A stretch of DNA of 64,000 bases. It comes from Phycisphaerae bacterium (GTDB taxonomy: Bacteria > Planctomycetota > Phycisphaerae > UBA1845). The DNA lies in assembly GCA_028289375.1 (NCBI GenBank), contig JANQQK010000080.1:62001-126000 (forward strand), read 5' to 3'. Below are positions 1-64,000 of the stretch, piece after piece. The position numbers and the translations under genes were made by a program. Each line of letters opens with the position of its first letter. Position 1 is the first letter of the stretch. The notes below the pieces were generated by a model, which ran no database searches, was not told the origin of the DNA, and worked only from the letters and a program-made list of their open reading frames with translations.

Positions 1-197
1 ATGCGGATGCGAACGGCGTCGGATCGGCTGGTCGAGTTGATCGTGGGCGGAGGACCGTCGTCGACCGGTGCAGGCTGCGGTTCCTGTTTTGGCTGGAACC
101 AGTTCCAAGTCCACTGGCCCGGTTCGCACCCGGAGACAAGCAACAAGGAAACGCATGCAGCGGCGATGGCGATCTGGCGATTGGGTTGGCCGGCCAT
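1..197 (-). CDS. Lipoprotein, partial (runs off window start)
   Basis: The complement of 197 down to 1 reads from ATG as a short polar start (MAGQPNRQIA), a hydrophobic stretch and a lipobox LLLVSGC with Cys at residue 22. A Trp-rich segment (QWTWNWF) and a proline-rich linker follow. This is a type II (lipoprotein) signal peptide, so the product should be membrane-anchored. The gene is cut by the window edge and only about 65 codons are visible. It lies 70 bp downstream of the prepilin-like gene on the same strand, so it may be the fourth gene of the riboswitch-controlled operon. No function can be read from the visible part. Confidence 0.6.
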   Translation of the reverse strand, partial: MAGQPNRQIAIAAACVSLLLVSGCEPGQWTWNWFQPKQEPQPAPVDDGPPPTINSTSRSDAVRIR

Positions 198-267
198 GGC
201 TGCATTCTCGAAAAACGGGGCAGCAACGTCAACGCACGGAGGGCGTTGAGATCAAGTTTGGGGCGGA

Positions 268-1062
268 TCAATCGAGGTCGAACATGCGATTGTCGTCGGA
301 TTGTCCGAACCAGCCGACACGGTGACGGGCTGGGTCGCCCAGGTAAAGGCCGGATCTGTGAGAGAAGGTGTACCGTTTGCGGTCGACGTGGCCATCGGCC
401 CAGGCGATGTTCGCGCGTTCGCGGTGGCGGAAGTGGATGGAGGGATCGGTACGGGCGGGATACTCGGGGTGGAAGCGGGGTTCGGCGAAACTGTATTCGA
501 TGAGTTGGCCGCTGGTGAAGGCGGAGTCGGCGAACATCAGCGTGGCAGCGGGCGTTCGAACGCGCGTGAGGCTGACGCCGGATCGGTCGGTTGCGACGGT
601 GTAGAGGGTGTCGGTGACTTGTTTGAGCTGTCGGCCGAGGAAAGCGTTGTTGTATCCGTAGCCACCGTTTCCGAGTTCGAATGCGGTCGCGGCGGATTCG
701 ATGCGGTTGCGGAAGGTCGGGCAATCCCGGATGCGGCCATCGGCGGTGAGATACCGCACGAGCGGGCCTTGATCGGGTTCAAAGGGTTCGTTGACGGCGG
801 AACGGGTGCCATGCCAGCGATGGAGGTTTGCGAGGAAGTTCCGGGCACCGGGGACGAGGTGGTCGCCGTTGTCGATGGCGTAGGCGGTGTTGGCGATGGC
901 GAGTTGGCGGATGTTGGAGGCACAGACGGCGGACCGGGCCTGCTCGCGGGCGGAGGAAAGGTTGGGCAGAAGAATAGCCAGCAGCAGCGCGATGATGGAG
1001 ATCGTCACGAGCAGTTCGACGAGGGTGAAGGCGTGCCTGAGTGTTTTGGGCCGTTGGATCAT
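268..1062 (-). CDS. Prepilin-type protein with H-X9-DG C-terminal motif
   Basis: 264 residues from the ATG at 1062. The N-terminus has a class III prepilin signal, H-A-FTLVELLVTISIIALLLA, with Glu at +5, so it should be processed by prepilin peptidase. Near the C-terminus the motif H-RERANIAWA-DG fits the H-X9-DG signature of the DUF1559-like family, expanded in Planctomycetota. The start overlaps the stop of the upstream gene in an ATGA arrangement (1059-1062), which implies translational coupling. The longer reading frame back to 1188 lies inside the upstream gene and was not used. Context places it third in the cobalamin-riboswitch operon, so a cell-surface role in B12 acquisition is possible. 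That role is inferred from position only. Confidence 0.85.
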   Translation of the reverse strand: MIQRPKTLRHAFTLVELLVTISIIALLLAILLPNLSSAREQARSAVCASNIRQLAIANTAYAIDNGDHLVPGARNFLANLHRWHGTRSAVNEPFEPDQGPLVRYLTADGRIRDCPTFRNRIESAATAFELGNGGYGYNNAFLGRQLKQVTDTLYTVATDRSGVSLTRVRTPAATLMFADSAFTSGQLIEYSFAEPRFHPEYPARTDPSIHFRHRERANIAWADGHVDRKRYTFSHRSGLYLGDPARHRVGWFGQSDDNRMFDLD

Positions 1063-2279
1063 TCCGCTATGACGCCTGTGAATGCCAGTTGAAGCGCTCC
1101 GAAATCGGCGAGGTCGATGCGGTGGTTGCCATTGAAATCCATAACGCGGCAGCGCGGAGCGAAACCGGGTTCCGGATCGACGCGGCAAAGCTGCATGAAT
1201 TCGAAATCGAGGATGTCGATGTCGTTGTCTGCGTCGGCGTCGCCCATCAGACCGGGTGCCGCGTCGGCGACGGCGTCGATCTCAGCCGACAGCTCCCCGA
1301 ATATGGGGTCAAGGTGATGGACCGCCGTGGAGATCCGGATGAAGTCGAAACCGTGCAGATCGGCGGGGTCGTTCGTGATTGGGTCGACGGCCCAGGCGAT
1401 ATCGAACGCATCGCCGCCGCATGAGCCGGGCCGGATGCCGACTGTGAATGGGTCGTCAGGGTTGGTGTAGAAATCTTCGGCGGTGATCTCGGTGTCGTCG
1501 ACGATGTTGTCGGCATTCATGTCGCCAAGGACGAGGGTGGGGGCGTGGTCGGCGTAGCCAAAGATTCCCTCATCTTCTGCGAACGGTCCGTTGGGATTGG
1601 CCAGAATGTTGGTGTTGAACAACGCTGGTGGCAACTGGAACGCGCTGGTTTGGTATTCACTGGTGGCGACGCTTTCGGGGTACCAGGTTGGGATGGCCGG
1701 GGGGTTGGTCGGGTCGGCGAAGTCATTGTCCCATGTTTCGACGACGAGTTGATCGGCCGGTTCCGGAATGTGCGAGCCAGGGATCAGGTACCAGGGATCG
1801 TCGGGTTGGTTGTTCGCGTTGATGTCGAGGCTGATTTCGATCGTGGCGGACTCGGCCCACTTTCGATTGGGATCGCCGCCGAGGTAGAACGCGTTGGAGA
1901 AGACGATGGCGTCGAGGCCCAAGGGGTTGGCGGGGTGGTCTTCGACAGTCTGCTGAAACGCGAGGGTGATGGATCCGCCGAACCCGCCAAGCGACACGAC
2001 GCCGGTGTTGTCGGGCGTGACAGTGCCGCCGCCGGTGGGTGTTCCGAGGGCGTCGGTGGGGTCGTTGAAGTCGGGGTTGTTCACGAATTGACCGGGGGCA
2101 GGCGAGTAGTCGAGAACGCTTGTCGCAAACGGGGATTGCGCGCGGGCGGGTTCTGCGGCCAATGCGAGAAGCGCGAGCAATGCAATCGCACCAGCCAAAC
2201 AGGGTGGACATCCCAAGACGCCCCTTACTTTCCCCCCACCCACGAGGGTTGTCGCTGCAGTGGTCGATGCGTTACGCAT
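1059..2279 (-). CDS. Secreted protein with C-terminal dockerin-like Ca-binding repeat
   Basis: 406 residues from the ATG at 2279, which overlaps the stop of the upstream gene by 8 bp. The N-terminal hydrophobic segment ending AEPARAQ is a signal peptide. The middle part is Gly/Asp/Pro/Asn-rich with few Lys, as in secreted beta-rich surface proteins. The last 60 residues hold two EF-hand-like loops, GDADADNDIDILDF and MDFNGNHRIDLADF, spaced as in type I dockerins. It is therefore probably exported and may bind a cohesin-like partner or calcium. It is the middle gene of the riboswitch-led operon. The body of the protein does not match a family I can name with certainty. Confidence 0.75.
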   Translation of the reverse strand: MRNASTTAATTLVGGGKVRGVLGCPPCLAGAIALLALLALAAEPARAQSPFATSVLDYSPAPGQFVNNPDFNDPTDALGTPTGGGTVTPDNTGVVSLGGFGGSITLAFQQTVEDHPANPLGLDAIVFSNAFYLGGDPNRKWAESATIEISLDINANNQPDDPWYLIPGSHIPEPADQLVVETWDNDFADPTNPPAIPTWYPESVATSEYQTSAFQLPPALFNTNILANPNGPFAEDEGIFGYADHAPTLVLGDMNADNIVDDTEITAEDFYTNPDDPFTVGIRPGSCGGDAFDIAWAVDPITNDPADLHGFDFIRISTAVHHLDPIFGELSAEIDAVADAAPGLMGDADADNDIDILDFEFMQLCRVDPEPGFAPRCRVMDFNGNHRIDLADFGALQLAFTGVIAE

Positions 2280-3363
2280 GTTGTTGGCTCCGAATGCGCA
2301 TCGAGGCCACAACGAGCATCAAGAGGGACATGCCGGCCATGGCGTAGGCGCTGGTCGCTGGGACGGCATTGGCCGATGCCGGGGCGATGATGTGGATGGT
2401 GCCGGAATCCCACGCGTAGGTTTCGTCGGTCAGGGGGTTGTGCGTGACCGAGTAGAAATTGCTGGCATCGGTGTCGGGGTCGAAGCGGCGAACCTGGGAT
2501 GGATCAAGTGCGTCCACGGGGCCCCCTCCGGAAAGCACGTCGTTGATGGCTGAGGCGTTGATGACGGCAACGTTGTCAGCGTCGACCCCGAAATTGCCGC
2601 CGCCCGCGAACAGATTGCCCATGGCGTCGAATGCGAGTGGTGAGGCGGACAGAATCGTCGCGACGTCGAATCCGTTTGCCTCGAAGTTGATCGGCGTTTC
2701 GGTCGTCCACGCGAGCATCCAGTCGGCGCTGGTGAAGGCCTTGATCGTGCCGGTCATGCTGTCGGTCATGACGTCGGCGTCTTCAAAGCCGTTGCCCGTG
2801 TAGAGGTTGCCGTCCGCGTCGAGGGCGATGCCGGCGCTGGCGCCGCCGATACCATTGATCACCGTGGGATTGACGGGCGAGGATGGATTGGCGCTGGCTG
2901 TATCGAGGATGGTGACAATGGCGGGCTGCCCGAAGACACCCGCTGACAGGGCAACATTCGCGTTGTCGACCCATTCGCCGACGAAGTGGCTGGCGGTGAA
3001 CCAAGTGCCGGTCAGATCGCTGATGTTGAAGATGCCGACCTCGAAGTTAATGAAAGACGCCCCGCCACCGTTGCCGACGGCGATGCGCGATCCGTCGGGT
3101 GACACTGCGACAAATGCCCCGCCGAAACTGCTGAAGTCGCCGCCGGGCAACGAGCCTGCGAGCGTGAAGGTGCGGCTGTCGACGGCATCTTCGATGTACA
3201 CGTTGTCTACCGACAGAATCAGAAGCCGGCCGTCCGGGAGGTTGTCGATGAGCGTGGGCGATGCTGGTGCGGTGAAGGAGCCTTGTTCGGTGTAATCATT
3301 GAAATTGGCGGCGTTGACGGTTGTGGTGGCGAGCAATGTCGCGACCATGAGACGAATGTGCAT
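2272..3363 (-). CDS. Secreted beta-propeller-like protein with C-terminal sorting tail
   Basis: 363 residues. Signal peptide at 1-18 (cleavage near VNA-ANF). The body shows recurring short motifs of propeller type: SPDGSRIAVGNGG, LDADGNLYTGNGF, FDAMGNLFAGGG. They are spaced roughly as blades, without WD signatures. The C-terminus is a sorting-type tail: VPATSAYAMAG, a hydrophobic helix, then a basic end RIRSQQ, resembling a variant PEP-CTERM. The ribosome site GAGGAC lies 8 bases before the ATG. It is the first gene after the cobalamin riboswitch (3590-3770), so it should be expressed when B12 is scarce. Bacteroides BtuG, a surface B12-binding protein, is also a beta-propeller. The analogy is inference. 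Confidence 0.75.
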   Translation of the reverse strand: MHIRLMVATLLATTTVNAANFNDYTEQGSFTAPASPTLIDNLPDGRLLILSVDNVYIEDAVDSRTFTLAGSLPGGDFSSFGGAFVAVSPDGSRIAVGNGGGASFINFEVGIFNISDLTGTWFTASHFVGEWVDNANVALSAGVFGQPAIVTILDTASANPSSPVNPTVINGIGGASAGIALDADGNLYTGNGFEDADVMTDSMTGTIKAFTSADWMLAWTTETPINFEANGFDVATILSASPLAFDAMGNLFAGGGNFGVDADNVAVINASAINDVLSGGGPVDALDPSQVRRFDPDTDASNFYSVTHNPLTDETYAWDSGTIHIIAPASANAVPATSAYAMAGMSLLMLVVASMRIRSQQHA

Positions 3364-3589
3364 GGCGTGTCCTCGTTTTGGGCAGGGCGTGGCGACCTAT
3401 CCGACCCGCGCGGACACTCGTCGCAGCCCGGCAACCAAATGAAACCGGGTGATGCGTCGGCGGTGACGTCGCGGGGTGCGCAGATCAGGCGCGTGGTATC
3501 AACAGGTCCAATGCGTGACGGTTCGGAAATCCGTGAGGCATGGGGCCGCTACTCCTCCCACGAGAGTGCACAAGCCGATTCATCATGTG

Positions 3590-3770
3590 ACTGGCAGGTC
3601 TTCTGGCTTCCGAGCATCCGACTTTGTCGGGCCTACTGACCGCCCCTTCTCAGCTTCGATGAGCCAATGGGTTCGATGCGGTTTTCGTTCTCGGTTACAG
3701 CGGCGGGGCCGCTCCGGATTTGCACCGGAATTCCCTCTTCGATCCACCGTATTGGCGGATACCAATCGCG
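3590..3770 (-). ncRNA. Cobalamin riboswitch
   Basis: On the minus strand the hallmark conserved boxes appear in order: GGGAATTCCGG (3735-3725), GGTGCAAATCCGG (3726-3714), the B12 box GCGGCCCCGCCGCTGTAACC (3712-3693), a variable stem, and GAAGCCAGAAGACCTGCC (3610-3593). Sequence and order match the adenosylcobalamin-riboswitch core almost exactly. About 225 bases separate the aptamer from the first start codon at 3363 and would hold the expression platform. The outer ends are approximate because the P1 stem was not folded computationally. It is expected to switch off the downstream three- or four-gene operon when cobalamin is bound. Confidence 0.95.
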
Positions 3771-3774
3771 TGGG

Positions 3775-3802
3775 AGGATAGGTGGATGCACGAATTTGTC
3801 AA
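3775..3802 (-). promoter_or_regulatory. Sigma70-like promoter for the riboswitch transcript
   Basis: Read on the minus strand: TTGACA (3802-3797), a 16-base spacer, TATCCT (3780-3775). The -35 box is a perfect consensus. The predicted transcription start falls about 7 bases further on, at the 5' edge of the riboswitch, which independently supports both calls. Confidence 0.7.
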
Positions 3803-3836
3803 TGGTGAATGTTTTCACACTGTTGTGATTTGCTGA

Positions 3837-6083
3837 TCAGCCTGCGTCGTCGCCTGCGGGGTTGATGCCTTCGAGCGACTTGGGCTTGGTTTCGATGACG
3901 ACGGGCGGACGAATCGGGACGGCACCGTGGACGGATTTGAAGATTTCGGCGGCGGCGTCGAGCCCGGCATGCTGGGCGTCGGCGTCGTGGGGGATGGCGA
4001 GATGTTTGTCCGCTTCCAGCCCGCTGCGTTCAAGCCAGACCGTTTGCGTGGGGAAGGCGAAGTCAACGCCGAGTTTGTTGGCCAATCGGATGATGTCGAC
4101 GAAGAGTGCGTGTTTCTCGCGAAGCTCGGTGCTCCAGTCGGGCGTCTGGAAGAACATATAAACGAGGATGTCGAGCGAAGAGGCTTCGAACGAGTTGAGA
4201 TAAACGTGGTAATAGTCCTTGCGCGTGTAGGGATGGAGGCGGATGAGTTCGCGGACTCCCTCGCAGAAGGCTTCGATTTTGTCGGGCGGTGTGCTGTAGA
4301 CGACGGAAAGTTTGAAACTGTTTCGACGGAACTTGCGGGCGCCGTAGTTGTCGACACTGGAGCTGACCATCTGTGAATTCGGAATCGTGATCAGCGAGTT
4401 GTAGAACGTGCGGACACGCGTCGAACGAAATCCGACACGCTCGACGGTGCCTTCGACGTTGCCAATGGCGACCCAGTCACCGATGCCGAATGGCCGATCG
4501 AACAGAACCGTGACGGAACCGAAGAAGTTGTTGAGCGTGTCCTGGGAGGCAAATGCCAGCGCGACACCACCGATACCAAGTGCACCGAGGACGGTGGTCG
4601 GTCGCAACCCGAACCAGTCGCACACGAACAAAATGACGACGATGACGATGAAGATGCGCAGGATTCGGCGAAGCAGCGGGATCAATACATCGTCGAAATT
4701 GGTTAGTTGGATGCTCGTGTCGGCGGTGATGTGCCCACCAACGACGTCAACCAATCGATAACCAACCCAAACGCATGCGGCTGCGAAAGCGAACTTCGTA
4801 ACCGGCAGCAGGACAGCCAGCCATCCGGTCGGCAACAGGAGGAAATTGGCCTGGATGATGAACCACACCGCCGCCGTCGCTGCAACCAGCCCGGTCGAGC
4901 GCAGGGCGACGCGTTGCTCCGGTTGATCGATGACGATGCTGCGGGCACGAAGGGCGAACTTGGCGAGGACCGCGATCAGGAAGCCTGCGACATGGCGAAC
5001 AAGCCACGCAACAACCAGCGCGCCGGCCAATCCAATCCATTGCCAGATTTGGAGCGCGTAGGCTTCGCGAACGTACGGCGGGAACTCACGACGCAGAGCG
5101 GGTGGTGCGTTTCGCTGCAACCACAATCCGAGCGTGAGACGTTCCTCCTGACCGGGCAGGGGTTGCACATCTTCGAATTCGCTCTCGAGCGCACTGATGG
5201 CCGAGACGGTGGCGGGGGTGAATCGCCATTCCCCCTTGCGATCGCCCTCCTGCAGTTGGGCCAGTTCGATGCTGCCCTCGGGGTGCGTGTACCAGATGAA
5301 TGGCTGCTGGGGCGGATCGATGGGAATCTCGGCTTCAACGACGTACTTCACCTTGTTCATGACGTTGAAGAGCTTTTGAGCGAGCAACGTGCTTTCGACC
5401 GACCACGCCTGTGCGTCTCGACCGGTGGCATCGAGCGCTTCGATGGCACTGGTGACGTCATTGGCTTTCATGGCTGCGTGGAACGTCATGATGGCTGCAC
5501 GCGGGTTGGCAAACGCCGGGCGGACATTGTCGGCGATTGACTTGGCTGCTGCGGCCACTTGCTCTGCGATTTTGGCTTCAAACGCGGGCAGGGCGGCAAT
5601 CGTGGCTTGGGAGAATCGCCAGACCGGCGTGCCATCTTCAATGGCGGACCTGACGAGGGAGATGGTGGGTTTCGGCTCGCCTTCGGTTGGCGGGTCGATC
5701 TGATGGAAAATCCACTCACCGTTGTCGGCGTCTGCCGGGATGTCGTCGATCTTCAAACCGATACCGTCAATGACAACGTGCAGTCGACGGGCCTGCTCGC
5801 GCAGGGTTGCCAATTCGTCTTCGTCGTCGACCGCGTCGATGTCGGCGATGCAGCGGGCGGCGTCATCGATTCGTTCGGGACTCTGCGAGGCATCCTGCGC
5901 GGCGATCAGGAACGTCCGCATCGTGTCGCGCGGGGTGGAGAGGTCGACCGCGGGTGCGGTCGTCGTGGCAGTGTCGATGACCTCGTCCAGAACGGTGCCG
6001 GTCTGCTGGGCATCCAACGTCGGCGGAAACACGAAGAGCGTGCAAACGATGATCCAAAGGATGTGTCGCGTGGTGTTGTTCAT
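3837..6083 (-). CDS. MscS-family mechanosensitive channel with large periplasmic domain
   Basis: 748 residues. Signal peptide ends near TLDAQ (residue 26). About 320 residues of soluble N-terminal region follow, with two similar halves carrying WIFHQIDPP / FIWYTHPE type motifs. Several membrane helices then lead into the conserved MscS pore and beta domain, with GALGIGGVALAFASQDTLNN and FDRPFGIGDWVAIG near residues 495-535 and RSTRVRTFYNSLITIPNSQM after it. This matches MscS/MscK-type channels that release solutes on hypo-osmotic shock. The gene lies just upstream, on the same strand, of the riboswitch operon, but that operon has its own promoter. Probably monocistronic. Confidence 0.9.
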   Translation of the reverse strand: MNNTTRHILWIIVCTLFVFPPTLDAQQTGTVLDEVIDTATTTAPAVDLSTPRDTMRTFLIAAQDASQSPERIDDAARCIADIDAVDDEDELATLREQARRLHVVIDGIGLKIDDIPADADNGEWIFHQIDPPTEGEPKPTISLVRSAIEDGTPVWRFSQATIAALPAFEAKIAEQVAAAAKSIADNVRPAFANPRAAIMTFHAAMKANDVTSAIEALDATGRDAQAWSVESTLLAQKLFNVMNKVKYVVEAEIPIDPPQQPFIWYTHPEGSIELAQLQEGDRKGEWRFTPATVSAISALESEFEDVQPLPGQEERLTLGLWLQRNAPPALRREFPPYVREAYALQIWQWIGLAGALVVAWLVRHVAGFLIAVLAKFALRARSIVIDQPEQRVALRSTGLVAATAAVWFIIQANFLLLPTGWLAVLLPVTKFAFAAACVWVGYRLVDVVGGHITADTSIQLTNFDDVLIPLLRRILRIFIVIVVILFVCDWFGLRPTTVLGALGIGGVALAFASQDTLNNFFGSVTVLFDRPFGIGDWVAIGNVEGTVERVGFRSTRVRTFYNSLITIPNSQMVSSSVDNYGARKFRRNSFKLSVVYSTPPDKIEAFCEGVRELIRLHPYTRKDYYHVYLNSFEASSLDILVYMFFQTPDWSTELREKHALFVDIIRLANKLGVDFAFPTQTVWLERSGLEADKHLAIPHDADAQHAGLDAAAEIFKSVHGAVPIRPPVVIETKPKSLEGINPAGDDAG

Positions 6084-6152
6084 GACGCGGGCATGCTAAC
6101 GGATGGATGTCGATCGATCCAAGGCAGCGTGTGCGACGGGCGGCGATTCGGA

Positions 6153-6383
6153 TCAGGCGAGGATTCGGTACAGGCCCCAGATGCCGAAACCGATCGCGTA
6201 CATGCCGACGATGATCGTGAACCAGAGGTTGGCCGCCTCTTTCGGCAGGGTCTTGATGTCGTTGACGCGCGTCGCTTTGTAAACAACAGCGATGGCCGCA
6301 CAAAGCGGCAGGCACATCAATGCCTTCAGCCCGCCCGACAGCGCGATGGGGTCGATCATGAACGTGGCCAGCAGATCGGTCAT
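6153..6383 (-). CDS. Small two-helix membrane protein
   Basis: 76 residues from the ATG at 6383, which overlaps the stop of the preceding gene (ATGA, 6380-6383). Two hydrophobic segments: ALMCLPLCAAIAVVYKA and FTIIVGMYAIGFGIWGLY. No catalytic motif. Tight coupling to the DUF6677-like gene suggests the two membrane proteins work together. Function unknown. The longer frame starting at 6527 lies inside the upstream gene and was rejected. Confidence 0.65.
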   Translation of the reverse strand: MTDLLATFMIDPIALSGGLKALMCLPLCAAIAVVYKATRVNDIKTLPKEAANLWFTIIVGMYAIGFGIWGLYRILA

Positions 6384-6835
6384 GTTGCTTCCGCGGGCGG
6401 GCCGCGCCTCGGATCGTTGACGGTTTGCGATGCGGGGTCGGATCGGACCAATGCGTCCATCATCGCCAGCACGTTGAGCAGACCCGCCACGCCCGTGAAA
6501 ACAAGGGCCAGCTCCACGCTCCGCCATTGCGACGAGACGAGTTCATCCTTCTTGAGGCCGTCACGCTCGGCATTGCCCCATGTATACGCCACGAGAGCGT
6601 GACTGCCGGAGCAGATCTGGGCCATGAACCAGAGCTTCTGGCGTTGCGGATCGACCGAGTTTCGCACACCGCCGATGGCGACACCGCCCCAGAACGTGAG
6701 CGTGATGGTGACGAGGATGATGATGCCGCGTTGCTTGTGTCCGGCGACGATGTGGCCAAGACCCGGCAGAATCCAGCCGGCCAATCCTGCGAGGGGCATT
6801 TTGACGGCGGTCGGCATGTTGTTGGGGCTGGCCAT
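6380..6835 (-). CDS. DUF6677-like membrane protein
   Basis: 151 residues with three or four predicted membrane segments. The N-terminus has the pattern AGWILPGLGHIVAGHKQRGIII, a PGLGH motif as seen in TM2-like and DUF6677 proteins of Planctomycetota. A later helix is ELALVFTGVAGLLNVLAMMDAL. Family assignment is by pattern memory and moderately sure; no biochemical role is known to me. Second in a three-gene minus-strand group: FmdB-like zinc ribbon, this gene, and the small membrane protein. Confidence 0.65.
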   Translation of the reverse strand: MASPNNMPTAVKMPLAGLAGWILPGLGHIVAGHKQRGIIILVTITLTFWGGVAIGGVRNSVDPQRQKLWFMAQICSGSHALVAYTWGNAERDGLKKDELVSSQWRSVELALVFTGVAGLLNVLAMMDALVRSDPASQTVNDPRRGPPAEAT

Positions 6836-6859
6836 GAATATCCTTGGAATGGGGTTTCG

Positions 6860-7081
6860 CTACATGCCGCAGGGGCCTGCGGGATCACCGCATCGTCCGC
6901 ATCCGCCGCCCGCGGGGACGGGAATGGGCGACGCGTCGGCCCGCGCGGCGAAGACGCTGTGGAGCTTTTCGACGCTGGTCGCACCGCAGTTGGGACAGAC
7001 GACCTTCGTCCTGCCCGTGGCTGCGACGAGTTCCTCGAAGTCGTGATTGCACTTCATGCAGCGGTATTCGAAAAGCGGCAT
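6860..7081 (-). CDS. FmdB-family zinc-ribbon protein
   Basis: 73 residues from the ATG at 7081. The start MPLFEYRCMKCNHDFEELV and the pair C-x2-C ... C-PNC-G are the classic FmdB/CxxC_CXXC_SSSS putative regulatory zinc ribbon. The C-terminus is Gly/Cys-rich (GGGCGRCGDPAGPCGM), also typical for the family. Function is uncertain; it is often described as a putative regulator. The upstream-extended frame to 7213 runs into the 71-bp repeat and was rejected. Confidence 0.85.
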   Translation of the reverse strand: MPLFEYRCMKCNHDFEELVAATGRTKVVCPNCGATSVEKLHSVFAARADASPIPVPAGGGCGRCGDPAGPCGM

Positions 7082-7190
7082 GGCGTATTTGTCTCCTCTT
7101 GTCGGACGCTGTGGGAGGTTATCGGATGCGGCGTGGTTGGGCAAATTGATAACGATCCGTGCGCCATGCACCGTCGACGCGGCGGGATCC

Positions 7191-7261
7191 GTCGGGTGGG
7201 CATTGCCCACCACTTAAGTCGCGTCCGATTGCATTCCCATGGTGGGCGGTGCCCACCCTAC
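7191..7261. repeat. 71-bp interspersed palindromic-end repeat, copy 1
   Basis: Ends in inverted motifs GTCGGGTGGGC ... GCCCACCCTAC, each end also folding on itself (GGTGGGCATTGCCCACC). Same length and orientation as copy 2 at 8037-8107; copy 3 is at 18242-18312 in reverse. It supplies the TAG stop codon of the PEP-CTERM gene (7258-7260). REP-like, non-autonomous; no transposase of its own is seen. Confidence 0.9.
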
Positions 7262-7980
7262 TTTCTCCGTGTGGAGACAACGAGTCCGCCCGCCAGGATC
7301 ATCAGACTCGACGGCTCAGGCACAAATATGAAGACACTGAGGTCACTGAAATAGCCACGCATACCAGCCGGGCCGGTGGAGCCTGATCCCTGATGGAGAG
7401 TTGTGATGCGAAGCACATCGCCTGCAAGTGCATCGAGAACGCCCTTCTGGAAGGACATTTCCTGCGTATCCGCAATCACTGCTCCTTGAGTAATGTTTTC
7501 GATGAGCAGGTCAGTGGTGCCGCTGAAGTCAGCAGTTTCTTCGATGAGCAGGCCATAGTCCCACATGGGGTTGTCGATCGGTATCTCAAACTCCACCACG
7601 ATTGACATTTCACCTTCCGACATGCCTCCGGGATTGTCGCCGCCTATTTGATTCGAAGGACTATAGAAGAGAGAAAAGTCGATCTGTGCTGAGATGACAT
7701 CGTCATTCAGCCCGTAAATGGAGATTCCACTTGCCGAGATCCCGGCCCCGAAGACGCCAGGTTGTTCCGAGAGGTCCGAAGCACCAAAACTCAGTGAAGT
7801 TCGCAGCGGATCGCCATCACTGAAGAACGAGCCTTCAGCGGTATCGTCATTGCCAAGGAGCTGAGCAGAGCCCATCCCGCTCCCTTCATGACGCAGCAGG
7901 AACTTGTCATACGACCCGTCGCCAAGCATCGGATTGACGGCCAGCAGCGACGCCATCAGGGGCAGAAATACGCCGGGCAT
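7258..7980 (-). CDS. PEP-CTERM sorting-domain secreted protein
   Basis: 240 residues from the ATG at 7980, preceded by GGAGAG. Signal peptide LPLMASLLAVNPML. The body is Gly/Ser/Asp-rich with no enzyme motif. The C-terminus is a clear PEP-CTERM anchor: VPEPSSLMILAGGLVVSTRRK, that is PEP, hydrophobic helix, basic end. It should therefore be exported and processed by an exosortase/archaeosortase-type enzyme, which is not in this window. The stop codon is created by the end of repeat copy 1, and repeat copy 2 lies 57 bp upstream of the start. The gene sits like a cassette between two direct repeats. Confidence 0.85.
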   Translation of the reverse strand: MPGVFLPLMASLLAVNPMLGDGSYDKFLLRHEGSGMGSAQLLGNDDTAEGSFFSDGDPLRTSLSFGASDLSEQPGVFGAGISASGISIYGLNDDVISAQIDFSLFYSPSNQIGGDNPGGMSEGEMSIVVEFEIPIDNPMWDYGLLIEETADFSGTTDLLIENITQGAVIADTQEMSFQKGVLDALAGDVLRITTLHQGSGSTGPAGMRGYFSDLSVFIFVPEPSSLMILAGGLVVSTRRK

Positions 7981-8036
7981 ATCTTCTCTCTCCTTCCGCA
8001 CGATATTCTACAGGACCGCCAAGTGGGATTGGAACC

Positions 8037-8107
8037 GTAGGGTGGGCATTGCCCACCATTTTGGTAACGTCCGATTGCATTCCCAAGGTGGGCGGTGCCC
8101 ACCCTAC
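8037..8107. repeat. 71-bp interspersed repeat, copy 2
   Basis: Begins GTAGGGTGGGC (8037-8047) and ends GCCCACCCTAC (8097-8107), a perfect 11-bp terminal inverted repeat. The interior matches copy 1 nearly base for base. It lies between the PEP-CTERM gene and truB, 39 bp before the truB start. Confidence 0.9.
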
Positions 8108-8146
8108 GCCGATTGACAGCGGTGGCGGCGATGGAATACTGGTTAA

Positions 8147-8875
8147 ATGTCGCTCGATGGGATCATCAACCTGCACAAGCCGCTGGGGATCACGTCTGCA
8201 CGGGCGGTGCATCGGGTGCGTGGGATCGTGGGGTTCAAAAAAAGTGGGCATGCGGGGTCGCTCGATCCGGCGGCGGAGGGCGTGCTGATCGTCTGTCAGG
8301 GGCGGGCGACGAAGCTGGTCGAACACGTCATGGACCTGCCCAAAACGTACATGGCCACCGCACGTCTCGACCTGACGAGCATTTCGTATGACAGCGAGGG
8401 TGCGACCGAGGAGGTGGCCGTCGAGCGCGTGCCGGACGAGGCTGCGGTTCGCGAAGCGTTCGCCGGGTTCGTCGGGGAGATCGCCCAGGTACCGCCGCGA
8501 CGCAGTGCGGTGAAGCTCGGTGGGACGCCCGCGTACAAAACGATGAACCTGGAAAACCCGCCCGAGATTCGGCCTCGGATCGTTCGGATTGACGCGATCA
8601 ACGTCCTCTCGTTCGATTGGCCTGTGGTGCGGTTTGAGATGATCTGCGGACGCGGGACGTACGTGCGGTCGGTCATTCGCGACGTGGGTGAGAAGCTGGA
8701 AACGGGTGGATGCCTGACGGCGTTGGAGCGGCCTGCGGTCGGACCGTTTACGATGGACGAAGCATTGGGATTGGATGAACTGCGGGAGCGCGTGGCCAAT
8801 GGCGAGCCGTACCTGATGCCGCTGGACGAGGCGAAGGGGATTTTGTCGTCGGCGTTGGGCGTTGAGATTTGGTAG
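8147..8875 (+). CDS. truB: tRNA pseudouridine(55) synthase TruB
   Basis: 242 residues, the short bacterial form. Converts U55 of the tRNA T-loop to pseudouridine. It starts with the family signature GIINLHKPLGITSARAV and carries the catalytic motif GHAGSLDPAAEGVL with Asp40 as nucleophile (GHTGTLDP in most relatives). KTYMATARLDLTS and CGRGTYVRSVIRDVGEKL are further conserved blocks. It lacks a clear C-terminal PUA domain. No strong ribosome site is visible before the ATG. GH3 and Hsp20 genes follow on the same strand. Confidence 0.95.
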   Translation: MSLDGIINLHKPLGITSARAVHRVRGIVGFKKSGHAGSLDPAAEGVLIVCQGRATKLVEHVMDLPKTYMATARLDLTSISYDSEGATEEVAVERVPDEAAVREAFAGFVGEIAQVPPRRSAVKLGGTPAYKTMNLENPPEIRPRIVRIDAINVLSFDWPVVRFEMICGRGTYVRSVIRDVGEKLETGGCLTALERPAVGPFTMDEALGLDELRERVANGEPYLMPLDEAKGILSSALGVEIW

Positions 8876-8887
8876 GCGTAGGAGCGG

Positions 8888-10597
8888 ATGGCGAAATCAA
8901 TCGGTGACAAGTTACTGGCCAGGCTTGCGAAGCTGCACGCGGGGCGCATGTTTCGCCGCTTCATGCGCGACGCCGCGCGGGCGCGGGCGGTGCAGGATCG
9001 GTTGCTGACGTCGCTGGTGGGTGCCAACGCATCGAGCGACTACGGGCAGGCACATGGATTTGCGTCGATTCGCGGATACGCGGATTTCGTGAGACAGATT
9101 CCCATCACGCGGTACGACATGCTGAAACCGTACGTCGAGCGTGTGATGGCCGGCGAAACCTCCGCGATGTTCGGCGACGTTCAACGCGTGCACATGTTCG
9201 CCATGACCAGCGGCACCGTGGACGAACCGAAGTACGTGCCGGTGACGGATCGGTTCATGGCTGAGCATCGCGCGGGATGGAATGCGTTTGGCGCGAAAGC
9301 GTTGTCGGATCATCCGGACGCGCTCGTGCGATACATCCTGCAGGTGACGTCGCCGATGGACGAGGAACGTGCGGCGGGCGGACTGCCGTGCGGAGCGATC
9401 ACGGGGATGATGGCCCGGAACCAGAAGCGGATCGTGCGGAAGTACTACATCACTCCGCCGGAGGTCGCGTACATCTCCGACACGACGGCGCGGCGGTACA
9501 CGATCATGCGGCTGGCGATGCCGGCGGATGTTTCATGGATCGTGACGGCCAGTCCTGCGACGGTTCTGCAACTGGCACGCATCGGGGACGCGGAGTCGGA
9601 GCGGATCATTCGCGACGTGCGCGACGGGACGTTGTCGGCGGACATGGATATTCCCAGCGACGTGCGACAGGCGTTGGCACCGCGACTGACGGCTGATACA
9701 GCAGCGGCCGATCGATTGGCGCGGTTGCGAAGCGAATGGGGACGCCTGTATCCGCGCGACTATTGGAATCTCGGATTTCTCGCCAACTGGACCGGCGGGA
9801 CGATGGGCTTGTATCTGCAGGACTTTCCGGAGTACTTCGGTGATGTGCCGGTGCGTGACATCGGACTGCTCGCCACCGAGGGGCGCATGTCGCTGCCGAT
9901 TGAGGACGGCACGGCGTCGGGTGTGGCCATGGTTTCGTCGGTGTTTCTCGAGTTCATACCGGCTGAGCAGTATGGCCGCGAAGATCCTGACGTGCTGCGT
10001 TGTCATGAGGTCGAAGTTGGGCGCGAGTATTTCCTGCTGCTGACCAACTCGGCGGGTTTCTATCGGTATGACATCGGCGATTGCGTGCGCGTAACGGGAT
10101 TCGTCGGCGAAGCGCCATTGATCGCATTTCTGAACAAAGGGGCGCACATCAGTTCGGTGGCGGGAGAGAAGATCACGGAGCATCAGGTGGTGTCGGCCTT
10201 CGAGCGGGCGGCGGCGGCGTGTGATCCTGGATCGCGCGAGTTCGTGCTGGCACCGCGATGGGGGCAACCGCCCTGCTATCGACTGTTCGTCGAACCCGAC
10301 GCCAGCCAACACGTATCAACTCTGGAACCGCTGGCCGACGTGTTCGATCGGGTGCTCAGCGAGATGAACATCGAGTATGCGTCGAAGCGCTCGAGCGGTC
10401 GGCTGGGCGACGTCGAACTTGTCACGTTGCAAACTGGAGCGATGGCCGACCTGCACCGCGAGCAGGCACATCGCTATCGGGCGTCGAACGAGCAGTTCAA
10501 GCACCGCTATCTGCTCACGCATCCGGGCGAGGACGAGGCGTTGATGGCGATGGCCGTGGGCGAAAAACATGGAAAAGTCGCCGCCATGGACGGATAA
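8888..10597 (+). CDS. GH3 auxin-responsive-promoter family protein (acyl-adenylate enzyme)
   Basis: 569 residues, a usual GH3 length. GH3 enzymes are ANL-superfamily acyl-acid amido synthetases that adenylate a carboxylate and join it to an amine. Visible signatures are FAMTSGTVDEPKYVPVT (phosphate-binding loop), YWNLGFLANWTGGTMGLY, LLATEGRMSLPIEDG, FYRYDIGDCVRVTGF (conserved Asp) and HISSVAGEKITEHQVVSAF. Preceded by GGAGCGG and 12 bp after truB, so probably cotranscribed. Substrate unknown; bacterial members are mostly uncharacterised. Confidence 0.9.
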   Translation: MAKSIGDKLLARLAKLHAGRMFRRFMRDAARARAVQDRLLTSLVGANASSDYGQAHGFASIRGYADFVRQIPITRYDMLKPYVERVMAGETSAMFGDVQRVHMFAMTSGTVDEPKYVPVTDRFMAEHRAGWNAFGAKALSDHPDALVRYILQVTSPMDEERAAGGLPCGAITGMMARNQKRIVRKYYITPPEVAYISDTTARRYTIMRLAMPADVSWIVTASPATVLQLARIGDAESERIIRDVRDGTLSADMDIPSDVRQALAPRLTADTAAADRLARLRSEWGRLYPRDYWNLGFLANWTGGTMGLYLQDFPEYFGDVPVRDIGLLATEGRMSLPIEDGTASGVAMVSSVFLEFIPAEQYGREDPDVLRCHEVEVGREYFLLLTNSAGFYRYDIGDCVRVTGFVGEAPLIAFLNKGAHISSVAGEKITEHQVVSAFERAAAACDPGSREFVLAPRWGQPPCYRLFVEPDASQHVSTLEPLADVFDRVLSEMNIEYASKRSSGRLGDVELVTLQTGAMADLHREQAHRYRASNEQFKHRYLLTHPGEDEALMAMAVGEKHGKVAAMDG

Positions 10598-10621
10598 TGA
10601 TGTGAGAAGGGAGGCGTCATC

Positions 10622-11062
10622 ATGATGCGACGTGATTGGCAGGACATCCGATCGTTGGGCGATCTACGCGAGGAGATGGAGAACATGTTCAGCCAGTTTG
10701 CGGGGGCGGTTGGGCATGAGATTCCGGCCCGGTTTCGCACAGATCCGGTCGTGAATCTGATCGAGGACGCGGAGAGCTTCCACGCCGAGTTCGAAGTGCC
10801 GGGACTGACGATGGATCGGATCGACGTGGAGGTACTGGGCGAGCAGTTGACGGTGAAAGGTCGGCGGTCAGCCGTCGAGTCGGAGCACCTGATGTTCCAC
10901 CGTCGCGAGCGGGCTGCCACCGATTTCTCGCGGACGCTGGTGTTGCCGACGAGTGTCAACGTCGAGAAGGCTTCGGCCACGTTGAAGGACGGCGTGCTAA
11001 CCGTGACAATGCCGAAGTCGGACGTGGCCAAGGCCCGACGGGTGGAGGTGACGTCGGATTAG
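10622..11062 (+). CDS. Small heat-shock protein, Hsp20/alpha-crystallin family
   Basis: 146 residues. ATP-independent holdase chaperone. The alpha-crystallin domain covers about residues 40-140, with FHAEFEVPGLTMDRIDVEV, LTVKGRR, FSRTLVLPTSVNVEKASATL and the GVLTVTMPK block (A-x-x-x-n-GVL-x-V). Strong ribosome site GGGAGG before two adjacent ATGs. The C-terminal IXI motif is not obvious. Follows the GH3 gene by 24 bp and precedes the tRNA-Sec gene. Confidence 0.95.
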   Translation: MMRRDWQDIRSLGDLREEMENMFSQFAGAVGHEIPARFRTDPVVNLIEDAESFHAEFEVPGLTMDRIDVEVLGEQLTVKGRRSAVESEHLMFHRRERAATDFSRTLVLPTSVNVEKASATLKDGVLTVTMPKSDVAKARRVEVTSD

Positions 11063-11160
11063 GTTGCTCGGTCGTCGCGTTCCGTTTCGCCACGCGTGCG
11101 ATCGCCGCGTTTGACGATCCATGCGAGCGGCGTGTTGCGATCGAAATGAGTTTCATCTTG

Positions 11161-11256
11161 GGGAGTGTCCGGACGCCTGGTGGGTCCCGCGGCCTTCAAA
11201 GCCGTTGAGGGGTTGCTGACGTAGCTCCTGGTGGGTTCGATTCCCATCCGCTCCCG
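11161..11256 (+). tRNA. selC: tRNA-Sec (anticodon TCA), selenocysteine tRNA
   Basis: 96 nt. Acceptor strands GGGAGTG(T) and CCGCTCCC pair, with discriminator G and no encoded CCA. The anticodon arm GCGGC-CTTCAAA-GCCGT gives anticodon TCA, which reads UGA. A long variable arm (AGGGG ... CTCCT with an inner GCT/AGC) and T-arm GTGGG-TTCGATT-CCCAT are present. Long acceptor, long D stem and long variable arm are the tRNA-Sec traits. The organism should therefore make selenoproteins; selA and selB are not in this window. The 3' 74 bases beginning at 11185 are repeated at 14003. Confidence 0.9.
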
Positions 11257-11258
11257 TT
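11185..11258 (+). repeat. attL-type direct repeat (in the tRNA-Sec gene)
   Basis: Starts TCCCGCGGCCTTCAAAGCCG and ends CGCTCCCGTT; identical over 74 bases to 14003-14076. It contains the anticodon, variable and T arms. Confidence 0.9.
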
Positions 11259-11282
11259 ATTTTCCATCATATTCTTGCGGGT

Positions 11283-11291
11283 TGATATAAT
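11283..11291 (+). promoter_or_regulatory. Extended -10 promoter inside the island
   Basis: TGATATAAT, that is TGn followed by a perfect TATAAT at 11286-11291, with only a weak -35. A start near 11298 would give a leader of about 25 bases before the ATG at 11324. Confidence 0.5.
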
Positions 11292-11323
11292 TATCACGGG
11301 CTCGATTTGAAAGGGTCTGTGCT

Positions 11324-12019
11324 ATGCGTCGTGGCCCGCAACCCAACTTCGTCCGTGACCGCCACGACAACACGGTCAGCGGGCTCCGCACCCAAAAGCA
11401 CTACCAAATCCTCGCAGGTCACGTTGCGAACGGTGTAGATGGCAACTACATTCGGAGAAATCCAAGAATCGTTGAGTTGGCTTGCCGAGCGATTGAGCGG
11501 CTTTACTTTGATGAGGCTCGGAGGACGGAGTTCATGGGTGACATACGAAGCAATCTACGTGAAATAACGAAGCAGGAAATCGATGCAATAGCTCGCAGAA
11601 GCGAATGGTATGGCATCGAAACTGCTGATTCTGCCGATGTCCGATTACTTGAATTCGACCTCGGGCTCGACAGCGTAGTTTCATACCCTGCAGGCTCCCT
11701 CCCCAAAGATATCCACCTCCACGTTCTCAACGTCGGCTCAATCAGAATCGGATTTGAAATCTCCTTCATGCAATGGGCATTCGTGACGGGGTCATTCCCA
11801 ACTGACCGTCTTCGAGTGGGCTTTGCAGTCCGTCCATCGTCGGAGCAAGCGAAGAAGTGGGAGGATGCGAGCGGTGCCAACTGGGCGGTTTCGTTTTGCT
11901 GGGAAGGCAATCCATTGCGGGCCGAAGAGATGCCTCAGGACAGCTGGCCTGACCAAATAGATGACATTCTTCCAGTTTATCGTCTTTGGGCAATACAACA
12001 GGCGGAGTCAATGCTCTGA
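11324..12019 (+). CDS. Hypothetical protein, island cargo
   Basis: 231 residues, no signal peptide or membrane segment, no motif I recognise. The N-terminal 110 residues are charged and helical (IVELACRAIERLYFDEARRTEF, LREITKQEIDAIARR). The C-terminal half looks beta-rich with aromatic residues (FEISFMQWAFVTGSFPTDRL, NWAVSFCWEGNP). It is the first gene after the attL-type repeat, with its own extended -10 promoter. Base composition is lower in GC than flanking core genes, consistent with transfer. It converges on the ADP-ribosylglycohydrolase gene. Confidence 0.7.
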   Translation: MRRGPQPNFVRDRHDNTVSGLRTQKHYQILAGHVANGVDGNYIRRNPRIVELACRAIERLYFDEARRTEFMGDIRSNLREITKQEIDAIARRSEWYGIETADSADVRLLEFDLGLDSVVSYPAGSLPKDIHLHVLNVGSIRIGFEISFMQWAFVTGSFPTDRLRVGFAVRPSSEQAKKWEDASGANWAVSFCWEGNPLRAEEMPQDSWPDQIDDILPVYRLWAIQQAESML

Positions 12020-12111
12020 TTTCGAAGCGACGAGCGACAAGTTGAACGGGAACAAACCCAAATGAGACAAAGGGAGGGCCAGCCATCGAAGCATGATCCT
12101 TGCGTATCCCA

Positions 12112-13170
12112 TCAGTAGGGCGGCAAGAGGCGCCGGAAACCATGGGTCAGCACGATCACCAAGAATGCGAGATTCCGGATCAACAGCAAGCTGGAGGCAC
12201 ATCGCGGAACGACATTGGCTCCGCGATTCCGATCGAAATCGCTGACGGCACGTGCCAACACATCCATCCACTCAACGGTGCATGGCCATTCCGCCAGCTT
12301 GTCAATCCAATCGCTGGGTATCCCACCCACACCAACCTGCGTGCCGCCCAGGGCACCGGCGATCGCCCCAACTGTGTCGGCATCACCGCCGAGGCATACC
12401 GCTGACTCGACGGTGTCGCGGTAGTTGCCCTGGTGCGCGAACCAGCAATGGACCGCAACCGGAACGGTGTGGACGACAAACCCAGTGACTCCATTTCCGA
12501 GTCCAAGTCTTTCGGCGAGGACGTCAGATTCCGTGCCCTGCTTGGCCGCCTCAAACGCAAGTACAATATTCCGGCGAAGTTCCGCATCGCCAGCGATCGG
12601 CAGGATTCGGCCACTTACCTCGTCTTCATTCAGACGCCGGCCACCTGTCGCGACTATCTTCTGCGCGATTGCGGCCACAATGTGCGCGCTCTGTTCCGCG
12701 CGTGGGTCCGTATGAGTGATGCGACTCGATGCCCGCACCAACGCGGCAAGTTTCTCTTCTGACGTGGTCACGAGCCCAAGCAACGCACTGCGCATTGCTG
12801 GGCCATTTCCGGCACTGCGTACCCCGCTTCGCTCGGGAGACACACCGCACCACAGCTTGAGGCAGGCCCGCAGCGTACCCAATCCAACGCCGGCCGGCAC
12901 ACGCAGGAGCCACCACCGGAGTCGTCGGGCGAAATCGCGCCGGAACGCTTCTAACTCTCCGCCGCCTGCGACGAGCGACTGCGCGACCATAACCGTCTGC
13001 TCTGTGTCATCGCTGCATAACCCACGCCCCGCAATCATGCGGTGCCGGAGTGGTCGTCCACCGCACAGGCGCTCTGCGCGTCGACGACTAAGGCCTTCGC
13101 GCGGCAGACCAATCGCGTCTCCAACAGCCGTGCCAACCAAGCAACCATTGATGTGGTCATATGGCATCAT
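12112..13170 (-). CDS. ADP-ribosylglycohydrolase family protein (DraG-like)
   Basis: 352 residues. Removes ADP-ribose from modified macromolecules with two Mg2+ ions. Visible family signatures are GCLVGTAVGDAIGLP at the start, SDDTEQT (metal ligands about residues 53-57), GNGPAMRSALLG, THTDPRAEQSA and LGGDADTVGAIAG near residues 260-272 (second metal site). The last 40 residues add a hydrophobic tail (SLLLIRNLAFLVIVLTHGF) that could anchor it in the membrane, not usual for the family. The start overlaps the stop of the upstream small gene by ATGA, so the two are coupled. Target unknown. Confidence 0.9.
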   Translation of the reverse strand: MMPYDHINGCLVGTAVGDAIGLPREGLSRRRAERLCGGRPLRHRMIAGRGLCSDDTEQTVMVAQSLVAGGGELEAFRRDFARRLRWWLLRVPAGVGLGTLRACLKLWCGVSPERSGVRSAGNGPAMRSALLGLVTTSEEKLAALVRASSRITHTDPRAEQSAHIVAAIAQKIVATGGRRLNEDEVSGRILPIAGDAELRRNIVLAFEAAKQGTESDVLAERLGLGNGVTGFVVHTVPVAVHCWFAHQGNYRDTVESAVCLGGDADTVGAIAGALGGTQVGVGGIPSDWIDKLAEWPCTVEWMDVLARAVSDFDRNRGANVVPRCASSLLLIRNLAFLVIVLTHGFRRLLPPY

Positions 13171-13562
13171 GATTGGTCGTCAGTCGCCTTCCGTTCTTTG
13201 ACAGCCGCCTTCTTGAGCGTCTCGCGCTGCTTCAACGACATTCGCAGTTCCTCGTCAGTGGCCAGGGTCGGACGTCCGGCGAGTCGGTGCAACTCGTCAC
13301 GCGCCTGCATGAGTGCAATCCCAAGCCCATGACGGCCACGCCCGAGTCGCCAAGGTGCTGGACTCGAAAAAACAATCGACTTGTTCCAGTCACAATGCGC
13401 GATATTAACCGACCACGCCCCGCCTGTCAGACCGCCTTGGTGACGCAGACCCAATGCGTTCGTCCGCCTAGCAGTCGGGACCAAGAGCGTCGCGACCATG
13501 TCCGTCACGAGCGACATGCGCGCGGCGAGGGTCAACCGCTTGAGAAGTGACTCACAACGCAT
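13167..13562 (-). CDS. Small protein coupled to the ADP-ribosylglycohydrolase
   Basis: 131 residues from the ATG at 13562 (a longer frame to 13667 has no better start). Its stop overlaps the hydrolase start (ATGA, 13167-13170), so the two are a translational unit. The N-terminal region is basic and hydrophobic; the C-terminus is charged (DEELRMSLKQRETLKKAAVKERK). I recognise no family. By analogy with ADP-ribosyl transferase/hydrolase pairs it could be the partner of the hydrolase, but it is short and shows no transferase motif, so this is speculation. Confidence 0.5.
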   Translation of the reverse strand: MRCESLLKRLTLAARMSLVTDMVATLLVPTARRTNALGLRHQGGLTGGAWSVNIAHCDWNKSIVFSSPAPWRLGRGRHGLGIALMQARDELHRLAGRPTLATDEELRMSLKQRETLKKAAVKERKATDDQS

Positions 13563-14002
13563 GGGGACAATGTAGCACACGTGATCGTGGTATCGCACGT
13601 GATTCTCCAGCGGACGTAACGCGAACAGGTGCTTTGACTCGTTGCGACTATGCGGGGATAAGCTCATCGCATACCCGGCACATCAGCACGACAATGACTC
13701 AGACTGCCCCTCACCCTCCTTGCCCATTGATCTCCCGACACAAACTGGGGGCGAGCCACCGACAGTCCCCTCGCCCCTCGGGTCGCCCACGCTTGCCCAA
13801 GTTGCTTGGTGGCGGTCATCGGTGGATGGCCGTTTGCCGGTCTTCGACGAGGAGGACCATGTAGGCCTTCGCCTCCAATCGTACGGTGGAAGCGAGGAGG
13901 TGGTGGAATGCCTGTCGAGCAATACCTAGATCAACAGACACAATCGCTATCTCATGGCAACCCCCAATTAGAATCTCCCTCTTGGGCGCGCCAGCGTGTC
14001 CT
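13563..14002. other. Island right end without recognisable gene
   Basis: About 440 bases between the coupled gene pair and the attR-type repeat. Frames of 60-100 codons exist on both strands but none has a ribosome site, known motif or convincing composition. It may contain a decayed integrase or other remnant; I cannot show this. Confidence 0.4.
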
Positions 14003-14076
14003 TCCCGCGGCCTTCAAAGCCGTTGAGGGGTTGCTGACGTAGCTCCTGGTGGGTTCGATTCCCATCCGCTCCCGTT
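14003..14076 (+). repeat. attR-type direct repeat (tRNA-Sec 3' fragment)
   Basis: Perfect 74-base copy of 11185-11258. The upstream sequence (GGGCGCGCCAGCGTGTCCT) does not supply a D-arm or acceptor strand, so this is a fragment and not a second tRNA. Confidence 0.9.
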
Positions 14077-14297
14077 TTCATCCCCACGATTTGAACACTC
14101 CACGTCCCCATCCCATCGAAAAACTCTGCAGCCTCAGGCCGTAAACGCATCGTTTGGCATCGTTCTTGCTGGCATATTTTCATGGCGCGGGCGTGCTCGT
14201 GAGCGGGCATGCGTCTCGTTTCGTTTTCTCACATGGAGGCAGCACGTCGCTGGCTGCGAACCGGCGCGGGAATTCCACACCGAGGAGTGAACAATCC

Positions 14298-15740
14298 ATG
14301 AACGTCCTTTCCACGCTAGATCCGAAACAGGTGGCCAAGCCCTCAACACTATCGCGTACCGCCAAATGGCAGGTTCTTGCAGGGGCCATGCTCGTACAGC
14401 TCATTCTCGGGACGGTCTACGGCTACAGCGTGTTCTGGCAGCCGCTGATCAAAACGATCTGGGGCGAATCACCCACCGCAGCCTCGGCCGTGGTCGAGGG
14501 TGTGACGGCCACCGTCGCGGCGACCGGCGTTGTTGAGGCCGCCGCAGCAGAAAATGCAACCCGCCAAAGCCAACTCAAGTATGCCTTTTCGATCTGCGTC
14601 CTGTCTTTCGCGATTTCCATGATCTTCGCGGGGCGACTCCAGGACGTTCGCGGGCCACGATTTACCACTGTTCTCGGCGGCGTGATCATTGGCGTCGGGT
14701 TTCTGCTGGCCGCCCTCGTTGTGCCGAGATCGCCGGTCGCGAACAGCAACAACAGCACGATTTACCTGCTGTGGCTTACCATCGGACTGCTGGCCGGCGT
14801 CGGCATCGGGTTCGCCTACGTCTGTCCGATTGCAGCCTTGGTGAAGTGGTTTCCGGCACATAAGGGACTGGTCTCCGGCATTGCCGTGGCGGGGTTTGGC
14901 TTTGGAGCGTTCATCTTTGCCCAGAAGGACAGCTGGGTGGGGGCTGTCAGCTTCATCGAGTCCTACGGCATTCGATCCTTCTTCCTGACGCATGCGGGCA
15001 TTTCGTTTTTCGTGGTCTTCATGGGCGGACTGATGCTGCGTAACCCACCAGCAGCACCGCAAACTGCCGATGCAAGCAAATTGATATCAACATCCGATGC
15101 GACTTGGCAGGAACTCTTGCGATCGTGGCGATTCTACATCGTGTGGCTGATGTTCTTCAGCGGATCGTTGGCTGGCTTGATGGTGATCGGAATCCTGAAG
15201 GACTTCGCCGGCAACCAACTGGTCGGTGCGGCTGAAGCATCCGGCGCGATCATGACCGATCAGCTCCGAAGCGAACTGATCCTGAACGGTGCGACGGCGG
15301 TCGGCGTTTTGGCGATTTTCAATGCCCTGGGACGTGTGGTTTGGGGGATCGTCTCCGACCGCATCGGCCGAACGCCTTCCATGTTGCTGATGTTCATCCT
15401 GCAGGGGATGACGATGTTCGCGTTGGTAGCACTCCGGACCGAGATGACGCTGTCGATCGGCGCTGGCTTGGTGGGCTTCTTCTATGGCGGTATCTTCGCG
15501 TTGTTCCCCTCGCTGACGGCGGACATGTTCGGGGCGAAGAACCTTGGTGCCAACTATGGATGGGTCTTTACGTCGTACGGCATCGCCGGCGTCATCGGCG
15601 TGTTCGTCGGCAACCTGGCCCACCGTCAGACGGGCAGCTATTTCACCGCTTTTGCGATCGCCGGCGTACTGTGTTTCCTGTCCGCCGTACTCGCGTTGGT
15701 TCTGCATGCCGGCCAAAGTCGCAAGCCGAAGACGTGCTGA
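14298..15740 (+). CDS. MFS transporter, oxalate/formate antiporter (OFA) type
   Basis: 480 residues from the ATG at 14298, preceded by GAGGAG at an 8-base spacing; the longer frame to 14154 has no support. About twelve membrane helices. QLILGTVYGYSVFWQPL in helix 1 matches the G-x-x-Y-x-x-S-V-F signature of OFA-family carriers; GRLQDVRGPR is the MFS loop 2-3 motif; GRVVWGIVSDRIGRTP is the equivalent motif in the second half. A large Ala/Val-rich insert after helix 1 (residues 45-85) is unusual. Substrate is probably a small organic anion (inference from the family). Confidence 0.85.
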   Translation: MNVLSTLDPKQVAKPSTLSRTAKWQVLAGAMLVQLILGTVYGYSVFWQPLIKTIWGESPTAASAVVEGVTATVAATGVVEAAAAENATRQSQLKYAFSICVLSFAISMIFAGRLQDVRGPRFTTVLGGVIIGVGFLLAALVVPRSPVANSNNSTIYLLWLTIGLLAGVGIGFAYVCPIAALVKWFPAHKGLVSGIAVAGFGFGAFIFAQKDSWVGAVSFIESYGIRSFFLTHAGISFFVVFMGGLMLRNPPAAPQTADASKLISTSDATWQELLRSWRFYIVWLMFFSGSLAGLMVIGILKDFAGNQLVGAAEASGAIMTDQLRSELILNGATAVGVLAIFNALGRVVWGIVSDRIGRTPSMLLMFILQGMTMFALVALRTEMTLSIGAGLVGFFYGGIFALFPSLTADMFGAKNLGANYGWVFTSYGIAGVIGVFVGNLAHRQTGSYFTAFAIAGVLCFLSAVLALVLHAGQSRKPKTC

Positions 15741-15779
15741 TTGGTCGTGAACGGGCAGCCGAGCTCAGTCTCAAGCGCC

Positions 15780-16730
15780 CTAAAGGAAGTCGCGGACGCG
15801 CAGCCGGTATATCAACGGGCCTTCCATCAGGTAAATGTTCGGGCCTCGTGCTGCCTGAAAGTCAGGCTTGATCAACTCCCGCGAGGTATTGAGCGGCCAA
15901 ACGTCGGTGAGCGTTCTGGTGTGGGGCGGCTCTTGAAGTTGGATGAGAAGCAGATCACCGGCATCACCGTAGCCACTCCGCATGAGCACAAGGTCTCGGT
16001 CCACTGCGAAAAGACTGGATCCGTCGATCGGCACATCCCAGTGCGCGTGGTATTCACACCGACGCAGGTGCACGAGAACGTATTCGCTGTAGTAGTAGAA
16101 CCATGTTCCCGCATCAGATGTGATGTTCAGTGCGTAACAATCGTCGATGTGCTCGAGTCTGCGAGGCGGGCGGTAGGCGTACTGCAAGTCGCCCCGGTCA
16201 TTGAAGCAGTTCAATCCGGACGAGCCGATCGGTTCGTCCCACCCGTAGTTGCCGTAAACCCCTTCGTCGAAATAACTAACCCAGATGGCATGGTTCTCGG
16301 TTGTTTGCACATCTTCGATGCCATCACCCAAGGTGAACTCGGACAAAAGAAGCCCGTTCTCCGAGTCGAATACTTGAGCATTTTTGTCGATGCTTGATGA
16401 ACTCCGGCGTTCACTCCGTGCTGAAACCAACAACAAACGATCATGCGACAGTGGCTGAACGAAGTGGAAATTCCAGTTCTGCCCATGAATGTCAAAACGC
16501 TTCTTTCCGTAGCGGTTGATCCTGATGATCCTGTAGTCGTGAGCTGTTTCCGTCGTCAGTTTTGCGAATACAGCGCCGGTCGACTCATCCCAATGGTCCG
16601 GTTCGCCGCGGTGCAGCAGCACGTAGACATCTTCCGAAGGCCCGACATTCAGGGCGACTCGCGTGAACCCCTCGAGATCGGCAGAAAGATCGGCGAACAA
16701 CTCAACGCTGTCTCCGTGAACCGTACCCAT
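15780..16730 (-). CDS. Hypothetical protein, possible beta-propeller
   Basis: 316 residues, no signal peptide. Repeating short hydrophobic strands with aromatic residues and loops such as DCYALNITSDAGTWFYYYS and AVDRDLVLMRSGYGDAGDL suggest an all-beta, propeller-like fold. It begins 5 bp after the stop of the 185-residue gene, so the two form an operon. Lower GC than the core genes. No known family recognised. Confidence 0.6.
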   Translation of the reverse strand: MGTVHGDSVELFADLSADLEGFTRVALNVGPSEDVYVLLHRGEPDHWDESTGAVFAKLTTETAHDYRIIRINRYGKKRFDIHGQNWNFHFVQPLSHDRLLLVSARSERRSSSSIDKNAQVFDSENGLLLSEFTLGDGIEDVQTTENHAIWVSYFDEGVYGNYGWDEPIGSSGLNCFNDRGDLQYAYRPPRRLEHIDDCYALNITSDAGTWFYYYSEYVLVHLRRCEYHAHWDVPIDGSSLFAVDRDLVLMRSGYGDAGDLLLIQLQEPPHTRTLTDVWPLNTSRELIKPDFQAARGPNIYLMEGPLIYRLRVRDFL

Positions 16731-16735
16731 GACGC

Positions 16736-17293
16736 CTAACCGATCTCCATCGAAAACGCGACGCCGACCCAGTCGTCAAGCTGAAGTGCGATGGCGAGCC
16801 ACGTGATATCGTCGACGCTTGTAGCGTCTGGTGGATACTCGAAGCCAATGGCGGCACGGAGCGTCACGATGTTCCCATCATGGTCCGTGACCGGCTGCGG
16901 CGACGGGCCCGCTCCATCGAACGCGAAGCCATCAAAGTGCTCATGCAACCGTATCATGTGCGACCAACCATCGTCGTCGGCTGCGGAACCAGGTCGGGGC
17001 ATGATGGCCGGCTCGGCATTGTCTTCATACGGCAGAGCAAGCTGCACATCCGGATCTCCATCCACCACGAGATCAAAAACGGAAAACGTCGGTTCGCCGT
17101 GCCCACAAAAAGACCCATCGATCAACGCACCGACAGGTCCGTTAAGCTCGGCCTCACGGCATACCTCCGCGATGAAGCTCGGCGGCTCGGCTCCGGCAAT
17201 GGGACTCCTGTTCTTCTGCGTGAGGCGGCTCAACGGTGCCGCAGCACCGCCCGGTACAAGGAATTCATGATCACCCAGCTTGAATCCACCCAT
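16736..17293 (-). CDS. Hypothetical acidic protein
   Basis: 185 residues, acidic and Pro/Gly-rich, soluble. Segments such as VPGGAAAPLSRLTQKN, PRPGSAADDDGWSHMIRLHEHFDGF and DDWVGVAFSMEIG are not assignable to a family. Its size, acidity and pairing with the orphan gene at 15780-16730 resemble immunity-type accessory genes, but no toxin gene is present. Function unknown. Confidence 0.55.
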   Translation of the reverse strand: MGGFKLGDHEFLVPGGAAAPLSRLTQKNRSPIAGAEPPSFIAEVCREAELNGPVGALIDGSFCGHGEPTFSVFDLVVDGDPDVQLALPYEDNAEPAIMPRPGSAADDDGWSHMIRLHEHFDGFAFDGAGPSPQPVTDHDGNIVTLRAAIGFEYPPDATSVDDITWLAIALQLDDWVGVAFSMEIG

Positions 17294-17502
17294 CGATATA
17301 TCTTTCGCTCAACGTTCCAGAATTGAACAACATCAACGACTGTTACATTAAGGCATGTCCGCCGCACGACAAGACACGAACATTCCAGCAGCGTCGACCG
17401 AGTGGCCCAGGTGTGCACATCGAGAAGCCAGGCGCGGATCCCAGTCAAATCAGTTATGCTCCCCTTGAAGCGGATGAAGCGTCACATGCAGGAGGCTGCG
17501 TT

Positions 17503-18213
17503 ATGAACACCGTCAAACAGGTCATGGCTGAACTGAAGAGGAAAGGCGACCCGCGACGGGTCAAAGCCTATGCACCGCACGGCGGGCCGGACGATCTGTA
17601 CGGTGTCAGCGTGGCCGACCTGAAGGTGATCGCCAAGAAGATCAAGGGGCAGCATGAGTTGGCCTATCAGCTCTACGAGACGGGCAATGCGGACGCCATG
17701 TATCTGGCCGGCATCGTTGCGGACGGTTCGCAGATGACGAAGAAGCAGTTGGAGTCGTGGGCGAAGAACGCCACATGGCAGATGCTGTCCGAGTACACCG
17801 TGCCGGGCGTCGCCACCGAGAGCAAACATGCCCGCGCGTTGGCCACCAAGTGGATCAATGCGAAACGCGAAGCGGTCGCGTCATCGGGATGGAACACCTA
17901 CGCAGGCATCGTGGCTGTCACGCCGGATGACGAGTTGGACATGGCCGAGATCAAGGCGTTGCTCAAGCGGATCGAGCAGGAGATCGACGCTGCGCCGAAC
18001 CGCGTGAAGTACACCATGAACGGCTTCGTGATTGCCGTGGGCAGCTACGTGTCGCCGCTCAGCAAGCAAGCCAATGCCACGGCCAGGAAACTCGGAAAGG
18101 TCGAAGTGGACATGCACGGCACGTCCTGCAAAGTGCCCCTCGCGACCGAGTACATCGCCAAGGTCGAAAAATCAGGCCGAGTCGGTAAGAAACGCAAGAC
18201 GATCAAGTGCTGA
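17503..18213 (+). CDS. AlkD-like DNA alkylation repair protein
   Basis: 236 residues from the ATG at 17503, with ribosome site AGGAGG. The helical-repeat pattern begins QVMAELKRKGDP and continues YGVSVADLKVIAKKIK, AYQLYETGNADAMYLAGIVAD and WAKNATWQMLSEYTVPGVA. This matches the HEAT-like AlkD superfamily, which excises or binds alkylated bases. The C-terminus is Lys-rich (KSGRVGKKRKTIKC), suited to DNA binding. Repeat copy 3 follows 28 bp after the stop. Upstream-extended frame to 17323 rejected for lack of a ribosome site. Confidence 0.8.
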   Translation: MNTVKQVMAELKRKGDPRRVKAYAPHGGPDDLYGVSVADLKVIAKKIKGQHELAYQLYETGNADAMYLAGIVADGSQMTKKQLESWAKNATWQMLSEYTVPGVATESKHARALATKWINAKREAVASSGWNTYAGIVAVTPDDELDMAEIKALLKRIEQEIDAAPNRVKYTMNGFVIAVGSYVSPLSKQANATARKLGKVEVDMHGTSCKVPLATEYIAKVEKSGRVGKKRKTIKC

Positions 18214-18241
18214 CTGGGGCAAGTCGGTGTCAGGCGAAATT

Positions 18242-18312
18242 GTAGGGTGGGCATCGCCCACCAAAGGGCAAGATTGGCGTGCAACCGAAATGGTGGGCAA
18301 TGCCCACCCTAC
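18242..18312. repeat. 71-bp interspersed repeat, copy 3 (inverted)
   Basis: Begins GTAGGGTGGGC and ends GCCCACCCTAC. Its reverse complement aligns with copy 2: the left 25 bases differ at one position, while the centre is more diverged. Same length, opposite orientation. Confidence 0.85.
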
Positions 18313-18347
18313 AGCTTCCTCGTTGTGTTCGTATTAAAACTGTAGGC

Positions 18348-18369
18348 CAGGTTAAGCGAAGCGAACCTG
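18348..18369. repeat. Short palindrome next to repeat copy 3
   Basis: CAGGTT-AAGCGAAGCG-AACCTG, a 6-bp stem with a symmetrical loop, 35 bases after repeat copy 3. It looks like a second type of REP-like hairpin. Otherwise 18313-18492 holds nothing I can identify. Confidence 0.45.
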
Positions 18370-18492
18370 ACGGAACGCCCAATCCGTTTTCACATCAACA
18401 ATCGAGCGTACAGGCAACCGCATCTCCTACGAATCGTCAGATCCCCCCGGCGCGCCAGAACAGACCTGAACAATTTGCCCTCCATTGCCACG

Positions 18493-18849
18493 TTATTCAT
18501 ACGGGTTCTCCAATTCATATCGTGTAATATGATCTGGCCAGCCCTCGTCGTATGTGAACCCCTCAAGAAATGCAATCTTCCCGTCGCGAACGAAAAGTTC
18601 AAACCCGACGCCGTGACTGACTCCGTCAAGATCGGCATTGAATCCGCCGATCGTGAAGTTCCGCGGTATTGCACACGGCAATTCGACGGGCACTTCATAG
18701 TTCAAGAAAAATCCCACGCCAGTAAATTCGACATCTCGAACAATTGAACACACGTATTGTTCGCGGAGTATCGCAAAGCCCGGACGATCTGGCGAGAGAA
18801 TCAAATCCACCACATCGCGGCAGAGTGCATCAAACTTGTCAAGTGCCAT
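18493..18849 (-). CDS. Hypothetical protein
   Basis: 118 residues, soluble, acidic. Sequence features include VCSIVRDVEFTGVGFFLNYEVP and LEGFTYDEGWPDHITRYEL. The ending GWPDHI...YEL resembles small orphan or immunity-type proteins often found singly in variable regions. Lower GC than neighbours. No functional assignment. Confidence 0.55.
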   Translation of the reverse strand: MALDKFDALCRDVVDLILSPDRPGFAILREQYVCSIVRDVEFTGVGFFLNYEVPVELPCAIPRNFTIGGFNADLDGVSHGVGFELFVRDGKIAFLEGFTYDEGWPDHITRYELENPYE

Positions 18850-18905
18850 TGATGCTTCTCGTGCGAACTACTGCGCAATCCATGCCTGCATCAGCCCTGC
18901 CGGTC

Positions 18906-19451
18906 TCATTCGTCTTCAGCAATTTCCCATATACCTTCCCGCCATGACATGATCGCTGCTTCAGCGCGTTCATCGCAAATAACATCTGCTCGCACACAAT
19001 CCTCGAACGAGTAGTGAAAGTTCACTTCGCAAGGCATTCCCAGGAGCATTAACTCTGGATCTACCGGAGTCCCCGGCGACATAAGAAACAACTGGTCGAG
19101 AAAACCAAATTCCTCAAGTAGTTCGACATCAACATCGAATTGCTTCCGAAACGCCTTAATCGCCTCAAGGAACTCTTTCTCTTTCTCATCGCCGAATAAT
19201 TGCAAGTACAGCGAGTGTGTCTGATCACCTACGTCGAGATTTCGGCGCAATAGGTACTCGGCCTCTGCCACTTCGCCGACATCGTGTAGCAATGCCCCAA
19301 GCCGTCTTAAGTCCTCTTCGCTTTCTTCGCCCGCGCTCAACAATGCCCCAAGTCGCTCGATCTCCACGGCAGCGTCGGGATGTGACATGCGGATGGAGTC
19401 TAGGTCCACGTTGTCGATGCCTGCAGCTGGGATCTCGTATTCTCCCGACAT
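18906..19451 (-). CDS. Hypothetical acidic protein with helical-repeat centre
   Basis: 181 residues from the ATG at 19451; a TTG at 19484 would overlap the neighbouring gene and was not chosen. Strongly acidic. The centre (ERLGALLSAGEESEEDLRRLGALLHDVGEVAEAEYLLRR) shows a duplicated RLGALL helix like tetratricopeptide-type repeats. Follows the aldehyde dehydrogenase gene by 20 bp on the same strand. Function unknown. Confidence 0.55.
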   Translation of the reverse strand: MSGEYEIPAAGIDNVDLDSIRMSHPDAAVEIERLGALLSAGEESEEDLRRLGALLHDVGEVAEAEYLLRRNLDVGDQTHSLYLQLFGDEKEKEFLEAIKAFRKQFDVDVELLEEFGFLDQLFLMSPGTPVDPELMLLGMPCEVNFHYSFEDCVRADVICDERAEAAIMSWREGIWEIAEDE

Positions 19452-19470
19452 CCCTGAGTCGCTTTGGGAG

Positions 19471-20952
19471 TTACCGTTCCCCAAGATTCACCCACACCGT
19501 CTTCACCTCGCTGTAAAGCTCCATCGCGTCCTTGCCGTTCTCGCGGCCGGAACCGCTGAACTTGAATCCGCCGAACGGGGCGGCCGGGTCAAACGTGTTG
19601 TAGCAGTTGACCCACACCGTGCCGGCGCGGACGCCGTCGGCGATGGCGAAGGCTTTGGTGATGTCCTTGGTCCACACTGCGGCGGCCAACCCATACATCG
19701 TCGTGTTGGCCTGTTTGACCACATCGTTCATGTCCTTGAACCGCAGCACGCTCGCGACGGGGCCGAAGATCTCCTCCTGGGCGATGCGCATGTCGTTGCG
19801 GACGTCGGCAAAGATCGTCGGCTTGACGAACCAGCCCTTGTCGCCGTGGGCCGCCCCGCCGGCGACGCAGGTGGCTTTGTCCTCGTTCTTGCCGATGTCG
19901 ATGTAGCGGAGCACCTTGTCGTACTGCTCCTTCGAGACCTGCGCCCCCTGCTGCGTGGATTTGTCGAACGGATTCCCGACCTTGTGCGACTCTGCCGCGG
20001 CCTTGAACCGCGACAGGAACTCGTCATGGATCGAGTCCTCGACGAACAGGCGACTGCCGGCGCAGCAGACTTCGCCCTGATTGAAGAAGATGCCGGTCAT
20101 CGCGCCGGCCACAGCTTCGTCGAGATCAGCATCGGCGAAGACAACGGCTGGACTCTTGCCGCCAAGCTCGAAGCTGGTGCGCTTGAGCGTGTCGGCTGCG
20201 TTACGCATGATGATTTGAGCGGTCTTGTACTCGCCCGTGAATCCGATCTTGTCGACACCAGGATGTTTGACCAATGCATCACCGGCCAACTCCCCGAACC
20301 CGTTGACCACGTTGATGACGCCCGGCGGGAAGCCGGCTTCTGTCGCAAGTTCGGCCAACTTCAACGCAGTAAGCGGTGTCTGCTCGGCTGGCTTGAGCAC
20401 GACCGTGTTGCCGCACGCCAACGCCGGTCCCCATTTCCATGCCGCCATCAGCATGGGGAAGTTCCACGGAATGATCTGCCCGCAAACGCCGACCGGCTCG
20501 CGCTTCGTGTAGCAGAAGAAGTTGCCCAGCGTGCGGTCGACCGGAATCGTGTCGCCGGTCCATTTGTCCGCCCATCCGCCGTAGTAGCGAAACGTCTCAG
20601 CCACCAGCGGCACATCTGCGAAGCTCACTTCGCGAATCGGCTTTCCGTTGTTGAGCACCTCGAGGGCGGCCAACTCGTCGGCGTGCTGCATGACAAGGTC
20701 GGCGAGCTTGAAAAGGCATCGGCCACGATCGCGGGCGCTGAATTTCGACCAGGGCCCGTTTTCGAGCGCCTCGCGTGCTGATTTGACGGCCCGGTCGATG
20801 TCGCCGGCTTCACCCTCAGCCACGTGTGCGATGACGTCGCCGGTGGCGGGATTGAAGGCTTCAAACGTGCGGCCGCTGTCGGCATCGCACCATTCGCCGT
20901 TGATGAGGTTCTTGGTCAGCGTCACTTTCGGGGATTCGAGCGTGGCGGCCAT
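19471..20952 (-). CDS. NAD(P)-dependent aldehyde dehydrogenase
   Basis: 493 residues, full length for the ALDH superfamily, oxidising an aldehyde to its acid. Signatures: INGEWCDADSGRTFEAFNPATG (N-terminus), IPWNFPMLMAAWKWGPALA (cofactor site), FELGGKSPAVVFADADLD (catalytic Glu) and FFNQGEVCCAGSR (catalytic Cys about residue 296-297). FGGFKFSGSGRENG near the C-terminus places it with betaine/phenylacetaldehyde-type enzymes. Strong ribosome site GGAGG. Substrate cannot be read from sequence. Confidence 0.95.
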   Translation of the reverse strand: MAATLESPKVTLTKNLINGEWCDADSGRTFEAFNPATGDVIAHVAEGEAGDIDRAVKSAREALENGPWSKFSARDRGRCLFKLADLVMQHADELAALEVLNNGKPIREVSFADVPLVAETFRYYGGWADKWTGDTIPVDRTLGNFFCYTKREPVGVCGQIIPWNFPMLMAAWKWGPALACGNTVVLKPAEQTPLTALKLAELATEAGFPPGVINVVNGFGELAGDALVKHPGVDKIGFTGEYKTAQIIMRNAADTLKRTSFELGGKSPAVVFADADLDEAVAGAMTGIFFNQGEVCCAGSRLFVEDSIHDEFLSRFKAAAESHKVGNPFDKSTQQGAQVSKEQYDKVLRYIDIGKNEDKATCVAGGAAHGDKGWFVKPTIFADVRNDMRIAQEEIFGPVASVLRFKDMNDVVKQANTTMYGLAAAVWTKDITKAFAIADGVRAGTVWVNCYNTFDPAAPFGGFKFSGSGRENGKDAMELYSEVKTVWVNLGER

Positions 20953-20997
20953 GGATCGCCTCCGTATCAGATTGGTTTTTTGGGCGTGAAACGAACG

Positions 20998-21022
20998 AAA
21001 ACCGCCCTTGTGGAGCGGTTTT
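20998..21022 (-). terminator. Possible terminator hairpin
   Basis: AAAACCGC ... GCGGTTTT, an 8-bp stem with a 9-nt loop whose ends are A/T runs. Upstream of the aldehyde dehydrogenase and downstream of the small gene at 21134-21364, so it may back up the terminator at 21063-21094. Confidence 0.4.
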
Positions 21023-21062
21023 CACCTGTGGTGTCGATTCTGGTGGGACGCTGAAAACAAGT

Positions 21063-21094
21063 CAAGGCACGCGGGATGGTGCCCACGTGCCTTG
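21063..21094 (-). terminator. Rho-independent terminator
   Basis: On the minus strand CAAGGCACGTGGG-CACCAT-CCCGCGTGCCTTG, a 13-bp stem including one G-T pair, followed by ACTTGTTTTC. It ends the small gene at 21134-21364. Confidence 0.75.
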
Positions 21095-21133
21095 CAGGTT
21101 GAAGGAGGTCGATCGTTTTGTTGTCAGACGCGG

Positions 21134-21364
21134 CTACGTGGTCGTGAGACCGCCGCCGCCGCCACCAATGTCGTTGTCGTTGGCGAGGCTGGTGAAGAAG
21201 GTTGCGACCAGCGTGTCGAAGAGGGCTTCGGTGGTCACCTGCAGACCGGTGAGCAGCGTGGTCCGCACGGTCGGATCACAACTTCCGACCTGAAAGAGAC
21301 TTCCGCCCACGACCATCATGACGGCTGCCCGACGGGCTTTACGACGTATTCCGCGAATGGACAT
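21134..21364 (-). CDS. Small exported Cys protein (SCD type)
   Basis: 76 residues from the ATG at 21364, preceded by AGGAG at 8 bases. Basic start (MSIRGIRRKARR), hydrophobic segment AAVMMVVGGSLFQVGSCD, then TVRTTLLTGLQVTTEALFDTLV and an acidic/Gly-rich tail. The Cys in VGSC could be lipidated, although the -3 residue is not canonical. A strong terminator follows, so it is expressed alone. A protein of the same layout is encoded at 33852-34076. Function unknown. Confidence 0.7.
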   Translation of the reverse strand: MSIRGIRRKARRAAVMMVVGGSLFQVGSCDPTVRTTLLTGLQVTTEALFDTLVATFFTSLANDNDIGGGGGGLTTT

Positions 21365-21550
21365 TCGTTGCACTCCTGAAGTTCACGCGTCGGCGTGCGA
21401 TGTTCCACGCCCCCAATGATGGCCTGCGATCCTCGATCCGTCGCAAACCGGTTCCAGTAAGAGATTCGACAACTACGCAGGCGAAGTTGAACAAACCTGA
21501 CCGGACCTGGCCGCCGGGCGGTATGCGCCGTTTGCGACCTGCCAGCCCCG

Positions 21551-22231
21551 CTAGCGCATTACGCTGGCAGATGCCGAACGCGAAATCGACCGGTGGAACC
21601 TCCGCCACGGGAAGTTGTCCCCCGGGCACTCGGTTCTACCCGTGACACCGCCGTGGGTGACGACATTTTCGGGCCTGACCGCACATTGGTTCATCAAGAA
21701 CCGCACCAGACCCACCAGCGACCGCATTTGGGCATCGGTTGGCCTATCGTTCTCGAAGTTTCCGACGAGGCAGATGCCGATGCCGTGCTCATTGTAGGTG
21801 TTGCCATGTGTCTTGCAGTGGGCACCGACCTTTTGTTTTTGCCAGCGGGAACCGACTTCGACGAGACCGTCGCCGGATCGGGAACCGTTTCCGATGACGA
21901 AGTGGTACCCTAACTCATCCCAGCGATTGACGCTACGGTGATGCTTGTCGATCTGGGCGGCATTGCCGGCGTCGGTGCCGCTGTGGTGGATGACGATGTA
22001 GTCCCAGCGATTTTGAATGCCACCGCGGGGCACCCATCCCCGTCCGTACGGCATGCTCCAGTCTGCCTTGGGGACCCGTCGAGGTTTTGGGGCGGCGACG
22101 AGGGCGGTCGGCTTTGGTTTTCGTGTGTTCACGAGTGGCTCGGGCAGTTGCCCGACGACACCGGACTGGGTGGTGGCACAACCGGTCAAACCGGTCAACA
22201 CGAGAATGGCAATCAGAATTCGACCGGACAT
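21551..22231 (-). CDS. N-acetylmuramoyl-L-alanine amidase lipoprotein
   Basis: 226 residues from the ATG at 22231 (alternatives at 22249/22252). Signal peptide with lipobox LTGLTGC near residue 17. Amidase_2/PGRP fold: WDYIVIHHSGTD (first Zn His), GYHFVIGNG, VGAHCKTHGNTYNEHGIGICLVGNF and VVTHGGVTGRTECPGDNF (second His and Cys ligands). It cleaves the amide between MurNAc and L-Ala of peptidoglycan, or recycles muropeptides, in the periplasm. The last 20 residues are a Ser/Arg tail. Monocistronic as far as visible. Confidence 0.9.
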   Translation of the reverse strand: MSGRILIAILVLTGLTGCATTQSGVVGQLPEPLVNTRKPKPTALVAAPKPRRVPKADWSMPYGRGWVPRGGIQNRWDYIVIHHSGTDAGNAAQIDKHHRSVNRWDELGYHFVIGNGSRSGDGLVEVGSRWQKQKVGAHCKTHGNTYNEHGIGICLVGNFENDRPTDAQMRSLVGLVRFLMNQCAVRPENVVTHGGVTGRTECPGDNFPWRRFHRSISRSASASVMR

Positions 22232-22349
22232 GGCTGCAACACGCTCCATCATGTTGGCAGAGGGGCATCGGAACCGCGATCCGACGCATGTTTCAATGTT
22301 ATCGGTCATTGGCCGGACACAGGTCAAGTCGATTCATGTCGGTTGTCGG

Positions 22350-23090
22350 CTAGGCGCTGGCGCTGCTCTTGGCGTGGTATAGGATGATGCCACAGGAGCT
22401 GCAATTCTGGATTTCGTCGCGTGTTTCGGCAGCGATGACCTGTTCGAGGGTCAGCGACATGTTGCACCAGCCGCAGCAGTACTCGTTGCGTTTGATGTTC
22501 ACGGCGACGATTTCGGCCATCGCTTCGCCCTCGTGTCGTTCGGCGACGCGGTCGAACGTGGTGAGAATCGACGGGTCGATACCCTGGGCTGCCACTTCGC
22601 GCTCAGCGGTTAGCTTGGCAAGATCGCCCGCGCAGGCTGCTTCGGTATCGGCGAGATCCTTCTCGGTGGCGGCGACCTTCTTCTCGAGACGCTCTCGCTC
22701 TTCGATCAGGGTGTCCGTTTCAGCCTTCTGAGCTTCGAGAATGGTCATCAACTCGAGCTGACGGGATTCGAGCTTGGCGTTATCGGCCTTCTCCGTGTTG
22801 ATCGTGGTGAGAATGGCGGCGTATTCCTTGTTGGTCTTGGCTTTGTTGAGGGCATCGCGATGCTTGGCCATCTCCTCCTCTCGGGACTTGACGTCGAGAT
22901 CGATGCCGTCGAACTCCATCTGGCACGCCTTGCCGGCGGCCTGTTTCTCGGAAATAAGCAGGTTCTGCTTATCGACGGCCCGTTTGGCCGCCCTGACCCG
23001 TCTCTTCTTGGCATCAATCTTGGAACGGAGCGCTCCGAGGCGGCGCTCCACGACCTGCAAAGCATGCAGCGCGTCTAGCGTTGCGCCCAT
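22350..23090 (-). CDS. Coiled-coil protein with C4 zinc ribbon (DUF164/CdsZ-like)
   Basis: 246 residues. Residues 1-170 form a long charged coiled-coil hairpin (LGALRSKIDAKKRRVRAAKR ... TLIEERERLEKKVAATEKDL). The C-terminal part has four Cys in two CxxC pairs, EYCCGWCNMSLT and NCSSCGIILY, forming a zinc ribbon. This is the C4-type zinc-ribbon family found in most bacteria, without a well-settled function. Divergently transcribed from the solute-binding lipoprotein gene. Confidence 0.85.
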   Translation of the reverse strand: MGATLDALHALQVVERRLGALRSKIDAKKRRVRAAKRAVDKQNLLISEKQAAGKACQMEFDGIDLDVKSREEEMAKHRDALNKAKTNKEYAAILTTINTEKADNAKLESRQLELMTILEAQKAETDTLIEERERLEKKVAATEKDLADTEAACAGDLAKLTAEREVAAQGIDPSILTTFDRVAERHEGEAMAEIVAVNIKRNEYCCGWCNMSLTLEQVIAAETRDEIQNCSSCGIILYHAKSSASA

Positions 23091-23227
23091 CGTGATCCCC
23101 GTGGTATGAATCGAGAGGTTTGCCTGACCATTGCTCGGGCATTATGACGACGTAGGTTGTATTCTGCAAGGCGCGGGTGGATGGAGGTTGCATTGTCCGG
23201 CGGTGCGACGGGTGATAGGTTGCGCAC

Positions 23228-24235
23228 ATGACGATGATTCGCGCGATGCGCGTCCCAACTCTCCTTGTCCTGCTGGCGGGCTGTTGCGCCATGTTTGCCA
23301 CTGCCTGCGAGCGGCGTGGGTCGCAATCGGACCAGCGATCGCTCGGGTTTATCGCCGTGGTTGGCGTCGGGCAGGATGATCCTGTCTGGCCTGTGATCGC
23401 TGCGACGGCGAAGCGGACGTTTGCCCAGTTGAACCAAGTCGGCCTGTCGTTGCGGGTTGAGGCACCGGCGACATCTTCGATTCACGGTCAGCAGAGGCTG
23501 TTGACGCAGTTGCGGGATGCGGGAGTCCGGGGGTTGTGTGTGCAGGTGACCGATCCGGTGGCGATGAAGCCGATCCTCGAATCGCTGGCCGATCAGGGAA
23601 TCCAGATCACGACCATGGTGGAGCGAATCGAAACGTCCAAACCCATCAATCACGTTTCAATCGACGACTCGGCTGTCGGCGAAGCGGTGGCCAATGCCCT
23701 GCTGGAAGCGTTGCCTGAGGGCGGAAACGTCGCACTCCTGCACTCGGCCTCTGCTGTTGAATCCCAGGTGCGACGGCGAAAGGCGTTTGAGCGGCGGATG
23801 TCGTTGCAGTCGGACTTGCGGGTGTTGCTGGAATACGACTGTGGCGGCGATGCGGAAATGGCTGAGCAAATCGTGCGCGAGACGATGCAACGCTATCCGC
23901 GATTGGCTGGTTGGGCAGTTCTCGGGTCCTGGCCTCTGGAGGCGGGGACTGATGAGCCGCCATTGGTGTCGGAGACCTGCCGGTTGGTCGGGGTGGGGCC
24001 GGGGCCGGTGATCGGCGGACGGATCGACGATGGTTGGGCGCACTCGATGGTCGTGGTGCACTACGATCGATTGGTGGGGCAAGCCATCACGGAGTGCGTG
24101 GGATCGGTGCTGAATATGAACCGGGCGACAACGCGTTCGCGGATTGGTGCCCGCGTCGTCACGCGTGAGACCCTGGACGCATTTCGTCGGGATTGGGCCG
24201 CCTGGACGTCGGAATCTGCGGATTCGGAGAAATAG
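23228..24235 (+). CDS. Periplasmic sugar-binding-like lipoprotein
   Basis: 335 residues. Signal peptide with a lipobox (candidates LLAGC at 20 or FATAC at 27). The rest follows the type I periplasmic binding fold (RbsB/LacI-like): LGFIAVVGVGQDDPVWPVI, RGLCVQVTDPVAMKPILESLADQGIQITTM, VSIDDSAVGEAVANALLEALPEGGNVALL. No permease or ATPase gene is next to it, so it may serve a sensor or a distant transporter. hemL starts 7 bp later, so the two are likely one transcript. Confidence 0.8.
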   Translation: MTMIRAMRVPTLLVLLAGCCAMFATACERRGSQSDQRSLGFIAVVGVGQDDPVWPVIAATAKRTFAQLNQVGLSLRVEAPATSSIHGQQRLLTQLRDAGVRGLCVQVTDPVAMKPILESLADQGIQITTMVERIETSKPINHVSIDDSAVGEAVANALLEALPEGGNVALLHSASAVESQVRRRKAFERRMSLQSDLRVLLEYDCGGDAEMAEQIVRETMQRYPRLAGWAVLGSWPLEAGTDEPPLVSETCRLVGVGPGPVIGGRIDDGWAHSMVVVHYDRLVGQAITECVGSVLNMNRATTRSRIGARVVTRETLDAFRRDWAAWTSESADSEK

Positions 24236-24242
24236 CGAAGTC

Positions 24243-25550
24243 ATGACGGATGTTCGTGCTGGGTTGGGGAGGCAATCTGCCACGGCCTTTGACGAGGCTT
24301 GTCGGCACCTTGTCGGCGGCGTGAATTCGCCGGTGCGGGCGTTTGGGGCCGTGGGTGGCACGCCGGTATTCATGGCGTCGGGTTGTGGGTCGAGCATCAC
24401 GGACGTCGATGGTCGGACCTACATCGACTATGTCGGATCGTGGGGGCCTTTGGTGCTGGGACATGCTCATCCACGTGTGGTGGCGGCGGTGCAGGAAGCG
24501 GCGGCGAAGGGGACGAGTTTCGGGGCACCGACGGAGGCGGAGTCAACGCTGGCGCGGATGATCGTCGAACGCGTTCCGTCGATCGAGGCGGTGCGGTTGG
24601 TGAATTCCGGGACTGAGGCGTGCATGAGTGCGATCCGGTTGGCGCGTGGTTTCACCGGGCGGTCAAAGATCGTGAAGTTTGCGGGTTGCTACCACGGTCA
24701 CGTGGATGCGTTGCTGGTTGAGGCGGGGAGCGGGGCGTTGACGTTCGGGACACCGTCGTCGCCGGGGGTGACGGAGTCGGTGGCAGGTGACACGCTGGTT
24801 GCGTCGTTCAATGATGCCGACGCGGTGGCGAGACTGTTCGAGCAGGTCGGTGCGGAAATTGCGGCGATGCTGGTGGAGCCGATCGCGGGGAACATGGGGT
24901 TGGTGCTGCCGGCGGATGGTTTTCTTGAACGGCTGCGGTCGTTGTGCACCGAGCACGGGGCGCTTCTGGTCTTTGACGAGGTGATGACGGGATTTCGGGT
25001 TGCGGCGGGCGGGGCGCAGTCGTTGTATGGGGTTTCGCCCGATGTGACGTGTCTGGGGAAGATCGTCGGGGGCGGGTTGCCGTTGGCGGCGTATGGGGGC
25101 CGTCGGGAGGTGATGGAGCGCTTGTCACCGGAGGGGCCTGTGTATCAGGCGGGGACGCTGTCGGGGAATCCGATCGCGACGGCGGCGGGGATTGCGACGC
25201 TTTCGGAGCTGGATGACGGTGTCTACGCGACGCTGACGTCGCGATCGGCGATTCTGGAAGAGGGATTGATTTCGGCAGCGCGGGACGTGAGGTTGCCACT
25301 TCAGGTGACACGGGTCGGCAGCATGCTGGGGATGTTCTTCGCGGATGGGCCGGTGGTGGATCTGGATTCGGCGAAGCGGAGTGACACGCGGGCGTACGCG
25401 ACGTTTTTTCATGCGATGCTGGAGCGGGGGGTTTATCTCGCGCCTTCTCAATTCGAATGTGCGTTTGTATCGGCGGCGCATACTGAAGATGACATCGATG
25501 TGACCGTTGCGGCTGCACGCGAGTCGTTGGCGGTGGTTGCGCGGTCGTGA
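24243..25550 (+). CDS. hemL: Glutamate-1-semialdehyde 2,1-aminomutase
   Basis: 435 residues from the ATG at 24243. PLP enzyme that makes 5-aminolevulinate from glutamate-1-semialdehyde, an early step of haem and cobalamin synthesis. Signatures: HLVGGVNSPVRAFGAVGG, YVGSWGPLVLGHAHPRV, GTEACMSAIRLARGFTGR, KFAGCYHGHVD, and the PLP Lys in TCLGKIVGGGLPLAAYGG (about K273). GTLSGNPIATAAGIATL follows. It implies the C5 route to tetrapyrroles. Confidence 0.97.
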   Translation: MTDVRAGLGRQSATAFDEACRHLVGGVNSPVRAFGAVGGTPVFMASGCGSSITDVDGRTYIDYVGSWGPLVLGHAHPRVVAAVQEAAAKGTSFGAPTEAESTLARMIVERVPSIEAVRLVNSGTEACMSAIRLARGFTGRSKIVKFAGCYHGHVDALLVEAGSGALTFGTPSSPGVTESVAGDTLVASFNDADAVARLFEQVGAEIAAMLVEPIAGNMGLVLPADGFLERLRSLCTEHGALLVFDEVMTGFRVAAGGAQSLYGVSPDVTCLGKIVGGGLPLAAYGGRREVMERLSPEGPVYQAGTLSGNPIATAAGIATLSELDDGVYATLTSRSAILEEGLISAARDVRLPLQVTRVGSMLGMFFADGPVVDLDSAKRSDTRAYATFFHAMLERGVYLAPSQFECAFVSAAHTEDDIDVTVAAARESLAVVARS

Positions 25551-25621
25551 CTGCGGTTGGCCTGACTCGGATTCCGGTTTCGCGTACGGTGTAGGCTCCT
25601 GTTTATCGAGGAGTCTTTGCG

Positions 25622-26962
25622 ATGCGTGTCACTTGGCCTGCGCTGACTGCGGCAATTCTTTTCAGTTTCCTGGGAGTCTGGCTCAGCGGACAACTCCTCG
25701 CTAAGCATATGGGCAAATCATCCGGGCTGCTAAGTGCACTCTGTGGCGGCGATGATGGTGGTGCCGGCTGTGACACAGTCTTGTCGAGTCGCTGGGCGTA
25801 CTTTCCGCCGACCGAATCGGAGCCGGGCGTACAGGTTCGACGCGTTCCGGTGGCTTGGCTTGGGCAGGCGTATTTTTCGTTGCTATTGGTCTGGTACGTG
25901 TTCGTCGGACGTCCGTCGCGTGGTCGGGCGGCGTGGCATTTCGTGCCGTTGCTGGTGAATCTGATTGGCCTGTTATGGTCGATCTGGTTTGCGTATGTGA
26001 TGAAGACGAGGATTGGGGCGTGGTGCCCATTGTGCCTGATGTCGCATGGGGCAAATGGGCTTCTGTTTATCAGCACGATGCTGCTCATGCCGAGGAAGCC
26101 ACGTGCGGCTGCTGGGGACGCAGGCCATGTTGATGACGTGAACGCACCCCAACACCCGTCGGTACGTCTGGCACTGGCGGCGGTGTTGCTGGGTTGGGCG
26201 ATGGGTGTGATGCAGTTCAACGGGATGAAGAATGCGACGTTGCGGGCGCAGAATGTACAAATGCGAAAGTATCTGGCGGACCTGCAGGGCAACGTGAGTG
26301 CGTTGCTGGGGCTTTTTCGGGCGAGCGAGCAGCAGGAGATCGCGCTGCGGGCGGATGATCCGTCGCGGTTCGGGACTGCTGGTGCGCCGGAGGTGGTGGC
26401 GTGGAGTGATTTTCAGTGTCCGAATTGCGCTAAGTTTGCGGAGCACTTCGATGATGTGATCGCGCCGATGTTTGATGGCTCGGTGCGGTTCGTGTTTCGG
26501 CATTATCCTTTGGACCCGTCCTGCAACCCGAACGTGAAAGGCAAGGGGCATCCACAGGCGTGCGAGATGGCGACGATGGTGGAGGCTGCGCGAGTGGTTG
26601 GCGGTGATGCGGCGTTTTGGCGGGCGCATGATCTGCTGTTTGCGGCGGGGACATCGAAGCAGCCGGTGACGGTCGCGTTGTTGGCGGACGAGTTGGGGCT
26701 TGATGCGGGGGCGATTGGGTCGGCGATGTCATCACAGGCCGTGGCGGATCGGATTCGCGAGGACATTGAGCAGGCGAAGTCGCTCGGTGTTCGCAGCACG
26801 CCGACGGTGTTTCTCGATGGCCGCAAGGTGGATTCGTTGACGCGGAGCGTGGATGCCTTCTGGGAGAAGGTGGCGGGGACGTACAAAAAAGCGCGGGCGA
26901 TCAATGCTGCCCGGCAGCAGGCGGCTACTCAAGGTAGCCAAGGTCAGCCAGACGTTCCGTAA
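25622..26962 (+). CDS. VKOR-thioredoxin fusion (disulfide-forming enzyme)
   Basis: 446 residues. The N-terminal half is a vitamin K epoxide reductase-like membrane domain of five helices with the loop Cys pair C41/C50 and the quinone-side motif WCPLC (C135, C138). The C-terminal half is a DsbA-like thioredoxin domain with WSDFQCPNC (C266, C269) and the cis-Pro segment VRSTPTVFLDGRKVD. Such fusions oxidise secreted proteins and pass electrons to quinone. The 3' end overlaps the convergent phosphodiesterase gene by 38 bp. Stand-alone gene. Confidence 0.92.
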   Translation: MRVTWPALTAAILFSFLGVWLSGQLLAKHMGKSSGLLSALCGGDDGGAGCDTVLSSRWAYFPPTESEPGVQVRRVPVAWLGQAYFSLLLVWYVFVGRPSRGRAAWHFVPLLVNLIGLLWSIWFAYVMKTRIGAWCPLCLMSHGANGLLFISTMLLMPRKPRAAAGDAGHVDDVNAPQHPSVRLALAAVLLGWAMGVMQFNGMKNATLRAQNVQMRKYLADLQGNVSALLGLFRASEQQEIALRADDPSRFGTAGAPEVVAWSDFQCPNCAKFAEHFDDVIAPMFDGSVRFVFRHYPLDPSCNPNVKGKGHPQACEMATMVEAARVVGGDAAFWRAHDLLFAAGTSKQPVTVALLADELGLDAGAIGSAMSSQAVADRIREDIEQAKSLGVRSTPTVFLDGRKVDSLTRSVDAFWEKVAGTYKKARAINAARQQAATQGSQGQPDVP

Positions 26963-28607
26963 GGATGCGTTGCTCCTCTTCGGAAAAGGCGGCGGACTCA
27001 GCCTGTTCGTCGGAGACGGCGACGGCGGGTTCGGATTCGGTCTTGATCGCGGGTTCGAAGAGGTCTGTCATGACTTGGCCATCCATGTCGTCGGGGACGC
27101 GCAGGCCGAGCATGGCGAGCAGGGTCGGGGTCGAGTGAAGGATGTGTGAGCGGATTTTCCTTCCGGCGGGGATACCGTTGCCGGCGGCGGCGAACATTCC
27201 GTCGAGTCGATGGGTGCCTTCGAGTTTTCGCCATGGCAGCCAGCGGACGGGCGTGTTGCCGCGGATCTTGCGGACGACAGAGAGGCCATCTTCGGGGGCG
27301 AGCAGCAAATCGGGCATCCAGACCTGTTCGTCGCGAGAGCAGCCGTAGAGCTCTTCGGGTTTGAGCACTTCGGGGAAAAGGTTGAATTCGCCTCGGTTGG
27401 GCCAATTGGCCTTGGCGGCAAGGAGCCGGTCCCGAAGTTCGTCGCGCAGGGTTTCGTAGTCGGCTGGGTCAACGATGCCGTCGGGTTGGCGGCCTTTCAG
27501 GTTCAGATAGAGGAATCCGTACATGCCGGCGTGCATGACGCAGGCGCGAGTCCGGGTGAAATCGACGGCGAGGTCGTTGTCGATCTGGTACTGGTTGGCG
27601 AACTTGCCTTTTTTCGTTTGTTTGGCGCGGCGGAAGATGTGACGCACGCGCGTCTGCGTTTGGGCACCGCCCTCCTTCAATACTAGATAACCCCAGTCTT
27701 TTAGTAACAAATTTGGCTGTGTCTTGCCTTCGAGGCTGCCGTGGCCATGGTCGGACATAATGAAAACCGAGGCGTCGTGTTTGTGGGCGTATTCAAATAG
27801 TTTGCCGAGGGCGACATCGAGTTCGTCGAATGCCTTATAAGCAATTTCGGCGCGTTTTTCATGTCCTTTGTTGAAACGCGGGTCGAGGTATTTCCATGTC
27901 TTGTGCTGGAGGTTGTCGACGAGCTTGAACACGACCATCAGAAGATCCCAGCCATACTTGTCGCCACAATGGATTGTGACGTCGGCGCCTTCGTGGAAGC
28001 TGTTGGCCATGGCGGCGACGTTTTCCTGGAACAAGGCGTCACCGCCGAATGTCTTGCGCTGCCAGTTTGTCTTGAATGTATAGTTGGGCCATTTGTTGAG
28101 GAGTTCGTCTTTCAATTCCGGCGGATGGGTGAAGTTGACATCGGTGCCGGGGGTTTCGAAACCGGTGATGAGGAATCCGTTGACCGGTCGCGGCGGGTAG
28201 GTCATGGGGACGTTGACGGCGCCGATTTTCAGCCCTTTCTCTCCGGCGATCTGCCAGAGGCTTCGGACGTGGCCTACCGATTGCGTGCTGTTGAAGCTGA
28301 GGGTGTTGGTGTGGACGTCGTAGCGTTCGAAATCGACGATGCCGTGGGTGCCCGGATTCTTGCCTGTCATGAAGGTGGTCCAGGCTGCGGGGGTGATGGG
28401 CGGCTTGGTCGATTCGAGGGGGCCTGAGACGCCGCGATCGATGAAGGCTTTGAGGTTTGGCATGCGGCCTGCGTCCATGAGCGGGTCAAGGACGTCGAAG
28501 GTGGCGCCGTCCAAACCGATGACGAGGACGCGCTTGGCGATGGCGGGCAGGTCGCGGACGACGGGTTGGGCGTCAGAATCGCTATCTGTGATATGTTTGT
28601 GAATCAT
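26925..28607 (-). CDS. Type I phosphodiesterase / alkaline-phosphatase superfamily protein
   Basis: 560 residues from the ATG at 28607. KRVLVIGLDGATFDVLDPL holds the first metal-binding Asp and TPAAWTTFMTGKNPGTHGI the nucleophile Thr region. VFIMSDHGHGSLEGK gives the Asp-His-x-His metal ligands. GMYGFLYLNLKGRQPDG and GTHRLDGMFAAAGNGI complete the pattern of the phosphodiesterase/nucleotide pyrophosphatase-like family. Predicted cytoplasmic (no signal peptide). Overlaps the VKOR-fusion gene tail to tail. Substrate unknown. Confidence 0.88.
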   Translation of the reverse strand: MIHKHITDSDSDAQPVVRDLPAIAKRVLVIGLDGATFDVLDPLMDAGRMPNLKAFIDRGVSGPLESTKPPITPAAWTTFMTGKNPGTHGIVDFERYDVHTNTLSFNSTQSVGHVRSLWQIAGEKGLKIGAVNVPMTYPPRPVNGFLITGFETPGTDVNFTHPPELKDELLNKWPNYTFKTNWQRKTFGGDALFQENVAAMANSFHEGADVTIHCGDKYGWDLLMVVFKLVDNLQHKTWKYLDPRFNKGHEKRAEIAYKAFDELDVALGKLFEYAHKHDASVFIMSDHGHGSLEGKTQPNLLLKDWGYLVLKEGGAQTQTRVRHIFRRAKQTKKGKFANQYQIDNDLAVDFTRTRACVMHAGMYGFLYLNLKGRQPDGIVDPADYETLRDELRDRLLAAKANWPNRGEFNLFPEVLKPEELYGCSRDEQVWMPDLLLAPEDGLSVVRKIRGNTPVRWLPWRKLEGTHRLDGMFAAAGNGIPAGRKIRSHILHSTPTLLAMLGLRVPDDMDGQVMTDLFEPAIKTESEPAVAVSDEQAESAAFSEEEQRILTERLADLGYLE

Positions 28608-28814
28608 GCTTGCTGTTTTCCTGCAACGTATTGTCACGGCGTTGGTTCACGTCGGGCGGCGTTCCTGAGGCGACGGATCGGGCGTCTCGTGCACGCGTCT
28701 GCACCGTTGAAATGAACCGTTGGCCGGGGTATCTCAGGGGGTTGAAGACCGATTTTGAATGACCGGCGTGCCGTTGCCACACGTCCGCGCCCCAGCTCCT
28801 GGACGAAGTCTACC

Positions 28815-29591
28815 ATGAAGATCATCCGCGAACCATCCGTTTACCTCGTCGGCCAGCAGATCACCAACGATGCCGAGATCGAGCGATTCCTTGGCGATCA
28901 TGACGTCTCGCATTGGTCCACCGATACCGCCGTCGCCGGCGAGAAGCTTTGCGAGATCGCGGGGCGGGTCTGCTACATGAGCTTCGCCAAGCCGCGGCCT
29001 GGCGGGAACAGTGCGTATCTCGATCGGATCATCGGCGTCAAGCACGGGTCGGTGCTGGAGCACTGCGTGTTCAACTTTGTGATCACGGGGGTATCGCGGT
29101 CATTCACGCACGAACTGATTCGGCATCGGGCGGGTTTTGGCTATTCGCAACTGTCGCAGCGGTATGTGGATGAGTCGCAGACGGATTTCGTGGAGCCGGA
29201 GTGCATCGCAGACGATCCGGAAATGCATGAGATTTTCAAGACGGCGGTTGAAGATGCACAGGCTGCTTATGTGAAACTTGTGAACGGTCTGGAGAAGCAC
29301 TTCGAATCGGTTGAGGACAAGACGCTGCGTCGAAAGATGGCGAGGCAGGCGGCGAGGTCCGTGCTGCCGAATGCGACGGAGACGAAGATCTTTGTAACGG
29401 CCAACGCGCGGGCGCTGCGACATTTCATTGAGTTGCGGGCGAATGAACACGCCGAGACGGAGATTCGCGTGGTGGCGGCGAAGATGCTGGAGATGCTGAA
29501 GGAGAAGGCTCCGAACATCTTTGGTGATTACGATTTCGTCTCGTTACCCGACAACACGCAGGCCGCGACGACGCCGAATGTGAAGGTTTGA
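28815..29591 (+). CDS. thyX: FAD-dependent thymidylate synthase
   Basis: 258 residues from the ATG at 28815; the frame upstream to 28755 has no ribosome site. Makes dTMP from dUMP using methylenetetrahydrofolate, FAD and NADPH. The ThyX signature RHR-x7-SQRY reads RHRAGFGYSQLSQRY at residues 103-117. Other blocks are HGSVLEHCVFNFVITGVSR, ARSVLPNATETKIFVTANAR and FIELRANEHAETEIR. Monocistronic, divergent from the phosphodiesterase gene. Confidence 0.97.
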   Translation: MKIIREPSVYLVGQQITNDAEIERFLGDHDVSHWSTDTAVAGEKLCEIAGRVCYMSFAKPRPGGNSAYLDRIIGVKHGSVLEHCVFNFVITGVSRSFTHELIRHRAGFGYSQLSQRYVDESQTDFVEPECIADDPEMHEIFKTAVEDAQAAYVKLVNGLEKHFESVEDKTLRRKMARQAARSVLPNATETKIFVTANARALRHFIELRANEHAETEIRVVAAKMLEMLKEKAPNIFGDYDFVSLPDNTQAATTPNVKV

Positions 29592-29626
29592 CGTCCGACG
29601 AATCCGGAGCCAACAAACAGCCTCGC

Positions 29627-30466
29627 TCAATACGGTGCAGCTATCGGTTCGAACTTCATTGGGTTGAAGTCGTACAATTCGCGTATACCTTCTATTCCGG
29701 AGTCAGACATCTTTCCAGCAAACAACTTTCCTGATTCGCTCCAAACGAGACGATTCCGTTTTCGATCGAAGTCGGCCCATTCCCAGTCCGCCTTCCTGAT
29801 CACCTGGGCGTTCGATTCATCGACGATCGCATGTTCATCGTAGTAGACGCCCTTGCCTGGCTTGTTCTCGCCGACCTTGGAAAAAGCCAGTTTCTGCAGC
29901 GACCAACCAACGCCTACTGATTTCCTGAAGGAGGTGAGGTGATGATGCCTTGCAATCGTCTCGCTAGCAACGAGCCTCCAGCCATCGCGTTGCAGTCGCG
30001 GGTAGTAGATGCCCGGGCACTCGTCACCAAAGTCACCGGGCACGGGGCATGCTTGAATGCGGCTGAGATCCACTGGCTCTTGCACCAACTCATGACCGTA
30101 GCCGTCGTTCAGCCAGAACGCTTGCTCATCAGCGAACAGACCGCCACCATTCCAACTATCGCTCTTGGTCCAAAGGCCAATCGCCTTGAGGTATGGCGTC
30201 CTCGACATAGCGGTCCATGATTCTGTAGCCGGGGTCTTCTGCTTCGCTCTCTTGGCGAAATAGATCATGTGTCGGCCGTCGGGGGAGATGTCGCTTCGTC
30301 GCTCGTAGATGCGGCCCTTGAGCCACTGCCCGACAGTGAATGTGTCGTTCGTCAAGTCCCAGCCGATCGTGCAGACGTGTGAGGACGGTCCACGGCGGAT
30401 GACGACGCCAATGGGTGCGTCGCGAGCGAGGAGGACGTGAATTCGGGCGGGGACAGCCTCTTGCAT
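29627..30466 (-). CDS. Hypothetical protein, WD-like beta pattern
   Basis: 279 residues, no signal peptide. SDISPDGRHMIYFAKRAKQ and WADFDRKRNRLVWSESGKLFAGK look like beta-propeller blade strands, with a Trp-rich middle (TKSDSWNGGGLFADEQAFWLNDGYGHEL). Similar uncharacterised proteins occur in Planctomycetota and Myxococcota (recollection, not verified). 47 bp downstream of the secreted hypothetical gene, same strand. Function unknown. Confidence 0.6.
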   Translation of the reverse strand: MQEAVPARIHVLLARDAPIGVVIRRGPSSHVCTIGWDLTNDTFTVGQWLKGRIYERRSDISPDGRHMIYFAKRAKQKTPATESWTAMSRTPYLKAIGLWTKSDSWNGGGLFADEQAFWLNDGYGHELVQEPVDLSRIQACPVPGDFGDECPGIYYPRLQRDGWRLVASETIARHHHLTSFRKSVGVGWSLQKLAFSKVGENKPGKGVYYDEHAIVDESNAQVIRKADWEWADFDRKRNRLVWSESGKLFAGKMSDSGIEGIRELYDFNPMKFEPIAAPY

Positions 30467-30513
30467 CGATCATCCGTTCGCATCGAAATGTACGCGCGAC
30501 CTTGCTCGAGTGC

Positions 30514-31638
30514 TCATTCTCGGTCTTCGGCCCCTTGCTGCTTCTTTCGTCGTTCGCAGAGGGATGCCTCGAATTGTTCCATCCATTCCTTTTCGGTCGG
30601 AGGTCGAGTGCGGGCATTTGCGGGGTGACTATTGCCGCACTTCGTTTTCCGGTGCAACTCCATGGACTCGTGGACCTTCGTCGCGAATTCGACGATCGCC
30701 GGGTCGTGGTCGCGTTCTTCCAGTATTTCGATTTCGATCAGATCTACCCATTGGGGCGAATGACTTGCGACGGAACCAATTGACCGAACGATACCTTCGG
30801 CGCGCGATCTACTCATCTCGGCGACGATTGCGTTGAACTCGACAAGTACTTCGCGACACGGCGTTTTGAGCAGAGCACCGAAGCAGTTCGGCGCGTATGT
30901 CCAGAATTCGCTGGGTCGGCTGTCATCGTCAATGGAAAGTTGTTGCCTCCACGCCTCGGCCACGACCGGTACCCAGCTTCGGTCATCAAACCGAATGATG
31001 ACTTCAAGCAGCGGGCGGCGCATCGCCCAGTCGGCGTCGACAAACCCGAGTTCGAAAGCCTCCTGGTACTTGGGATCAACGCGGCGACGATCGCAGCGGT
31101 GGATGAGCGGGGACATGGCGTAGTATTCGTCTTTTCCATAGCCGCTGATGAAGCGGTCGACTCGTGAGGTTATCGCGTCGCGTAGCGCGTCGTCGAGTTC
31201 TGTACCGTGTCCTTCGAGGTTCCTGCCGCCTTTCGAGATGGCTTCGGCAGCGCGGTCATCTCGCAATTGATAGTGACGTTCGAGGAATTCGAAGAAGTTC
31301 GGGTGGCTTGCAATTCTGCTTCGATCATCGGGATGGAGCATCTGAACGGGAATCGGTTTGAGGTACTTCTTGCCTTTGGGGATTTGGGGGCCTGAAACGC
31401 TCTCCGAATACCAGAACATTTGTCTCCGCGGGCAGACATCGCCGGATTCAAGGAATGGTGCTAACGCGGCGAAATCGCGCGGGTTGCGCACTTTGGCCTG
31501 ATGAAGCTCGAGAACGCGATCGCGGAAGCGTTCGCTCGGGCGCCCCACTTCCTCTGCTCGTGAATTCGTCGCAAATGGTGATCCGGACAACGTCAAAGCG
31601 AACAGGAATGGAAGAATTGTTTTTCCGCCAAGGCACAT
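30514..31638 (-). CDS. Secreted hypothetical protein
   Basis: 374 residues. Signal peptide ILPFLFALTLSGSPFATNSRA. The mature part is rich in charged helices with a HEAT-like feel (SRVDRFISGYGKDEY, WAMRRPLLEVIIRFDDRSWVPVVAEAW, WVDLIEIEILEERDHDPAIVEFA). The C-terminus is basic and Gln-rich (CERRKKQQ). No catalytic motif seen. First gene of a two-gene minus-strand unit. Confidence 0.6.
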   Translation of the reverse strand: MCLGGKTILPFLFALTLSGSPFATNSRAEEVGRPSERFRDRVLELHQAKVRNPRDFAALAPFLESGDVCPRRQMFWYSESVSGPQIPKGKKYLKPIPVQMLHPDDRSRIASHPNFFEFLERHYQLRDDRAAEAISKGGRNLEGHGTELDDALRDAITSRVDRFISGYGKDEYYAMSPLIHRCDRRRVDPKYQEAFELGFVDADWAMRRPLLEVIIRFDDRSWVPVVAEAWRQQLSIDDDSRPSEFWTYAPNCFGALLKTPCREVLVEFNAIVAEMSRSRAEGIVRSIGSVASHSPQWVDLIEIEILEERDHDPAIVEFATKVHESMELHRKTKCGNSHPANARTRPPTEKEWMEQFEASLCERRKKQQGAEDRE

Positions 31639-31719
31639 AGGCTTTGCTCAAGGACTCGACAGATCATAGCAGTTGCGGAGGCCGCTAATCAATACAAATA
31701 GGCACTTGCGTTCAATTGA

Positions 31720-32214
31720 TCATGATGGGCCGCGAGTGTAGTCGCCCGAATTGCCGCCGGATTTGGATTCCAATTGGATAGGACCGATGGTGATGGACTT
31801 GTCGGCGGACTTGGCCATGTCGTAGAGGGTGACGGCGGCGATGGAGGCGGCGGTGATGGCTTCGATTTCGACGCCGGTTCTTGCGGTGGCGACGGCGGTC
31901 GTCGTTATCTTTATTTGTTTTTCATTAAGTTTGTCGAAGTGCACATCGATCAGATCGAGCGACAACGGATGGCACATCGGAATAAGTAGACCCGTTTGTT
32001 TGGCGGCGTTGATGGCTGCGATTTTGGCGGTGAGCAGGGCTTCTCCCTTCTTCATCTCACCGGCGATGAGCTTCGACAGGACATGAGGTTGCACCGTGAC
32101 GACGGCGGATGCGACGGCCTTCCGCGTGGTGACATCCTTATCGGAAACGTTCACCATGCGCGCGTGTCCTTTGTTATCGATGTGTGAAAGTGGCGTGTCT
32201 TCTGTGTGATTCAT
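31720..32214 (-). CDS. moaC: Cyclic pyranopterin monophosphate synthase MoaC
   Basis: 164 residues from the ATG at 32214 (an upstream in-frame Met at 32250 gives 176). Converts the MoaA product into cyclic pyranopterin monophosphate in molybdenum-cofactor synthesis. Signatures: LSHIDNKGHARMVNVSDKD, KKGEALLTAKIAAINAAKQT, LIPMCHPL and GVEIEAITAASIAAVTLYDMAK. No other moa gene is next to it. Confidence 0.95.
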   Translation of the reverse strand: MNHTEDTPLSHIDNKGHARMVNVSDKDVTTRKAVASAVVTVQPHVLSKLIAGEMKKGEALLTAKIAAINAAKQTGLLIPMCHPLSLDLIDVHFDKLNEKQIKITTTAVATARTGVEIEAITAASIAAVTLYDMAKSADKSITIGPIQLESKSGGNSGDYTRGPS

Positions 32215-32329
32215 GTCAAGGTCCGTATAGTTCGAATCCGATAGCATCATTCTGAGTTTGTATTGTAGACTCCGGCTGAGGGGAAACGGTTACGGCTTCC
32301 CAGCTCTGGGCCGATCCAAGGACATCGTG

Positions 32330-32803
32330 ATGACGCAAGTTTCCGGGGATATTATGGTGCTACCGGTGCGCGCTGCCAAGGCGGACCGGTATCAGGCGAC
32401 GGTTGATTGGCTGATCCACTCGCGTTCGCAGCGTGTGGCGTGGATGCTGGTCGGGCTACTGCTGATCAACGCGTTCGACGTCGTGTTGACGCTTTCGGCA
32501 CACACGCAAGGCCTTCTCGATGAGATGAACCCGATCGCCCGGGCGATTATGGGTCGCAATCCTTACGCGATATTGCCGTACAAGCTGGCGTTGGTCCTCT
32601 ATCCATCGATGGTGTTGTACACGTATCGGGACCGTCTTGTGTCGGAGGTTGCGGCGGCGGGCGTGCTGCTGGTGTACGTGTTCGTGGCGCTGCGTTGGCG
32701 GGTGTGCTACGAGCTCTACACGATGGCGGCGTCTGGTGGCGGCACTGAGGCGGAGATTGAAGGCGTCTGCCTGGGGAACATCATGTCGCAGTATGTCTTT
32801 TAG
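32330..32803 (+). CDS. DUF5658-like membrane protein
   Basis: 157 residues from the ATG at 32330. Three membrane helices: AWMLVGLLLINAFDVVLTL, LPYKLALVLYPSMVLYTY, AAAGVLLVYVFVALRW. The sequence N-x-x-D-x-x-x-T followed by E-MNPIA-R-A-I in the first loop is the DUF5658 pattern. Role unknown. It precedes the TauE/SafE gene. Confidence 0.65.
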   Translation: MTQVSGDIMVLPVRAAKADRYQATVDWLIHSRSQRVAWMLVGLLLINAFDVVLTLSAHTQGLLDEMNPIARAIMGRNPYAILPYKLALVLYPSMVLYTYRDRLVSEVAAAGVLLVYVFVALRWRVCYELYTMAASGGGTEAEIEGVCLGNIMSQYVF

Positions 32804-32923
32804 GGCGGCGGTCATGGCGATTTGAGCGCGTGACGGTTGCAAATGTCGGACGCTCGTGGGAGGTTCTCCTGCGGGCGTTTTTTGTTGCGCTGATTTCGGG
32901 ACCGTTCTGGAGATGGTTGACCG

Positions 32924-33727
32924 GTGGATTGGTTTTGGCTGGCGGTGATTGGACTGGTGGCTGGGGTCTGCGGCGGGCTGCTGGGGATCGGGGGGAGTGT
33001 GGTGATGATCCCGGGGATGACGTTTGTCCTTGGACCTCGGCAGCATCTTTATCAGGCCGCAGCGCTAATGGTGAATTTCTTCGTGGCCGTTCCGTCGGTG
33101 GTGCAGCATGTTCGGGCGAGTGCCGTACGCGGTGACGTGCTGCGGTCTCTGCTGCCGGGCGCGGTGGCAGGGACCATTTGTGGTGTGGGGCTGAGCGAGT
33201 TGGCGGTGTTTCGTGATACGGGTTCGATCTATCTGACGGGCATGTTCGGGTTGTTCCTGTTGGCGGTGGCGGGGCGGGAGTGGCTGTCGATGCGCCGGGG
33301 CCGGTCTGCTGGCGATGCGGATGCGTCGTCGGCCGGTTGGTTTCGCGGGGTGATGCTGGTCGGGTTGCCGACGGGCGTGATTTCGGGGCTGCTGGGAGTT
33401 GGCGGGGGCGTGATCGCAGTGCCGTTGCAGCGACGGCTGCTCGGAGTGCCCTTGCGGTCGGCGATTGCGAATTCGGCGGGGATGATCGTGGTGCTGAGTG
33501 TGGTGGGGACGGGGCTGAAGCACTACGGGATCTGGCGTCATCATGCGGAGATCGGGTTATCCGAGCCGATGCGGCTCGCGGTGCTGTTGATTCCGACGGC
33601 GGCGGTTGGTGCGTGGATCGGCAGTCGGCTGACGCATGTGCTGCCATTACGGGTGGTGCGGTTGGCGTTTGTGGGGCTTTTGGTGGTGGTGGGGCTGAGG
33701 ATGAACCAGATGGCTTGGTTCGGGTGA
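32924..33727 (+). CDS. TauE/SafE-family sulfite/anion exporter
   Basis: 267 residues starting at GTG 32924, with GGAGATGG before it. About eight helices in two similar halves. Each half carries the family Gly-rich motif: GVCGGLLGIGGSVVMIPGM and GVISGLLGVGGGVIAVPL. TauE/SafE proteins move sulfite, sulfoacetate or similar anions across the inner membrane. Substrate not deducible here. The frame starting at 32830 in another phase is a shadow. Confidence 0.9.
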   Translation: MDWFWLAVIGLVAGVCGGLLGIGGSVVMIPGMTFVLGPRQHLYQAAALMVNFFVAVPSVVQHVRASAVRGDVLRSLLPGAVAGTICGVGLSELAVFRDTGSIYLTGMFGLFLLAVAGREWLSMRRGRSAGDADASSAGWFRGVMLVGLPTGVISGLLGVGGGVIAVPLQRRLLGVPLRSAIANSAGMIVVLSVVGTGLKHYGIWRHHAEIGLSEPMRLAVLLIPTAAVGAWIGSRLTHVLPLRVVRLAFVGLLVVVGLRMNQMAWFG

Positions 33728-33851
33728 TTCGGAGCGCAAAAATTGCGCGTTGGGTGCTTGGATCAGGTTGGCTGGAATGGTCGGGGGCGTATGACCGATA
33801 AGCCATGGTGCGTGATTTGAAGTTGGCATCGTGGCTTTGAGGAGCAGTTCG

Positions 33852-34076
33852 ATGAAGCGGAATTTCTCTCGTGGTCTGGGTCGCAAGTTCCTGGCGTTGG
33901 CGATTGGTTTGGGTGGTCCGGCGACCATGTATAGCAACAGTTGTGCCGGTGAGCTTGGGACGGAATTTCGTCTGGCTGCGGGCGACAGTCTCGAGCAGGG
34001 CGTGCTGTCGATCGTCACTGGGCTGGTGCAGGGTGTTTTTGCGGTTGTCGATCCCCAGGTTGAAGGGATGAATTGA
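33852..34076 (+). CDS. Small exported Cys protein (SC type)
   Basis: 74 residues from the ATG at 33852, ribosome site GAGGAG. Basic start MKRNFSRGLGRKF, hydrophobic LALAIGLGGPATMYSNSC, then a region with SLEQGVLSIVTGLVQGVFAVV. The layout (basic, hydrophobic, S-C near residue 30, then a short helix with a GL pair) matches the gene at 21134-21364, so they look like members of one lineage-specific family. Function unknown. Confidence 0.65.
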   Translation: MKRNFSRGLGRKFLALAIGLGGPATMYSNSCAGELGTEFRLAAGDSLEQGVLSIVTGLVQGVFAVVDPQVEGMN

Positions 34077-34100
34077 TTCGCGACGGACTCGTGGTCGGCG

Positions 34101-34631
34101 TCAGCGCTGCTTGGGTGTGATGTCCATGCGGAGCATGCGGCAGGGCGCTGCGTCGTCACGGAAACGATGGGACTCGATGCGGCCGGCGACGAAGCCGGCT
34201 TTTTCATAGCACTTCACGGCTGACTGGTTTTCGGGAAAGACGATGAGCGACACGCGGTGGGCGTGGTGTTGCTCGAAGGCCATCGTCAGCAGCTTGCGCA
34301 CAAACAGCAGACCGATACCCCGCCTACGCCATGCCGGGTCGACGATGATGTGGCCCAGCCAGAGGTGTCTTGGGTCGATGCGCATCTTGTTGAGCTCGCC
34401 ATAGCCGACGGGTTGATCCTGATGGTGGTGGCGGAGCATCAGATTGACTTTGCGCGGACCGGCCCAATCGATGACCTTCTGTGCGGATAGTGGCGGGGCT
34501 GTACGGGGCGCAAGCCATAGGAGGTCGCGGTCGTCGGGGACCCATCGGACGACGGCGTCTGCGTGACGGGATTCGAACGGGGAGAGCGTCCATTCCTGTT
34601 CGTGTCGCGATGTTGGGGGAGGTCCGGTCAT
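34101..34631 (-). CDS. GNAT-family N-acetyltransferase
   Basis: 176 residues from the ATG at 34631 (alternative at 34643). The acetyl-CoA loop reads LGHIIVDPAWRRRGIGLLFVRKLL, the R/Q-x-x-G-x-G/A motif A of GNAT enzymes. Motif B is VSLIVFPENQSAVKCYEKAGFV. Acceptor substrate unknown; the look is of a ribosomal-protein or small-molecule acetylase. Isolated gene between plus-strand units. Confidence 0.88.
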   Translation of the reverse strand: MTGPPPTSRHEQEWTLSPFESRHADAVVRWVPDDRDLLWLAPRTAPPLSAQKVIDWAGPRKVNLMLRHHHQDQPVGYGELNKMRIDPRHLWLGHIIVDPAWRRRGIGLLFVRKLLTMAFEQHHAHRVSLIVFPENQSAVKCYEKAGFVAGRIESHRFRDDAAPCRMLRMDITPKQR

Positions 34632-34850
34632 TGAGGGTCCCATATCGACAATGAGTTCTAATGACACGCGGCTTGGATGGCAATGTCGGGGTCGCCAACG
34701 GATCGGGCTTTTCTCGGACGGGGACGCCCCACTGCCTGTCGGCACGCCCCGAAACGGGGTGTGCGTGCTGTTCATATCAAGGGTGATGGGTGGTGACACG
34801 ATGAAACGGACGGACGACCGACTGATCGTCCGGCTTGGTTTTGCGCATCC

Positions 34851-36758
34851 ATGAATGTGGGGGTTGCGTGCGCTTTGATGATGGTTGATCGATTCAAACG
34901 CCTGATGTCGTCGGAATCTGGTCCGCGCCTGGCTGGGATGACCCTGATCGTCCTTGTCGCGCTCAGCGTGCCGGTGACGAGCATACTGAGTGCGCGGTCA
35001 TCCGCGACGCGGCAATTGTCGTCGTGGCAGGGGATGACTGAGCATGGTCTTGGACTGGTTGCGTCGCAGATCGCAGCCTTGCCTGCAGAGGACGAGTCGG
35101 GCTTTCAACGCGTGCTGAGATCGTTTGAGCGTGGTGGCAAGTGGCGAGCATTGCGACTGGTCGATGGCAAGCGGACCATCCTCGCGTCGACGCGCGTGGG
35201 TCAGATCGGCGAGCGTTGCGACGTGGCGGTTGACGTGTCTTCGGTTGGGGACGGATCCGGCGGTTGGGTTGTGGGCGCTGCGGATGCAGACGAGTCAACT
35301 TATCACTTTCAGGCGTTGATCCCGACGTCGGATGACAAGACCGGCTGGTACCTGGATGGAACGGCGGTCGCGGAGTTGGGGACTGGTGTTGAGTCGGTGC
35401 CTGCTTCGGTACTGGTCTTCGCCGCGCTGCTGATTGGCTGCGTGATGGTCATCGTGAGGTGGGTCGGTCGCCATTATCGGCACATGGCACGAATCTCCGA
35501 ATCTCTGCTGGGTCGCGGAGATCAGATCGAGAAAGAGCTGGAGCTGCTTCGGCTGGCGGATGCGACGGACGCGCTGGCGGTGCAGTGGAACAAGCTGGTC
35601 GATTTCGCACATACTTTGGAAACGAAGTCGCGGCGATCGACGGCGGAGCGTGAACTGAAGGAAGTTCTGTCGCGCACACGGAAGGGGGAACTCGACGAGG
35701 TGGTTGAGGTTCTTCCCGATGGCGTGGTGCACGTGGTGAGCGGGTCTGTCATTGCGTATGCGAATGGGGTTGCGCGGCGATTGCTGGCGCTTTCGGATGA
35801 CCAGAATGCACGAACGCGGTTGGAAGACGTGTCGGCTGAGGGGACGGGGAACCTGGTATTGGACGTCTTGCGGGCCGCGATCGATGAGTCCGGGGCCGTC
35901 TCGAATCGTTCGGAGGTGGTGGAGGACGAGGTCGGCGAGACGCATTATCGCGTCCGGGTGCTGCCGACCGGGAAACGTGGCAGTCGCGGCGAATGCGTGG
36001 TGACTATTTCGGACGTCAGTCAGCAGGTTCGGGCGGAGCGGTCATCATCAGATTTTGTGTCGCAGGTGACGCACGAACTCCGTACGCCGCTGACGAACAT
36101 TCGCGCCTACACCGAAACGCTTTCGAGCGGCGTGTTTGATGATCCGCAGATGATCACGGAGTGCTACAACGTGATCACGAAGGAGACGCGACGGCTGTCG
36201 CGGCTGATCGACGATGTGCTGAGCATGTCTCAGCTTGAAGTCGGGTCGATGCAGCTGGCGATGCATGACGTGGACATGCGGGCCTTGCTGGAGGCGGCTG
36301 TGCAGGATGTGCGTGGTCTGGCTGACGAGAAGGAGATTGATCTTCAACTGAAGCTGCCGTCCAAATTGCCAACGGTACAAGGCGATCGGGACAAGCTGGC
36401 CGTGGTGATGAACAACCTTCTGGGCAATGCGCTGAAGTACACACCGGCAAAGGGTTCGGTCTTCGTGAAGTGCCAATGTCAGGGTGAGGAGATGCTGATT
36501 TCCGTGAAAGACACGGGAATCGGCATTGCGCCGGAGGACCACGAAGTGGTCTTCAGAAAGTTCCAACGTGGGTCCAATCCGGAGACGTCGGACATCGAGG
36601 GGACGGGTATCGGGTTGACGACGGCCCGCGAGATTGCGCGGCGGCATGGCGGTGAGATTGATCTGATGAGCACACTGGGTGAGGGGTCGACCTTTATCCT
36701 GAAACTGCACATGGCTGAGCAGGCGGCGGCGCTGCCTGTTGCAGCCAAACAGGAGTGA
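34851..36758 (+). CDS. Membrane sensor histidine kinase (PhoR-like)
   Basis: 635 residues. Helix 1 at about 25-45 and helix 2 at about 185-205 enclose a periplasmic sensor domain. A cytoplasmic linker and a PAS-like region (VVEVLPDGVVHVVSGSVIAYANGVARRLL) follow. HisKA has the phosphoacceptor in VTHELRTPL (H408). The ATPase domain has NNLLGNALKYTP (about 521), DTGIGI (about 554) and GTGIGLTTAREIARRHGG. The receiver gene starts 6 bp later. As the first gene of the pilus-like run it is the likely input sensor. This is inference from position. Confidence 0.93.
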   Translation: MNVGVACALMMVDRFKRLMSSESGPRLAGMTLIVLVALSVPVTSILSARSSATRQLSSWQGMTEHGLGLVASQIAALPAEDESGFQRVLRSFERGGKWRALRLVDGKRTILASTRVGQIGERCDVAVDVSSVGDGSGGWVVGAADADESTYHFQALIPTSDDKTGWYLDGTAVAELGTGVESVPASVLVFAALLIGCVMVIVRWVGRHYRHMARISESLLGRGDQIEKELELLRLADATDALAVQWNKLVDFAHTLETKSRRSTAERELKEVLSRTRKGELDEVVEVLPDGVVHVVSGSVIAYANGVARRLLALSDDQNARTRLEDVSAEGTGNLVLDVLRAAIDESGAVSNRSEVVEDEVGETHYRVRVLPTGKRGSRGECVVTISDVSQQVRAERSSSDFVSQVTHELRTPLTNIRAYTETLSSGVFDDPQMITECYNVITKETRRLSRLIDDVLSMSQLEVGSMQLAMHDVDMRALLEAAVQDVRGLADEKEIDLQLKLPSKLPTVQGDRDKLAVVMNNLLGNALKYTPAKGSVFVKCQCQGEEMLISVKDTGIGIAPEDHEVVFRKFQRGSNPETSDIEGTGIGLTTAREIARRHGGEIDLMSTLGEGSTFILKLHMAEQAAALPVAAKQE

Positions 36759-36764
36759 CGGTTG

Positions 36765-37148
36765 ATGGCGAAGATTCTGGTGGTTGAAGATGACGCCCAC
36801 ATCATGCGCGTGATGTGCATGTGGCTGTCACGAACAGGATATGACGTCACCGAAGCGCGTGATGGGAAGTATGCGCAGGAGATTCTGGAGTCCGAGTCAT
36901 TCGACCTCATCGTCTCGGATGTGAACATGCCGCGTATGACGGGGATGGAGTTGGCAACCTGGTTGCGGAATGAACATGGCAGCAACACGCCCATGATCGT
37001 GCTGAGTTCGCGATCGGATCAGGCGGAGTTGGCATCGTGCCTCGATGAACTGGGAATACAGCTTCATCCCAAGCCATTTTCGCCATCGCGACTCAAGCGG
37101 GAAGCGGACCGTCTTCTGGGCGCGGTGGCGACGGATGTGGATGTCTGA
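36765..37148 (+). CDS. Single-domain response regulator receiver
   Basis: 127 residues from the ATG at 36765. CheY-like: acidic pair E8/D9/D10, phospho-acceptor D52 in LIVSDVNMP, Ser in VLSSRSD and K103 in LHPKPF. No output domain, so it must act on a partner protein. Immediately downstream of the kinase and 15 bp before the HD-GYP gene, so a phosphorelay to the c-di-GMP enzyme or the ATPase is plausible. Confidence 0.92.
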   Translation: MAKILVVEDDAHIMRVMCMWLSRTGYDVTEARDGKYAQEILESESFDLIVSDVNMPRMTGMELATWLRNEHGSNTPMIVLSSRSDQAELASCLDELGIQLHPKPFSPSRLKREADRLLGAVATDVDV

Positions 37149-37163
37149 CGGGGGTGCGAACGG

Positions 37164-38546
37164 GTGGGTGAATCGGTAGTCCAGCAAGTTCCGGGTGTCG
37201 GCGATGAGCGTGATCTTGAAGCGCTCTCGGCGACAGAACTTGTGTCCATGCTTGACACGTTGCTGCCGTCGTCCGACGCGGGCGATGACGCGCCGGGTAC
37301 TGCTGGAAATCTCAAGCGCGTAACGGCCGCGCTCTCGGCGAAAATCGACCAATGGGCGATGGAGCAGGAGGGGATGGCCAACGCGCTGATGCGCTCGTAT
37401 GAGCAGCTGGGCGTGGTGTTCGAGGTGACGCGTAGCATGCTCGCGCTCGAGCGCGAGGAAGAGGTTGTCGCGCGACTGGTGGAGAGTCTTCAGGCGACGT
37501 ACTTCCAGGATGACATTGTCACAGCATGGGGGCAGTCATTTCTTTATCGAGCGGGTGATGGGCGTAACGAGTGGCGTGAGGGTTGGCCTGCGTGGCTGAG
37601 AGACGGACTTGTTGAATCGGTGACGAAACGGTGCGAGCAGGTGGTTCGCAGTGCGGAGAATGCGCGGGAAGTTCTGGTTTCGCCGATCTTCTCGGGTGAT
37701 TCGTTTGTGGCCTCCGTCGTGCTGACGCGTTCGTTGTCCGGCGCTGAGACGCGTGCGTGGGAAAGCGGGGACATGCAGGTTCTCGACTCGTTGTCCACGT
37801 TTTGCGGCGATGCGATCCGCAGTTTGCGTCTGGTGCGTGAACTGCAGGCGATGAGTACCGAAACAGTGCGAACGCTGGTGACGGCGGTGGACCAGAAGGA
37901 CCCATACACATCGGGACACTCCAATCGCGTGGGCTACTACGCGACGCTGCTGGCGAAGGAAGTGGGCTACTGCGAAGGGACGCTGCGACTTCTGGAGTGG
38001 TCGGCATTGCTGCACGACATCGGCAAGATCGGAATCCGCGACGAAGTGCTTAAGAAAGAGGGCAAACTGACAGAGGATGAATTCGCACACATGAAGGAAC
38101 ACCCGGTTCGCGGGTATGAGATCATTCGCGACAATTCCTACATGCGCGCGTGCGTCGACGGCGTGCTGCATCACCATGAGCGGTACGACGGCAAGGGGTA
38201 TCCGCTGGGGTTGAAGGGCGAACAGATTCCGATGGATGCGCGAATCATTCAGATTGCTGACATCTTCGATGCACTCACGACGACGCGCTCGTACCGGGCG
38301 GCGTTTCCGTGGCCTAAGGCTATCGAGATTCTGAAGGAAGAAGCCGGCACGGTGGTGGATGCGGAATTGTGCGGGCGATTCGTCGCCATGATGGAGCGTT
38401 TCCATGAAGCCAATCCGGAGGCATTCGACGTGATCGGTGATACGTGGGCCATGCCGAAACTCGAACCACCGTCCGCGACGGTTGCAGCGGTGAGCGCTGA
38501 GTCCGGCGAGTGCGACGAACCCGAAGTCATCGGACAGGGGGGCTGA
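37164..38546 (+). CDS. HD-GYP cyclic-di-GMP phosphodiesterase with GAF-like N-terminus
   Basis: 460 residues starting at GTG 37164. Residues 60-220 look like a coiled coil plus GAF domain. The HD-GYP domain covers about 225-420: HSNRVGYYATLLAKEVGY, LLHDIGKIGIRDEVLKKEGKL (HD pair), MKEHPVRGYEIIRD, and HHERYDGKGYPLGLKGEQIP with the GYP triad, then DIFDALTTTRSYR. All expected metal ligands are present, so it should degrade c-di-GMP. It lies between the receiver and the degenerate GGDEF protein. Confidence 0.93.
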   Translation: MGESVVQQVPGVGDERDLEALSATELVSMLDTLLPSSDAGDDAPGTAGNLKRVTAALSAKIDQWAMEQEGMANALMRSYEQLGVVFEVTRSMLALEREEEVVARLVESLQATYFQDDIVTAWGQSFLYRAGDGRNEWREGWPAWLRDGLVESVTKRCEQVVRSAENAREVLVSPIFSGDSFVASVVLTRSLSGAETRAWESGDMQVLDSLSTFCGDAIRSLRLVRELQAMSTETVRTLVTAVDQKDPYTSGHSNRVGYYATLLAKEVGYCEGTLRLLEWSALLHDIGKIGIRDEVLKKEGKLTEDEFAHMKEHPVRGYEIIRDNSYMRACVDGVLHHHERYDGKGYPLGLKGEQIPMDARIIQIADIFDALTTTRSYRAAFPWPKAIEILKEEAGTVVDAELCGRFVAMMERFHEANPEAFDVIGDTWAMPKLEPPSATVAAVSAESGECDEPEVIGQGG

Positions 38547-38549
38547 TCG

Positions 38550-39863
38550 ATGATCATGGACGTGATGCTTCCGTGGTTTCCAGTCGTGCTTGGGGCGGCG
38601 ATTGGCGGACGTTTGATCGGACAGCGCCGTGCGACGTGGCTGGGTCTGATGTGTGCGGTTTACTGGGTCGTCATCGTTCAGATGACGGTGGGACGCCCGT
38701 TCTGGACGGATGCGAGTTTGTCGGCGGCGATGCTGGCCGGATCGGCGGCAATCGTTGGCCTTGCAGACTGGGCTTCCCGGTCCGGGTCGACTGACCGACG
38801 GGTGCGGTCCAGCACCAAACCAGACGAAACGGTACAGGTGTCGAGTCTTTCGCACACCATGAGTGAGTTTGACGATTGGCTTGAGTCAAAGCGCGCCGAG
38901 GATGATCCCTGGGCATCGTTCGATGAGTTTATCCGTCGCACGCTGCATGACGCGTGTGGTGCGATTCATGTTCGGCCTTTTCGCATCCTGACCGAGGGTG
39001 ACATCCTGGTGCCGATGCGCGCGGCGTCACCGGAGGATCCGGATCAGCAGATGTCGTCGCGCGCGGGCATACTCGGGCACGTGGCCACGACCGGACGGAC
39101 GTACTACGCGGATGATCCGTCGCAGGGGGATCTGGTGCGTCGGCTGGCGAGTCAGTCGTCAATGTCGCCACAGTGGTGCTTTGCGATTCGTCAAGGTGGT
39201 CGGAGCATCGGTGTCGTCTCGGTGGGCGGACTGAGCGATGGTGAGTATCCGCGGGCGTTCTTGCACTCGGTGGAATCGCTGGTGTCGCAATTCTGGTCGA
39301 TGCTGGCGGAAGTCTGCCGCGGTCGGGCAGCCGTCGAGAGTGACCATGTGTCGGGTGTCTTGCGGCGAAGCGCATTTCTCAAGACGGCGCAGTCTATGGC
39401 AGATGTGTCCTATCGAGGGGGCGAACCGGTTGCGGTTGCAATCTTCGCGCTTGAGGGACACCGCCGATTGCTGGACCTGCACCTGTGGGAAACCGCCGAT
39501 GAGGTCATCAAGCTCATGGCCCGCACGCTGGCTGACCGAATTCGACCGGACGATCGACTTGGCCGACTTGATGACACTCGGTTTGTGGTTCTTCTTCGGC
39601 GGGTGGACTCGGCATTGGCATCGCTGATTGCAGGTCAGCTGGTGGACGTTCTGGGCAAGGAGGCGGATGCGTTTCTTCGTTCGGCAGGGTCGGATGTTCG
39701 CCTGCATGTGCGTTGCGGCGTGACCGGGAGTGGTTCGTCAGAGCCGAACGTCGAGCGTCTGCTTGGCCAGGCGGTTGTGCAGTGCCACGTTGCGCGGCAG
39801 CAGGAAGTGCCGTTGGCATCGGACGTTGAAAGTGACAAACCGCACGGGGAAGTGATCGCATGA
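38550..39863 (+). CDS. GAF protein with degenerate GGDEF domain
   Basis: 437 residues. Two or three N-terminal helices (about 5-75), a GAF-like domain (about 125-245) and a GGDEF-fold domain (about 260-420). At the GGDEF signature position the sequence is GRLDDTRFVVLL, so the catalytic GG(D/E)EF is replaced by RLDDTRF. The protein should therefore be inactive as a cyclase and may bind GTP, c-di-GMP or a partner instead. The ATGA overlap with the STAS gene (39860-39863) couples their translation. Confidence 0.75.
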   Translation: MIMDVMLPWFPVVLGAAIGGRLIGQRRATWLGLMCAVYWVVIVQMTVGRPFWTDASLSAAMLAGSAAIVGLADWASRSGSTDRRVRSSTKPDETVQVSSLSHTMSEFDDWLESKRAEDDPWASFDEFIRRTLHDACGAIHVRPFRILTEGDILVPMRAASPEDPDQQMSSRAGILGHVATTGRTYYADDPSQGDLVRRLASQSSMSPQWCFAIRQGGRSIGVVSVGGLSDGEYPRAFLHSVESLVSQFWSMLAEVCRGRAAVESDHVSGVLRRSAFLKTAQSMADVSYRGGEPVAVAIFALEGHRRLLDLHLWETADEVIKLMARTLADRIRPDDRLGRLDDTRFVVLLRRVDSALASLIAGQLVDVLGKEADAFLRSAGSDVRLHVRCGVTGSGSSEPNVERLLGQAVVQCHVARQQEVPLASDVESDKPHGEVIA

Positions 39864-40195
39864 AAATCGGGCAGCAGACCGTGGGAACGGTGGATGTGCT
39901 TTCGCCGCATGACGCGCTCGTCGAAGAGGGGGCAGAGCAGTTTGTATCAAAGTTGCGGGCCGCGCTGAACGGACGCAACCCACGCGTGGTCGTCGACATG
40001 CGCAACGTCGGTTACGTCGACAGCATGGCGTTGGAGGGGCTGGTGAATGTGTCGGACGAGCTTAGGTCGCGGAGTGCGCAGCTGAAGCTGTGTGCCGTCA
40101 CGCCGACGTGTCGTGAGATCATCGAGCTGACCGGCCTGAATGATCGTTTCCAGTTTTTTGAGGACGTGGACGGTGCGGTTCGGAGTTTTATTTAG
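39860..40195 (+). CDS. STAS-domain anti-sigma-factor-antagonist-like protein
   Basis: 111 residues. Single STAS domain: VVVDMRNVGYVDSMALEGLV holds the conserved DS pair, with S55 as possible phosphorylation site, followed by LKLCAVTPTCREIIELTGL. SpoIIAA-like proteins act in partner-switching with a Ser/Thr kinase and phosphatase; neither is nearby. Its place between the GGDEF-like gene and gspE suggests it passes a signal to the pilus motor. Confidence 0.88.
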   Translation: MKIGQQTVGTVDVLSPHDALVEEGAEQFVSKLRAALNGRNPRVVVDMRNVGYVDSMALEGLVNVSDELRSRSAQLKLCAVTPTCREIIELTGLNDRFQFFEDVDGAVRSFI

Positions 40196-40222
40196 TCGCC
40201 TTGCAGGCGGGTTGATGCATCC

Positions 40223-41983
40223 ATGATCAAACGAGGCTTGAAACTCGGCGAACAGTTGATGCAGGACCAGTTGATCACTGCGGATCAACTGGAGGAAGCC
40301 CTGACGCTGCAGCGTGAGTCGGGGGACCGTCTCGGAGAGGCGCTGCTCAGTGTTGGGGCGATTACGTCTGCGGCGCTGGTCAATGCGCTCGGCAAGCGAC
40401 TCAACGTCAAAGGCGTCGTGCTACGTCACGGCCTGATCGACCCGAAGGTGGCCAAGTCGATCCCGAAGGACGAAGCCGAGCGACTCAAGGTATTGCCACT
40501 GTTTTGCGTGAACAGTGAACTGACCGTGGCGATGGCGGACCCGCAATCGCTGCCGACGATTGATCGCATTCAGTCTCTGACAGACTGCCGTGTGCGGCCT
40601 GTGCTCGCGCTGGAAAACAACATCGATGAGTTTCAGCAGAAGTACCTTTCCAAGGAGGTGACGGTCGATTCGTTTATGGCGTCGATCGAGGAGAGCGACG
40701 TCCGCATCGACGACATCGAGGTGGAGGAAGAGGCGGGGGCGATCACCGACCTCGACCAGATGGTCGACGGCAGCCCGGTGATCAACCTGGTGAACCTGGT
40801 CGTTCTTTCCGCACTTCGCGACGGCGCAAGCGACATCCACATCGAGCCTGACCGCAAGGAAACCCACATTCGCTACCGCATCGATGGGCACCTGCGTGAA
40901 TTCTTCAAGCCGCCGAAGGGTATGCATGCGTCGATCGTGTCGCGCATTAAGGTGATCGGCAAGATGGACATCGCCGAGAAGCGATTGCCTCAGGAAGGTC
41001 GCGTGCACCTGATCGCGGATGGCCGTGAGATCGACCTTCGGATTTCGAGCATGCCGACGGTGCTCGGCGAGAAGATCGTGATTCGCATCCTCGACAAGAG
41101 CAACCTCAGCTTCGAGCTGGAGGACCTGGGCCTGCTCGGTGAAGACCTCCAGCAAGTGCAGGGCATGCTGAAGAGTCCGTATGGGTTGCTCTGCGTCACA
41201 GGCCCGACGGGCAGCGGCAAGACGACCACACTGTACTCGGCGTTGGAATTGCTGAACGATTCGACGAAAAACATCGTGACGGTCGAGGACCCGGTCGAAT
41301 ATCAACTGTCGATGATCTCGCAGATTCAGGTGAACGACGCGGTGGGGCTGACATTCTCGCGGGCGTTGCGTTCGATCCTGCGTCAGGACCCGGACATCGT
41401 GATGATCGGTGAGATGCGAGACGAGGATACGGCCCGTGTCGCCATTCAGGCTGCGCTGACCGGCCACCTCGTTCTCTCAACGCTGCACACCAATGACTGC
41501 CCCGGCGGCGTCGCACGATTGCTCGATATGGGCATCGAACCGTATCTGATATCGTCGGCTGTCATTGGGTTCATTGCCCAGCGTCTTCCGCGAAAGCTTT
41601 GCCATGCCTGCCAAGCCTCCTACTACCCGTCGCCGGAGTTGCTTGAGTCGGTTGGCTGGGGACATCGTCGCAACGAACTGTTCCAAAAGGGCGAGGGGTG
41701 TGCCCAGTGTCACATGACGGGGTTCAGGGGGCGTGTGGGTATTTACGAGATCATGCCGATGGATCAAGCACTTGCGGACCTGATTCAGAAGCGTGCTCCC
41801 GAAGGCGAGCTGCGCACCCATCTCAACAAAGCCGGCTGGCGGACGCTGCGTGAGAAAGCGCTTGATGTCGTGGACCGTGGCGAATCGTCGCTCGAGGAAG
41901 TGCTGCGCGTGACGCGATCGGAACGCAGCGGGCCGGCCATTCCGGACGAGACTGCCGACGTCGGTGAGGAAGCGTTGGTATGA
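40223..41983 (+). CDS. gspE: Type II secretion / type IV pilus assembly ATPase
   Basis: 586 residues. The N-terminus has two consecutive 24-residue MshEN-type motifs (KLGEQLMQDQLITADQL and RLGEALLSVGAITSAAL), which bind c-di-GMP in related ATPases. The ATPase core has Walker A GPTGSGKTTT (about 327), the Asp boxes DPVEYQ and DPDIVMIGEMRD, and the His box LSTLHTND. A four-Cys zinc site (CHAC about 460, CAQC about 493) follows. It powers pseudopilus assembly. Overlaps gspF by ATGA. Confidence 0.95.
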   Translation: MIKRGLKLGEQLMQDQLITADQLEEALTLQRESGDRLGEALLSVGAITSAALVNALGKRLNVKGVVLRHGLIDPKVAKSIPKDEAERLKVLPLFCVNSELTVAMADPQSLPTIDRIQSLTDCRVRPVLALENNIDEFQQKYLSKEVTVDSFMASIEESDVRIDDIEVEEEAGAITDLDQMVDGSPVINLVNLVVLSALRDGASDIHIEPDRKETHIRYRIDGHLREFFKPPKGMHASIVSRIKVIGKMDIAEKRLPQEGRVHLIADGREIDLRISSMPTVLGEKIVIRILDKSNLSFELEDLGLLGEDLQQVQGMLKSPYGLLCVTGPTGSGKTTTLYSALELLNDSTKNIVTVEDPVEYQLSMISQIQVNDAVGLTFSRALRSILRQDPDIVMIGEMRDEDTARVAIQAALTGHLVLSTLHTNDCPGGVARLLDMGIEPYLISSAVIGFIAQRLPRKLCHACQASYYPSPELLESVGWGHRRNELFQKGEGCAQCHMTGFRGRVGIYEIMPMDQALADLIQKRAPEGELRTHLNKAGWRTLREKALDVVDRGESSLEEVLRVTRSERSGPAIPDETADVGEEALV

Positions 41984-43200
41984 TCGTTGCCTACGAAGCG
42001 GTCGACGAGAAGGGAAAGCCCGTCAGTGCGACACTCGAAGCATCTGACGTGCGTTCTGCGATCGATGCGCTGCGCAGCAAGAATCTCACCGTCACGCACA
42101 TCGAAGAGAAGCTCTCACTCGACCAGTCACAGCACCATGCCCATGACCGAGAAATTGATTTTCGCGTGACGCTGTCCATCAAGCAGCTCGTGATGTTCAC
42201 GCGTCAGCTGGCGATGCTGCTGACGGCAGGCAGCGGTGTCGTCGCTGCATTACAGACGATCACACGGCAGTTCACGAAGCCAGCCCAGGTTAGCATGATC
42301 CGTCACCTCATGATGGAACTGGAAGAGGGAACGTCGCTGGCGGATGCTCTGCGCAAGTTTCCAAGGACGTTTGATTCAGGGTACTGCGCGGTGGTCGCAG
42401 CGGGCGAGGCGACGGCGACGCTGGCGCCAATGTTTGACCGGTTATCGAAGATGGTCGGCAAGAAGCGCGCAATGCACAACAAGGTGATTGGGGCGACGGC
42501 GTACCCTGCACTTCTGACACTGTTGTCCAGCGCGATCGTCATGGTGTTGATGTTCTTCGTTTTGCCGCGTTTCAACGACATGTTCTCGAACCTCGGCGTC
42601 GAGCTTCCCGGTTCGACATTGTTGCTTCTGGGCACAGCCAACTTCGCCGCGACGAACTGGTACGTCGTGCTTGGCGTGGCGTCGCTGATCCTTGGCGGCA
42701 TCATTGCGCTCTTCACGACCGACGGTGGGCGAAACCTCAGCCTGAACGTCGGCATGCGACTGCCCATGGTGGGCAAGCTGATATCGGGCCTGATTCAGGG
42801 TGAGACGTTTCGCGTGCTTGGCATGCTGGTGGGTGCAAAGGTGGGACTCCTCGAAGCCATCGAACTCGTGCGCGGTGTCACACGGCACAAAACATACCAG
42901 CAGCTTTACGACGCAATGGAACTGGAGGTCACGTCGGGCGGGAGCATCAGCCGTGCACTCGAATCATCGGGCATGATCGAACCATACATCTGCCAGGCGG
43001 TCTACACCGGCGAGGAGAGTGGGCAACTCGGTTCCGCCATGACCTACGTGGCTGACATCCTTGATGAAGACAACACGGAACTGCTCGGAACAGTGACGAA
43101 GCTGTTGGAGCCGACGATCCTGATTGCGATGGGTCTTGTGGTCGGGTTCGTGGCGATTTCGCTGTTCATGCCGATGTTCGACATGACGAGTGCGTTGTAG
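41980..43200 (+). CDS. gspF: Type II secretion / type IV pilus inner-membrane platform protein
   Basis: 406 residues. An N-terminal cytoplasmic segment (AYEAVDEKGKPVSATLEASD) precedes two GspF domains, with VMFTRQLAMLLTAGSGVVAAL in the first and ETFRVLGMLVGAKVGLLEAIELV in the second. Three membrane helices include LLTLLSSAIVMVLMFFVLPRF and ILIAMGLVVGFVAISLFMPMFDM. It is the platform through which the ATPase drives pilin extraction. Confidence 0.95.
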   Translation: MIVAYEAVDEKGKPVSATLEASDVRSAIDALRSKNLTVTHIEEKLSLDQSQHHAHDREIDFRVTLSIKQLVMFTRQLAMLLTAGSGVVAALQTITRQFTKPAQVSMIRHLMMELEEGTSLADALRKFPRTFDSGYCAVVAAGEATATLAPMFDRLSKMVGKKRAMHNKVIGATAYPALLTLLSSAIVMVLMFFVLPRFNDMFSNLGVELPGSTLLLLGTANFAATNWYVVLGVASLILGGIIALFTTDGGRNLSLNVGMRLPMVGKLISGLIQGETFRVLGMLVGAKVGLLEAIELVRGVTRHKTYQQLYDAMELEVTSGGSISRALESSGMIEPYICQAVYTGEESGQLGSAMTYVADILDEDNTELLGTVTKLLEPTILIAMGLVVGFVAISLFMPMFDMTSAL

Positions 43201-43215
43201 GGGGCATTGGGTGTC

Positions 43216-44334
43216 ATGATTGCAACCATGCTTCAGAAAGTCGCCAATGGACGATCGACGGTGTCGCCCATCGGATTGGATGTCGGTCCTTCGATGGTGC
43301 GTGCGGCGCAGATTGAGCGAGTTCAGAGGAATCAGTGGTTGGTCAAGCGTCTCGCCAACATCAAGCGCCGTGAGTCTGAAAGGGGCGTGACCCTGACCGA
43401 TGGATTCGCCGTACGCCTGCGCGAGACGCTGGTTGAGCACGGGTTTCAGGGACATCGGGTGGTGGCTGGCTTGACGTCTCCGGAAGTCGAGTTGCATGCG
43501 CTGGAGTTGGAGGATCGCGGCACGATGGGCGACAAGTTCGCCAACGCGGTTCGGTGGGAACTTGAGCGGGTCATGAGCACGCCCGATACCGACACGGTCA
43601 CGCATTTCTGGAAAGTGCCCGCCACCAAGATGTCACGCATCACGGCGATGGGGGTCGTGGCACAGGCTGAGGATGTGCGAACCGTGACCGAGCTTGTGCA
43701 TCGGATGGGGCTGGATTGCGAGCAGATTGATGCCACCGTCTGCGCTTTGTCCCGTCTTGGTTCGCTGGTGCGACGGTGTCGCGGCGATGAGCCGGAGGGC
43801 ATCTGGGGGATGCTCGATTTGGGACGGCGAATGTTGCGACTTGTCGTGTGTGCCGGTGAGGTGCCCTTGCTGGTCCGCACGCTGGGGGCAGGGTGCAACA
43901 GTTGGTCGCAGGCGATTTCGGAATCGCTTGGCGTATCGATCGACACCGCCGAAGTGCACAAGTGTTCCTATGGGATCAACACGGTCGAAGGCGATCAGGA
44001 CACTGCAGGACCGGACCAGGAGGTGGCTGCCATGATCCTCGACATCCTCCGTCCCGAGTTGGACGTGGTCGCCGGCGAAGTGGAGCGATCGTACGGATAC
44101 GCGATGCACTGCTTCCCGGAACGTTCTGCCGGCACGATGTTCCTCGTTGGCGGGGGCGCTGCGATGCATGGGCTTGGTGGGTTCCTGAGCGAGCGTTTGG
44201 GCGTGGATGTGGAGCCGCTCTCCGGCAACGTGCGTGGGCCGGGTGGGTCTTTGTCTGTGGAAGCATGTCTTGGACATTCGATCGAGCCGTTCGCTGCGGC
44301 GATTGGCTTGGCGATTGAGGCGGATACACCATGA
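43216..44334 (+). CDS. pilM: PilM-like pilus assembly protein (actin-fold)
   Basis: 372 residues from the ATG at 43216 (a TTG at 43207 is the alternative). SPIGLDVGPSMVRAAQIERV is the PilM phosphate-1 signature, with EVELHALELEDRG and WGMLDLGRRMLRLVVCAGEV as further actin-fold blocks and FLVGGGAAMHGLGGFLSERLG near the end. PilM couples the cytoplasmic motor to PilN/O. It lacks the usual long N-terminal PilN-binding groove residues I could check. Overlaps the PilN-like gene (ATGA). Confidence 0.88.
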   Translation: MIATMLQKVANGRSTVSPIGLDVGPSMVRAAQIERVQRNQWLVKRLANIKRRESERGVTLTDGFAVRLRETLVEHGFQGHRVVAGLTSPEVELHALELEDRGTMGDKFANAVRWELERVMSTPDTDTVTHFWKVPATKMSRITAMGVVAQAEDVRTVTELVHRMGLDCEQIDATVCALSRLGSLVRRCRGDEPEGIWGMLDLGRRMLRLVVCAGEVPLLVRTLGAGCNSWSQAISESLGVSIDTAEVHKCSYGINTVEGDQDTAGPDQEVAAMILDILRPELDVVAGEVERSYGYAMHCFPERSAGTMFLVGGGAAMHGLGGFLSERLGVDVEPLSGNVRGPGGSLSVEACLGHSIEPFAAAIGLAIEADTP

Positions 44335-44963
44335 TTTCGATCAACCTCGCAAATCCGTCGGTGGTGACGAGACGACGCATTCGGCGTCGCGTTCGCCAGT
44401 GGACATTGACGTTGACCGTGGCGGTGGCGTTGCTGTCCATTCCGGTGTGGTTGGAGTATTCGCGACAATATCAGGTTCGGACGCTGAACAGTGAACTCAC
44501 GGTCAACAGGCAGTTGGTGAACGCGGCGCAGGAGCAGATCAAACAACTCGACATTGAGGTGAACACAGTACGGGCACAGCTCGCCCGCGCAAACGCCCTG
44601 CGCGCAAAACGCTCCTGGCACGGGCTGATCACACGGATCGCCAGTGCGACGCCCGACGCTGTGTGGATGACATCTCTGGCGACGATACCAGCCGTGGCAC
44701 CGTCTGGAAATCGATCGATCTCGCCGAACAGCACGCGTGACAAGAAAAACAAGGACGCCGAACAGTCTGCCACGATCGTCACGCTCGATGCTCCGCGGGA
44801 AATGGTGATCGAGGGATATTCGACCGGTCAGCCGGCGATCTACGACTTCGTGTCTGAGCTGTCTTCAAGCCAGGTCTTCGCTGATGTCCGACTGACCCGG
44901 GCATCTGAAGAACGTCTATCGGACGGCAAAGCCATAATGTTTCACGTACGGTGTGCGTGGTGA
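44331..44963 (+). CDS. PilN-like assembly protein
   Basis: 210 residues. The start MISINLANPSVVTRRR resembles the PilM-binding INLLP tail of PilN. One membrane helix (LTVAVALLSIPVWLEYS), then a periplasmic coiled coil (LTVNRQLVNAAQEQIKQLDIEVNTV) and a ferredoxin-like domain. Forms the inner-membrane alignment complex with the next gene. The stop overlaps the next start as TGATG. Confidence 0.85.
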   Translation: MISINLANPSVVTRRRIRRRVRQWTLTLTVAVALLSIPVWLEYSRQYQVRTLNSELTVNRQLVNAAQEQIKQLDIEVNTVRAQLARANALRAKRSWHGLITRIASATPDAVWMTSLATIPAVAPSGNRSISPNSTRDKKNKDAEQSATIVTLDAPREMVIEGYSTGQPAIYDFVSELSSSQVFADVRLTRASEERLSDGKAIMFHVRCAW

Positions 44964-45541
44964 TGAGCATGAAACCGGACAAACGCACGATTGTGATTGA
45001 CCTGTTGGGCACGGTGACGCTTGTCGCCATCGTGTTTTGGGGCGCGTGGTACACGTTCTTCAAGTCCAACACCGCCGGCAGCAAGGTCGACGGTCTTGTG
45101 AAACAGGTTGAGGCAACGTCGACCACGCTTCGCACGCTTGAACAGGATCTTGATCAGCGAAAATCCGAGCATCGGGATCTGCTCGCGCGCGCGACGGAGC
45201 GCGAGAAGCTGCCCAGCGACATTCCGATCGAACGCACGCTGGCTGATATCACGTTATTGGCCCATCGCCACGGTGCTCGGATGGTCGGCGTTTCACCGCT
45301 GTCAGAAGTTCACTATCCCGGCGTGCTTGAGAAACGATACCGCGTCACACTCGAAGGCACGTTTCAAGGCATGTTGGGCTTCTTCCGGGACTTTGAGAAT
45401 CAGGACTACTGGGCGGATGTCACCTATCTCAAGATCGAGCCTGCAGAGCAGCAGGATGGCGTCGAGGCGCGGCGAATGGCGGAGCTGACCTTGAGCTTCT
45501 TCTCGGCCGTGAACGAACCGGAACCGGACGCGTCATCGTGA
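44963..45541 (+). CDS. PilO-like assembly protein
   Basis: 192 residues from the ATG at 44963. One helix (TVTLVAIVFWGAWYTFF), coiled coil (VKQVEATSTTLRTLEQDLDQRKSEHRDLL), then PilO-fold strands (YRVTLEGTFQGMLGFFRDFENQDYWADV). The pattern G-x-f-x-x-l-x-F-f-r-d-l-E is typical of PilO. Overlaps the next gene by GTGA. Confidence 0.87.
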   Translation: MSMKPDKRTIVIDLLGTVTLVAIVFWGAWYTFFKSNTAGSKVDGLVKQVEATSTTLRTLEQDLDQRKSEHRDLLARATEREKLPSDIPIERTLADITLLAHRHGARMVGVSPLSEVHYPGVLEKRYRVTLEGTFQGMLGFFRDFENQDYWADVTYLKIEPAEQQDGVEARRMAELTLSFFSAVNEPEPDASS

Positions 45542-46068
45542 ACCGCAAGAAGAAACAACTCTATGGACTGGTGCTCGGCGTGGCTGCGATGGCGTTGCTG
45601 GCGGACCAGGTGATACTTCAGTCGACGCCGGAGTCAGCCAGTGCGGTCCCCAGCACGGTCAGCACGACGTCGTCACCACAGGCTGATGCACAAAGTCTCA
45701 CGATTTCCGTGGCGGCTGCTCCGTTTCCGCAGATCGATGTGCTCGACTCCCCGCTGTCGACACCGCGTGATCCATTTGCCGTCAGCGAGAGTGTTCTCGC
45801 ACAGATGTCGGGGGTCGGCGCCACGCGCAGCGGCCAACAACAACAGGAACCTGAGGCAACAAGAGCTGAGACATTCAAGCAATCCCACAGGCTCCAGGGC
45901 GTGCTGGTGAATGGTGACACGCCCGTGGCCGTGGTTGACGGCGTGTTTCTCAACGTCGGTGACGCGCTTGGCTACTGCGAAGTGACAGACATCCAGTCCA
46001 TGGCCGTCACGTTCGCGTGCCACGACGAAACGGTGACATTATCGGTCCCCGTTTCCGGTTCGAAATAG
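45538..46068 (+). CDS. PilP/GspC-like assembly protein
   Basis: 176 residues, start GTG 45538. N-terminal helix LYGLVLGVAAMALLADQVIL, a Ser/Ala/Thr-rich disordered linker of about 60 residues, and a small C-terminal beta domain (HRLQGVLVNGDTPVAVVDGVFLNVGDAL). The core L-x-G-V-x-x-x-x-x-x-A-x-V-x-G matches PilP/GspC homology regions. It probably links PilN/O to a secretin, which is not in this window. Confidence 0.72.
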   Translation: MNRKKKQLYGLVLGVAAMALLADQVILQSTPESASAVPSTVSTTSSPQADAQSLTISVAAAPFPQIDVLDSPLSTPRDPFAVSESVLAQMSGVGATRSGQQQQEPEATRAETFKQSHRLQGVLVNGDTPVAVVDGVFLNVGDALGYCEVTDIQSMAVTFACHDETVTLSVPVSGSK

Positions 46069-46170
46069 CGCGCGAATCCGGATCAAGTTGATTAACTCCG
46101 TGTACGCGTTGGTCGATACCATGGGACAGAACAGTTGGTCCACAATCTTCTAACAGCAGTGGGTAGAGAC

Positions 46171-46650
46171 ATGAATAAGCAGCGAACACGTGGTGGCTTC
46201 AGTCTGGTTGAGTTGGTCATTGTGATCGTCATCATTGGCGTGATTGCGGCGATTGCTGTCCCGCGTATCAGCCGTGGTGCCATCGGAGCCGGTGCGAGCG
46301 GTTTGCGGGGCGACCTCTACATCCTGCGTAACGCGATCGACCTCTACGCCGCAGAGCATAATGGCACGTACCCGGCTGCGCTCACGTTCGAAGGCCAGAT
46401 GACGACCTACACCGATGTCGCAGGCGCGACGAGCGCGACGAAGACCGGCGCATTCGTCTACGGACCATATCTGGTTGCAGTTCCCGCTTTGAAGGTCGGT
46501 GAGGGAGCGAACAACGGCAAGGGAGAAAACGGTGTGGCGGCGACGGCCGCTGCGACGGCTGGCTGGATCTACGACGAAGACACCGGCGTGATCTCTGCCA
46601 ACGCCGGTACCGCGCAGGATCCGGACGGCGTGGACTACACGACCTACTGA
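46171..46650 (+). CDS. gspG: Major pseudopilin, GspG-like
   Basis: 159 residues from the ATG at 46171. Prepilin leader MNKQRTRGG, cut before FSLVELVIVIVIIGVIAAIAV with Glu at +5. AVPRISRGAIGAGASGLRGDLYILRNAIDLYAAEHNGTYP matches the GspG/PulG helix and loop. A strong terminator lies 28 bp after the stop, as expected for an abundant structural subunit. It is separated by 102 bp from the PilP-like gene and may have its own promoter. Confidence 0.93.
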   Translation: MNKQRTRGGFSLVELVIVIVIIGVIAAIAVPRISRGAIGAGASGLRGDLYILRNAIDLYAAEHNGTYPAALTFEGQMTTYTDVAGATSATKTGAFVYGPYLVAVPALKVGEGANNGKGENGVAATAAATAGWIYDEDTGVISANAGTAQDPDGVDYTTY

Positions 46651-46677
46651 CCCGTCGACACACAACTTATCAGAACA

Positions 46678-46715
46678 AGCCGGCGACCGTGTTTATCGGT
46701 CGTCGGCTTTTTTTT
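46678..46715 (+). terminator. Strong rho-independent terminator after gspG
   Basis: Stem AGCCGGCGACCG / CGGTCGTCGGCT (12 bp, one G-T), loop TGTTTAT, then eight T residues. It should end most transcripts after the major pseudopilin and lower expression of the minor pilins beyond it. Confidence 0.92.
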
Positions 46716-46861
46716 GATGCGCAGACACTTGCCCTGCGCGACCGGCGATATCGTAGACTTGGGTTGTCGACCGCGATGCGCGCGGAGGTACCTCAGGTAC
46801 TGATCAGCGCCGCGCTCGGCCGCACATCGCCGAATCAGATACAGCACCGAAGACGATCGCC

Positions 46862-47974
46862 ATGATCAAACAGACGACACATCAACGGCCCGGCATCACA
46901 TTGGCAGAGACACTCCTCTCGGTCACCGTGATGAGCATCGTCCTGGGTGGAACGACCGGTGCGATGCACATGATCATGCTGCAGGGAAACAAGAAGCAAA
47001 TGGAAGAGCAGACGCGTGCCGAGTCGGCTGTCGCGTTGCACCAGCTGCGGTCGGAGATCGCGTTTGCAACGGTGTTCTCGGTCATGACCGAGCACGCCGT
47101 TGAATTCACAACGCCCGACGTTGACGGCGATGGTCGCGACGACACGCTGCGCTATGAATGGTCCGGGAACGTCGGCGACCCGCTGATCCGTTACGTCAAT
47201 GGCGATGCGGACTACCAGCCCATCTCCGACGTGGTAGACCTATCCATCGGCTACGGACTGCGCGTCACCGAGACCGTGTCAGCCGGCGATTCGACCGAGT
47301 CCACCCCACTCGCATTGCACAGGAGCGCGTCTGGTGACGCTACGTTTGCGCAGACAGTGAATCTGATCAACCCCGCTGCGCAGTTAATTGTGCCAAGCTT
47401 GCCCAACGATGCCATCAGCTGGTCGATTACATCCGTCGAGTTTATCGGTCGTCGTCGGAACCTCAGCGTGGGGAAAGTCCTGCTATCGGCCAGCAAGGTC
47501 TCGGGGGGCGTTCCGACTGCAACGGAGATGGAAGTTGCAACCGCCATTACCGACGAGGATTTTCCAACGACAGACCCGACACCGATCAAACGCGCCTTGT
47601 CGCGACTGACCCATATCGATCCCGATGCGCAGATCGCCCTGCGATTCCGACAGTTGGTTCCATTGGCAACATTCGACGTCCAGTGCGTGACCAGTCCTGA
47701 CGATGGTGAATCGATGATGGCAACGTCATCAACCGGAGGACTGACGTGGTCGCCAGACCCTGGCGCTTCGCTGATCATGCGTGTCAACGGGACGTATGAA
47801 CAAATGGTCAACAATGGCAGTATGTCCAAAGGAACCGTCGAATCCGTCTCATTCACACTGACGGTCAACAGCGATGCCACCGAGCGGACCTTTCGAACAG
47901 GCGGCAGAACGCTGAACCACGCGACCTTTTCGGGAGTAGACGTGAACGATGTTCCGACCAACGGCACACCGTAG
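46862..47974 (+). CDS. Minor pseudopilin, GspJ-like
   Basis: 370 residues. Leader ends RPG, followed by ITLAETLLSVTVMSIVLGG with Glu at +5. The mature part is long and beta-rich with a Ca-type loop TTPDVDGDGRDDTLRYEW. GspJ-like by position and size, though larger than typical. Overlaps the next gene by 26 bp. Confidence 0.75.
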   Translation: MIKQTTHQRPGITLAETLLSVTVMSIVLGGTTGAMHMIMLQGNKKQMEEQTRAESAVALHQLRSEIAFATVFSVMTEHAVEFTTPDVDGDGRDDTLRYEWSGNVGDPLIRYVNGDADYQPISDVVDLSIGYGLRVTETVSAGDSTESTPLALHRSASGDATFAQTVNLINPAAQLIVPSLPNDAISWSITSVEFIGRRRNLSVGKVLLSASKVSGGVPTATEMEVATAITDEDFPTTDPTPIKRALSRLTHIDPDAQIALRFRQLVPLATFDVQCVTSPDDGESMMATSSTGGLTWSPDPGASLIMRVNGTYEQMVNNGSMSKGTVESVSFTLTVNSDATERTFRTGGRTLNHATFSGVDVNDVPTNGTP

Positions 47975-48467
47975 TTTCGGATACGTGGAATCCACGGTTT
48001 CCGTGACCATTCTGACAGGCGCTGTCTTTGCAGGTCTGCAGATGATGGGCTCGTATGTCAGTGGTGTGGAAATCGGGGCAGAAACTCAAATCGCCCGGCA
48101 GTTGGCGGCTGAGCTGATGGCAGAGATCCTCGCGCAGCCGTTTGAAGACGAAAGTGTCAGTGGAGCCATTGGTCCAGAGAGTGGCGAATCCACGCGTACC
48201 GCGTTCGACGATTGCGATGATTACGACGGCATGTCGGAGCCGATCATGACCGGGCCCGACGGAACTGCCCTCGACATCGCTGCGGAGAGGCGACTTGGTG
48301 TCCGCGTATACGTCGAGTGGGTCAGGCCTGACACGCTGTTGACGCTTCCAGCGTCCCCCGAACGTAATGCCAAACGGGTACGGATCATCATCATGAACCG
48401 GGATCTTAAGATCCGTTATAGACTGATCGGCTATCGCATGAACACTGATGGGGGCGATGGGTCATGA
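47949..48467 (+). CDS. Minor pseudopilin, GspI-like
   Basis: 172 residues. N-terminus SFG-YVESTVSVTILTGAVFAGL is a shifted prepilin signal with Glu at +3 in place of +5. QIARQLAAELMAEILAQPFED follows, a pattern common in GspI/PilV-like minor pilins. Overlaps the upstream gene by 26 bp and the next by ATGA. Confidence 0.65.
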   Translation: MFRPTAHRSFGYVESTVSVTILTGAVFAGLQMMGSYVSGVEIGAETQIARQLAAELMAEILAQPFEDESVSGAIGPESGESTRTAFDDCDDYDGMSEPIMTGPDGTALDIAAERRLGVRVYVEWVRPDTLLTLPASPERNAKRVRIIIMNRDLKIRYRLIGYRMNTDGGDGS

Positions 48468-49687
48468 TGCGACGTCGAGGTGTCGGGCTGCAGGCATTTA
48501 CGTTGATGATGTCGGTCTTGATTACCGGCACCGCGATGACGCTGCTGAACATGCAGGCCTCAAACCGCAGGCTGCATGAGAGTTTGAGCAGTTCGCTGGA
48601 AGCACAACTTCTGACGGAAGCGGGGGTCGAGTGGGCCGCGTACTATTTTCAGAATATCCCAGACTGGCGCGAGCGATTCGTGTCGGGTACCTCACGAGTC
48701 CTCCACCTACCTGGAGGAAGGCAGTTTGAGGTGATCGTCTCCGACGCGGACGGTGATTTCACCGACGACGATACCGATCCTGCCAAGCTGGCTGTCAACG
48801 CACGATACAACGGCGCCAAACAGCATGTGCGGGGATTGATGACACCGCGAACACATGAGGCGTTGGATTATGTCGTGTACATGTCTGAGACGTTGGAATT
48901 GAGTCGCGACTTCCGCGTTACGGGCGACCTTCATGCTTCGCTAAGCGTCAACAGCCTGCCCGAACCAGCCAATGTGGAAGTCAAACGCATCACGACGGCA
49001 TCGCACGACAGCATCCCGTCCTCCCAGTATCCGAACGGCCTCTTTGAAGCACCTTCCGGCGAACCGGCTCCAAGCCCTGATGGTACCTTCTGGAGTCGGA
49101 ACGGCACCGCTGTGGAAACCGTGAATGACCGTGGAGCCAGACTCGTGGAAAACGTCATCCTCACACCTGAAGTGAACTCTCAGGGAGTGGCCAATCCGCA
49201 AGGCATCTACCACATTAACGGCACTGGCAGGGAACTCGTGCTTCGCAACATTTACGTGCGGGGCACGCTGGTGATCCACGGGATGCGGAATCGTACCGTA
49301 ACGTTCGAGGAGGGCCTTGTTCTGCATGGCATCGCACAGGACAGACCCACGCTGTTGATTACCGACCACGCGTCGAACGTCGTGTTCGCCTCGAGTGCAT
49401 CTCTGCTGGAAACGCAGGACAAGGCGGAAATTGACTTCAACGGTGACGGCGACACAGCCGACACGATCGCGTCTGAGTTTCACGGCATCTTGTGGACCGA
49501 TGCATCCCAATTGACGATCAACTCCGATTCCGTGACATACGAGGGCTGCATTATCGGCAATCGTCTGGTCGCAATCGGAAACAGCCAATTTGTGTATGAC
49601 GAGGGTGTGGCCGCCCAACTGATCCAGGGTTTTACCGACGGAAAACTGCACATCGAACGTGGCTCGCTGTACACGGTGTCCGACTGA
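48464..49687 (+). CDS. Minor pseudopilin, GspK/PilX-like
   Basis: 407 residues. The N-terminal hydrophobic helix AFTLMMSVLITGTAMTLLNM has no Glu at +5, as in GspK. LEAQLLTEAGVEWAAYYFQN matches the GspK/PilX helix. The remainder is beta-helix-like with LVLRNIYVRGTLVIHGMRNRTVTF and LLITDHASNVVFAS. GspK caps the pseudopilus tip in type II systems. Assignment by position plus the missing Glu5. Confidence 0.7.
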   Translation: MMRRRGVGLQAFTLMMSVLITGTAMTLLNMQASNRRLHESLSSSLEAQLLTEAGVEWAAYYFQNIPDWRERFVSGTSRVLHLPGGRQFEVIVSDADGDFTDDDTDPAKLAVNARYNGAKQHVRGLMTPRTHEALDYVVYMSETLELSRDFRVTGDLHASLSVNSLPEPANVEVKRITTASHDSIPSSQYPNGLFEAPSGEPAPSPDGTFWSRNGTAVETVNDRGARLVENVILTPEVNSQGVANPQGIYHINGTGRELVLRNIYVRGTLVIHGMRNRTVTFEEGLVLHGIAQDRPTLLITDHASNVVFASSASLLETQDKAEIDFNGDGDTADTIASEFHGILWTDASQLTINSDSVTYEGCIIGNRLVAIGNSQFVYDEGVAAQLIQGFTDGKLHIERGSLYTVSD

Positions 49688-49706
49688 CCGAGGGGGGGAT
49701 TTTCCG

Positions 49707-50246
49707 ATGAGATCTGATCCAACAACAAATCTCAGCCAGCCGTGTCGTCATAGCGGGTTCACCATGATCGAGCTGGCACTCGTGATGGTCATCATTGCCT
49801 TCGTCATGGCAGTGGCCAGTCCACGGGTCATCACCTATGTCGAAAACGACAAGGTGCGGACGTTGAACCGTCGGCTGACGCTCGACATGGCCATGGCGCG
49901 CAGCGAAGCCATCCGGACGAAGTCCCCCGTGACGATTTCGTTCGATGCGGATGGCAAGTTCTATCAGATCGACAGCATGGCCGACATCAACACGCTCGAC
50001 GGTATGAAGTCGCAATACCGCGTGGATCTGGTCGGCAAGAACGGCTACGACGCAAAGGTGGTCAACGTCGACATTGGCGGCGAAACCACGCTGACTTTTG
50101 ACGTATTCGGACGCGCCAGCGCTGACGGCGAGATCAACATCGTCAGTGGTGATGCGGAAGGAACAGTGACGATCGAAAGAGGCAAGGGCGTCGTGCAATC
50201 GAAGGTTGAAGCCGCCGCCGCGAAGGCAGGAGAGTTGCTGAATTAG
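49707..50246 (+). CDS. Minor pseudopilin, GspH-like
   Basis: 179 residues from the ATG at 49707, preceded by a G7 run. Prepilin cleavage before FTMIELALVMVIIAFVMAV with Glu at +5; RRLTLDMAMARSEAIRTKSPVTISF is the GspH/FimT signature. Last of the pilus-like run; 381 bp of gene-free DNA follow before the S1 gene. Confidence 0.88.
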   Translation: MRSDPTTNLSQPCRHSGFTMIELALVMVIIAFVMAVASPRVITYVENDKVRTLNRRLTLDMAMARSEAIRTKSPVTISFDADGKFYQIDSMADINTLDGMKSQYRVDLVGKNGYDAKVVNVDIGGETTLTFDVFGRASADGEINIVSGDAEGTVTIERGKGVVQSKVEAAAAKAGELLN

Positions 50247-50394
50247 TCCGGGCATGCGGGCATTCCGACACGCTGAGGCTGGTCTCCCATTTCTCGCAGA
50301 GAGCGGTGTAACTTGTTTTGGCTTATGGGCTTATCGCCCGTTCCGTATGCCCTTTGCGACGACCTTTGTGTAGGCGGTACGCGGTGACCCCGGA

Positions 50395-50423
50395 TTGACT
50401 TTTGATTTTGGTTTCGGTAGAAG
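50395..50423 (+). promoter_or_regulatory. Candidate sigma70 promoter for the S1-domain gene
   Basis: TTGACT, 17-base spacer, TAGAAG. A start near 50430 leaves a leader of about 200 bases before the ATG at 50628. The rest of 50247-50627 shows no gene or further motif. Confidence 0.45.
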
Positions 50424-50627
50424 AATTCGTATCGTTAAGGGGAATGCGTTGGTTGCAGGGAATGCCACGTAGAAGGCGATCGCTCTGTCGAACAACGTTG
50501 AAACGGGCCTTTCGCATTTAAGTACACTTGGCCACAACAGAGAGCGATTCTGCGGCTGTCTGCACGTATGCGACACCGTCCCCGCATGGTCCCACAAGCA
50601 AACGTCTCTGACACATTGGAAACCGTC

Positions 50628-51968
50628 ATGATTGAGAAGGATCCGAACACGCCGTCCGAAAACGCGACTACCGAAGACACGACACCAGTGGCTGATAACG
50701 CGACCGTCGTGTCAACCGAATCACCGGCGGTTGCCGCTGACCAGGGCGCCGCAGAGGCGTCTTCACCGGATCCTCAAACCCAGACGTCGGCGCCCGACGC
50801 CAAAGCATCGACTACGCCATCCAATGAGGCGAAGCCTGCAGAATCCAAGCCAGCAGTGACCGGGCCTTATGCGATCGGCGAGGTTGTAGAAGGCACGATC
50901 ATCGGGATGGTCCCGGGCGGTCTCGAAGTGGAATTCGAAAAGACGCGTGCCTTTATGCCCGCGTCGCAGGTCGACTCCCGCCGCATGAAAGACATCTCCG
51001 TGCTTCTCGGTGAGAAGGCACGATGCGAGGTACTCGAGTATGACAAGAAAAGCGGCCAGGCGATTGTCAGCCGCCGCAAGGTGATCGAGCACGAAGCCGT
51101 CGAAGCACGCGAACGCGTGTTCACGGAGTTGGCAGTTGGCCAGCGCGTCAAAGGCAAGGTGACGAACCTGGCCGAGTATGGTGCGTTCGTGGACCTGGGC
51201 GGCGTCCACGGTCTGGTGCATGTCAGCGATATGCGCTGGGGACCGGTGGACAAGCCGGGCGACGTGGTCAAAGTCGGCGACGAGGTCGAGGTTCAGGTTC
51301 TCAAACTGAGCAAGGATCGCGGTCGCATCTCACTCGGCATCAAACAAACGATGCCCGATCCCTGGTCGGAGGTGGAGACGAAATTTCCCGCCGGTTCGCG
51401 GCAGAAGGTAAAAGTCACGAAGCTGGCGGAGTATGGCGCCTTCGCAGAGTTGTGCGACGGTGTGACGGGATTGATCCCGATGAGTGAGATGTCGTGGACG
51501 CATCGTGTTGAGAAACTCGACGACTTGCTGCAGGTCGGCCAAGAGATCGAGGTCGCCGTGCTCAAGACCGACGCCAAGCGCCGCCGCATCAGCCTGAGCC
51601 TACGTCAGACAACGGAAAACCCGTGGGACGCCTTCGCATCCAACCATGCTGCCGATTCACTCGTGACGGGCAAGGTGAGCAAACTGCTCGATTTCGGCGC
51701 GCTGGTCGCCCTGCCCGAAGGCATCGAAGGCATGGTGCATATCTCCGAGCTGGCGTACGAGCGCGTCCGCACGCCGGGTGACGTGCTCAAGGTCGGCGAG
51801 GAAATCGAAGTCAAGGTACTCGGCGTCGACGCCGCCAAGCACAAAGTGTCACTTTCCCTCAAAGCCACCAAGGAAGCCCCCGAAGCACCCCCGGAAGAGC
51901 CAGCCAAGCCCAAGAAGAAGCGCAAGAAGCCTCTTCGCGGCGGTTTGGCGTCCCACTTTGAGTGGTAA
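50628..51968 (+). CDS. S1 RNA-binding domain protein (ribosomal S1-like)
   Basis: 446 residues from the ATG at 50628 (frame open back to 50568). A low-complexity Ala/Thr/Pro tail of about 80 residues leads into four S1 domains. Examples are VKGKVTNLAEYGAFVDLGGVHGLVHVSDM, VKVTKLAEYGAFAEL and VSKLLDFGALVALPEGIEGMVHISEL, each ending in a RRISLS-like strand. The C-terminus is very basic (KPKKKRKKPLRGG). Fewer S1 domains than proteobacterial S1 (six) but similar to other short S1 proteins. Acts in mRNA binding or translation initiation. Confidence 0.9.
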   Translation: MIEKDPNTPSENATTEDTTPVADNATVVSTESPAVAADQGAAEASSPDPQTQTSAPDAKASTTPSNEAKPAESKPAVTGPYAIGEVVEGTIIGMVPGGLEVEFEKTRAFMPASQVDSRRMKDISVLLGEKARCEVLEYDKKSGQAIVSRRKVIEHEAVEARERVFTELAVGQRVKGKVTNLAEYGAFVDLGGVHGLVHVSDMRWGPVDKPGDVVKVGDEVEVQVLKLSKDRGRISLGIKQTMPDPWSEVETKFPAGSRQKVKVTKLAEYGAFAELCDGVTGLIPMSEMSWTHRVEKLDDLLQVGQEIEVAVLKTDAKRRRISLSLRQTTENPWDAFASNHAADSLVTGKVSKLLDFGALVALPEGIEGMVHISELAYERVRTPGDVLKVGEEIEVKVLGVDAAKHKVSLSLKATKEAPEAPPEEPAKPKKKRKKPLRGGLASHFEW

Positions 51969-52102
51969 TCCACGTCCCGGATCGCCGTAAAACTGGGGCT
52001 GGAACATCTCCACGCATGCGACTAGACTTCCCGCATTCGCAACGTGCCGGCGGATGGGTTTGTCCCGCGTCGGCACCCTTCGATCAGTGAGAGACGGCGG
52101 GA

Positions 52103-52609
52103 ATGAAGTTTGGTCTGGTAGACCGAGTCGAGGAGCTGGAATCCGCAAAGCGGATCGTCGCGGTGAAGGCGGTGAGCCTGAGCGAGGAGTATCTGGCCGA
52201 GCATTTCCCGACCTTTCCGGTGCTGCCCGGCGTCTTCATGTTGGAATCGATGGCCGAAGCCGCGCGCTGGCTGGTCCATGAGGCGCAGGACTTCGCCCAC
52301 AGCGTCATCTTGCTAAATCAGGCGAAAGGCATAACATACAAAAGCTTTGTAGCTCCGGGCCACCTTCTCCGTGTCGAGGTCACCTGTCGCAAACTGAGCG
52401 ATGATGCGAGTGACTTTGCGGGTGTGGGGTATTGTGGTCAGACGGAAGTGTTGAAGGGTCGATTTTCCCTGACGCACTTCAATCTGGCATCGCGGTCACC
52501 CGGGCTTGCTTCTGCGGACCACCGCATACTGGAAACGGCGCGTCAGCGCTGGACATTGCTGAACGGCGGCGATCGATTGGGTGCATCTGCCGCGGTCCAA
52601 ACCGCTTAG
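52103..52609 (+). CDS. FabZ-like 3-hydroxyacyl-ACP dehydratase (first copy)
   Basis: 168 residues, hot-dog fold. HFPTFPVLPGVFMLESMAEAA carries the catalytic His34 and Glu48 in the FabZ H-x8-PG-x5-E layout. The C-terminal 40 residues extend past the usual FabZ end. It opens a five-gene run with an acyl carrier protein, a second dehydratase and two ketosynthases, so it should dehydrate a 3-hydroxyacyl chain on that ACP. GAGACGG ribosome site. Confidence 0.88.
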   Translation: MKFGLVDRVEELESAKRIVAVKAVSLSEEYLAEHFPTFPVLPGVFMLESMAEAARWLVHEAQDFAHSVILLNQAKGITYKSFVAPGHLLRVEVTCRKLSDDASDFAGVGYCGQTEVLKGRFSLTHFNLASRSPGLASADHRILETARQRWTLLNGGDRLGASAAVQTA

Positions 52610-52649
52610 ACGTTCCGTAGTCGAACGCTTGTATGGAGGAACAGGTTCA

Positions 52650-53045
52650 ATGGCGACGCTCACGCGCAGCGAGGTTTTCGATCGTGTCCAGGATGTTCTC
52701 GTGGACGCGCTTGGGGTTGATCCGGAAGAGGTGAGCGAGGACGCGACCCTTACCGAGGATCTTGGGGCCGAGAGCATCGACTTTCTCGACATCGTCTTCC
52801 GACTCGAAAAGTCGTTCGACATCAAGATTTCAAAGGGCGAACTCTTCCCCGATGACATTCTCAACAACCCCGATTTCGTCGTCGACGGAACCATGACGCC
52901 GCAGGGACTCGAAGAGCTCAAACGCTCCATGCCGCATGCCGACTTCGGCGAATTCGAAGCCAACCCCGATGTCTCCAAGGTATCCGGGTTGTTCACCGTC
53001 AAAACCATCGTCAACTACGTGGAGTCCAAGCTGGGCGCTGCCTAG
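52650..53045 (+). CDS. Long acyl carrier protein
   Basis: 131 residues from the ATG at 52650, ribosome site GGAGG. The phosphopantetheine site is LGAESIDFLDIVFRLE (Ser42; ESI in place of the usual DSL). Compared with the usual 77-residue ACP it has about 40 extra residues between helices II and IV (TMTPQGLEELKRSMPHADFG) before the final helix FTVKTIVNYVESKL. It is probably a dedicated carrier for this module and not the housekeeping one. Confidence 0.88.
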   Translation: MATLTRSEVFDRVQDVLVDALGVDPEEVSEDATLTEDLGAESIDFLDIVFRLEKSFDIKISKGELFPDDILNNPDFVVDGTMTPQGLEELKRSMPHADFGEFEANPDVSKVSGLFTVKTIVNYVESKLGAA

Positions 53046-53080
53046 ACGCAGTCTTCGCGCTGCGCAGGCTGGGTGCATCT

Positions 53081-53569
53081 ATGCGCTGGGTGTGGATCGA
53101 CAAATTTGTGGCGTTTGAAAGCGGCGTGCATGGATCCGCCGTCAAGAACGTCACCCTCGCCGAGGAACAACTCGAGCATCACTTTCCGGGATACCCGGTC
53201 ATGCCGCCTTCGCTCATGATTGAGGGAATGGCCCAGACCGCGGGCATCCTTGTGGGTGAGGCGCGCGGCTTTGAAGAGAACGTCATCCTCGCCAAGATCC
53301 GCAAAGCCAACATCGAACGCTACGCCGTGCCGGGCGATCAGATCCGCTACGATGCAAGAGTCGACTCGATCGACGAGGCAGCCGCTGCCACATCCGGAAC
53401 GATCAGCATCAACGGCGAACCAGCAGGCACCGTCGAACTGATGTTCTCGCACGTGAACAAGAGTGCACAGGCCGCTGGCTTGCCGAGTCACAACTTTGTC
53501 TTCACCGATCAGTTCATGCAATTATTCAACAGCATCAAGGACAACGCCGTCGGAACGGACGCATCATGA
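53081..53569 (+). CDS. FabZ-like 3-hydroxyacyl-ACP dehydratase (second copy)
   Basis: 162 residues, hot-dog fold. HHFPGYPVMPPSLMIEGMAQTAG gives His34 and Glu48, at the same positions as in the first copy but with PPS replacing PGV. The two are related but clearly diverged, so they may act on different substrates or form a heterodimer. Its stop overlaps the start of the first ketosynthase (ATGA, 53566-53569). Confidence 0.87.
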   Translation: MRWVWIDKFVAFESGVHGSAVKNVTLAEEQLEHHFPGYPVMPPSLMIEGMAQTAGILVGEARGFEENVILAKIRKANIERYAVPGDQIRYDARVDSIDEAAAATSGTISINGEPAGTVELMFSHVNKSAQAAGLPSHNFVFTDQFMQLFNSIKDNAVGTDAS

Positions 53570-54897
53570 GTGAAACAAAACGGGTCGTGATTACGGGGCT
53601 GGGAGTCGCGTCGCCGATCGGCATCGGCGTGAGCGATTTCTGGGATGGGCTGACCGAGGGGCGATGCGGCATCTCACCGATCAACGCCTTTGATACATCG
53701 ACGTTGCCGTCCGGTCTCGGCGGACAGGTTCCCGAGTTCCGCGTGACCAATTTCGTGCCCAAGACGTACCGCAAGAGCACCAAGCTGATGTCACGCGACA
53801 TCGAGCTCGCCGTCGTGGCAGCGCATCAGGCAGCCACGGACGCCTCGCTGCCGACGCGTTGCCTGATCGACCGCGGCGAAATGGAAGAGCCCGCGGTCGA
53901 CCCAACCCGGTTCGGCGCCAACATCGGCGCCGGCTTGATCTGCCCGGATCTGAACGAATTGGGCGCCGCGCTGGTGACCGCATCCGATGACAGCGGATCC
54001 TTCGATCTCAAGGCATGGGGCACCGAGGGCATGAGCAACCTGACGCCGCTGTGGTTGCTCAAGTTTCTGCCGAACATGCTCGCCTGCCACGTGACCATCG
54101 TCCACGACGCACAATCCGCCTCGAACACAATCACCTGCTGCGAAGCGTCAAGCCACCTCGCCATCGGTGAAGCATTTCGCAGCATCGCCCGTGGCGTGAT
54201 GGACGTGTGCATCTGCGGTGGCGCGGAGAGCAAGATCAACCCGATGGCCGTCGCACGGTTCGCACTGATGGACCATCTCGCCAAAGAGGCATCCCCTGAA
54301 GAGGCATGTCGTCCCTTCGCCGGCAATCGAAGCGGAGCGGTCATCGCCGAGGGTGGTGGCCTGGTCATCCTCGAATCCCTTGAGCACGCAAAGAAACGCG
54401 GAGCAACCATCTACGCCGAGGTCGTCGGATTCGCCGCAGCCGGCAGCACGCATCATTGGGCGAAACCCGATCCGGAGGGTGAGGGCATTGCACTGGCCAT
54501 TCAGAAATCGATGAAGGACGCGGGCATGACACCGGATGACATCGACCTGATCGCCGCTTTTGGTGCCGGCTTGCCGGAACACGATGCCGCGGAGCAAGCT
54601 GCCTGGAACGCGGTCCTCGGCGATCGCGTGGGACAGATTCCCGCGCTCGCCATCAAGGGCGCCATCGGCAACAACGGTGCCGGCAGCGGCGCCATCGACA
54701 TCGCCGCCGCCCTTCTCGCGATGAAGCACAACACCGTCCCGCCGTCGCGGAATACCGATGCCCCCGCCGACGGCAATTCGCTGCGTTTCGTTCAGGGCGA
54801 TCCCATCGATGCACCGATCGGCAGTTTTGTGAGCGTCGCGTACGGACTCAACGGCGTGCAGAATGCCGCACTGGTCATGAAGAAATACACGGAGTAG
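53566..54897 (+). CDS. Ketosynthase-like protein lacking the catalytic histidines (chain-length-factor type)
   Basis: 443 residues, KAS I/II fold. The N-terminus VVITGLGVASPIG is normal. A Cys pair is present in SNTITCCEASSHLAIGEA (C191-192), with one extra residue compared with the intact partner. At the first catalytic His, AHGT becomes AFGA (F332); at the second, KSxxGH becomes KGAIGN (N369). It should not decarboxylate malonyl-ACP and is probably the structural partner of the next gene, as KS-beta is to KS-alpha in type II polyketide systems. Confidence 0.85.
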   Translation: MSETKRVVITGLGVASPIGIGVSDFWDGLTEGRCGISPINAFDTSTLPSGLGGQVPEFRVTNFVPKTYRKSTKLMSRDIELAVVAAHQAATDASLPTRCLIDRGEMEEPAVDPTRFGANIGAGLICPDLNELGAALVTASDDSGSFDLKAWGTEGMSNLTPLWLLKFLPNMLACHVTIVHDAQSASNTITCCEASSHLAIGEAFRSIARGVMDVCICGGAESKINPMAVARFALMDHLAKEASPEEACRPFAGNRSGAVIAEGGGLVILESLEHAKKRGATIYAEVVGFAAAGSTHHWAKPDPEGEGIALAIQKSMKDAGMTPDDIDLIAAFGAGLPEHDAAEQAAWNAVLGDRVGQIPALAIKGAIGNNGAGSGAIDIAAALLAMKHNTVPPSRNTDAPADGNSLRFVQGDPIDAPIGSFVSVAYGLNGVQNAALVMKKYTE

Positions 54898-54902
54898 CAA
54901 CA

Positions 54903-56207
54903 GTGGCACATCGCGTCGTCATCACGGGAATGGGTTGGATCACGCCGCTGGGCGATGATATCGAAGGCGTCTGGAAACGCATGCTTGCAGGTGAATGTGG
55001 CATCGGAAAGACGACCATCTTCGACGCCGAAACGTTCCCCACGCAGTTTTCCGCTGAAGTTCGCAACTTCGCACTCGATCGCTATCTCGGCGACAAAGCC
55101 GAACTCCACAAAGATGCCAGCCGCAACTCCAAGTTCGCGCTCGCTGCAGCCCAGCAGGCATGGGACCAATCGGGACTGGCCAATTGGACCACACTTGATC
55201 CCACCATGGTCGGCATCTATCTCGGTGGTGGCGAGGGGCCGGTTGACTTCTTCAACTTCGTCGAAGCCGCGGTCAAAGGTTGGCAATCCGGACAGACCAA
55301 GGGAATCAACGCACTCGACGGTGCCGCATGGGGCAACGTCGGCATGAACAAGCTCAACGCCGTCTGCGAAATGGAGCAGGATCCCAACATGGCCGCCAGC
55401 CATCTGGCCGTCCATTTCAACGCAGCCGGTCCAAACGCAAACACGCTGACCGCATGCGCCGCCAGCACACAGGCGATCGGCGAAGCTTCCATGATCATCC
55501 GCCGCGGCGACGCCTCGGTGATGCTGTCCGGGGGAACCCACAGCATGATCCATCCACTGGGCGTCACCGGTTTCAATCGGCTGACCGCCCTGTCGAACCG
55601 AAACGACGACTTCATGACCGCCTCGCGCCCATTCGACCGCACGCGCGACGGGTTTGTCCTTGGTGAAGGTTCCGGCATGGTCGTGCTGGAATCACTCGAA
55701 CACGCCCAAGCCCGCGGCGCCACCATCCTGGCTGAAATCGTCGGATATGGTTCAACGGCCGACGCCTTCCGCGTTACCGACATTCACGAGGAAGGGCGAG
55801 GCCCGGTCGCAGCCATGACGCGTGCGATGCAGGAGGCCGAGTTGACCCCCGCAGACATTGACTACATCTCCGCTCACGGCACGGGCACGAGTGAAAACGA
55901 CAAGATTGAAACGCTTTCGATCAAACGCGTGTTCGGCGAGCATGCCCCTTCAACACCCATCAGCAGCATCAAGAGCATGATGGGCCATCTCATCGCAGCC
56001 GCCGGTGTCGTCGAATTGATCACCTGCGTGCTGGCCATTCGTGACAATATGGTCCCACCGACAATCAACCTTCACAACAGCGATCCCAATTGCGACCTCG
56101 ATTACGTGCCCAACAACGCTCGACCGGCCACGGTCAGCACCGCCCTGTCCAACAGCTTCGGATTCGGCGGGCAGAATGACACGCTCGTCGTCAAGGCTGG
56201 CAAGTAG
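54903..56207 (+). CDS. 3-oxoacyl-ACP synthase, FabF-like (intact)
   Basis: 434 residues starting at GTG 54903. All catalytic residues are present: C185 in NTLTACAASTQAIGEA, H325 in SAHGTGTSEND, H362 in KSMMGHLIAAAG. Condenses acyl and malonyl groups on ACP. Six bases downstream of the His-less ketosynthase, so the two likely form a heterodimer. No ketoreductase or acyltransferase lies in the run, so those would come from elsewhere. Confidence 0.93.
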   Translation: MAHRVVITGMGWITPLGDDIEGVWKRMLAGECGIGKTTIFDAETFPTQFSAEVRNFALDRYLGDKAELHKDASRNSKFALAAAQQAWDQSGLANWTTLDPTMVGIYLGGGEGPVDFFNFVEAAVKGWQSGQTKGINALDGAAWGNVGMNKLNAVCEMEQDPNMAASHLAVHFNAAGPNANTLTACAASTQAIGEASMIIRRGDASVMLSGGTHSMIHPLGVTGFNRLTALSNRNDDFMTASRPFDRTRDGFVLGEGSGMVVLESLEHAQARGATILAEIVGYGSTADAFRVTDIHEEGRGPVAAMTRAMQEAELTPADIDYISAHGTGTSENDKIETLSIKRVFGEHAPSTPISSIKSMMGHLIAAAGVVELITCVLAIRDNMVPPTINLHNSDPNCDLDYVPNNARPATVSTALSNSFGFGGQNDTLVVKAGK

Positions 56208-56216
56208 AATCACCGG

Positions 56217-59200
56217 TCAGTCGCGATGCGAAAATGACGGCGGGCCCTTCAGTCGCTTCGCCGGTGGAAGCTGCGGCATCGGGCGGTTGCGGGACCGCTC
56301 GAGATCTTCCGAATGCTTGTTCGACATATCGACGATCCGGCCATCGATCAGCACAGCCGACACGTGCGCTGCCACCTGCGTCGGCGGGAGCGTTGTGATG
56401 ATGAGGTCCGCCTTCTTGCCCACCGCGATCGATCCGAGCTGATCACCAACACCCAGAATCTCAGCGGCTGACAACGTCATCGCTCGAATGGCTTGCTCCT
56501 CCGTCACGCCATACGCGACAGCCATGCCCGCGTTGAAGGGCAGGTCATACACATTCGTCGCACTCCCCGATGCCAGACACCACTTCACGCCGGCCGCCTG
56601 CAGCACGGACGCACAGCGGTAAACACTGTCGTAGGCTTCGTATCGACCGCCGGGCAAGCTTAGCACGCTGTTCAGAATGACCGGAACATTCTTCTCAGCC
56701 AATTCCCCCGCCAGCTTCCACGCTTCCCGCCCGCCGTAAATGATTGGCGAAAGATTGTGTTTCTCCGCGAACGCAATCGCATCCAGAATCTGCTTGTACT
56801 GGTTGGCGTTAAGCATCACCGGTTTGCCGCCTCGCAAGTAAGGTCTCATGGCTGCAAGGCGCCGGTCCAGCACTGGCCGCTCCATCATGTTGTTCCGGTC
56901 GGCGGCGTCGACAGCGTTGGCGTAATTCGTTGCACGCTGCAGGAACGCCTCAAGCTCCTTCATCGCTGTCTCATGATCGTCCCGACGCTTCTTCTTGCTC
57001 TTCTCATCACCAGTCAGCCGGGCCGGCAACGACGGAACATTCATGAACAGCCCAGCCTCTGCCTCTCGGACCATCTGATCAAGCGTCCAGCCATCCAGAT
57101 CGATCAAGCCAGCCTGTCCAGAAATGGTGCCCCCCGTCGGCCGGGACAGTTGCATGGTGATTCCCGCTGCCCGCGCGATCGCGACATGCACGCTGTGCGG
57201 ATGAACGGCATCGACGGCGCGAAGCTCGGGTGCGAACGTGGCGATGTCGAAGTCGTCGCGTGTCGCCCGCAGGCTACCGATTTCGTACAGACCAAGTCGT
57301 CCACCAGCATCGATCAAGCCGGGATAGACATGCTGGCCTGTCGCGTTGATGGTTTTCGCACTACTCGGAACGCTGATGCCTCGATCGACGGCGTCAATCT
57401 TTCCGTCGCGAATGACGACGGTGCCGCCCTCGATCGCATCGCCCGAAACCGTGTGCACTGTGCCGCCGACGATCGCGATCACGTCTGCACTCTTGTCCAC
57501 AAGCGACATCTCAGGCCGCTTGTTCCACGCGATCTCACGCGCCAACGGATTCGGACGCATGTCGTCTGCCTGAAAATACACGTCCCCATCGATCACGGTC
57601 ATCACATTGCGGCTGTAGGTGTTCAGCGGATGCCCATTGAAAACCGCGACGTCACCGTCCTTGCCGACCTCGATGCTGCCGACGCGATGGTCGACGCCGA
57701 GTTGAATGGCTGGGTTGATCGTGACCAGCTTCAACGCTTCACGCGGACGCATGTTGCCCCACTTGATCGACTTGGCCGCCTCAAGATTCAGATAGCGAAT
57801 TGTGTTCGGTGAGTCGGAATTGACCGACACATTGATGCCGTGATCGGTCATCACCGCAGCATTGTGCGGGATCGCATCGAAGGCTTCGATCTTGTACGCC
57901 CAGAAGTTGGAAAACGTCGAAGCGCTCGCGCCATGTCGCGCGATCTCAGGCCCGATGCGATACCCCTCCAGCACATGCTGCAACACGCCAATGCGGATGC
58001 CGAAGTCCTCGGCGATGTGCATCAGGCGCGTCATCTCATCGCTGCGATAGCAATGCGTGTGCACCCAGATTTCGCCTTGAAGCGTCTTCCAAAGAGCTTC
58101 GAGGCGAAGGTCGCGTCGCGGTCGAAGCACGTCATCGCCACGCGCAGCCAGTCGGTTGTAACGCTCCCACTCCTCTCCGTACGCACGCGCAGCCACAAGC
58201 GCATCGCGAATGGCAGATTCCACACCCATCCGCCCATTTGGAAAACGCTTGCCGTGGGAATTCGCCCAGTTCGACTGCTTCACGTTCTCGCCAAGCGCCC
58301 ACTTGATCGTCCGCGGCGCGTCGGGAACAAGCAAGTCCGACACCGGCTGATCGTACTTCAGCTTGAACACCACGTTCTCCCCACCGATCGGATTGGCTGA
58401 CCCGTGCATCGAATGGTGCGTCGTCGTGCCACCAGCCGCAGCGCGATAGATCGCGACGCTGCCCGGGTTGATCACATCGGCGATGCGCACTTCCGCACTC
58501 ACCGCCAACGGCGACTCGTTCACCGCGTCAATCCCAAGATGAGAATGGCAATCCACCAGGCCCGGCGTGACGTACAGACCGGTCGCATCGAACTCAGTTG
58601 TCCCAGCCGGCGCGGTCACGTTGGAACCGACGGATGCGATCTTGCCACCGCGAATCAGCACATCCGCATCGGGCAAGTCAGGCCCGGTCACCGTCAGAAC
58701 CGTTGCGTTTCGCAGAATGATGTTCCCGCCAGTCTCAATTGGCTTGGCGCGGTCAGCTTCGATCTCGCACGCCCACCTCGGACCGCCGTCGTCCGGTTCG
58801 TCCGCGCTCCCTTCATCATCCTGCTGGCCCACTTTGTTCTTGGATTTACCCTGCTTTTTTACCTCGAATTCGTGCTTGTCCCCTTCGGTGAATACGTACC
58901 GAACAGCGACATCACCATCCTCAAGCGGAGCAGTGGTGACCACGACATTTGCCAGAAAACCAACATCAAGATCGCCAACACGCCCGGACAGGCCGAGAAA
59001 ATCGGCAGGCGTTTGCGTCAAGGCGGCAAGCGCCGCATCAACAGGCAATCCACGTTCAATCACCTTGTGCAAGCCCTTGCCAAACTCGGCAGGCGAATCG
59101 AAATCCCGCATGGAAAACGAGAATGTCAAACCCGCCTCGTGAAGCCGGATGACATTCTCAACCTTCTCCTCCCAAAGGCGACGTCGTTCCCTGCGCAACT

Positions 59201-60326
59201 TCAGAGGCTCGTAGATCCGTTTCTCGTCATCGCCATCGTCGTCCGTTGCAGAGGTTCGTTGCTCGTCTGGCGCTTCCACCTCGCCCGCCTCCGATTCCGT
59301 CTGCGATTCATGCGGATCGTCCACCAGCGGCTTTCGACGCGATCTGGAGTTGCCCGCACCCAACTCAGGCTCTTCCGGAAACTTCAAACTCACGATCAGC
59401 GACACGCTGCCAGCCTTGAGACGATCGACAACCTTGAACGCTTCTTTCGCCCCGGAAATCGTGATCGGGAGATTGAACTCCTCAGCCAGATTCAGCGCGC
59501 GGTGGATTTCATTCTCGGTGTTGGCTTCGAATATCAAGCGGGCATCCCCAGCAACAAGCGATTCAAGCGATTCGAGCGATCGATCAACCGCCGGACGTTT
59601 AGCGTTCGGATGACGCATGAAGTAGTCCCGTTGCTCCGTCCACCACTGCGTATCGAGCAGGACCTGACGAAACAGCGCGAACACGCCAAGCAGCGTCCGC
59701 GGATAATCGCCTGGCTCTCCGGCACTGAACGACGCATGCTGCCCGACAACCTCACTCAGAATTACCCGCCGACGCGGATCATCGGACAAGCTGACCACGC
59801 ATGACTGCCCCGCGAAAATGCCATGCCGGGGAGCCACGACCGCCGACGCGAATCCCTGCTTGCGATACGCCTTCAAGTCCCCGGCTTTGGGAGCATAATG
59901 ATCCGCCGTACGAAACTCGGGCCGAACACCCCGCCGGTGCGCCGCGCGTGAAAACGCAAACGCACGCTGCGTCGGATCCGGATCCGCATCCTCACTCAAC
60001 CTCCGCTCTTCCTTCGATCGCTTCTCATCGGCAATACCAAGATGCGTCAACGCCGCCACGAATCCCGGGTACGCATGCAACCCCTCAGCGTCGACGATCT
60101 CGACATGCGGCGGCAATGGGATGTCGGTCCCGATCGCGATGATACGCCCCTTGCTCATCAGGATGGTGCCGTTCTCGATCGTCTCGGCGCCCGGCCTGTG
60201 AATCGAGACGCCGCGGACAGCGACCGGCACCTCGAATTCCTGCACGGCCTGCCCGATCGCCGCTTCACCCGTCCAGGTCCAACCGATCCACATCATGCAA
60301 ACGAGCATGTGTTTTCGCTTCATCAT
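56217..60326 (-). CDS. Secreted triple amidohydrolase-fold protein
   Basis: 1369 residues with a signal peptide ([11 protein letters not shown]). Three consecutive modules of the imidazolonepropionase/amidohydrolase type. Module 1 (about 30-500): the HxH metal motif is lost ([11 protein letters not shown]). Module 2 (about 545-955): intact, with [13 protein letters not shown] (about 592), [12 protein letters not shown] and NSDSPN (Asp). Module 3 (about 960-1350): [11 protein letters not shown], again without HxH. Each ends with the usual GSI-VGK-AD-lv strand. Only the centre looks able to bind metals. Acidic linker about 340-370. Convergent with the ketosynthase. Confidence 0.88.
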
Positions 60327-60450
60327 GCCAACAAGCTCCGAGTCTGAGTTTTCGCCGCACTCACGTCGCGGTGGGACGTTTCAATCTACGGTCGGGCCGT
60401 CGCAAAATCGAATGGCTACGCGTCTATCCCAGTGCTACAATCGCGCAGCC

Positions 60451-62061
60451 ATGCCGATCATTGTCCGCAATCTCCGCTTGAATCTCGACGCGCCTGAAGA
60501 ACGATTGCTGGCGCTCGCGGCCAAACGGCTGAAAGTCCCAAACGAATCGATCACATCGATCAAGCCCGTGCGACGTTCCCTCGATGCCCGCAAACACGAC
60601 GACATCCACTTCGTGTACCACGCTGAGGTCAATCTCGACGGCGGACCGCGCGCCGAGGAAAAACAGGTCAAGAAGCTCCACTCACCCCATGTCGCCCTCG
60701 CCCACCTCAAGGGCTACGATGACCCCACCTCCGGAATTGAATCGTTGCCGCACCCGCCGCTGATTGTCGGATTCGGACCAGCCGGCATGTTCGCCGCCCT
60801 GCGACTCGTGCAATTCGGATTCGCACCGATCGTGGTCGAGCGTGGCGCCGACGTCCGCCGCCGTCACAAGGACATCATGCACACCTTCTACCGCGAGCAC
60901 GTCTTCAATCCCGAGTCCAACCTGCTCTACGGCGAAGGCGGTGCGGGCACCTACAGCGACGGCAAGCTCTACACCCGCGTCAACGACGCACTCGTCCCCA
61001 CCGTCCTCCAATGGCTGACCGATTTCGGCGCCGACCCCGACATCCTCACAGATGCCCGACCCCACATCGGAAGCGACCGGCTGCCCACCATCTGTCGCCG
61101 TATTCGCCTGCACCTCGAGTCCGCCGGTGGACAGGTGCTGTTTGATCATCAGCTCAAAGACCTCACCATCAGCGATGGCCACGTGACACATGTTGATCTC
61201 GGCGGACACTCAACGCCCACAGGTCCGGTGATCCTCGCCATCGGCCACTCCGCGCGTGACACGATGCGGATGCTTCGCGACAACGGTATCCCGATGGAAG
61301 CCAGACCCTTCCAGATCGGCGTCCGGATCGAGCATCCGCAGTCACTGGTCGACACGTGGCAGTACGGCCCCTGCGCCGGACATCCCAAACTGCCGCCCGC
61401 CGAGTACCACGTCGTCGCCAAGAACGTCACCGAGTCGCACAGGGATTGCTACAGCTTTTGCATGTGCCCGGGCGGCGTGATCCTGCCGACCAACGAATCG
61501 CCCGGACTGATCGCCACGAACGGCGCGAGCAAATCGCGTCGCAATCAGCCCTTCGCCAACAGCGGACTGGTCGTAACGCATCCAGCCGCCAGCGGATCAG
61601 ACCCGCTCGGCGGCATCGATGTTCAGAGGCGTTGGGAACAGAAGGCGTACGAAGCGACTGGTGGGACCTATCGCGTTCCTGCTCAACGGGCGGCTGATTT
61701 CGCGGCGGGGCGAATGTCCGATGGCGAATTGACCACCAGTTACCCGCTGGGCGGTGCATGGACCGACAATCGGCAACTTCTGCCACCCGACGTCACCGCC
61801 GCCATCGGCAAAGCCATCACCATCCTCGACCACAGGATGCCCGGATTCGGCGGAATGGACGCCCTTGTCACGGCCCCGGAAACCCGCGCCAGTTCGCCCG
61901 TTCGCGTCCTGCGCGATCCGCAACATCGCGCCAGTCCTGCCATCGACAACCTCTACCCCACCGGTGAAGGAGCCGGATACGCCGGCGGCATCGTCAGTGC
62001 CGCGATCGACGGCATCAAGACCGCAGATGCCATCATCCGCCGCTATGCCGCCAACCGCTGA
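60451..62061 (+). CDS. FAD-dependent oxidoreductase (dehydrogenase family)
   Basis: 536 residues from the ATG at 60451. A roughly 95-residue N-terminal alpha/beta domain of repeated basic strands precedes the dinucleotide fold PLIVGFGPAGMFAALRLVQFG (about 104-124), then VVERGADVRRRHKD and LYGEGGAGTYSDGKLYTR. VILAIGHSARDT and the C-terminal GEGAGYAGGIVSAAIDG close the FAD site. Matches a widespread uncharacterised flavoprotein family. Electron acceptor and substrate unknown. Divergent from the amidohydrolase. Confidence 0.88.
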   Translation: MPIIVRNLRLNLDAPEERLLALAAKRLKVPNESITSIKPVRRSLDARKHDDIHFVYHAEVNLDGGPRAEEKQVKKLHSPHVALAHLKGYDDPTSGIESLPHPPLIVGFGPAGMFAALRLVQFGFAPIVVERGADVRRRHKDIMHTFYREHVFNPESNLLYGEGGAGTYSDGKLYTRVNDALVPTVLQWLTDFGADPDILTDARPHIGSDRLPTICRRIRLHLESAGGQVLFDHQLKDLTISDGHVTHVDLGGHSTPTGPVILAIGHSARDTMRMLRDNGIPMEARPFQIGVRIEHPQSLVDTWQYGPCAGHPKLPPAEYHVVAKNVTESHRDCYSFCMCPGGVILPTNESPGLIATNGASKSRRNQPFANSGLVVTHPAASGSDPLGGIDVQRRWEQKAYEATGGTYRVPAQRAADFAAGRMSDGELTTSYPLGGAWTDNRQLLPPDVTAAIGKAITILDHRMPGFGGMDALVTAPETRASSPVRVLRDPQHRASPAIDNLYPTGEGAGYAGGIVSAAIDGIKTADAIIRRYAANR

Positions 62062-62071
62062 CGATTCCCCT

Positions 62072-62106
62072 CAAAAAAGAAAAGCCCCGCCGCAACGACG
62101 AGGCTT
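62072..62106 (-). terminator. Rho-independent terminator (minus strand)
   Basis: On the minus strand AAGCCTCGTCG-TTG-CGGCGGGGCTT, an 11-bp stem including G-T pairs, followed by TTCTTTTTT. Ends the THNG-repeat lipoprotein gene. Confidence 0.85.
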
Positions 62107-62135
62107 CTCCTAAGATGAAGGTCACCCGAACTTCA

Positions 62136-62969
62136 TCATCCTTTCTTGATTCTGATCCCACCATTGTGCGTCTGAACGGTCAACTCGCCCGACGCTTCTC
62201 CGTAGGTGGCCGACATCGAACGCCGCGTTTTGTTCATCGTCTTGAACGGCAGTGACGTCGAGATACCCCCGTTGTGCGTCTTGCACTTCAGCTTGGCCGA
62301 CGCCGACTCATTCAACCGAACCGATACGCCACCATTGTGCGTGCGGACCATGCCCGTCACGTTGTGTTCACCAGTCGCACATACACTGACGCCGCCATTG
62401 TGCGTCCTCGCCATGACCTCACGGACCGGCGCCGTGATGCTTACCCCGCCATTGTGTGTCCGCGCCTGCACGACGGCACCTTCGTTATCGATCTCGACCT
62501 TGCCATTGTGCGTGCGAACCGCCGTATCGCCAAGCGTACCCGCCACTTTCACGGGGCCATTGTGCGTTCTCAGCTTCACCGCCAGCCGCGCCGGCAATAC
62601 GACGTCGTAGGTCACACCCGCGCTCCAGTCACCACGCTTCATTTCCGACCATCGCCAGTACAACTTCTGGACATCACCCTCCTGCTCGGTCACGATCTCG
62701 AGCGCTTCCATCGCCTCTTCGGCACTGGCCATCGTCGATCCATACGCCTTCTTCTTCACATGAACAATGATCTCGTCGCCTTCGCCGGCTGAAACATTGA
62801 TGTGCCCGTTGTGTGTCTTGGCATCGAACATCTCGATGCCCGCCGTCGCCAACGCATGGTCCTCGGCCCCACTGACATGAACCTTGCTGCCCCAGCCACC
62901 GACGGCGCAGCCCGACATCGGCAACGCCGCCACCACGCCCATCAACAACATGCTCGTCGTCCGCCTCAT
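62136..62969 (-). CDS. Lipoprotein of DUF4097-like beta-helix type with eight THNG repeats
   Basis: 277 residues from the ATG at 62969, ribosome site GGAGG. Signal peptide with lipobox ALPMSGC at about residue 19. The mature part contains T-H-N-G eight times: AKTHNGHINV, LRTHNGPVKV, VRTHNGKVEI, ARTHNGGVSI, ARTHNGGVSV, VRTHNGGVSV, CKTHNGGIST, VQTHNGGIRI. Most copies are 12-20 residues apart, as turns of a beta solenoid. DUF4097 proteins have a similar (S/T)-x-N-G repeat; the constant His is unusual. Own terminator. Confidence 0.85.
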   Translation of the reverse strand: MRRTTSMLLMGVVAALPMSGCAVGGWGSKVHVSGAEDHALATAGIEMFDAKTHNGHINVSAGEGDEIIVHVKKKAYGSTMASAEEAMEALEIVTEQEGDVQKLYWRWSEMKRGDWSAGVTYDVVLPARLAVKLRTHNGPVKVAGTLGDTAVRTHNGKVEIDNEGAVVQARTHNGGVSITAPVREVMARTHNGGVSVCATGEHNVTGMVRTHNGGVSVRLNESASAKLKCKTHNGGISTSLPFKTMNKTRRSMSATYGEASGELTVQTHNGGIRIKKG

Positions 62970-63251
62970 CACAAATTCCTCCAATTAAAGTCTCACGGCT
63001 TGATGCTCATCAGACACAACACCATTCGCCCCGATAGGCTCAATATTCGAGACCGCCCGAAAAAACGATAACAGTCTTTGGCTCGCCGCGCCAAGCACAC
63101 TCGGCCAAAACCCGCCGCTATCTTCTTCAATGACAGGATCTTACAACAACCGACACTAACGGCGCAGCTTCCGACACACCATCCGGGTATCATCGCGCAC
63201 GCAACGCTGGTCGCGTCATTGCACTGGGATATCTCAATCGGAGAAACTCTT

Positions 63252-64000
63252 TTGCACGCCGTCGAACTCGACAACGTGACGAAACGCTACGGGTCTCACG
63301 TCGCCGTCAACAACCTCTCGCTCCGTGTCCCAACCGGATCCGTTTACGGATTCATCGGGCCAAACGGATCGGGAAAAACCACATCGCTGCGCATGATCAT
63401 GGCCATTCTCTATCCCAACCAGGGCGATATTCGCGTCCTCGGCGAATCGGTCGGCACCCATGCTGCCGCCGATGACCGCGTCGGCTACCTGCCCGAAGAG
63501 CGAGGCCTCTACCGCAACCTAACCGTCCGCGAGACCCTCAAGTTCCACGCGAACCTCAAAGGCCATCAGAAATGCAACGGCGACATCGATTTCTGGCTGG
63601 GTCGCATGGACCTCAAGGACTGGGCCGACAAGAAGATACAAGCCCTCTCCAAGGGAATGTCGCAAAAAGTCCAGATCATGGCCGCCATCATTGCACGCCC
63701 GGAGCTGATCATCCTCGACGAACCGTTCACCGGCCTCGACCCGGTCAACACGGACCTGCTCCGCGATGTCGTTCTCGACCTTCGCCGCAACGGCACCACC
63801 GTTATCCTGTCGACGCACGACATGAACGTAGCCGAACGCATGTGCGACGCCCTCTTCATGATCTTCAAGGGCAACAAGGTTCTCGACGGCAGCATGGACG
63901 ACATCCAGGCCGACTATGGTCGCGACACGCTCCACGTCCGACTCGACGGCCATGACAGTCCCTTGGACACCATCGACGGTGTCGTCGGCGTGACCGATTT
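63252..64000 (+). CDS. ABC transporter ATP-binding protein, partial (runs off window end)
   Basis: Translation from TTG 63252 (GGAG nine bases before it) gives HAVELDNVTKRYGSHVAVNN. Walker A is GFIGPNGSGKTTS (about residues 36-48), the Q-loop region is VGYLPEERGLY, the signature is ALSKGMSQKVQIM, Walker B is ELIILDEPFTGLDP and the His switch STHDM. The E in LPEERGLY and the C-terminal extension fit the NatA/multidrug export class. About 249 codons are visible; the gene continues beyond 64000. A permease probably follows. Confidence 0.92.
   Translation, partial: MHAVELDNVTKRYGSHVAVNNLSLRVPTGSVYGFIGPNGSGKTTSLRMIMAILYPNQGDIRVLGESVGTHAAADDRVGYLPEERGLYRNLTVRETLKFHANLKGHQKCNGDIDFWLGRMDLKDWADKKIQALSKGMSQKVQIMAAIIARPELIILDEPFTGLDPVNTDLLRDVVLDLRRNGTTVILSTHDMNVAERMCDALFMIFKGNKVLDGSMDDIQADYGRDTLHVRLDGHDSPLDTIDGVVGVTD

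Follow-up and report, generated by a model that had tools for sequence, protein, structure and literature searches.

The window analysed here, a 64,000-nucleotide stretch of contig JANQQK010000080.1 from a Phycisphaerae bacterium, carries an intact gene for the selenocysteine tRNA (selC) whose 3' part recurs downstream on the same strand, and three open reading frames (ORFs) lie between the two copies (Table 1). The copies are identical at all 74 of 74 nucleotides, with a start-to-start distance of 2818 bp, and extend from just before the selC anticodon stem to 2 nt beyond the tRNA 3' end; outside these limits their flanks do not match. The repeat has a blastn E value of 9e-39, and given that a control search of the upstream sequence and the reverse strand at 42 selC loci reached only 16 bp (E 3e-4), it cannot be attributed to chance. 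A preliminary description of this DNA, which had reported selC with perfect 74-bp direct repeats and a very small element of 2.8 kb, was accurate in these respects. The displaced selC fragment (13984-14073) scores 49.6 bits in Rfam, above the gathering cut-off of 47, although several of its acceptor-stem positions are unpaired and ARAGORN makes no call there; Rfam used alone would yield a false second tRNA-Sec gene at this place. The same genome has selA and selB together on contig C45, which makes it very likely that the cell uses selC and that restoration of the tRNA is of importance to it, as was already supposed when the organism was taken to use selenocysteine.

Table 1. Features of the selC locus and its surroundings (positions refer to the window unless another locus is named).
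Feature	Position	Strand	Basis or remark
Left backbone, truB-GH3-hsp20	8147-11062	+	75% DNA identity with same-genus G001; proteins 79-82%
selC (tRNA-Sec), intact; 3' part within attL	11161-11256	+	ARAGORN; Rfam RF01852, 67.8 bits
74-bp exact direct repeat, left copy	11185-11258	+	
Integrase relic, N-terminal 25 codons (MRRGPQPNFVRD..GLRTQK)	11324-11398	+	G062 and G019 integrase starts
Integrase relic, C-terminal 37 codons, with GH box and catalytic Tyr	11399-11509	+	Alignments
Integrase C-terminal fragment without the rest of the gene	11411-11509; L054, 4131-4229; L056, 8104-8202 and 13015-13113		
Small cargo protein, residues 71-231 of the fused ORF	11534-12019	+	G036 and G044 homologues
ADP-ribosylglycohydrolase (DraG/ARH family)	12112-13170	-	PF03747, E 1.2e-59
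166-aa ORF	13167-13667	-	No match in Pfam, NCBIfam, PHROGs or PADLOC
74-bp repeat, right copy; displaced selC 3' fragment (attR)	14003-14076	+	
Right flank, lactate/oxalate-type MFS transporter	14298-15740	+	No G001 match

The first ORF of the element (11324-12019, +; 231 aa) begins 68 bp past selC and has no match in Pfam, NCBIfam, PHROGs or PADLOC, but three pieces emerge when it is compared with related genomes. Two of them correspond to tyrosine integrases of about 450-500 aa, the N-terminus being matched by residues 1-25 and the C-terminus by residues 26-62; the third, residues 71-231, has homologues in G036 and G044 that are free-standing proteins of 188-191 aa. The N-terminal piece shares 58% identity over 24 aa with the start of the G062 integrase and also resembles the start of the integrase that adjoins selC in G019. 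The C-terminal segment keeps the box II His and the catalytic Tyr (AGH, NYIRRNP; Tyr codon at 11447-11449), both of which fall on active-site positions in an alignment with XerA-type structures, while the complete catalytic domain with both Arg and the Lys is absent, about 380 codons being missing. As read from these alignments, the ORF carries an integrase gene whose middle ~380 codons were deleted in frame, and another ~14 bp, the integrase stop codon among them, appear from the alignment with G007 to have been lost as well, which would have fused the relic to the cargo gene. The preliminary description had seen no integrase; there is indeed no complete gene, but an internally deleted relic stands directly beside selC. 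A split integrase of the SSV type was also considered and rejected, as no int(N) partner piece was found in G000 or the single-contig G008, nor in the G007 and G008 loci.

Among the remaining cargo, the ADP-ribosylglycohydrolase has relatives of known structure (PDB 2cwc, 1t5j and 2woe), and none of the three ORFs of the element was recognised as a conjugation or mobilization gene. A role of the cargo in anti-phage defence was dismissed, PADLOC giving no match. Structures modelled for the 231-aa and 166-aa ORFs had a mean pLDDT of 52-54 and were set aside. ARAGORN also calls a tRNA-Arg within the ADP-ribosylglycohydrolase gene (12814-12906, -), which is probably a false positive. The GC content of the element is 58.2% against 59.7%, ranking 56th of 307 equal-sized windows, and that of the relic ORF is 53.3%, ranking 14th of 634; the lower GC first ascribed to the cargo is therefore a borderline feature of the whole element and distinct only in the relic ORF, and GC is weak proof of a foreign origin.

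The integrase family to which the relic belongs is found beside t(m)RNA genes in several relatives. In G019 a complete member, assigned to the tyrosine recombinases (PF00589, E 7e-10), is located directly downstream of selC and reads away from it, on a contig of 6.4 kb that stops before any right end of an island; further complete members adjoin tmRNA in G026 and G044 and tRNA-Glu in G026. The family integrase that follows selC in G054 is broken, being interrupted after 319 aa, and G007 has a complete one on a different contig from its selC island. The relic lies on the same strand as the complete G019 gene and the broken G054 gene. A search for a tyrosine recombinase elsewhere in the host, proposed at the outset, gave 12 PF00589 matches, none of which, the relic excepted, is a close member of the family, and no complete integrase of the relic's family was found in the host assembly (94 contigs, estimated 99% complete). 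A host integrase acting in trans was rejected on this ground, and for the same reason current mobility of the element is unsupported.

We compared 42 selC loci, those of the window and 41 relatives, and a repeat of the selC 3' end occurs downstream of selC in five of them (window, G007, G034, G010 and G054), the search extending up to about 17 kb downstream so that larger islands would escape it. The repeats of the relatives are shorter (25-45 bp) than the 74 bp of the window: 45 bp at +4700 in G007, with a second partial copy at +5794, 28 bp at +567 in G034, 25 bp (96%) at +1213 in G010, and 27 bp (96%) at +1861 in G054. The segments that follow selC in these four genomes (0.6-4.7 kb) differ from one another, each being bounded by the selC 3'-end repeat, and the G019 locus with its complete integrase and missing right end is a sixth case. 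In G007 the 200 bp after selC reappear after each repeat, and the locus is a tandem array. Element-side arms are common to G007 and G034 (79%, 147 bp) and to the second G007 site and G054 (83%, 137 bp), and these shared arms cross genus or family lines, G054 belonging to another family of the order. Direct repeats of the TTGTGAGT type are located in both G054 arms, in the left arm of G019 and in the second right arm of G007, as would be expected for arm-type integrase sites. The arms of the window lack both the arm sequences conserved in other selC islands and the arm-type repeats seen there, and its cargo occurs at selC in no relative, apart from an integrase scrap in G007. The suggested comparison of selC contents in relatives thus reveals different islands at the same place, and the relic, the repeats that end at the tRNA 3' end and these islands bear out the original proposal that selC serves as an integration site. 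Distant relatives did not share the arrangement in fixed form; what lies at selC varies by genome. An apparent partial selC in G008 was set aside as a second attachment site, given that it abuts a scaffold gap of 100 N.

To the left of the element, the order truB-GH3-hsp20-selC is collinear between the window and G001, and collinearity ends exactly at the selC 3' end, past which G001 has a PP2C-like gene followed by an apparent rplT, with no selC repeat and no integrase of the relic's family at its selC locus. Collinearity returns only at about 19472, on other G001 contigs. The empty site is thus present in G001 in its left half, while the right side is rearranged and the right flank of the window is not beside selC; selC joined to that right flank was seen in no relative. 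The region 14298-19472 is itself not collinear with G001, its GC content falls to 53% at 18-19 kb, and only 17503-18200 matches G001, elsewhere in that genome; another variable region, or the breakpoint of a rearrangement, may lie here beside selC.

The locus is most probably a decayed, integrase-less remnant of a mobile element inserted at selC. The island resembles a cis-mobilizable element that would have been either inserted recently or homogenised, and it occupies a site at which integration recurs in Phycisphaerae. We infer that a mobile element whose tyrosine integrase belonged to the family seen in Phycisphaerae beside t(m)RNA genes would have recombined its attP with selC, and because this attP bore a copy of the selC 3' part, the tRNA would have been restored on the left and the original 3' end pushed to the right. 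The integrase gene would have adjoined attL and read away from selC, as it does in G019, and would then have lost its ~380 internal codons, perhaps together with most of the element, leaving the 2.8-kb remnant with the ADP-ribosylglycohydrolase and two further genes. Excision driven by the element itself would no longer be possible, and movement would require a complete relative, either as the source of the integrase or integrated alongside. The displaced copy has stayed identical to selC though it should be free to drift, which fits an insertion of recent date or else conversion of one copy by the other; the exact repeat is in keeping with the earlier judgement that the insertion is recent or selected, but gene conversion may also account for it.

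Three other explanations were weighed against this remnant. It is improbable that the element is still mobile, as a non-autonomous mini-element that lost its integrase long ago, kept its att sites intact and is moved in trans, the other selC islands being its kin. The repeat has remained exact despite the lost integrase, small selC islands without a complete integrase occur in G034, G010, G054 and G007, and the last of these genomes does hold a complete family integrase on another contig, all of which such an element would accommodate; the host assembly, however, has no complete family member at its estimated 99% completeness, and the window has no arm-type repeats.

Still less room is left for the view that the selC 3' end was duplicated locally, without any insertion, and that the intervening genes are native. 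Such a duplication would likewise give an exact repeat, and no relative supplied the right half of an empty site, but a relic of a t(m)RNA-adjacent integrase family follows directly after selC, the tRNA 3' end is the limit of the repeat here and in four other genomes alike, and no relative has the intervening genes at its selC. We regard as just as improbable an assembly chimera in which unrelated sequence was joined at a selC repeat. In its favour, the assembly is split into 94 contigs, the right flank lacks collinearity with G001, and the G008 partial selC starts exactly at its gap, which shows that selC repeats do break assemblies here; against this, the relic at the left junction has the same strand and position as in independent genomes, and both repeat copies are well inside a contig of 137 kb.

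The mobile-element remnant can be placed among several systems that have been described. Islands in tRNA genes as catalogued by Islander (PMC4383910) are bounded by a restored tRNA gene and a displaced 3' fragment, with the integrase gene inside, and the locus shares with them the intact tRNA, the 3' fragment on the same strand and an integrase gene that once lay beside the tRNA. The Islander rules require an integrase and set a minimum of 2 kb (PMC4383910), whereas the window has only an internally deleted relic. CIMEs are decayed elements that keep both attachment sites and have lost their recombination and transfer genes (PMC7563491); the window likewise keeps an exact repeat, has a relic integrase and no transfer gene among its ORFs, but CIMEs descend from an ICE or IME and no conjugation or mobilization gene is recognised here. 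CIMEs are also mobilized in cis once a related element has accreted to them, and among the selC loci compared a tandem array occurs in G007 only. The selC 3' end is also the target of enterobacterial islands, with 24-bp direct repeats (PMC6174562), and of the Burkholderia phage PhiE067, with a 19-bp attachment site (PMC7266877). These have complete integrases and are much larger, in contrast to the 2.8 kb, the relic and the 74-bp repeat of the window, which belongs to another phylum. The kind of island is itself ordinary, being of the known tRNA-integrated type; the site is recurrent in Phycisphaerae and the islands are unusually small. No report of selC integration in planctomycetes was found in a literature search that covered few subscription journals, so that selC becomes a recurrent integration site in a phylum for which the literature searched holds no such report. 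The comparison also adds a tyrosine-integrase family with members beside selC, tmRNA and tRNA-Glu, and documents very small islands of a sort excluded by the rules of a standard island finder (PMC4383910).

The C-terminal end of the integrase recurs alone, without the rest of the gene, within the selC island of G007 and at two places in G008, and its conservation is mainly at the protein level. All four scraps, from three genomes, start within about ten codons of one another, and the sequence upstream is different in each. Between the window and G007 the differences number 1, 2 and 19 at codon positions 1, 2 and 3, and given that 3 nonsynonymous changes stand against 19 synonymous ones, the scraps probably belonged to working integrases for most of their history. 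They are read as relics; a function as a small peptide was considered, against which the second G008 copy has no ATG, GTG or TTG start ahead of its LAGH segment. In a scan of genome contigs the only records with the scrap were those of G007 and G008, which are both Phycisphaerae, in agreement with the planctomycetal host assumed from the start, and a scan of viral contigs gave no relative. It can be speculated, as an unlikely conjecture, that selC of Phycisphaerae hosts miniature, mostly integrase-less islands (0.6-5 kb) spread in trans by t(m)RNA-targeting integrases, the common cut of the scraps being a specific recurrent truncation or cassette boundary and not random decay.

Two minor observations concern G008 (locus L056). 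About 850 bp after each of its scraps are common to both places (8104-8950 and 13015-13860; ~90% identity) and form two paralogous cargo units, the sequence upstream of the two being unrelated. Also, a ~40-bp sequence around AAAAGAATCCTGACACCTTTTTTC recurs several times between 9636 and 14842, in direct as well as inverted orientation, and possibly represents a dispersed repeat family.
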